The translations under genes were made by a program, and so were the position numbers. The notes beneath the pieces are model-generated. The model saw only the letters and a list, made by a program, of their open reading frames with translations, was not told the origin of the DNA and searched no databases. From a virus, in IMG/VR virus record IMGVR_UViG_3300037635_004285, positions 1-28,823 of that record: DNA of 28,823 nucleotides, one strand, 5' to 3'. Positions 1 through 28,823 of this stretch are shown piece after piece. Each line of letters starts with the position of its first letter. Positions within the stretch are counted from its first letter, which is position 1.

Positions 1-357
1 TTGAACGATTTAAGCGTTGAAATTACAGAGTATGGGCGTGATCTAGACTTTGATAATCTTAGTAGAGGCGAACGAAATAGACTTATTTTAAGTTTATCTT
101 GGGCGTTTAGGGATGTTTGGGAACACTTATACGACAACATAAACCTGCTAGTTATTGACGAATTAGTTGATAGTGGTATGGATGCGTTAGGGTTAGAAGG
201 TAGTATAAGTATTCTTAAGAAATTTTGTAGAGATAGAAATAAAAGTGTATTTCTTATCTCGCATAAAGATGAACTGGTCGGGCGTGTGCATAACGTTCTG
301 ACAGTTACAAAAGAAAATGGTTTCACAAATTACAGTGACGATATAGAAATCATGTAA
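1..357 (+). CDS. 46: Recombination endonuclease subunit gp46 (SbcC/Rad50-like), C-terminal part
   Basis: The gene enters from the left edge, so only the last 118 residues are present and the TTG at base 1 is not a real start. The fragment carries the C-terminal half of an SMC/Rad50 ABC ATPase head: a signature motif LSRGERNRL near residues 21-29, a Walker B strand LLVIDE followed by the D-loop segment SGMD near residues 49-60, and a switch histidine in LISHKDE near residues 85-91. In T4 this ATPase pairs with nuclease gp47 to process DNA ends during recombination-dependent replication. It is followed after 31 bases by a small basic protein gene with its own ribosome binding site. The assignment to gp46 rather than a host SbcC rests on the phage context and is strong. 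Confidence 0.88.
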   Translation: MNDLSVEITEYGRDLDFDNLSRGERNRLILSLSWAFRDVWEHLYDNINLLVIDELVDSGMDALGLEGSISILKKFCRDRNKSVFLISHKDELVGRVHNVLTVTKENGFTNYSDDIEIM

Positions 358-388
358 ATAGATTTTTACACATTAAGGAGTAAACAAT

Positions 389-568
389 ATGTCAACAATT
401 CATGAGCAAATCTTAGAGCAAGTCGAAACATACGTTAGCGAATCTTCAAAGTTTGAGGATAAGGGTGTAAAAGCCGCGGCCGCTCGCGCTCGTAAAGCGT
501 TAGGCGAAATTGGTAAATTAGCTAAAACACGCAGGGCTGAGATTCAAGACAAAAAGAACGCAATGTAA
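389..568 (+). CDS. Small basic histone H1-like protein
   Basis: This gene encodes 59 residues, beginning MSTIHEQILEQVETYV and ending in a Lys/Arg/Ala-rich helix (KAAAARARKALGEIGKLAK, then TRRAEIQDKK). An AAGGAG ribosome binding site lies at 374-379, ten bases before the ATG, so the start is secure. The acidic N-terminus and basic Ala-rich C-terminal half resemble the small Hc1-type histone-like proteins annotated in marine T4-like phages; the resemblance is from memory of that family and not from a search. A DNA-binding or nucleoid-compaction role is inferred. It sits between gp46 and a nuclease gene, whose ATG begins 3 bases after its stop. Confidence 0.6.
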   Translation: MSTIHEQILEQVETYVSESSKFEDKGVKAAAARARKALGEIGKLAKTRRAEIQDKKNAM

Positions 569-571
569 TTA

Positions 572-1075
572 ATGCCCAGTAAGCAAAAAATTAAAGGCTC
601 TACATGGGAACGCGACGTTGCTAAACACTTATCTGATTTATACAGTGAGACGTTTATTCGCGTACCTCATAGCGGGTCTTACATTGGTGGAGTAAACAAA
701 GCAAGGAAGGAATTTTTACACGAAGGACAAATACGTTCTTTTAAAGGAGATATCATTCCAGGTCAAAGTATGCCTTTACTCAATATTGAGTGTAAGGCAT
801 ATAAAGACTTTCCATTTCATCATTTGTTTGGACAAGACGTAAAACTTTTAGATGATTGGATAGCACAGTTGTTAGAGCCTGCTGACGAAGGAGACTTTAA
901 CATCTTAATAATGAAATTTAATAGAAAAGGCAAATACATAGCAGTAGAAGATAGGCACACCACACTAAAATTCAATAGGCACATTAACTATAAAGGTTGG
1001 AACTTTTGTGAGTACGATAATTTTTGGGCTCACAACACTGACCAAGTTAAGCTTCTCTCAAGTACACAAAACTAA
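572..1075 (+). CDS. PDDEXK-superfamily nuclease (Holliday-junction-resolvase/VRR-like)
   Basis: The protein has 167 residues. An N-terminal helix with KGSTWERDVAKHLSDLY (about 8-24) matches the first glutamate helix of resolvase-type PDDEXK enzymes. FKGDIIPG (about 57-64) supplies the catalytic Asp, and LNIECKAYKD (about 70-79) supplies the E-x-K pair. The spacing and order E...D...ExK are those of archaeal Hjc-like and related phage nucleases. It probably cleaves branched or damaged DNA and follows the gp46 end-processing ATPase directly, which fits recombination or host DNA degradation. No clear ribosome binding site is seen; the start lies 3 bases after the previous stop, so translational coupling is likely. 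The exact subfamily is uncertain. Confidence 0.6.
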   Translation: MPSKQKIKGSTWERDVAKHLSDLYSETFIRVPHSGSYIGGVNKARKEFLHEGQIRSFKGDIIPGQSMPLLNIECKAYKDFPFHHLFGQDVKLLDDWIAQLLEPADEGDFNILIMKFNRKGKYIAVEDRHTTLKFNRHINYKGWNFCEYDNFWAHNTDQVKLLSSTQN

Positions 1076-1512
1076 ACTAGGCACAGACACAAGACATCTA
1101 CAATGCGGTTAAGACCCGCTCTCCTTGACGGTGTAGCATAAGCACACTGGGATTCTGGAGATGATGACAAAAATTTAGCGTATTAATTATTTCAGGGCTA
1201 AAAAGACGAGGGTAAAAACCTCGCGTCTATTATTTGTTGAAACTGTAGCACTTAATAGATACCGTTTGTTGGCGTGATAGCCAGGAGACTGTGGTAGGGA
1301 GTACAGGACAACCGCTTCCGTGTTTAACAACAATCCACAACAGTTTACAGGTCGGGACTGAAGGAAAAAGTCTAACCACACTTCACCCAGTCGGGTGGAG
1401 TGTGAACGGAACTTCGGGAAAAAGTTAATCAAAAGAACTTTAGTTAAATAGTATTATACTCTTTTAAAAGTGATTTATATAAATTTAGTTCGAGCTGTAA
1501 GCGAAGAACTAG
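1076..1512 (+). ncRNA. Candidate structured non-coding RNA region
   Basis: This stretch of about 437 bases lies between two rightward genes and has no convincing reading frame on either strand. It contains many potential helices: CTACA 1098-1102 with TGTAG 1132-1136, enclosing GCGG 1105-1108 with CCGC 1116-1119; TTTAGC 1174-1179 with GCTAAA 1197-1202; GACG/AGG from 1205 with CCT/CGTC to 1227; AAACTGT 1240-1246 with ACAGTTT 1340-1346; and a 12-pair stem 1377-1388 with 1393-1404 (loop AGTC, one G-T pair). The class was not recognised: it does not show the RNase P P4 motifs, a tmRNA acceptor/T-arm or a tRNA. Strand is assumed from the neighbours. Confidence 0.4.
1443..1450 (+). promoter_or_regulatory. 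Putative T4-type late promoter
   Basis: The octamer GTTAAATA fits the motif seen before many virion genes in this window. By T4 spacing, transcription would start near 1456, about 57 bases before the first ATG of the following gene. Confidence 0.4.
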
Positions 1513-1529
1513 ATGAACGTAGTTCATCT
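1511..1529 (+). promoter_or_regulatory. Perfect hairpin over the first ATG of the GNAT-like gene
   Basis: AGATGAAC (1511-1518) and GTTCATCT (1522-1529) form a perfect 8-pair stem with a three-base loop, GTA. The stem contains the ATG at 1513, so that start would be buried in RNA. Initiation may instead use the ATG at 1534, which is in the same frame, or the hairpin may control translation. Confidence 0.45.
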
Positions 1530-2244
1530 CATAATGCAGAAACAAATAAAAACATCTTTCGGAAAACAAGAAAATAGAGAAATTATTATTAATGAGATAT
1601 CTTTGACTGATGTTTCTGCAGAAGAAGAACATTTAGCAATAGAGCAAGGATTTCTTATTGATGTTTTAGATGATGAATATTGGTTTATGTCGCGATCCAC
1701 TCGTGTTATTACTAATAGCGTTGATGCGAAGGAATACGACGGAAAATGGGAACTAGTAGAAACTCTTACTCCAGACCTTATTAAGATTCTGCGTAAAATA
1801 TTAAATCAATACGTACAAAAACATAACTTCAAAGACTTTGAACGGTCATTAAACGAAACTAAAAGAACAAAGTTTTTTATCTACTATCATAATAGTAGAA
1901 TAGTTGCGTTTACCAAGATGCAATTTTATCCTGAAATTGATCAAAGCGTAGAGCATCCACATAAAAGTGTTGAAACATGTATGTTTGCGTGGGACTATAA
2001 AAATCCAGAACTACGTCTCGGAGAAGTAACACTACAGCACGAAGTATATTGGGCACAACAAGAAGGATTTAAGTATTTGTATATAGGTCCTGGGTATGAG
2101 AAAAGCAGTATCTATAAATCAAATATTTCTGGATTTGAATGGTGGACAGGTATGGAGTGGAGTAAAGATACTGTTGAGTATAAAGAGTTGTGTAAGCGTG
2201 ACAGTAAAATAAGAAGTTTTAAAGCGTTAACTTCTTTAGACTAG
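1513..2244 (+). CDS. GNAT-fold-like acyl/aminoacyl transferase of unknown substrate
   Basis: The open frame has 243 residues from the ATG at 1513, or 236 from the in-frame ATG at 1534 (MQKQIKTSF). The first ATG is inside a perfect hairpin and neither start has a good ribosome binding site, so the start is unsettled. The second half looks like a GNAT fold: FFIYYHNSRIVAFTKMQFYP, then CMFAWDYKNPELRLGEVTLQ and HEVYWAQQEGFKYLYIGPGY, a pattern reminiscent of the C-terminal domain of arginyl-tRNA-protein transferases (surface strand, LGxxxLxxE helix, YLYxG strand). The function is an inference from pattern only. Its end overlaps the convergent minus-strand gene by 26 bases. Confidence 0.55.
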   Translation: MNVVHLIMQKQIKTSFGKQENREIIINEISLTDVSAEEEHLAIEQGFLIDVLDDEYWFMSRSTRVITNSVDAKEYDGKWELVETLTPDLIKILRKILNQYVQKHNFKDFERSLNETKRTKFFIYYHNSRIVAFTKMQFYPEIDQSVEHPHKSVETCMFAWDYKNPELRLGEVTLQHEVYWAQQEGFKYLYIGPGYEKSSIYKSNISGFEWWTGMEWSKDTVEYKELCKRDSKIRSFKALTSLD

Positions 2245-2761
2245 CTGGAATTTCTTCAAAACGCCAAAGCGTAACCCACTCTAAATAATCTTTAGGCCAA
2301 TTTTTATAATAGTCTGTGTTTTTTGCAAGTTGTTCTGATGCATGGTTTAACACACTTAGTCTTGCCATTAAACATAAAATACATTTACCAAAGTTTAACA
2401 CTAATTTACCTATACGCTCTTCACGTTCCGGATGATCATCAAGTATAACAATGTCTAGTGGCATTAGTTCGTCATTTACTGCTTCTGTAATATTGGCAAC
2501 TTCTTCTTCAGAATAGTTTTCAGTTGGAGTTAGTATAGCGATAACCTCTACTTTGCCCTCATTGTCCTCGTCAGTCCAGTTACGCCCTAAGTCTAACAAG
2601 TGTTCTTCTAAGTCATCATATACAAATTTAAAACGAATTGTATTGTTATCTACAGTTGGCTTTGCATAAGGACACACAGGTAGATTACCTAACTCTGCTT
2701 GCGGTTTAGCAAGGAAAGTTTTTATCCAGTCTTTTAAATCGTTAATAAGTTCTTGTTCCAT
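2219..2761 (-). CDS. Conserved-looking phage protein of unknown function
   Basis: This minus-strand gene encodes 180 residues, MEQELINDLKDWIKTF to SLKKLTL. Visible features are a CPYAKPT motif near residues 30-36, an acidic middle region and a C-terminal Trp/Tyr-rich segment (DYYKNWPKDYLEWVTLWRFE). Two further cysteines occur in GKCILCLMARL near 125-135. I do not recognise the family. Its ATG overlaps the stop codon of the upstream frame (TAATG), so it is probably translationally coupled to the gp26 region. Together with gp26 and the frameshift extension it forms a leftward operon, which hints at a role in baseplate or tail assembly, but nothing in the sequence proves it. Confidence 0.75.
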   Translation of the reverse strand: MEQELINDLKDWIKTFLAKPQAELGNLPVCPYAKPTVDNNTIRFKFVYDDLEEHLLDLGRNWTDEDNEGKVEVIAILTPTENYSEEEVANITEAVNDELMPLDIVILDDHPEREERIGKLVLNFGKCILCLMARLSVLNHASEQLAKNTDYYKNWPKDYLEWVTLWRFEEIPASLKKLTL

Positions 2762-2997
2762 TAGAAGTATGGTAGCCCCGAATCTTTTGTTATTTTTAAG
2801 TTTTCTTCTACAATCTCTGTTAGCAATTGTCTTTCTTTTAAAGAAGTATTGAACATTTCATTAATAGTAAAGCCACCTCTCATAAACCAAGCAAATTTGT
2901 AAATTTCTTTTTTAATGACTTCTACCTGTTTCTCGTAATTAGCAATTAATTCTAATACTTCTTCAAAACCTAATGATAAAAGCCTTAGGCGAAAAAA
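2761..2997 (-). CDS. gp26 -1 frameshift extension (start-less downstream frame)
   Basis: A frame of about 77 codons continues from the end of gp26 in the -1 frame and stops at 2761-2763. Its product reads LSLGFEEVLELIANYEKQ, then VEVIKKEIYKFAWFMRGG, and ends KITKDSGLPYF, which is protein-like throughout. The frame opens after a TGA at 3007-3009 and has no ATG, GTG or TTG codon until the ATG at 2883, more than 40 codons in, and that ATG lacks a ribosome binding site. At the end of gp26 the mRNA reads GCA AAT TTT TTC GCC TAA, so both A AAT TTT and T TTT TTC are in-frame slippery heptamers. Expression as a gp26 fusion of about 353 residues is inferred. Confidence 0.7.
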   Translation of the reverse strand, partial: FFRLRLLSLGFEEVLELIANYEKQVEVIKKEIYKFAWFMRGGFTINEMFNTSLKERQLLTEIVEENLKITKDSGLPYF

Positions 2998-3824
2998 TTT
3001 GCATAATCAAAAATTATTGGAGAGTCAAACGCATGGTTACATTTAGGACATTCTATATGCAATGGTTCTAGTGCAGTTTTATCTTTTATTTCTTGTATAG
3101 TATTTGTAATTTTCTTAAAAAGTTTTACACTAGCATTATTCACAAAACCTATAATTTCGTCTTTATCTGTAACCATAGTCCCATCTGGTAATTCAATACC
3201 TTTAATACCAGATGATATGCTATTAATATTAATTTCAGTCATAGTGTTTAATATTTCATTATATATTTCTTTTAGTTCTTCCTCTGACTTATCTTCCATA
3301 GTTCCTACTGCTTCAATGGCTCTTTGCTCTTCAAAAGTTCTTCTTTGAATTAGAGATAAATCTTTATAAGATAGAGGTTTAATATGAACTTTAACTTCAC
3401 CGTATTTGAGAATATTACTTTCTACAGACATACTGGCTTGACTTAAATGATCTATGTAATGATTTAAAGTGACTGCATAATTAAATTCTTCCTCACATTC
3501 TGAACATTTAAATTCTAATTCCATGTCGTTTCCGTATGATGCTATTCTAATAGCAACTAAAATAAAATCAACATCAGTAGCAGGAATTTGCCACGGATCC
3601 AAAATAGCAGGAATACAACTTTTAATAACTTGTGCTACCGCCTCTCCTGAAATGAGGGCGTCAGGTGTTTTTAAAATAATATCGTCCTTTGCGGTCATAG
3701 CATAAACTGGCACCTCGCTGGTTGGTGATAAATCTAAACTACCTTCAGGGTAAAATTTTCCCTCATGTGGAATTGAGATATAAATCTCAGGTTGGCGATA
3801 ATATTGTTCTAGTATGTTACTCAT
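2985..3824 (-). CDS. 26: Baseplate hub protein gp26 (T4 baseplate family)
   Basis: The protein has 279 residues and begins MSNILEQYYRQPEIYISIPH. A GAGG ribosome binding site precedes the ATG. Two CxxC knuckles, C107/C110 (CSEC) and C259/C262 (CPKC), would form one zinc site bridging the domain. The N-terminal YRQPEIYISIPHEGKFYP segment and the PDALISGEAV/IPAILDPWQIP core are typical of the gp26 baseplate family of T4-like phages. In T4 this gene is needed for assembly of the baseplate hub. The gene ends with ANFFA just downstream of a slippery TTTTTTC, and its -1 frame is open for another 77 codons. It is the first gene of a leftward operon and faces the tape-measure-like gene across a shared promoter region. 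Confidence 0.85.
   Translation of the reverse strand: MSNILEQYYRQPEIYISIPHEGKFYPEGSLDLSPTSEVPVYAMTAKDDIILKTPDALISGEAVAQVIKSCIPAILDPWQIPATDVDFILVAIRIASYGNDMELEFKCSECEEEFNYAVTLNHYIDHLSQASMSVESNILKYGEVKVHIKPLSYKDLSLIQRRTFEEQRAIEAVGTMEDKSEEELKEIYNEILNTMTEININSISSGIKGIELPDGTMVTDKDEIIGFVNNASVKLFKKITNTIQEIKDKTALEPLHIECPKCNHAFDSPIIFDYANFFA
2991..3000 (-). promoter_or_regulatory. Candidate -1 programmed ribosomal frameshift site
   Basis: On the mRNA strand this is AAATTTTTTC, read AAT TTT TTC in the gp26 frame. It contains two overlapping X XXY YYZ heptamers (AAATTTT and TTTTTTC). Downstream, CCTAA (2985-2989) can pair with TTAGG (2969-2973) to form a weak 5-pair stem around the gp26 stop codon. Confidence 0.6.
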
Positions 3825-3846
3825 TTAGAATCCTCGAAAAATAATG

Positions 3847-3854
3847 TATAAATA
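3847..3854 (+). promoter_or_regulatory. T4-type late promoter, rightward
   Basis: A perfect TATAAATA octamer. T4 spacing predicts a start at 3860 and a 38-base leader for the tape-measure-like gene at 3898, which has no evident Shine-Dalgarno sequence. Confidence 0.7.
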
Positions 3855-3863
3855 ATGTAGCGG

Positions 3864-3870
3864 TATTTAC
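3864..3870 (-). promoter_or_regulatory. Putative late promoter, leftward, for gp26
   Basis: On the minus strand the sequence is GTAAATA, the same variant as before the portal gene. It faces gp26 and lies within 20 bases of the rightward octamer, making a compact divergent promoter pair. Confidence 0.45.
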
Positions 3871-3897
3871 TCTATTTTATAATATACGCATATAATT

Positions 3898-6030
3898 ATG
3901 GCAGACGACGCAATATTACAACAAACTAAAGCAAGCATAGACGCACTATTTAATAGCGTTAGCAAATCTTCCAATAGAGCCAAAACAAGCCTTGATGGGT
4001 TAAGCAGATCTGCAAATTATGCACAAGATAGTCTTAATAATTTAGGTGCAAGTTTTGGTGGCACAACGACAGCAACTGATCAACAGTCACGTGCATCTTA
4101 CGTTGCAGCCGGCGCCTTAGGTGTTGCCGCCGGCGCTACCCAACAATACTCTGAGGTTATGAATGCACAGTCTCAAGTAATGGCAGCTGGAATAGCTCAG
4201 TCTATGGAAACAATTGAGGAAGAAGCATCAAAAGGCGGTAGTGGAATGGCAGCCTCAATGAAGGGTTTAATGGCCAAGCTTGGCCCAGTGGGCAAGATAT
4301 TAACTGGCATCGGAACTGCCGGATTTGCATTAGGGAAGCAGATGGTAGATATTGGTGATCAAGCATATGCAGGTTGGCAAGAACAAGCAAAAGTGGGTGC
4401 AAGTTTTGGCGGTAGTATGGTTGAGTATACTAAAGCAGTTGGTGTTTCTAAACTAGGTTTTGAAGGATTCAACTCTGTTGTGAGAAACAACGCTGAAGCA
4501 TTATCAGTTCTTGGCGGCACAGTTAATGCTGGTGCTGAAAGATTTGCTAGAACTATGGCAGTTATGGGAGATTTTACTAGAGGCATGACCCAAGGCGTTC
4601 ATGCAGGAAGATCATATATAGAAGTAACAAGAATGTTAGGTTTAAGCACATCTGATACTGCTGATTTAATGGCTGATATGAATAGCCAAACTGCGTTAGC
4701 AACTAATCTCCGGAAACTTGACGACACCGGGCAAGCGAATGCCACCGCTAACTATATTAATCAAATGTCCCAATTAAGTATGCTTACTGGTAAAAGTATT
4801 AAAGAACAATCAGCACAAAGAAAGAAACTAGCAGCCGATGCTCAATTCCAAGCGGCAATTTATAAAATGCCTCTAGAACAACAAACAGCGATGATGGAGG
4901 CTTATGAAGAAGCAGTTTCGCTTGGCGGGCCACAAGCAGGCGAACTATTCAAAGCCGGTGTTACTGGTTCGTTTAAAGGAGTATCTGCAGAAGCCAAGCA
5001 GTTAGCGTCAACGGAAATGGGGCAGGCGTTTCTCGATATGGGACAAACTACGAAATCAGCTGGTATTAATGCAGCTAATGTTTTTGAAGAATCCTTACCG
5101 GCATTAAAGGCCGCAATAGAAAACACAAGGGATACATTTGCTGATTCAGCAGCTGCAGGTGTAGGCGCTGGATTAAATGCATTTAAGCAAAGTTTTAAAA
5201 CATCTGTTAAACTCGATGCTATTCAAGATGCGGCTAACGAGATTGCTCAAAAGACTGGCGTTGCAGGCGGCAATATTGCCAACGCTTTGGAACTTGTATA
5301 TAAAGATATACACGGTGTAAGAACAAAGATGGGTCCAGATGGACAACAAGTTGTCGAAGGACAAGGTGACGAAGTTACCCTCGGGTACGCAAATATAGAC
5401 GCAGTTAAAGAAGAACTTGCTAACGGAGCGTTACTTGTTGGTATAACCCAGCTAGGGACGCATCTCGAAAGTTTGGCTGGAGGCATGAATTCCCTCGGAG
5501 AAAAATTAGGTATAGGACTTACTGCTGGTACAGCAACAGATGCAACGGAATACGAAAATCTACCTATAGAACAGTTAAACGCAACAAACCGTTTTGTAAC
5601 TAAGGAGCTCCGGACCATTGGCAATTTTTTCTCAACTCTAACTGGTGTTTTGACAGGTGAAGTAAGTAAAGAAGACTTACAGAAGTCTATGAGTGTTGGC
5701 TTTGCGAATTTAGAGACTCAATATACAACAAGAGCTGCCAATGCAAAAGAAAAAGAAGTAGGTTCAAAAGAATTTAAGTTGCAAGAACAAGCAAAAATGG
5801 CAACTGGGTTAGCATATAATGAACGCCCGGGACTGGCCATTGAAAAAATGACAGAACTTAATCAAACTCATGGTGATGAGGTAATATCATTGTCAAAACA
5901 ACAGGTAGAACTTCTTGATCAAATTGTAACAAATACTAAGTCTGGAAACAACGCTAATCAAACAGATCCGGATGTTCGCCGACGTAAGCCGGTTGACCCA
6001 ACCGGCTCCAGTTTGGAGGCCTTTCAATGA
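3898..6030 (+). CDS. Tail tape-measure-like protein
   Basis: The protein has 710 residues. It starts with a helical, Ser/Ala/Asn-rich region, has small-residue hydrophobic stretches near 67-81 (SYVAAGALGVAAGA) and 125-150 (LGPVGKILTGIGTAGFALGK), then long helical Ala/Gln/Glu-rich sequence and a polar C-terminus (RRRKPVDPTGSSLEAFQ). This composition and the paired hydrophobic segments are typical of tail-length rulers; at roughly 1.5 angstrom per residue it would fit a tail near 100 nm. In T4 the ruler is gp29. Specific homology to gp29 could not be established by eye. Its place opposite gp26 and before the portal supports a tail role. The start is the ATG at 3898 after TATAATT; there is no Shine-Dalgarno sequence. 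Confidence 0.6.
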   Translation: MADDAILQQTKASIDALFNSVSKSSNRAKTSLDGLSRSANYAQDSLNNLGASFGGTTTATDQQSRASYVAAGALGVAAGATQQYSEVMNAQSQVMAAGIAQSMETIEEEASKGGSGMAASMKGLMAKLGPVGKILTGIGTAGFALGKQMVDIGDQAYAGWQEQAKVGASFGGSMVEYTKAVGVSKLGFEGFNSVVRNNAEALSVLGGTVNAGAERFARTMAVMGDFTRGMTQGVHAGRSYIEVTRMLGLSTSDTADLMADMNSQTALATNLRKLDDTGQANATANYINQMSQLSMLTGKSIKEQSAQRKKLAADAQFQAAIYKMPLEQQTAMMEAYEEAVSLGGPQAGELFKAGVTGSFKGVSAEAKQLASTEMGQAFLDMGQTTKSAGINAANVFEESLPALKAAIENTRDTFADSAAAGVGAGLNAFKQSFKTSVKLDAIQDAANEIAQKTGVAGGNIANALELVYKDIHGVRTKMGPDGQQVVEGQGDEVTLGYANIDAVKEELANGALLVGITQLGTHLESLAGGMNSLGEKLGIGLTAGTATDATEYENLPIEQLNATNRFVTKELRTIGNFFSTLTGVLTGEVSKEDLQKSMSVGFANLETQYTTRAANAKEKEVGSKEFKLQEQAKMATGLAYNERPGLAIEKMTELNQTHGDEVISLSKQQVELLDQIVTNTKSGNNANQTDPDVRRRKPVDPTGSSLEAFQ

Positions 6031-6070
6031 CAGCCCTTAGTCACAATACAGTGAATATATTATAAAATAG

Positions 6071-6078
6071 GGTAAATA
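6071..6078 (+). promoter_or_regulatory. Putative late promoter for the portal gene
   Basis: GGTAAATA lies 25 bases before the portal ATG. T4 spacing puts the start at 6084, giving a 20-base leader. Confidence 0.5.
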
Positions 6079-6103
6079 GTAGTACAGAATAAAGATTATA
6101 ATT

Positions 6104-7759
6104 ATGACTTGGAAAAAACATTTTACACAACCTAGTAACGTTGTTCCGATGAGAAACGGAACTCCTGATGTTGGCTTTAAAAACTATAGTTCAGTATTGC
6201 CTGAAGTTTATTCAGGGCATCCTAATCGTATCGAACGTTATATTCAATATGATGCAATGGATCAAGATAGTGAAGTAAATTCAGCATTAGATATTTTGGC
6301 AGAATTTTGTACACAACAAAGTTCAGAATCTGGCATCGCGTTCCAAGTTCATTACCATGACGAAGCAACAGCAACAGAAACAGAAATTTTAAATACACAA
6401 TTAAAGCATTGGTATAATTTGCAAAGTTTTGAACGTAAAATTTTTAAACTGTTCCGTAATACATTAAAGTACGGCGATCAAATGTTTATTCGTGATCCGG
6501 AAACACAAAGATGGTTTTTTGTTGATTGTGCCAAAGTTGAAAAAATTGTTGTTGATGAAAGTGCTGGTAAAAAGATTGAGCAATATGTAATTCGAGATTT
6601 GTCAATTAATTTCGAAACAATGCAGACTGCTGAAAAAGATACAGCCGGTACTACAGTTCCTAATCTTATGAATAGAAATGGATCACAAACTGCTGAAAAC
6701 GTATCAAATGCATCAAAATTTTCATACGGTAAAAAAGCCGTTGCTATTGATGCAAACCACATTGTGCATATTAGTTTAACTGAAGAAATGGACGGTTCAT
6801 GGCCGTTTGGTAACAGTATTTTAGAAAATATTTTTAAAACATACAAACAGAAAGAATTATTAGAAGACGCTATTATTATCTATCGCGTCCAACGTGCTCC
6901 AGAACGCCGCGTATTTTATATTGACGTAGGCAACATGCCATCACACATGGCTATGGGTTTTGTTGAGCGTGTTAAAAATGAAATTCACCAACGCAGAATT
7001 CCAAGTTCAACAGGTGGTGGTTCTAAGATGATGGACTCAACATACAATCCTCTTTCCATTATGGAAGATTACTTCTTTCCACAAACAGGAGAAGGGCGTG
7101 GTAGTAAAGTTGAAACATTGCCTGGCGGTGAGAACTTAGGACAAATTGATGACCTAAGATACTTTACAAACAAGTTATATAGAGCATTGCGTATTCCAGC
7201 AAGTTATTTGCCAACAGGCCCTGATGAAGGTGTTGCCGCATATAACGATGGTAGAGTAGGCACAGCACTAATACAAGAATTTAGATTTAATGAATACTGT
7301 AAACGATTACAAACAGTGGTTTCGTCAACAATCGACGATGAATTTAAACTATTTTTAAAGACACGCGGTGTTAATATTGACAACAGTATTTTTGAAATTA
7401 AGTTTAACGAGCCACAAAACTTTGCTTCATATAGACAAGCGGAGTTAGATAATACAAAGATTTCAGCATTTTCACAATTAGAGCAATTGCCATATATGAG
7501 CAAACGCTTCTTGTTAACACGTTACTTGGGTCTAACAGAACAAGAGTTGATTGAAAACACAGAGATGTGGGAACAAGAAACTGGCAACACCAAAGCGGCA
7601 CAAGTTTATGGTTCAGACATGCGTAACGTTGGTATTACACCTGGTGGATTGGATTCTGATATGTCAATGGCAGAAGAACCAGAACTTCCTGAAGGTGGTG
7701 AAGATATTGAAGGTGTTGAAGGCGGTGAAGCACCTGCTGAAACTCCAACAACTGTATAA
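6104..7759 (+). CDS. 20: Portal vertex protein gp20
   Basis: The 551-residue protein begins MTWKKHFTQPSNVVPMRNGT and matches the T4 portal family along its length: YIQYDAMDQDSEVNSALDIL near 42-61, the GDQMFIRDPETQRWF wing segment near 124-138, HIVHISLTEEMDGSWPFG near 219-236, YRVQRAPERRVFYIDVGNMP near 260-279, and the RRIPSSTGGGSKMMDSTYNP loop near 299-318. A dodecamer of this protein forms the DNA entry channel, nucleates prohead assembly and docks the terminase. The C-terminal tail is acidic and Glu/Gly/Pro-rich. It opens the head operon; its stop codon lies inside the late promoter octamer of the next gene. The start context, TATAATT before the ATG, has no Shine-Dalgarno sequence. Confidence 0.95.
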   Translation: MTWKKHFTQPSNVVPMRNGTPDVGFKNYSSVLPEVYSGHPNRIERYIQYDAMDQDSEVNSALDILAEFCTQQSSESGIAFQVHYHDEATATETEILNTQLKHWYNLQSFERKIFKLFRNTLKYGDQMFIRDPETQRWFFVDCAKVEKIVVDESAGKKIEQYVIRDLSINFETMQTAEKDTAGTTVPNLMNRNGSQTAENVSNASKFSYGKKAVAIDANHIVHISLTEEMDGSWPFGNSILENIFKTYKQKELLEDAIIIYRVQRAPERRVFYIDVGNMPSHMAMGFVERVKNEIHQRRIPSSTGGGSKMMDSTYNPLSIMEDYFFPQTGEGRGSKVETLPGGENLGQIDDLRYFTNKLYRALRIPASYLPTGPDEGVAAYNDGRVGTALIQEFRFNEYCKRLQTVVSSTIDDEFKLFLKTRGVNIDNSIFEIKFNEPQNFASYRQAELDNTKISAFSQLEQLPYMSKRFLLTRYLGLTEQELIENTEMWEQETGNTKAAQVYGSDMRNVGITPGGLDSDMSMAEEPELPEGGEDIEGVEGGEAPAETPTTV

Positions 7760-7762
7760 ATA
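7755..7762 (+). promoter_or_regulatory. T4-type late promoter overlapping the portal stop codon
   Basis: A perfect TATAAATA contains the portal TAA (7757-7759). With T4 spacing (octamer from -13 to -6) transcription would start at 7768, exactly the A of the next ATG, so the transcript would be leaderless. Confidence 0.55.
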
Positions 7763-7767
7763 GTATT

Positions 7768-8007
7768 ATGATTTTACTAGAACTATTTGGTCAAAATGAA
7801 GAGAAAGATGATGACGGTCGTTACGATCCAGAGTCTGACCAAACTATTATTAAAAAATCAGATACACGTAAAACAAGATTAACATTAACACAAATTAATA
7901 AGCTTAGAAAAATTTCAGAGTTAAGAGCGGCTGAAAAAATACAAGACGCTGAAAAATATCAAAAGCAGTATGGTGCAACGCCAGAACCTGCTATGCCTGC
8001 TATGTAA
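7768..8007 (+). CDS. 67: Prohead core protein gp67
   Basis: The protein has 79 residues, close to the 80 of T4 gp67, with an acidic N-terminal half (EEKDDDGRYDPESDQ) and a charged helix (RLTLTQINKLRKISELRAAEKI, of which the last part is typical). It occupies the conserved slot right after the portal gene. gp67 is a minor component of the prohead scaffold that is degraded by the gp21 protease during maturation and affects head length. There is no Shine-Dalgarno sequence, and the late promoter octamer ends 5 bases before the ATG. Identification rests mainly on position, size and composition. Confidence 0.75.
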   Translation: MILLELFGQNEEKDDDGRYDPESDQTIIKKSDTRKTRLTLTQINKLRKISELRAAEKIQDAEKYQKQYGATPEPAMPAM

Positions 8008-8040
8008 TAAAAATAAACAGAAAAACCCTTTTTCTTGTCG

Positions 8041-8290
8041 CTTTGGCATCATTCGAGTATAATATTAGTCTCCTTTGTTAAATATATAAAAGGAATGATT
8101 TCGCTATGAGTAATAAATTTGAACAGTTGCTTGAATATATCATCAACGAAGAGCAAGATAAAGCTAAAGAGCTTTTCCATGAAATTATTGTGGATAAATC
8201 TCGCGAGATTTATGAAGGCTTGATTGATGAGCAAGATCTTGAAGCTATCGAAGAGGAAATTGAAGAAGTAGATGAAGAAATTTCCAAATT
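8041..8290 (+). repeat. Copy 1 of a duplicated promoter plus 5' coding block
   Basis: Sequence from about 8041 to about 8290 is repeated at about 9387-9660. The shared part includes TTTGGCA, CCTTTGTTAAATATA, the ribosome binding site context TGATTTCGCTATG and the first 60 codons. The encoded first 60 residues are identical at 52 positions. Copy 1 lacks a 25-base segment present between promoter and ribosome binding site in copy 2. Confidence 0.85.
8077..8084 (+). promoter_or_regulatory. Putative late promoter, copy 1
   Basis: GTTAAATA is followed by AAAAGGA and the ATG at 8106. T4 spacing predicts a start near 8090, leaving a short leader that begins at the ribosome binding site. Confidence 0.5.
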
Positions 8291-9362
8291 TTATAATCAA
8301 ATATTAACTGAAGCAGATTTGCCGCCAGGCGAATTGAAAAAGCTCCATAGCGATATAGCCAAGATTCGTCGGGATACAGGTACTCAATCTGCTGAACATA
8401 ATGCTTTCTTTAAAAAATTAACGAAGGAAATTATTAATAATAATGTAGAAGGATTTAAGAATTTTATTAATAAAAAACCTGAGCCTTTAATGCCTTACCA
8501 AAAAGGATCTTATGTTGATCAACCTGAGAAGGCGCAAGATTTAGAATATGTTAAACGTAAGGCACCTGAGCAATGGGAGGCAATTATGGCTGTCCCGGCT
8601 GACAGTTCGATGCCCCCTGAATTTAAGCCAGGAACTGCAACAGTATATATGCAATTTCATGGTTCAGTAGAAGATGATATTGCTATGTGGGTCAGTAGAG
8701 TGTTTGGTGGTGAAGACGCAGAGATTGAAGATGAAGATGAAGGTGCTCGTCCAGGGCAACATCCTTTTCGGAAATTTTGGGATTTGGTTCATGATGAAGA
8801 ATTTATGAACAATGCAAACCCTGGTATTGTAAAAAAACTTACTGCTGTTAAAAAGAAATACATCAATGGCACATACAATCTTTATAATCTTGAAAAAACA
8901 ACAAAAAAGCTTATGGCTGACCTCGGTCAAAGATGGAAACATGATAAAGTAGAAAGGCAACGTTTAGAGACAGAAGCACCAATTATAATGAGATTTGATA
9001 ATGGTTTTATGTGGGTGCGTTTAGATTCTATAGAAGAAATGCAACGCGAAGGCGACATGATGCAAAATTGCATTAGTGGTTATTGTCCAGTTGGCATAGA
9101 AGCCGATGATGATATAGAAACTGGAGCAACTCCCGGTGGCCATTTAATTTATAGTTTGCGTGATAAGAATGGGGAATCTCATATATCTGCAGAATATGAT
9201 CCAGATGTAGATATGAATAATATACAGCCAACAGAAGCATTAGGCAAACAAAATAAAACAGCCATTAACAAATATAAACCATATATTAAAAAATTAAATG
9301 ACTTCTTTGCAGAGAATCCTGAAACATTTGGTCCTAAAGGCAACACACAGGAAATGCAATAA
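8106..9362 (+). CDS. Chimera: gp68-like prohead core N-terminus fused to a PcfJ-like region
   Basis: The protein has 418 residues. Residues 1-60 match the following core protein gene at 52 of 60 positions, including IYEG at 35-38, a possible gp21 cleavage site. Residue 61 onward is unrelated. The middle (about 61-285) has no family I recognise. The C-terminal part (about 290-405) resembles PcfJ-type domains: VRLDSIEEMQREGDMMQNCI, then HLIYSLRDKNGESHISAEYD, and ALGKQNKTAINKYKPYIKKL. PcfJ-like proteins occur on plasmids and phages; their biochemical role is unclear to me. The promoter, ribosome binding site and start region are copied from the core protein gene. The gene ends in a palindromic terminator. 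A capsid-targeted cargo is inferred. Confidence 0.75.
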   Translation: MSNKFEQLLEYIINEEQDKAKELFHEIIVDKSREIYEGLIDEQDLEAIEEEIEEVDEEISKFYNQILTEADLPPGELKKLHSDIAKIRRDTGTQSAEHNAFFKKLTKEIINNNVEGFKNFINKKPEPLMPYQKGSYVDQPEKAQDLEYVKRKAPEQWEAIMAVPADSSMPPEFKPGTATVYMQFHGSVEDDIAMWVSRVFGGEDAEIEDEDEGARPGQHPFRKFWDLVHDEEFMNNANPGIVKKLTAVKKKYINGTYNLYNLEKTTKKLMADLGQRWKHDKVERQRLETEAPIIMRFDNGFMWVRLDSIEEMQREGDMMQNCISGYCPVGIEADDDIETGATPGGHLIYSLRDKNGESHISAEYDPDVDMNNIQPTEALGKQNKTAINKYKPYIKKLNDFFAENPETFGPKGNTQEMQ

Positions 9363-9380
9363 GCAGATCTGCTTATTTTT
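9358..9380 (+). terminator. Intrinsic terminator overlapping the chimera's stop codon
   Basis: AATAAGCAGATCTGCTTATT is a perfect 20-base palindrome followed by TTT. It folds as an 8-pair stem with loop GATC and includes the TAA stop (9360-9362). It would separate the chimera from the core protein gene that follows. Confidence 0.6.
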
Positions 9381-9386
9381 ATGCCA

Positions 9387-9660
9387 TTTTGGCACTGTTT
9401 GAGCATAGAAACAGTTTCCTTTGTTAAATATAGATGATATTTTGTAACTTTTATATATAAAAGGAGTGATTTCGCTATGAGTAATAAATTTGAACAGTTG
9501 CTAGATTACATCATCAACGAAGAGCAAGATAAAGCTCGCGAACTTTTCCACGAAGTTGTTGTTGAAAAGTCACGTGAAATTTATGAAGGCTTAATTGATG
9601 AACAAGATCTTGATGCTATCGAAGAAGAGATTGAAGAAGTTGAAGAAGCAATCTCAGACG
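9387..9660 (+). repeat. Copy 2 of the duplicated promoter plus 5' coding block
   Basis: This is the partner of the block at 8041-8290. It carries a 25-base insertion (around 9433-9457) between CCTTTGTTAAATATA and TATAAAAGGAG. Homology to copy 1 ends at about codon 60 of the gene at 9477. Confidence 0.85.
9423..9430 (+). promoter_or_regulatory. Putative late promoter, copy 2
   Basis: GTTAAATA is identical to copy 1. T4 spacing predicts a start at 9436 and a 41-base leader that ends in an AAAAGGAG ribosome binding site. Confidence 0.5.
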
Positions 9661-10187
9661 AGGAAGTAGAAGATTTTGTTAGTGATATTGAAGGCGACGA
9701 AGAAGGTATGTCTCTAGAAGACGCAAGTGAAGAACTTGACGACGCTATGGACATGGAAGATGAAGGTGACTACGAAGGTGACGAAGAAGAAGCCGACGAA
9801 GAAACCGACGAAAGAATCAGTGATTTAGAATCTGCATTTGATGAACTTCAAGCAGAATTCGACAAGTTAATGTCAAGCGTTGAAGGCGATGATGCTGAAG
9901 AAGAAGCTGACATGGACGACATGGAAGACGAAATGGAAGAATCCGTTGAGTCAGACGAAGATTTAGAAGAGTCAGAAGAAGTAGTTGCTGAAGCTGCTGA
10001 ACTAAAGCCAGTGCCTGCCCCAACAGGCGGCGCAAGTGAAGGTTCATCACCAGTTGCATCAGGTGGTAAGGCAAGCAATGATGCTCATGAACCAGGTGCA
10101 ATGTCATCAGGCGAAGGTAAGAGTGCCCCTGCTCCAAAGGCAGACGATATGGACATGACTACAGAACCAGACATGAAGAAGGTTTAA
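9477..10187 (+). CDS. 68: Acidic prohead core protein, gp68-like
   Basis: The protein has 236 residues. The N-terminal 60 residues are helical and charged (MSNKFEQLLDYIINEEQDKA onward), followed by a strongly acidic region rich in Asp/Glu (about 60-165) and a Pro/Ala/Gly/Ser-rich tail (about 178-236). This composition and its place between gp67 and gp21 fit a minor prohead scaffold protein. It is longer than T4 gp68 (about 140 residues), so the gp68 name is by position and not proven homology. A possible maturation cleavage site, IYE before G38, agrees with the T4 gp21 rule. It has a clear AAGGAG ribosome binding site. Its promoter and first 60 codons are duplicated upstream in the chimera. 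Confidence 0.72.
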   Translation: MSNKFEQLLDYIINEEQDKARELFHEVVVEKSREIYEGLIDEQDLDAIEEEIEEVEEAISDEEVEDFVSDIEGDEEGMSLEDASEELDDAMDMEDEGDYEGDEEEADEETDERISDLESAFDELQAEFDKLMSSVEGDDAEEEADMDDMEDEMEESVESDEDLEESEEVVAEAAELKPVPAPTGGASEGSSPVASGGKASNDAHEPGAMSSGEGKSAPAPKADDMDMTTEPDMKKV

Positions 10188-10199
10188 CAGGTAAACGAA

Positions 10200-10823
10200 A
10201 TGACTTATCTAAGAGAACACTTGACATTTGACCAAGCTCGTATTGTAACTGAGACCGATTCAGAAGGCAAGAATTTATACATGAAGGGTATTTGCATCCA
10301 AGGTGGTGTAAAGAACGCTAATAAACGTGTATATCCTGTTGATGAAATCCAAACGGCGGTATCAAGTTTGAATGAGCAAATCAATCAAGGTAACTCTGTT
10401 CTAGGCGAAGTTGACCATCCAGACGATCTTAAGATTAACTTAGATCGTGTTTCCCACATGGTTTCAGAAATGTGGATGGATGGCCCAAACGGTTATGGTA
10501 AACTTAAAGTCCTGCCAACACCAATGGGTAACTTAGTTAAAACGATGCTAGAGTCAGGTGTTAAATTAGGAGTTTCATCCAGAGGAAGCGGCAATGTTCG
10601 TGAAACCTCTGGAGACGTTTCAGATTTTGAAATCGTTACTATTGATATAGTAGCACAACCCAGTGCTCCAGACGCATATCCAACAGCAATTTATGAAGGT
10701 CTCTTAAACATGAGAGGCGGGCATAGAGTGCTTGAGGCAGCTGCTGAAGTACGTGAGAATCAAAAGGCGCAAAAATACCTAAAAGAAAGTATTTTACGCC
10801 TCATAAAGGACCTAAAAATTTAG
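10200..10823 (+). CDS. 21: Prohead maturation protease gp21
   Basis: The 207-residue protein, similar in length to T4 gp21 (212), contains the hallmarks of the T4 prohead serine protease family: GICIQGGVKNANKRVYP near 30-46, the histidine in LGEVDHPDD (H73), and the serine in LGVSSRGSG (S126 or S127), followed by DFEIVTIDIVAQPSAPDAYP. It cleaves core and shell proteins after (L/I)-x-E during capsid maturation and then itself. It follows the core protein gene after 12 bases and precedes the scaffold gene by 9 bases, so it is part of one head operon. The ribosome binding site is weak. Confidence 0.95.
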   Translation: MTYLREHLTFDQARIVTETDSEGKNLYMKGICIQGGVKNANKRVYPVDEIQTAVSSLNEQINQGNSVLGEVDHPDDLKINLDRVSHMVSEMWMDGPNGYGKLKVLPTPMGNLVKTMLESGVKLGVSSRGSGNVRETSGDVSDFEIVTIDIVAQPSAPDAYPTAIYEGLLNMRGGHRVLEAAAEVRENQKAQKYLKESILRLIKDLKI

Positions 10824-10832
10824 GAGAACATT

Positions 10833-11942
10833 ATGTTAGACGTATTTAAACCACTTATCGAAAATAACATTATCTCTGAAGAAGTTCAAGCAGAACTAAC
10901 AGAAGCTTGGGATGCAAAGTTGGCAGAAGCCACTGAGCAAAACAAGGCTGAGTTGCGCGAAGAATTTGCACAAAGATATGAACACGATAAAGAGGCGATT
11001 GTCGAAGCCCTAGATACAATGGTTACAGATTCTCTAAAACAAGAAATCAACGAATTTGTAGAAGATAAGCAAGCATTACTAGCTGAGCGAGTAGCATACA
11101 AGACAGCAGTAACAGAGCATGCCGATATTCTAAGCAAGTTCGTAACAGAGAATCTAGCATCTGAAATGGGCGAGTTCCGTGCTGATAGAGGCACACAGGC
11201 TCAAACAATTCAGAAACTAGAAGATTTCGTAATCAAAGCATTAAGCGAAGAGATTGTTGAATTCAACGAAGACAAAAAAGACGTAGTTGAAACAAAAGTA
11301 AGACTAGTAGCAGAAGCAAAAGCAAAACTAGCCGAACTTAAGAAAACATTCATTGAGCGTAGTGCTAAGATGGTTGAAGAGACTGTCACTAAAACTATTA
11401 AGGGTGAGATGTCACAACTTAAAGAAGATATCCAGATTGCTCGTGAGAACAATTTTGGACGTCAATTATTTGAAGCATATGCCGCGGAGTATGCCCATTC
11501 ATATTTGAATGAGAATACAGAAGTAGCTAAGCTAAGCAAAGAACTTTCAGAGATGGAAGAGGTGTTGGCTGAAGCCAATAAAACAATTGAAGAAAAGGAT
11601 GCACTCGTAGAGGCAAAAATGAGTGAAATCAATATTATGAACGACCAAGCAAGCAGAAAAGACGTTCTTTCACAACTACTTTCACCATTGGCGAAAGAGA
11701 AGAAAGACGTAATGGAAAGTTTACTTGAATCAGTTCAAACTGAGAAACTTAAAGCATCTTTTGACAAATACCTACCAGCGGTTATTAATGGCGATGGTAA
11801 TGGTATTAAACGCAAACTTACAGAAGGTACAGCAAAGAAAGAAGTAACTGGTGACCGCGAAGTTGTTACGGAAGAACGTGCAACAGAGCAACAAGCATCT
11901 ACATCTAACATTGTTGACTTGAAGAAGTTAGCAGGATTATAA
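10833..11942 (+). CDS. 22: Major prohead scaffold protein gp22
   Basis: The 369-residue protein is almost wholly helical and charged, with long coiled-coil stretches (for example about 215-270, AKLSKELSEMEEVLAEANK) and a C-terminal region with LSPLAKEKKDVMESLLESV near 287-305 that is typical of T4-like scaffold proteins. It is longer than T4 gp22 (269). gp22 forms the inner core around which gp23 assembles and is degraded by gp21 before packaging. An AGGAG ribosome binding site lies 8 bases before the ATG. Position between gp21 and gp23 is the conserved one. Confidence 0.9.
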   Translation: MLDVFKPLIENNIISEEVQAELTEAWDAKLAEATEQNKAELREEFAQRYEHDKEAIVEALDTMVTDSLKQEINEFVEDKQALLAERVAYKTAVTEHADILSKFVTENLASEMGEFRADRGTQAQTIQKLEDFVIKALSEEIVEFNEDKKDVVETKVRLVAEAKAKLAELKKTFIERSAKMVEETVTKTIKGEMSQLKEDIQIARENNFGRQLFEAYAAEYAHSYLNENTEVAKLSKELSEMEEVLAEANKTIEEKDALVEAKMSEINIMNDQASRKDVLSQLLSPLAKEKKDVMESLLESVQTEKLKASFDKYLPAVINGDGNGIKRKLTEGTAKKEVTGDREVVTEERATEQQASTSNIVDLKKLAGL

Positions 11943-11972
11943 ATTTATAATTAAGGAGTTTAGGAGACTAAA

Positions 11973-13145
11973 ATGTCAGAACTATTAAATGAAAACTGGA
12001 GCGAAACCAAAGACGCACTTTTAGAGGGTCTTTCAGGTTCAGCTCGTAGTACAATGGCAGTAACTCTAGAAAATACAAAAAGTTATCTAGCAGAAGCTGC
12101 AACAGCCGGCGCATCAACATCAGGTAATGTTGCAACACTTAACAGAGTAATTTTACCAGTAATCCGCCGTGTAATGCCATCAGTAATTGCTAACGAAATC
12201 GTTGGCGTTCAACCAATGGCAGGTCCAGTGGGCCAAATCCACACATTGAGAGTACGTTACGCAGACGCATTCACAGGCAGTGCAGGTGGTAACACAACAG
12301 CAGGCGAAGAGGCATTAAGCCCATTCAAAGTTGCTGAAGGTTACTCAGGCAACGTTGCTTCAGCTGATACAGCAGGCGCAACAGCAGCTAATGAAGGCTC
12401 AGCAGGTAACAGACTAAGCATTCAAATCTTGAAGCAACCAGTAGAAGCAAAGACACGTAAGCTATCAGCACGTTGGACTTTCGAAGCTGCTCAAGATGCT
12501 AACTCAATGCACGGTATTGACATGGAAGCAGAAATCATGTCAGCACTAGCACAAGAGATTACAGCTGAAATTGATCAAGAGATTCTACGTTCACTACGTG
12601 GTATCGCATCAACAGACTTCACATTCGACCAAACAGGCGTTTCAGGTACAGCAACATACGTTGGTGACGAACACGCCGCATTGGCAGTAACAATGAACCG
12701 CGCAGCCAACGCTATCGCACAACGCACACGTCGTGGTGCCGGTAACTGGGCAGTTGTAGGTACAGACGCACTAACAGCAATTCAATCTGCTTCAACAAGT
12801 GCATTTGCTCGTACAACAGAAGGTTCATTTGAAGCACCAGTTAACCAAAAGATGGTTGGCACACTAAACGGTGCAATGAAAGTTTACGTTGATACATACC
12901 AAGGTACAAACGATTCAGTACTAGTAGGTTATAAGGGTTCAAGCGAAGCAGACGCAGCCGCTTTCTATTGCCCATACATTCCTCTAATGTCATCAGGTAC
13001 AGTATTAGATCCTGATACATTCGAGCCAGTCGTAGGCTTCATGACACGTTATGGTTATGTTGCACTAACAAACACAGCATCATCACTAGGTAATGCTGGC
13101 GACTACCTACAAAAAATCAACATCTCAAACCTATCATTTGTATAA
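11973..13145 (+). CDS. 23: Major capsid protein gp23
   Basis: The protein has 390 residues, shorter than T4 gp23 (521). The N-terminal MSELLNENWSETKDALLEGL delta region ends at LAE (39-41) followed by AATAGAS, which fits gp21 cleavage at (L/I)-x-E, giving a mature subunit of about 349 residues. RVILPVIRRVMPSVIANEIV (58-77), the VQPMAGPVGQIHTLRVRY segment (79-96) and the YVALTNTASSLGNAGDYLQK C-terminal region are diagnostic of the family. Two Shine-Dalgarno-like AGGAG elements precede the ATG, consistent with high expression, and a strong terminator follows at 13169. No gp24-type vertex protein gene follows. Confidence 0.96.
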   Translation: MSELLNENWSETKDALLEGLSGSARSTMAVTLENTKSYLAEAATAGASTSGNVATLNRVILPVIRRVMPSVIANEIVGVQPMAGPVGQIHTLRVRYADAFTGSAGGNTTAGEEALSPFKVAEGYSGNVASADTAGATAANEGSAGNRLSIQILKQPVEAKTRKLSARWTFEAAQDANSMHGIDMEAEIMSALAQEITAEIDQEILRSLRGIASTDFTFDQTGVSGTATYVGDEHAALAVTMNRAANAIAQRTRRGAGNWAVVGTDALTAIQSASTSAFARTTEGSFEAPVNQKMVGTLNGAMKVYVDTYQGTNDSVLVGYKGSSEADAAAFYCPYIPLMSSGTVLDPDTFEPVVGFMTRYGYVALTNTASSLGNAGDYLQKINISNLSFV

Positions 13146-13168
13146 GGTTTAGAACTTTTTGTAAAGAT

Positions 13169-13194
13169 AACCCCCCGTTATTTGGGGGGTTTTT
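13169..13194 (+). terminator. Strong intrinsic terminator after gp23
   Basis: Six C (13171-13176) pair with six G (13184-13189), extended by AA/TT, with a 7-base loop and a run of five T. It closes the head operon. Confidence 0.9.
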
Positions 13195-13198
13195 CTTG

Positions 13199-13206
13199 AC
13201 TAAATA
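13199..13206 (+). promoter_or_regulatory. Putative late promoter for the 13298 gene
   Basis: ACTAAATA lies directly after the gp23 terminator. T4 spacing predicts a start at 13212 and an 86-base leader. Confidence 0.5.
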
Positions 13207-13212
13207 ATACTG

Positions 13213-13271
13213 CTTACTAATGGGTAGTAAGTTTATGGGGACTAACCCTCCTCGTAGCGGATAGAACCCGC
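13213..13271 (+). promoter_or_regulatory. Hairpin-rich 5' leader
   Basis: Three successive helices can form: CTTACTA 13213-13219 with TAGTAAG 13225-13231, GGGG 13237-13240 with CCCT 13246-13249 (one G-T pair), and GCGG 13257-13260 with CCGC 13268-13271. The open AAAAGGAG ribosome binding site follows. The leader may stabilise the mRNA of an abundant virion protein. Confidence 0.4.
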
Positions 13272-13297
13272 AACGGACTTCTAAAAGGAGAAATAAA

Positions 13298-13951
13298 ATG
13301 GGTAGACCATTAAACAAAAAATATTTTGGTAATACAAATGATTCAGGACTAGGCGGCGAAGGCGTTGCTTCAGTAACAGTCACAGGCGCTGGTACAGGCT
13401 ATACAGACGGTGATGCAGTAGTTTTCAGCGCACCTCAACTTCCAGGCGGTGTTACTGCAACTGGTGTTGTTGTTGATGATGGTGCCGACGGCACAGTTAA
13501 TTCAATATCAATTACTAATGCAGGTTCAGGCTATACATCAGCACCAACTATTGACTTAACAGGAGAAGGTAACGGAGACGCCACAGCAACAGCCACATTA
13601 ACCACATCTGGTGTTAACGCAATCGCATTTTCATCATATGTTGATGGCGGTAGTAATCAAACAGACGGCGATATTGTTAAACAAGTAGCCGCAAGACGCT
13701 TCAAAGTTACAAACTCAGACGGCACAGGCACATGTAAACTAGTTGCAGCTACACCAAGCGCAGCTGGAGAAATGATGATGAGTGCTACGGACTCATCTGG
13801 TAAGACATACTATGTAACAAAGATTTCTGCTCGCAAAGCAACTTTAACACAGTATGGTGCAGGTGGTCATGAATTTACTGACGGCACATCACAAAAGTGG
13901 TCATTTGATTCAGCAGTATTAAATGATTCAGTACAATTAGATAATAACTAA
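13298..13951 (+). CDS. Virion structural protein, Gly/Thr-rich beta repeats
   Basis: The protein has 217 residues. It begins MGRPLNKKYFGNTNDSGLGG, an opening I associate with a virion protein common in marine T4-like phages. Two Gly-Tyr-Thr repeats follow (TGAGTGYTDGDAVVF near 28-42 and TNAGSGYTSAPTIDL near 72-86), then a C-terminal domain with VAARRFKVTNSDGTGTCKLV and KISARKATLTQYG. The repeats suggest beta-strand turns of a surface or decoration protein. It has a good AAAAGGAG ribosome binding site, its own promoter, and strong terminators on both sides, so it is a single-gene unit, consistent with high and independent expression next to the major capsid gene. The exact role is unknown. Confidence 0.7.
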   Translation: MGRPLNKKYFGNTNDSGLGGEGVASVTVTGAGTGYTDGDAVVFSAPQLPGGVTATGVVVDDGADGTVNSISITNAGSGYTSAPTIDLTGEGNGDATATATLTTSGVNAIAFSSYVDGGSNQTDGDIVKQVAARRFKVTNSDGTGTCKLVAATPSAAGEMMMSATDSSGKTYYVTKISARKATLTQYGAGGHEFTDGTSQKWSFDSAVLNDSVQLDNN

Positions 13952-13974
13952 GATAGTTATTTTATATTTTATGG

Positions 13975-14003
13975 AAAAGGGTCAGACGTCTGACCCTTTT
14001 TCT
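13975..14003 (+). terminator. Strong intrinsic terminator, perfect palindrome
   Basis: AAAAGGGTCAGA (13975-13986) is followed directly by CG and its complement TCTGACCCTTTT (to 14000), then T. It may act in both directions. Confidence 0.88.
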
Positions 14004-14015
14004 ATTGTAAAAATG

Positions 14016-14023
14016 TATAAATA
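14016..14023 (+). promoter_or_regulatory. T4-type late promoter
   Basis: A perfect TATAAATA follows the palindromic terminator. The predicted start is 14029, with a 32-base leader to the ATG at 14061. Confidence 0.7.
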
Positions 14024-14060
14024 ATAGTAACATTAGAAGTAACAATGGAAAACACAAAAT

Positions 14061-14942
14061 ATGGCACAGAATCTAATTGTCAACAGCGATTATAATATTG
14101 ACGTTGGCGCGAACGAAGTAAACATTACAGCATCAGAAGTTAACGTTATAGGTAACTTTGTTGTAACAGGTACAACTACAACAGTTGACTCTGCTAATAT
14201 GTCTGTCACAGATAATAATATTGTTCTTAACCAAGGCGAAGCCGGTGCAGGTGTAACATTAGGATCTGCAGGTATTACTGTAGATCGTGGTAGTGTAGAT
14301 GACGCTACACTTATTTGGGACGAAACAACAGATAAGTGGAACTTTAAAGTAGGCGCAAGCACAGCAGACCTAGTAGCAAACGTTTCAATGGACGCGTTAG
14401 AATTAGACGGTGTTACTGTTACGGATATTATTACAGAAGCAGAAACAATTGCCGCTAACGACAATGACACATCTCTTCCAACATCAGCCGCAGTAAAAGC
14501 TTATGCAGACGCAATTGCGACATCATCAGCGGCAGGTGGCGCACAATACGATGTACAATACAACACAGGTGCAGGATTAGGTGGTAATAGTAACTTTACT
14601 GTAAACTATACTACAAACGTTGTAAGTATTTTAGGCGAACTTAATGTTGATAACATTAACATTAACGGCAATGATATTATTTCATCTAATGTAGATGGCA
14701 ACATTACATTAACACCAAATGGTGTTGGTAATATTATTTTAGCAAAAGAAACAGGAGTTTCAGTACAGTTAGACTTTACAGATCAAGGCAGTGATCCAAG
14801 TGCAACAGCGACAGTGAATAAGATTTATTCTAAAACACCAAGTGGTGGCGGCACAGGTTTATATTTTGTTAATAATACAACAACTGGTGAGTTTATTAGT
14901 AAAAGCAAATCAATTGCTTACTCATTAGTATTCGGCGGATAA
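14061..14942 (+). CDS. Fibre-like virion protein with the NxTVxGTTTTVD module
   Basis: The protein has 293 residues. Residues about 30-95 (VNVIGNFVVTGTTTTVDSAN, then ITVDRGSVDDATLIWDETTD) form a module also found twice in the giant fibre protein at 22036. A SAAVKAYADA segment near 143-152 is a common phage fibre motif, followed by beta-rich sequence (GGAQYDVQYNTGAGLGGNSN). The C-terminus is short and polar (KSKSIAYSLVFGG). It is probably part of a tail or whisker fibre; attachment point and receptor role cannot be told. There is no clear Shine-Dalgarno sequence. A competing ATG at 14045 gives only a 16-codon frame, so 14061 is preferred. Confidence 0.65.
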   Translation: MAQNLIVNSDYNIDVGANEVNITASEVNVIGNFVVTGTTTTVDSANMSVTDNNIVLNQGEAGAGVTLGSAGITVDRGSVDDATLIWDETTDKWNFKVGASTADLVANVSMDALELDGVTVTDIITEAETIAANDNDTSLPTSAAVKAYADAIATSSAAGGAQYDVQYNTGAGLGGNSNFTVNYTTNVVSILGELNVDNININGNDIISSNVDGNITLTPNGVGNIILAKETGVSVQLDFTDQGSDPSATATVNKIYSKTPSGGGTGLYFVNNTTTGEFISKSKSIAYSLVFGG

Positions 14943-14945
14943 ATA
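14938..14945 (+). promoter_or_regulatory. Putative late promoter giving a leaderless transcript
   Basis: GATAAATA overlaps the stop of the preceding gene. T4 spacing puts the start at 14951, exactly the A of the next ATG, as at 7755-7768. Confidence 0.45.
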
Positions 14946-14950
14946 TAATT

Positions 14951-15352
14951 ATGGCAATAGCAATCGCAAATTTAGCAAATACAACAGCAACGGCAGTTAT
15001 TACAGCGGCAAGTGACATCGCTGTTACTGATATTATTATCTTTAATACAGACTCACATACTGGATCACTTTTTGAATGGAGTTTAAATTTAATTCCAAGT
15101 GGTGATTCAAACTCCATTGATAACTTACTATATTCTTCAAGTTTAGTGACAACAGGTTATGCAAACTCATTGTATCCTGGGTCAAACATTCATGTTAATA
15201 CAATAACAGGGTTTATTGGTAATAAATGGTTGCTATCAACTGGTGATTCATTTGAAGTTACATTGTTTGACGCAAGTAATACATCACCAACATGGTCTGG
15301 TACACCAGCATTAGTTCCAGTAAACGTATTTGTTAACTACATAGGATTGTAA
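14951..15352 (+). CDS. Small virion-type protein of unknown function
   Basis: The protein has 133 residues, beginning MAIAIANLANTTATAVITAA and ending VNVFVNYIGL. It is rich in Thr, Ser, Asn and small hydrophobic residues, with predicted beta strands and few charges. I do not recognise the family. It lies 8 bases after the fibre-like gene and its stop is one base before the next ATG, so it belongs to a run of virion surface genes. There is no Shine-Dalgarno sequence; a late promoter octamer ends 5 bases before the ATG. Confidence 0.65.
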   Translation: MAIAIANLANTTATAVITAASDIAVTDIIIFNTDSHTGSLFEWSLNLIPSGDSNSIDNLLYSSSLVTTGYANSLYPGSNIHVNTITGFIGNKWLLSTGDSFEVTLFDASNTSPTWSGTPALVPVNVFVNYIGL

Positions 15353-15353
15353 A

Positions 15354-15782
15354 ATGCCTTTTGACGCTTCACAACCACAATACTTTACTCATAATAAAGT
15401 TAACTTCGGTAGACAAGACGCTGTCGGTCTTCCTGCAGGTACTACCCTTGAACGTCCTGGTACACCAAATCCAGGTGATATAAGATTTAATACACTACTT
15501 AATTCATTAGAAACATATGATGTTGTTAATTTTTGGCAACCTATTAGAATTCCAGGAACTGCTACTATTACTAAAGATACAGACACAGGTGATGGTTCAA
15601 CAACTGCTTTCAATATGTTATCATCAACTCCAGATTCAGAAGAAAATGTTCTTATTTTTATTAATAATATTTTTCAAGAAGCAACAACTGCATATACAGT
15701 ATCAGGAACAACAGTTACATTTACATCTGCCCCACCTAACGCACATGTTATTGTAGCATTAAGCGGATTTGACACTGTTTAA
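15354..15782 (+). CDS. Small fibre/virion protein with the ERPGTP and GDGSTTAF modules
   Basis: The protein has 142 residues. Residues about 26-55 (LPAGTTLERPGTPNPGDIRF) and about 75-137 (DTGDGSTTAFNMLS, then TTAYTVSGTTVTFTSAPPNA) form two modules that recur in the proteins at 19284 and 22036. They are typical of phage fibre tips and sheaths, where GDGSTTxF introduces a small beta domain. The N-terminal 25 residues (MPFDASQPQYFTHNKVNFGR) are unique. The ATG follows the previous stop by one base, so translation is probably coupled. It may be a minimal stand-alone version of the modules found in the longer proteins. Confidence 0.7.
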   Translation: MPFDASQPQYFTHNKVNFGRQDAVGLPAGTTLERPGTPNPGDIRFNTLLNSLETYDVVNFWQPIRIPGTATITKDTDTGDGSTTAFNMLSSTPDSEENVLIFINNIFQEATTAYTVSGTTVTFTSAPPNAHVIVALSGFDTV

Positions 15783-15797
15783 TATTTTAAACTCTTA

Positions 15798-15805
15798 TAT
15801 AAATA
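15798..15805 (+). promoter_or_regulatory. T4-type late promoter
   Basis: A perfect TATAAATA. The predicted start is 15811, giving a 27-base leader with the ribosome binding site ACGGAGA before the ATG at 15838. Confidence 0.7.
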
Positions 15806-15837
15806 CTAGTATAAAGTAATTTTAAACGGAGAATAGT

Positions 15838-18800
15838 ATGGGTATAGGTCGCGTCTCGGGACCAATGTTACAACCAAATTTGGTCAGGCAAGGTACTGAC
15901 TTAGCATTTGAAACGGATTTATTATATCTCGATGTAACAAATTCACGCATTGGTATTAATCAAAACACGCCGGGTTATTCGTTAGACATTTCAGGCGACC
16001 TGCAAGTTGGTAATATCGAACTTGATACCAACACTATTACTACAACAAATACAGATGGTAATTTAATATTAAATGCCAATGGCGCCGGTCAAATACAAGT
16101 ATCAAGTAAGAACATTCAAAATGTTCTTGATCCTGTATTAGCACAAGACGCCGCAACAAAAGCATATGTTGATGCACAAATTGGCGGATCCAGCGGTGGT
16201 AGTATTACGTTAGGAACTCCCACTGATGGTAGTTTAACAACATGTAGTGCGTATTTAGGTTGGACCGGATCCACCTTTGTAACAGATGCTATAGATGATT
16301 TAAATGAAGTAGTTGAAAATATTCGCAATAATACGTTTGTTAAAGAAGTAGACTTTACTGCTGACCAAACAGTAGGCGGTGCTGGGCTTGTTGTAACGCT
16401 AACTATTACCGCAACAGGTAATGCTAACAGATATGATATTACTTGGGGTGACGGTAATACAACAACTGGAACAAGTGATAGCACACCAACGCATACATAT
16501 AACTCTAATGTTGGCTCGCCATTTGATGTAGAGGTTAGAGCATATAACAACAGTGGTTGTGGAACAGGTAGCGAAGCAACAAAAGTAAGAGCAAGTTATA
16601 TTATTATTTACACTGCTAACCCAGTAGTAACATTTGCCGCATATACTGCCGCTAGCGGTGGTAGTCCAATTACATATTGGGACGACGGCGATACAGTATA
16701 CTTTGAAAACGACACAACAAACATCGGTGGCGCCACAATACAATACACTTGGGATTGGGGTGACGGAAGTAGTGATGATGTTATCAATACAGACAGTGAT
16801 GCAGGAGGCAGTGCCGGCGCAAGACTAGCACACACGTTCACTACCAGTACCGAACAAGAACAAACAAGAACAGTTAGTTTGACACTTGACTCGCATAATA
16901 CAGCAGACCCAAGTGTTATTCCAACAGATGATGACACTGCTTATAAAATTTACGATGACCATACTCCAACTGTTACATTAAGTGGAACAACTGGTATTAA
17001 CGAAGAAGGCACAAGCGGATTACCAATTACTTTTACTAACACTACTGAAAGTACAATTGGCAGTTACGCAACATATGGTATACAATACCAATATCAGTGG
17101 GGTGACGGCACTTCAAATACAACAGTAAATGTCGGCACAGGCGGAAGTGGTGACACAGGTAACACCATTGCTCACACATTTGCACTAAGTTCTGGAAATC
17201 AAGCATCTGGAACACCAGTAGATTATACTGGTAACTTAAGAGTTATTAGTAACCACTCAAGTAGCCCATTTATTAGTTCCAACTTTACAGTTCATGTTGA
17301 ACCCGATGTTAGAGCAAACATTGCGGCTACAGCAGTAACAGTAAGCGATAGATCCGGTGATAATCAATATGACATTTACGATTACACAGACTATAGTGGA
17401 AATAACAGAGCATTAGTAAGAGCAACAAACACTTCGCAAAACGCAGACGATTATGTTTATACGTGGGCAGACGGAGATTCAGATTCTCCAACAGAGGATG
17501 GTGTGAGCGCAGGTTCAATTGGAGCAACATTGGATCACGACTATACAGGCGAATCAACAGGCAGCTATAACTTGTCATTCACTGCGAATGGTACTCCGGA
17601 CATTACAGCACAAACAGATGTTGATACAAGCATTACATTTACAATGAATGCAACACCATCTGCTCCTGCTGATTTAAGCACAAAGTCTATTACACTAAGT
17701 GACTCGTATCAAGGAACAAGCCCAAAACTTTGCGCTGGGTTTACAGACAATAGTGCTACAAGTCCATTGGTTGCTGGCGCGTCATTAACAACAACGACAG
17801 CAAGACGTTATACAAGTGGCACAATTGATACAAGCACAGTTGCTAATGCGTATAATGGATTAAGCGGAACATTAACAGCAAGTATTAACGGTGTTGATAG
17901 TGGTAACAAAACATTTACCTCAGCACTAAACGAAAACGGAACATTTACTTCACTTGTTGTAAGTGACCAACGCGACGCGAATGACACAATTAGTTCAGCA
18001 ACATACCCAACAGGTTTTTACCAAACATTTGATGCTAAGATTACACAATCACTTGGCAGTTACTCTGTTGGTGTAAACGACGAAAGATTAGAACATAGCG
18101 CAACAGGTAACACAAATTATGTTTCTGTTGTATACGATGATGTCACAGCATCACCGACTATTTCCAGTGTAGGCACATTATCAGAAGGAACTGCTGGCAC
18201 AAAACGATATATCTCAGGTATTCCATACTACAACACAGGAAGCCCAACACTTAACCTAACTGGTGTACAGATCAGTAATTTAACAGGGCAGGCTTATAGA
18301 GACACAGGCTCTATTGTTGAAGTAGATAACGGAACAAACCAAGAAGGTACATCAAGTGCAGGCACAAGTAATACAAACTTTACATACGCACAGATTGATG
18401 GTGCTAGTTCAATGCTAACAGGCGGCATTCCAAACACTGACACAGGTGTTGCCTCACCTTACACAATAGGAACATTATCCGTACCTGTAACATCAAGTAG
18501 TGTAAGAACTGTAGACAGAGTAAAAGTTAGAGCATCTAACTGTAACGGAAAAAGTAGTTACTCTGAAGTTACAGCAACAGATATTAACGTCCATACTGCC
18601 TCACAATCAGGCATTAATGAACTTGTTATTGCTGTAGCAGACAGTTTAGGTAATGGAACATATACAGACGATGGTATTCGAAGCACAGCATTTTTAGCAG
18701 AGACTACCGACACGCCAACGTTTAATGGCGCAACAAACTTTTACACTAGCAGCCTTTATACTGAGTCAAGTGACCCGGGTGTTAGTGGAACAAAAGAAGC

Positions 18801-19284
18801 AACAATTAGACTTGGTGTTTTAGAGTATGACGTAACAGATTACAGTACAGGCTTCCTACCAGTCGGACCTGATCGCAGTAGCGACACTGGAACACAATAT
18901 TTTACATTTGCTTTCCGTAGACAAGTTGTTGCTAACTTTGATATTAACATTACATCAAGTTCAGGAATAAGTGGCTTATGGATTGCCGCACCAGGCACTG
19001 CTATTGATAGTGCTAGTGGACTCAACGGTTGGATAGATTCAAGCACAACATATGGTGGTAGTGGTGTTCCAGGTAGTGATGTAGGCAACGGCGGTAACGG
19101 TAGTGATGGTTGCGCGTTTACATCAGGTGATAGAATTGCAACAGGTGTTTCACTAAGTGGTGGTTATACAATGACACTTGGTGCAGAGAACATGTCAAAC
19201 GCTACAGGTAATGTAGTGTTGGTAAGAATAGCGTTAGCAAGTGGCGAATCAGTAACCGCACTTAGCGTAGGGGAGGCGGCATAA
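15838..19284 (+). CDS. Giant virion protein with PKD-like domains
   Basis: The protein has 1148 residues. The N-terminal part (1-120) holds fibre-type sequence: RIGINQNTPGYSLDISGDLQ, then ATKAYVDAQIGG. It is followed by four PKD-like beta domains marked by WGDG or WADG turns at about W203, W307, W421 and W543, each with the closing HTY/HTF/HDY strand. The remaining 550 residues are Thr/Ser/Gly-rich beta sequence with no family I know; the last 150 contain Gly-rich turns and a hydrophobic end. PKD folds occur in cell-surface and carbohydrate-interacting proteins, so host surface binding is plausible. The stop overlaps the next ATG (TAATG). Confidence 0.75.
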   Translation: MGIGRVSGPMLQPNLVRQGTDLAFETDLLYLDVTNSRIGINQNTPGYSLDISGDLQVGNIELDTNTITTTNTDGNLILNANGAGQIQVSSKNIQNVLDPVLAQDAATKAYVDAQIGGSSGGSITLGTPTDGSLTTCSAYLGWTGSTFVTDAIDDLNEVVENIRNNTFVKEVDFTADQTVGGAGLVVTLTITATGNANRYDITWGDGNTTTGTSDSTPTHTYNSNVGSPFDVEVRAYNNSGCGTGSEATKVRASYIIIYTANPVVTFAAYTAASGGSPITYWDDGDTVYFENDTTNIGGATIQYTWDWGDGSSDDVINTDSDAGGSAGARLAHTFTTSTEQEQTRTVSLTLDSHNTADPSVIPTDDDTAYKIYDDHTPTVTLSGTTGINEEGTSGLPITFTNTTESTIGSYATYGIQYQYQWGDGTSNTTVNVGTGGSGDTGNTIAHTFALSSGNQASGTPVDYTGNLRVISNHSSSPFISSNFTVHVEPDVRANIAATAVTVSDRSGDNQYDIYDYTDYSGNNRALVRATNTSQNADDYVYTWADGDSDSPTEDGVSAGSIGATLDHDYTGESTGSYNLSFTANGTPDITAQTDVDTSITFTMNATPSAPADLSTKSITLSDSYQGTSPKLCAGFTDNSATSPLVAGASLTTTTARRYTSGTIDTSTVANAYNGLSGTLTASINGVDSGNKTFTSALNENGTFTSLVVSDQRDANDTISSATYPTGFYQTFDAKITQSLGSYSVGVNDERLEHSATGNTNYVSVVYDDVTASPTISSVGTLSEGTAGTKRYISGIPYYNTGSPTLNLTGVQISNLTGQAYRDTGSIVEVDNGTNQEGTSSAGTSNTNFTYAQIDGASSMLTGGIPNTDTGVASPYTIGTLSVPVTSSSVRTVDRVKVRASNCNGKSSYSEVTATDINVHTASQSGINELVIAVADSLGNGTYTDDGIRSTAFLAETTDTPTFNGATNFYTSSLYTESSDPGVSGTKEATIRLGVLEYDVTDYSTGFLPVGPDRSSDTGTQYFTFAFRRQVVANFDINITSSSGISGLWIAAPGTAIDSASGLNGWIDSSTTYGGSGVPGSDVGNGGNGSDGCAFTSGDRIATGVSLSGGYTMTLGAENMSNATGNVVLVRIALASGESVTALSVGEAA

Positions 19285-20561
19285 TGGCAGTTTCAGATAA
19301 CCAGAAAGTCGACTACCTTTGGAAAAAGTTAGGATACGGCGCCACCAAAACAGATACAAACGCACTTAAAAAGGCTCCTAACGAAGCCATAGCAAGTCCG
19401 CTATTGCTACGCGGTGACAAAGTTTGGAAGAACGCATCAAGCATTCCTTCCTCAATACCAGGCTCAAGTGCTGGTGTTGTTACTGTTTATACAACAGCCG
19501 CACCGCAGGAGTGTACGCAAGATATCACATCAACAGCGAACAGAACTTGGAAAACAACATTAACAGATTGGATATCACCTGAGATTGGCTCAACATATCA
19601 AGTAAAAGTTTATATACATACTGCATCTGATGCAGGGAACGCCGCCGCAAGTGGCACACAAGTATTTGCTACAGGTTCCGGTAATGATGACGAATGGTTC
19701 TTTGATTACCAAAGTGGCGTATTACACTTTGTTGGAGATAACTTACCTAATGGTGTAAGTTTTACAGGCAAGAGTGTTTACATTAGTGGCGCAAGATATA
19801 CAGGCGACTTCGGCGTAGGTGGTGATACAGGAGACTTTATATTCTCAACAAATGTAATGTCAACAGGTACTACAAATGGTGACATACAAATTGATCCGGA
19901 TGGCACAGGGCAGTTAGTAGTAGTAGGAACTAACTCAATGCTACCCCCTAGTGGTACTACATTAGAACGTCCTGGTTCACCATCAGCAGGTGACTTCCGC
20001 TATAACAGCACAGAAAATAAACTAGAATACTATAACGGTAGTGATTGGGTATTTTTAGAAAGTTCTAACTATGCGTTAGTAACAAGTGATACATTTACAG
20101 GTGATGGATCAACTACTACGTTTACTTTAAGTACTTCAGCAACAACCAATAATACTATTGTTAGCATTAACGGTGCGTTACAACAGCCAACAACAGCATA
20201 CAGTGTAAGTGGCACAACACTTACTATGGTTGAAGAAATTCATTTAAATGATGTTGTTGAGGCAAGAATTTTTAGCACAGCACTTGCAAGTGTACAAACA
20301 TTAATTAGAGATGCAGACAATGATACTCAAGTAAGAGTTGAAGCAACTACTGACGAAGATACTATTCGATTTGCAACAGCCGGCACAGAAGTTGCTACAA
20401 TGACTTCTAGTGCTACAGTTTTTGCTAATGCAGTACAAGTAGCAAGTATGACAACAACAGAACGAAATGCATTAACTGCCGCCAATGGAATGATTATTTA
20501 CAATACTACAGATAATAAATTTCAAGGATACGAGAACGGATCTTGGGCAAACTTTATATAA
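19284..20561 (+). CDS. Fibre-like virion protein with shared C-terminal modules
   Basis: The protein has 425 residues. The N-terminus (MAVSDNQKVDYLWKKLGYGA) is followed by TNALKKAPNEAIASPLLLRG, a segment that looks like a docking region, then a beta domain (about 60-180) with DDEWFFDYQSGVLHFVGDNL. The shared modules follow: LPPSGTTLERPGSPSAGDFR near 220-239, TFTGDGSTTTFTLS near 271-284, and INGALQQPTTAYSVSGTTLT near 295-314. The C-terminal TTTERNALTAANGMIIYNTT repeats the LERPG-type theme. Its ATG overlaps the stop of the PKD protein, so the two are translationally coupled and probably form one structure. Confidence 0.72.
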   Translation: MAVSDNQKVDYLWKKLGYGATKTDTNALKKAPNEAIASPLLLRGDKVWKNASSIPSSIPGSSAGVVTVYTTAAPQECTQDITSTANRTWKTTLTDWISPEIGSTYQVKVYIHTASDAGNAAASGTQVFATGSGNDDEWFFDYQSGVLHFVGDNLPNGVSFTGKSVYISGARYTGDFGVGGDTGDFIFSTNVMSTGTTNGDIQIDPDGTGQLVVVGTNSMLPPSGTTLERPGSPSAGDFRYNSTENKLEYYNGSDWVFLESSNYALVTSDTFTGDGSTTTFTLSTSATTNNTIVSINGALQQPTTAYSVSGTTLTMVEEIHLNDVVEARIFSTALASVQTLIRDADNDTQVRVEATTDEDTIRFATAGTEVATMTSSATVFANAVQVASMTTTERNALTAANGMIIYNTTDNKFQGYENGSWANFI

Positions 20562-20566
20562 GTTAA

Positions 20567-20574
20567 TGTAAATA
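20567..20574 (+). promoter_or_regulatory. Putative late promoter
   Basis: TGTAAATA, followed by AGC, matches the GTAAATA variant before the portal gene. The predicted start is 20580, 41 bases before the GTG at 20621. Confidence 0.4.
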
Positions 20575-20620
20575 GCACAACAAACAGTTAACCTAGGTAT
20601 TATTCAAAATTAAGTGTGCC

Positions 20621-21760
20621 GTGAAAATCAAATTAATATTACTTAAAAATACAGATAAGAATTGCGAGCAGATTGCTGATAGATTGTTTGACTTTACAGA
20701 ATTTTGTGTTCAGCAAAGATATCCTATACACTCACAAGACGACACAGATCCTATTACTATTGCAGACGAAGATTATATTTTTGTTATAAAAGCGGGGCAT
20801 GTGTTTTGGGACAGATCAATTTTTGATCAGTGTATAGAAGAATCTACCGAAGCAGTAATGGGAAACGAAAACTGGTTTCTAATTAATTGTAAATTACTTG
20901 AAGTAGATCCGGTAGAAGCACAGTTACGTTTCGAAGCAAACTTCTACGGTGATTGGTATAGCAAATCTATACTAGATTCATATGTAAGCAATAGACCAAC
21001 AAAAACATTTTCTAACAAGATAGAAACACTAAAAGCATTTTGTTATCCTGAAACTTACTATAGCGAAGTAGAACAATTAATGGAAAACTTGGATTATCCT
21101 GTTCCTAAAAAGATAGAACCGTTTGCGTTTGAACTGCGTGAAGCCGCAAGAAATTTAAAAGATGGTTACTATATTATAAACACAGAAGAAGTTAATACAT
21201 CACATAAGATTGAAAATAAGTTTGACAACTATATGGGAGTCTGTGGCGGATTAAAAACTTATATTTTATTAGGACAAGATTATTTTACAGATGATACAAC
21301 TGTACTAATGTTTGATATTAGTCCTGCGGCAATAAAATGGCAACAATATTTAAGAAACAACTGGGACGGCGAAGTAGAATCTTTTAAACAAGTAACAAAT
21401 AAGTTTATAGACGCAAATCCAAACTTAGTAGGAATACAAGATGGAGATCGCACAATTGAAAAATATATTAGTGAAAATAATATTACACAAGAAGATTTAA
21501 AACAGTATTGGAATAAGTTTTTAAGTTTAAATGTAGAGTATAAACAATTAGATCTCTTTAATAACAAGCATATTGAACAACTATTAAAGCATACAGAAGG
21601 CAAACATAATACATATTTTTGGCTCAGCAATTGCTTTCAAATGGAACGCTTAGTATTTCAATATGGATCACACATTAATTTACAAGATAAGTTTATAAAA
21701 CGCTTCAGAGAAGGGTCTAGTTCAACGTGCGTTTTTGATATATCCGCGGATTTATTTTAA
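20621..21760 (+). CDS. Unknown protein, possible Rossmann/methyltransferase-like C-terminal half
   Basis: The 379-residue frame uses a GTG start; there is no ATG in frame before codon 80 and no clear ribosome binding site. The N-terminal half has alternating strands and helices (MKIKLILLKNTDKNCEQIAD, DYIFVIKAGHVFWD) that suggest an alpha/beta fold. In the second half, NKFDNYMGVCGGLKTYILLG followed by TTVLMFDISPAAIKWQQYLR resembles the motif I and motif II region of a SAM-dependent methyltransferase, but the glycine motif is imperfect. It is placed between two fibre genes, where modification of fibre or host surface is conceivable. I do not recognise the family. Confidence 0.7.
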   Translation: MKIKLILLKNTDKNCEQIADRLFDFTEFCVQQRYPIHSQDDTDPITIADEDYIFVIKAGHVFWDRSIFDQCIEESTEAVMGNENWFLINCKLLEVDPVEAQLRFEANFYGDWYSKSILDSYVSNRPTKTFSNKIETLKAFCYPETYYSEVEQLMENLDYPVPKKIEPFAFELREAARNLKDGYYIINTEEVNTSHKIENKFDNYMGVCGGLKTYILLGQDYFTDDTTVLMFDISPAAIKWQQYLRNNWDGEVESFKQVTNKFIDANPNLVGIQDGDRTIEKYISENNITQEDLKQYWNKFLSLNVEYKQLDLFNNKHIEQLLKHTEGKHNTYFWLSNCFQMERLVFQYGSHINLQDKFIKRFREGSSSTCVFDISADLF

Positions 21761-21777
21761 AAATAATATGCTACTAT

Positions 21778-22010
21778 AACTATTTTTATTAGGCAAAATA
21801 GTTATTCTAGGCACTTTAAGTAGCGATTATGTGCTAACACTAAATCATCAAAAATACATTTAAATACTCGCATACTATATATGCTCGAGCATATAGATGA
21901 CCTTTATATATTTTTTCGAGATGAAATATGAAGGAATTGTCTGTCATTGGCAGACGAGATCATTCCACAATATGTATATATGGTATATGATAGTCTTCTG
22001 AAGGAAGACT
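21778..22010 (+). promoter_or_regulatory. Hairpin-rich leader of the giant fibre gene
   Basis: This 275-base gap holds no gene. It contains AACTATTTT 21778-21786 with AAAATAGTT 21795-21803, the 18-base palindrome TATATGCTCGAGCATATA (21878-21895), a nested stem GGAAT 21933-21937/ATTCC 21962-21966 over GTCTG 21939-21943/CAGAC 21951-21955, and AGTCTTC 21992-21998 with GAAGACT 22004-22010. The first may terminate the preceding transcript; the others would lie in the leader. Confidence 0.45.
21859..21866 (+). promoter_or_regulatory. Putative late promoter for the giant fibre gene
   Basis: TTTAAATA. T4 spacing predicts a start at 21872 and a 164-base structured leader, the longest in this window. 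Confidence 0.4.
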
Positions 22011-22035
22011 TTAAACAGGAATGGAGAAATAATAA

Positions 22036-25000
22036 ATGGCTTTAACTAGAATAGATACCGATCAGTTATCAGATGGTGCCGTAACCAACGTTAAGATCGC
22101 AGCCGATGCCGCAATTGTCGGTAGTAAATTGGCAGACGACTTAACATACGGATCCAACTTAACTGTATCAGGTAACCTAACAGTTAACGGTACAACAACA
22201 ACAGTTGATACCACAAACATGTCTATTGAAGATCCTCTATTAGTATTCAGTGCAAACGCAACTGGGTCCGCTACAGCAGACGCTGGTTTCGTTGTAGAGC
22301 GTGGTGACGACGCAAACGTAGGTTTCATCTGGGATGAATCTGCAGATGAGTTTGTCGCTATTACAACAACAGAAACTGGTGGCACAGCAGGTAACGTCAC
22401 AGTATCAGCATATGCTGATATTCAAGTTGCTGATATTACAGCAGTAAATATCGCAGGTACATTGTCAACTGCAACGCAAAACAGCGTTACAACAATGACT
22501 GGTTTAACAACAACTGGCACCATTGGTACAGGTACTTGGGAAGCAACAGACGTTGGCGTATCACACGGTGGTACAGGTAGTTCAACCGCTTCAGGCGCAC
22601 GAACAAACCTAGGCGTTGCTATTGGCTCAGACGTACAAGCATGGGACGCTCAATTAGATGATATCGCAGCTCTAGCCGTAACAGACGGTAACATTATCGT
22701 AGGTGATGGTTCTAACTGGGTTGCTGAATCAGGTGCAACAGCAAGAACATCACTTGGTGTAGCAATTGGCTCAAACGTACAAGCATGGGATGCTCAATTA
22801 GACGACATTGCAGCTCTAACCCCAACAGATAGCAACATCATCGTTGGTGATGGCACTAACTGGGTAGCAGAGACAGGTGCAACAGCAAGAACATCACTTG
22901 GTGTAGCAATTGGTACAGACGTACAAGCATATGATGCAGAACTAGCAGCTATTGCTGGTTTAACATCAGCTGCCGACAAAGGTATTCAATTTACAGGCTC
23001 AGGTACAGCCGCAACTTACGACTTAACAGCCGCAGGTAAAGCACTACTTGATGATGCAAACGCAGCCGCTCAATTAGTAACACTAGGCTTAACAGCAACA
23101 GCCGCTGAACTTAATACTTTAGATGATATCGCTTCAACAACAGCAGAGTTGAATATCGTAGACGGCGACACAGCCGCAACATCAACAACACTTGCTGATG
23201 CAGATCGTGTTGTAGTAAACGATGGCGGTACAATGGTACAAGTGGCTCTAACAGACTTCGAAGTTTACTTTGAATCTGCACTAGATACACTAAACAATGT
23301 AACATCAGCAAGTTCACTAGCAACAGTAGGTACAATCACTTCAGGTACATGGAACGGTACATCAATTGCTGATGCATACGTTGACAATGACCTAACAATT
23401 AGTGGTGGTACAGTAAACAGTTCAGTAATTGGTGGAGTAACACCAGCAGCTGGTACATTTACAACATTAACAGCCAACGATCAGTTGGTAGTAGCCGCCG
23501 GCGCAACAATTACCGGTGATACAACAGATGAGATTACACTAGCAGTTAAAGGTGTAGGCTCACAAACAGCAAACTTAATAACTGTCGAAATTAGCGATGG
23601 TACAGATAAGTTTACAATCGCAGCCGACGGTTCAGTCGTAATTGCACAAGACTTAACACTTGCTTCAGGTGCAACAGTCACAGCAATCCTAGACGAAGAC
23701 AATATGGCAAGCGATAGTGCAACATCATTAGCAACACAACAATCTATCAAAGCATACGTTGACGACCAGGTCGGTGCATCCGCACTGGACATTGCTGGTG
23801 ACTCTGGCACAGACACAGTAACAGTTGGCACAGATACACTAACATTTGATGGTGGTGCAAACATTACATCAGTGGCTACAGATAATCAAATATCTTATGC
23901 ACTTGATGCAGACGTTACTGGCTTGACATCATTGGTAGTTGATGATTTAACATTAGATGGTTCAAGCATTACAAACGGTAGTGGTAATATTACACTTAGT
24001 GCCAACGGTGGCGCAGGTGACGTTATTATTACTGGTGACTTAACAGTTAACGGTACAACAACAACAGTTAACTCTACAGTTACAACACTCGACGATCCAA
24101 TTATGACATTGGGTGGTGATACAGCTGGTTTAGATGATGACAAAGACCGCGGTGTTGAATTTAAATGGCACAACGGTGTAACAGCAAAAGTTGGTTTCTT
24201 CGGTTACGATGATTCCGCAAGCAAGTTTACATTTATTCCAGATGCAACAATCACTAGTGAAGTAGCAGCTGGTACAGCAGGTGACGTAATCTTTGGTAGC
24301 ATCGAAGGTACTATTGCAACTGCAACACAAAACAGCATCACAACAATGACTGGCTTAACAACAACTGGTACAATTGGAACTGGTGTTTGGGAAGCAACAG
24401 ATGTTGGCGTAGCACATGGTGGTACAGGCGCATCAAATGCATCTGACGCCCGTGATAACTTAGGCCTAACAATTGGTACAAACGTACAGGCATGGGATGC
24501 ACAGTTAGATGACATCGCAGCTCTAGCAGTAACAGATGGTAACATCATCGTTGGTGATGGCACTAACTGGGTAGCAGAGTCAGGTGCAACAGCAAGAGCA
24601 TCACTTGGTGTAACAATCGGTACAAATGTACAAGCATGGGATGCACAGTTGGATGATATCGCAGCTCTAGCAGTAACTGACGGCAACATTATTGTTGGTG
24701 ACGGTACTAACTGGGTAGCAGAGTCAGGCGCAACAGCAAGAACATCACTTGGTGTAGCAATTGGTTCAGATGTACAGGCATATGATGCAGAGTTAGCCGC
24801 AATCGCAGGCCTAACATCAGCTGCTGATAAAGGTATCCAGTTTACTGGTTCCGGCACAGCCGCAACATATGACTTAACATCCGCAGGTAAAGCGTTGTTA
24901 GACGACGCTAACGCCGCCGCCCAACGTACAACAATGGGTGTAGCAATTGGTTCAGATGTACAGGCATGGGATGCCCAACTAGACGATATCGCAGCTCTAA

Positions 25001-26730
25001 CTCCAACAGATAGCAACATCATCGTAGGTGATGGTTCTAACTGGGTAGCAGAAACAGGAGCAACAGCACGAACATCACTAGGTTTAACCATTGGTACAGA
25101 TGTACAAGCATATGACGCAGAACTAGCCGCTATCGCAGGTCTAACTTCAGCAGCCGATAAAGGTATCCAGTTTACTGGTTCCGGAACAGCCGCAGTATAT
25201 GACCTAACAGCAGCCGGTAAAGCACTTCTAGATGACGCTAATGCCGCCGCTCAGTTGGTAACATTAGGTTTGACAGCAACTGCCGCCGAAATTAACGTAC
25301 TAGATGATATCACATCAACAACAGCAGAACTAAACATTGTTGACGGTGATACAGCTGCAACATCAACAACATTAGCAGACGCAGATCGTGTAGTTGTTAA
25401 CGACAACGGTACAATGGTTCAAGTAGCATTAACAGATTTCGAGACATACTTCGAAACAGCACTTGATACATTGAACAACGTTACATCAGCAAGTTCACTA
25501 GCAACTGTAGGTACAATTACTTCAGGTACATGGAATGCTGACGTTATTGGCGTACAGTACGGTGGTACAGGTGCCGCAACTTTAACATCCAACAGCCTAC
25601 TAACAGGTAATGGTACATCAGCAGTACAAGCAGAAGCAAACATCACATATGATGGCACAACATTCGGTGTTGATGACGCCGCAGTCTTTAACGAGAGTGC
25701 AGGTGACAACGACTTCCGTATTGAATCTGTAAACAGTGCTAATATGTTTTATGTTGATGCAAGTGTAGACTCAGTTGGTTTATTAACCGCAACACCTAAC
25801 GCAGGTACAGTACTTGACATGAGTGCTTCAACAGAATCATTCTTGTTACCAAAAGGTACAACAGTACAGCGTCCAGGTTCACCAGTAGCAGGTATGATGC
25901 GTTATCACTCAGATGACAACGTATTTGAATTCTACAATGGTACAGAGTGGAAACAAACAACAACAGAGTTCACAATTGTACAAAGTGAAACATACACAGG
26001 TGATGGTAGCACAACTGCATTCACAGGCTTAAACGCTGATCTAACAACTAATAGTTGTTTAGTAACTGTAAACGGTGTTGTACAATTACCAACAGCCGCT
26101 TACGCTATTTCAGGAACAACAATTACATTTACAGAGGCACCAGCCACTGGCGATGCAATTGAAATTCGTGAATTTACTACAACACAAACTATTACACGTT
26201 TAGAAGATGCTGACGGTGACACCAAGATCCAAGTAGAAGAGTCTTCAGACGAGGACGTAATCCGCTTTGACGTAGCAGGAAGCCAAATTGCTTATATGGA
26301 TGGAACTGGTTTGGTTCTTTCATCAGGCACTTTCCAAGGTACAGCAACATCAGCACAATATGCTGACTTGGCAGAACGTTACACAAGTGACACAATCTAT
26401 GAGCCAGGTACTGTTGTTTCCTTCGGCGGCGACGCAGAAGTAACAATGTCTACTGAGTCCATGGATTCACGTATTGCAGGTGTAGTATCCACAAACCCAG
26501 GTTTCTTAATGAACGACGGTCTAGAGGGTACAAACGTAGCAGTAGCACTAACAGGTCGTGTACCTGTTAAGGTAACAGGCACAATCCGTAAAGGTGACAT
26601 GCTAGTTTCCGCAGGCGAAGGTTACGCAAAAGCAGAAGCAAATCCACGTTTAGGATCAGTAATTGGTAAAGCACTTGAAGACTTTAACGGTGTTTCAGGT
26701 ATTATCGAGGTAGTTGTAGGTAGACTATAA
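22036..26730 (+). CDS. Giant repetitive tail fibre-like protein
   Basis: The protein has 1564 residues. It starts MALTRIDTDQLSDGAVTNVK. The NLTVNGTTTTVD module appears near residues 45-60 and again near 670-690. Eight repeat units begin with G-x-x-I-G-(S/T)-(D/N)-V-Q-A at nucleotides 22612, 22756, 22900, 24463, 24607, 24751, 24937 and 25081, mostly 144 bases (48 residues) apart. Further shared segments, such as AGLTSAADKGIQFTGSGTAA and TAELNIVDGDTAATSTTLAD, occur two or more times. LLPKGTTVQRPGSPVAGMMR and the TGDGSTTAF module follow. The C-terminus (about 1440-1564, YADLAERYTSDTIYEPGTVV to the end) resembles the chaperone or autoproteolytic end domain of phage fibres. The start has a GGAGAAA ribosome binding site. 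Confidence 0.85.
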   Translation: MALTRIDTDQLSDGAVTNVKIAADAAIVGSKLADDLTYGSNLTVSGNLTVNGTTTTVDTTNMSIEDPLLVFSANATGSATADAGFVVERGDDANVGFIWDESADEFVAITTTETGGTAGNVTVSAYADIQVADITAVNIAGTLSTATQNSVTTMTGLTTTGTIGTGTWEATDVGVSHGGTGSSTASGARTNLGVAIGSDVQAWDAQLDDIAALAVTDGNIIVGDGSNWVAESGATARTSLGVAIGSNVQAWDAQLDDIAALTPTDSNIIVGDGTNWVAETGATARTSLGVAIGTDVQAYDAELAAIAGLTSAADKGIQFTGSGTAATYDLTAAGKALLDDANAAAQLVTLGLTATAAELNTLDDIASTTAELNIVDGDTAATSTTLADADRVVVNDGGTMVQVALTDFEVYFESALDTLNNVTSASSLATVGTITSGTWNGTSIADAYVDNDLTISGGTVNSSVIGGVTPAAGTFTTLTANDQLVVAAGATITGDTTDEITLAVKGVGSQTANLITVEISDGTDKFTIAADGSVVIAQDLTLASGATVTAILDEDNMASDSATSLATQQSIKAYVDDQVGASALDIAGDSGTDTVTVGTDTLTFDGGANITSVATDNQISYALDADVTGLTSLVVDDLTLDGSSITNGSGNITLSANGGAGDVIITGDLTVNGTTTTVNSTVTTLDDPIMTLGGDTAGLDDDKDRGVEFKWHNGVTAKVGFFGYDDSASKFTFIPDATITSEVAAGTAGDVIFGSIEGTIATATQNSITTMTGLTTTGTIGTGVWEATDVGVAHGGTGASNASDARDNLGLTIGTNVQAWDAQLDDIAALAVTDGNIIVGDGTNWVAESGATARASLGVTIGTNVQAWDAQLDDIAALAVTDGNIIVGDGTNWVAESGATARTSLGVAIGSDVQAYDAELAAIAGLTSAADKGIQFTGSGTAATYDLTSAGKALLDDANAAAQRTTMGVAIGSDVQAWDAQLDDIAALTPTDSNIIVGDGSNWVAETGATARTSLGLTIGTDVQAYDAELAAIAGLTSAADKGIQFTGSGTAAVYDLTAAGKALLDDANAAAQLVTLGLTATAAEINVLDDITSTTAELNIVDGDTAATSTTLADADRVVVNDNGTMVQVALTDFETYFETALDTLNNVTSASSLATVGTITSGTWNADVIGVQYGGTGAATLTSNSLLTGNGTSAVQAEANITYDGTTFGVDDAAVFNESAGDNDFRIESVNSANMFYVDASVDSVGLLTATPNAGTVLDMSASTESFLLPKGTTVQRPGSPVAGMMRYHSDDNVFEFYNGTEWKQTTTEFTIVQSETYTGDGSTTAFTGLNADLTTNSCLVTVNGVVQLPTAAYAISGTTITFTEAPATGDAIEIREFTTTQTITRLEDADGDTKIQVEESSDEDVIRFDVAGSQIAYMDGTGLVLSSGTFQGTATSAQYADLAERYTSDTIYEPGTVVSFGGDAEVTMSTESMDSRIAGVVSTNPGFLMNDGLEGTNVAVALTGRVPVKVTGTIRKGDMLVSAGEGYAKAEANPRLGSVIGKALEDFNGVSGIIEVVVGRL
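22612..23043 (+). repeat. Tandem 144-bp repeats, first array
   Basis: Three units start at 22612, 22756 and 22900, encoding variants of GVAIGSDVQAWDAQLDDIAA followed by NIIVGDGSNWVAESGATART. The third unit switches to the YDAELAAIAGLTSAADKG version. Units differ mainly at synonymous positions. Confidence 0.9.
24463..25224 (+). repeat. Tandem 144/186-bp repeats, second array
   Basis: Five units start at 24463, 24607, 24751, 24937 and 25081. The spacing is 144 bases except for 186 after the third unit, where the longer YDAELAAIAG version is inserted before a return to the WDAQLDDIAA version. Confidence 0.9.
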
Positions 26731-26772
26731 GTTGTTATATTAATAAGTTTAACTTACATTATTAAGTTGTAC

Positions 26773-26804
26773 AGTGAGGGGGACGAAAGTCCCCCTTACT
26801 TTTC
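26773..26804 (+). terminator. Strong intrinsic terminator with a GAAA tetraloop
   Basis: AGTGAGGGGGAC (26773-26784) pairs with GTCCCCCTTACT (26789-26800) through 12 pairs (one G-T) with a GAAA loop, followed by TTTTC. It ends the giant fibre transcript. Confidence 0.9.
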
Positions 26805-26811
26805 TTATTAA

Positions 26812-26819
26812 AATAAATA
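26812..26819 (+). promoter_or_regulatory. Putative T4-type late promoter
   Basis: AATAAATA directly after the terminator. The predicted start is 26825; the 19-base leader contains the ribosome binding site AGGAGG (26830-26835). Confidence 0.55.
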
Positions 26820-26843
26820 CAGTATACACAGGAGGCTTATGCT

Positions 26844-27599
26844 TTGGCAAAGATAGAAATCGCACGTTATTTAGAAGATTATGATGGTGAATATGTTGTG
26901 TCTGGTATTGTTGTAAAAAATGGTAGACGACACCAAGATAGATATTGGATTCCAAATATGATATCGAACAGTGATCATAAAAAACATGCGTTTGTTGTCG
27001 GCAATGGTGTTTCCCGCACGTCAATGAGTACGTTTAGATTAAGTTTTCTTACCAATTCCGGCGGCGGCCATTTAGGAAAACACAAAGCACAATGTTATGG
27101 ATGTAATGCTGTATATAGAGATTGGAACCCTGATTTTTTAGTATGTACAAATGATAAAATGGTCGACGATATTGTTGAAGAAGGTTACGCAGAAAATAAT
27201 GTAGTTTTTGGAAGAGCAACCTCTTTATTAAAGTATCCAGAATATGTATCTCTTATTCCGCATGATCCGAGAATGAACTGCGGCGCAACAGCAACATATC
27301 TCGCTTGTTTTCACGGACATACAACAATTTATCTATTAGGGTTTGATAATCAACCAAACTCAAAATCCACAAATAATAACGTATACGCAGGATCAAAACA
27401 TTACGCTCCAGTTACTGAAAATTCTGGAGATGAAGTTTGGCGCAATAACATGTCAAAAGTGTTTAACACTTATAAAGATGTAGAGTTTATTAGAGTAACT
27501 ACAGAAGGCATGGAAGGTGAAATGCCAGACGAGTGGAAATGGCACAGAAATTTAAGACAAATTAGTTTAAAAAAGTTTTTTATCGAAGCAGATATTTAA
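26844..27599 (+). CDS. Glycosyltransferase-like protein (DUF115/GT42-type pattern)
   Basis: The 251-residue frame uses a TTG start, chosen because AGGAGG at 26830-26835 is 8 bases upstream. An ATG at 26839 lies closer to the ribosome binding site but in another frame that stops after five codons. HAFVVGNGVSRTSM (about 48-61) matches the nucleotide-binding GNGxS loop of the DUF115 and family 42 sialyltransferase group; PDFLVCTNDKMVDD follows, and TTIYLLGFDNQPNS (about 160-173) fits the later LLGFD strand. A role in modifying host or virion glycans is possible. The family is suggested by motif order only. Its stop shares TTAA with the convergent Nudix gene. Confidence 0.5.
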   Translation: MAKIEIARYLEDYDGEYVVSGIVVKNGRRHQDRYWIPNMISNSDHKKHAFVVGNGVSRTSMSTFRLSFLTNSGGGHLGKHKAQCYGCNAVYRDWNPDFLVCTNDKMVDDIVEEGYAENNVVFGRATSLLKYPEYVSLIPHDPRMNCGATATYLACFHGHTTIYLLGFDNQPNSKSTNNNVYAGSKHYAPVTENSGDEVWRNNMSKVFNTYKDVEFIRVTTEGMEGEMPDEWKWHRNLRQISLKKFFIEADI

Positions 27600-28018
27600 A
27601 TTGTATCTACTATTACTTTAATTTTATCTTTTATAGAATCTAATTTTAGTGTTGAAAAAACACCAGGATGTAATGGAGCAGGCCATCCTTCCATCGATAC
27701 CCAAGCATACCCACAATGTTCGCTATTAAGATTTGGCATAAATTCTTTTTCGATGATTAATATAAACGTATGATAACAAAAATTACCGTCGTCAGAAGTA
27801 AATAATTCTATAGGAATAGTTTTTTCTATGTCTATTTGTATTCCTAATTCTTCGTTTATTTCTCTTTCCAAACCGCCAATAATAGTTTCGTTTGATTCTA
27901 TTTTACCGCCAGGAAATCCCCATTTGTTTTTATACTTTGTATCATCTCTTAGTAAAAATAGGAAACGCTTTGTACTGCGGCAATAGAAAATACCACCAGC
28001 ACCAATAACTTTTTTCAT
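27596..28018 (-). CDS. Nudix hydrolase
   Basis: The protein has 140 residues, usual for a single Nudix domain. The Nudix box is complete: G38, E44, then R52-E53-I54-N55-E56-E57-L58-G59-I60, matching G-x5-E-x7-R-E-U-x-E-E-x-G-U. WGFPGG precedes it. Such enzymes hydrolyse nucleoside diphosphates linked to another group, for example oxidised dNTPs, NADH, ADP-ribose or RNA caps; the substrate cannot be read from this sequence. T4-like phages often encode one (NudE in T4). It is convergent with the glycosyltransferase-like gene. No clear ribosome binding site is seen. Confidence 0.92.
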   Translation of the reverse strand: MKKVIGAGGIFYCRSTKRFLFLLRDDTKYKNKWGFPGGKIESNETIIGGLEREINEELGIQIDIEKTIPIELFTSDDGNFCYHTFILIIEKEFMPNLNSEHCGYAWVSMEGWPAPLHPGVFSTLKLDSIKDKIKVIVDTI

Positions 28019-28040
28019 AGTAATACTTATTGGATAGAAG

Positions 28041-28823
28041 TTATGGTAATAATAAAATGGACCATAAGCCAGCAGTGTACTCGCCTTCGTATGATTTAAT
28101 CCACTCTCCAGTATTCGTTGGCATGTCTTCGTTTATAGCGCCAGTCCACTTATATTGAATTCCTGTTTTTGTATTAGATACATAATGAATTCCATTATTA
28201 GCACTAGCATCAAAGTCAACAGACCAATCAGTTCCGTCATATTGAATAATATCAAACTTATTTGCTACTAAACCAACACCTGCAGGTCCTTTCCAACCAT
28301 CAGCGCCGTCTGTGTTATCCGCATCACCGATATCTTCTAATATTAGATAACGCTGGCCAGTAGTTGCAGCTGGTAATCCAGCACCTGGTACATTTTTAAG
28401 AGGGTTAATAATTGCGTTAATAGCCGTTTGCGTGTTTGCTGGTATAGTATCCGCATCTACAGTAAAGTTTAATACATAATCATCATCCGGATCGTATTCT
28501 ACTGTACCAACAATCTCTGAGAAGTCATCAACACCGCCTGTTGTGTTTTGGAAGTTAGTTAATAGTTTTACCTGGCTAATGCCTTCTTTAAGATCACCAA
28601 ATTGTGCAATAACTTTTTTCCATGGAATATCCACACCATATTTTACAGGAACATGATCAAACGTAACATCCTCTTTTGTATCACCACTAATAGGTTCACC
28701 AACACTTAATGCTTTTAGTTCGCCGTTTAGTAACAATACACCATAATTTAGCGGCGTAAAGTATTGTCTACTACCCATTAGTTTTGTTTCATCAAGGACA
28801 CTATCTGCTAAGTTACCACTGCC
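28041..28823 (-). CDS. Virion structural protein, 5' end outside the window
   Basis: The frame ends at 28041 and stays open to the right edge, so the ATG at 28778 is probably internal: the residues before it (GSGNLADSVLDETKL) continue the same style of sequence. About 260 residues are visible. Features include QYFTPLNYGVLLLNGELKAL, an Asp-rich stretch (VEYDPDDDYVLNF), LPAATTGQRYLILEDIGDAD, and the C-terminus YEGEYTAGLWSILLLP. I associate this type with baseplate or tail structural proteins of marine T4-like phages but cannot name it. It is leftward, with 22 bases before the Nudix gene, so both may share a transcript. Confidence 0.7.
   Translation of the reverse strand, partial: GSGNLADSVLDETKLMGSRQYFTPLNYGVLLLNGELKALSVGEPISGDTKEDVTFDHVPVKYGVDIPWKKVIAQFGDLKEGISQVKLLTNFQNTTGGVDDFSEIVGTVEYDPDDDYVLNFTVDADTIPANTQTAINAIINPLKNVPGAGLPAATTGQRYLILEDIGDADNTDGADGWKGPAGVGLVANKFDIIQYDGTDWSVDFDASANNGIHYVSNTKTGIQYKWTGAINEDMPTNTGEWIKSYEGEYTAGLWSILLLP

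Follow-up and report, generated by a model that had tools for sequence, protein, structure and literature searches.

A natural fusion of a prohead-core head to a PcfJ-like protein as candidate capsid-delivered cargo in an uncultured phage

The internal proteins of phage T4 (IPI–IPIII and Alt) carry a short N-terminal leader that ends in a prohead-protease motif and precedes unrelated cargo, and at the polymorphic ip loci of T-even phages, as Repoila is said to have described in 1994, small cargo genes are reportedly gained and exchanged between related phages. According to PMC9026906, the 10-residue T4 leader directs targeting mainly through its first part (residues 4 and 7), residues 8 and 10 serve processing, and gp21 cuts after L/I-x-E; the paper also covers laboratory fusions in which IPIII, or its leader, was joined to a foreign protein. 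The locus described here shares with the internal proteins a short leader ending in such a motif before unrelated cargo and a head protease of the same family, but a 60-residue head of a core protein replaces the leader tip, the cargo is PcfJ-like and packaging is predicted. As in the laboratory fusions, a prohead component lies in frame upstream of the cargo, but here the fusion is natural and its head is that of a core protein, not of an internal protein. Unlike the ip loci, this locus has a head derived from a core gene, and a single fusion was found.

The gene, from a giant phage, is a chimera with a foreign-like head; relatives have an empty site in its place; an LxE|A joint is retained; and homologues of the cargo bear leaders. 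From these observations we infer a natural scaffold–cargo fusion on the T4 internal-protein plan, in which the cargo is, on balance, probably targeted to the capsid by the scaffold head, freed by the S77 protease and ejected with the DNA.

A chimeric gene among the prohead core genes

The window, that is, the whole 28,823-base virus record analysed, is accompanied by a second record of 114 kb (G001) that shows the same arrangement, with 10 scattered differences over the 28,823 bases and 0 inside the chimera. The gene order (portal, small core protein, chimera, core protein, S77 protease, gp22-position protein and major head protein, with all features given here on the + strand) matches, apart from the chimera, the T4 order 20-67-68-21-22-23. 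The small core protein (7768..8007), in the place of T4 gene 67, matches phrog_13986, a family of unknown function; the resident prohead core protein (9477..10187, from the ORF call) has a homologue in PA5oct, gp332; the prohead protease (10200..10823; Peptidase_S77, E = 6.9e-26), a gp21-type enzyme encoded in the same genome, as for T4-type internal proteins, is the presumed cutter of the fusion; and the major head protein (11973..13145, from annotation and a site scan) has YLAE|A after residue 41. The core protein had previously been called gp68-like, a description that rests on gene position; by sequence the scores of the head profile are negligible: 3.1 bits against T4 gp67 over the whole sequence (best domain 4.9), a score reached by about 4 of 1000 shuffles of the first 45 residues of gp67 (top 4.5), and 2.5 bits against T4 gp68, a score without a shuffle control. 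Matches to TATAAATA occur in the window at 3847, 7755, 14016 and 15798, all four on the + strand and 13–51 bases upstream of gene starts, as T4 late promoters are, with a count that is itself near chance.

Upstream of the resident core gene lies an intact gene of 418 codons (8106..9362, from the ORF call; also in G001), whose product shares 52 of its first 60 residues with the neighbouring core protein (85% over 61 residues, E = 4.1e-26). Directly past codon 60, the DNA match per 30-nt block falls from 24/30 to 8/30, and a recount together with these block identities bears out the match and its abrupt end as described in an earlier note on this DNA. The prohead-core head (codons 1–60; 8106..8285) is followed by a stretch of cargo leader, KFYNQILTE (residues 61–69; 8286..8312), with a candidate protease site after E69, then by the PcfJ-like cargo module (residues 70–418; 8313..9359) and, at the cargo stop codon, by a terminator-like element seen by eye, in which the palindrome AAGCAGATCTGCTT precedes a T-rich run (9361..9379).

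The empty site and the source of the head

In two relatives whose flanks are 95–97% identical to those of the window (L282 and L288), the small gene runs straight into the core gene, leaving an empty site; the two are 99.9% identical to each other and so count as one lineage. The window has 1355 more bases between portal stop and core start (1718) than L282 has (363), and judged from this comparison the chimera is a recent gain of ~1.36 kb. Both the head and the segment upstream of the core gene exist twice, as direct repeats of 203 bases, with the alignment placing copy 1 before the chimera (8030..8105, ~25 nt shorter than at the empty site, with TTAAATATA at 8078-8086) and copy 2 before the resident core gene (9376..9476, with TTAAATATA at 9424-9432). 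A metagenomic contig with near-repeats, in two records that are perhaps not independent, invites the explanation that the arrangement is an assembly artefact, but we regard this as extremely improbable, since the longer second record repeats the arrangement with scattered differences and the direct repeats are merely 87% alike. Confinement to one lineage, with an empty site in relatives this close, would also suit a chance recombinant that is recent, has no lasting use and will soon be lost, and the flanking direct repeats could delete the chimera; we consider this unlikely, because the 418-codon frame is open, shows no difference between the two records and retains the conserved motifs of the module.

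Over its 180 bases, the chimera head shares 98.3% DNA identity with the core heads of three other phages (L007, L008 and L009) and 86% with that of its neighbour, but the flanking genes of the window (small gene, portal, protease, gp22-position and gp23 genes) are just 72–84% identical to those of L007–L009, where present, so that import from such a phage is the simplest reading. The head thus looks imported from an L007/L009-like phage and not copied from the adjacent core gene, contrary to the proposal that it arose by duplication of the neighbour's 5' end. The segment upstream of the chimera head is of the resident type by resemblance (from the alignment, by eye).

Among 80 loci with a core head that were surveyed, two head-bearing ORFs were present only in the window and in L001, L096, L097, L105, L107 and L121, all of which are the window phage. 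A 36-base head-start pattern was found in 16 stretches of the viral collection and twice only in the G001 stretch, although some pattern-bearing stretches (for example, L007, L280 and L287) start too near the head for an upstream second copy to show. Exchangeable cargos on the same N-terminus, which had been anticipated, were therefore not seen in this survey, in which many loci are too short and the sole two-head locus is that of the window phage; nor did the relatives reveal an old paralogue family without cargo variation. Unfused ORFs occupy the same or a nearby place in L018, L019, L055, L093 and L094, and by eye a window protein encoded at 26844-27599 looks like the products of L018 427-1005 and L019 4412-4987 beside the core gene.

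The cargo family and its own leader

The remaining 358 residues of the chimera belong to a small family, whose 15 loci, that of the window phage included, lie on 14 viral contigs (homologues in L002–L006 and L108–L116), and 0 of 16 pattern matches in bacterial genomes encode a relative. A PcfJ-like C-terminus had been suggested, and a match was indeed found, at a sub-threshold level: PF14284 (PcfJ) aligns with the C-terminal half at E = 4.5e-4 and 20.5 bits, below the curated cut-off of 25, and matches at E ≤ 0.01 in 4 of 7 aligned members, that of the window included. The chimera resembles PcfJ-like proteins further in a weak match of residues 312–366 to WJZ48068 of DSL-LC04, a phage in which the PcfJ-like gene lies between terminase and portal. 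PcfJ matches were absent from PA5oct and T4, the PDB gave no relative by sequence up to E = 5, and the open-access literature covered gave no match for 'PcfJ-like' together with phage. The model of the whole chimera has a mean pLDDT of 61.5, with the C-terminal domain (residues 272–411; 8919..9338) better modelled, and the 50 VIA rows listed for that domain are acetyltransferases or their complexes, at Z scores of 5.7–7.2, a level that the tool labels as possibly a common arrangement. Foldseek returned no match for residues 272–411 at E ≤ 0.001, and modelled alone these residues reached a pLDDT of 49.5, worse than within the whole chimera. The models are only suggestive of a GNAT-like acetyltransferase fold in this domain, and an early enzymatic role of the cargo in the host is a guess, made with low confidence.

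The cargo gene lies ~75 kb away from the core gene in G004, G008 and G009; in G009 and G004 it is flanked by a MASHTK.. gene and a MLLLEKYEYS.. gene, and its product starts MLLAEFFNPIL(I/T)EA. This distance, and the possession of its own leader, argue against a structural role of the fusion within the core, with an effect on head assembly, in place of a cargo role; such a structural role we think very unlikely even though the protein has the head of a core protein and sits among core genes. Cargo homologues open with a short leader that closes in LxE|A (MLLAEFFNPILTE|A), a pattern found in 8 of the 9 distinct intact starts (the exception is L006 4768), a count that omits the near copies L109, L110, L112 and L116 and the cut or broken L005 and L113, and that uses for L111 an internal ATG picked by the analyst. 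The chimera reads EEIS-KFYNQILTE|AD, and KFYNQILTE aligns, as protein and as DNA, with EFFNPILTE|A of L004 and EFFNPILIE|A of L108. At the junction, the DNA alignment with L004 begins at codon 5 of the latter (L108 has the same start), so that the join dropped four leader residues (MLLA) and kept 9 of 13. A leader ending in L/I-x-E before A, G or S, as in T4-type internal proteins, is thus present (ILTE|A, residues 66–70), and a 10–19-residue targeting sequence at the very start is missing from the chimera, its first four leader residues having been swapped for the 60-residue head; the homologues, unlike the chimera, do have the short leader at the very start. It follows that the fusion did not create a targeting tag, as had been supposed, since the cargo family already had an LxE|A leader that the chimera mostly retains. 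A supposed fusion in L113/L114 was dropped, as the contig there has unknown bases and a frame break.

With 9 of the 13 leader residues still in place, the head may be dispensable for targeting, and the cargo may instead have recombined behind the core upstream segment and ribosome site, both of which the duplicated unit takes in, with the head as a passenger that has no targeting role; what is left of the leader might still get the protein packaged, or the protein might act in the infected cell. Such a capture of expression signals has no need of an in-frame 60-residue head, and the homologues have leaders without any such swap; we find it doubtful, although it carries more weight than the alternatives above. 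For the cleavage that capsid delivery would entail, the earlier note had pointed to IYE before Gly38 of the chimera, alongside LAE before Ala42 of the major head protein. The site scan found both, and IYE is kept in 64 of 66 core heads, but G or S follows it in just 38 of the 66 (24 of 47 distinct heads), so that IYE37 seems to belong to the core head as such and its fit to the protease rule is doubtful; ILTE69 is the better cleavage candidate.

A tight leader motif, fitted to these phages and chosen after examples had been seen, matched 6 of 257 called proteins in T4, compared with 3 of 942 internal methionines (the matches include ipII, ipIII and gp22 and miss Alt), 3 of 432 compared with 3 of 1163 controls in PA5oct (gp333 and gp246, both with mass spectrometry (MS) notes, and gp103, without one), and 10 of 769 proteins compared with 8 of 3739 internal methionines in G001, G004 and G009 together (G004 being searched over 320 of 322.6 kb), an enrichment; some matches look false, and the gene calls behind these counts are our own and crude. 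A loose leader motif showed no genome-wide enrichment over controls (G001, 9 versus 10.8; G009, 18 versus 26.1; G004, 42 versus 32.2). At the other end of the proteins, HLAGI or HLAGV closes PcfJ-like proteins and some of their neighbours in L003, L005, L006 and L112–L116, and gp22-position proteins end in LKKLAGL (window 11900-11942) or LRRLAGIK (PA5oct gp330). The LAGI/LAGV end, possibly a second docking motif, was found in G001, G004 and G009 in one protein each, the gp22-position one.

Proposed delivery route and leaders on viral dismutases

In the capsid-delivery reading, a PcfJ-like cargo gene, which in related phages lies elsewhere with its own leader, would have been joined beside the core gene, its first four codons swapped for a ribosome site and 60 codons of a related phage's core protein, and a duplicate of the segment upstream of the core gene placed in front of the new fusion. 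The fusion protein would presumably be made together with the core proteins and, like the core protein, dock through its head into the prohead scaffold; cleavage after ILTE69 by the S77 prohead protease would then free the cargo within the head, and the freed cargo would be ejected with the DNA, perhaps to act on the host. Capsid delivery, as put forward in the earlier note, is the best-supported reading and is strengthened by the leaders of the homologues, with its proposed origin corrected in two points; that the head fusion is restricted to one lineage counts against it. In PA5oct, the core homologue gp332 and the small protein gp333 (a counterpart by position) carry ESI-MS/MS notes in the record, and gp330 (gp22 position) carries none; the notes on gp332 and gp333 support virion association of the core family. 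No virion proteomics of this phage, or of any PcfJ homologue, was found in the literature looked at.

One cargo homologue extends the pattern to a recognizable enzyme. L002 5992-9285 encodes a single 1097-residue protein consisting of a PcfJ-like module at the start, a middle region and an Fe/Mn superoxide dismutase (residues 577–737, E = 1.3e-22), with GESFIVE|AKEK just ahead of the dismutase. Its seven loose sites are unremarkable beside shuffled sequences (3.9 on average, at most 12), so what counts is where the sites lie and not how many there are. Stand-alone viral dismutases start like this joint (MKLNDFLIE|AKQ.. and similar; for example, L172 1729-2268): L/I-x-E occurs in 62 of 68 leaders, compared with 7.2 on average and at most 14 for internal windows, and in 54 of 58 distinct leaders, with A, G or S after the E in just 45 of the 68. 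These counts come from the best 80 of 551 dismutase-like stretches, of which 70 were parsed (L172–L250) and 68 had a usable leader (L204 and L249, in which the leader is missing, were dropped, and the long fusion of L002 was kept). The PDB dismutases shown for one example align from residue 20 or later only. An S77 protease turned up in 4 of the 17 long dismutase contigs, including both of those >300 kb, and in 0 of 3 PcfJ contigs (L003, L006 and L114), most contigs being fragments. The leader counts suggest that Fe/Mn superoxide dismutase is a capsid-delivered protein in these viruses; the phrase 'phage-encoded superoxide dismutase' had no match in the open-access literature covered. Just upstream of the PcfJ–dismutase gene, a small protein encoded at L002 5552-5995 starts like a leader (MLLTELTE) and matches rifampin ADP-ribosyl transferase below threshold.

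More broadly, we tentatively raise the possibility that targeting and release are separable in natural phage cargo, and that T4-related and jumbo phages may in this way load enzymes, including superoxide dismutase and PcfJ–dismutase polyproteins, and deliver them with their DNA; in the fusion described here, the scaffold head would stand before, and partly replace, the targeting leader, with the protease site kept. Head-borne proteins can influence the early stage of infection and are hard to predict in uncultured phages. A natural fusion in which the front of the leader is altered and its cleavage part is kept would allow the requirements of a targeting signal to be tested directly, and the leader rule predicts cargo, such as the viral superoxide dismutases, across many uncultured phages.
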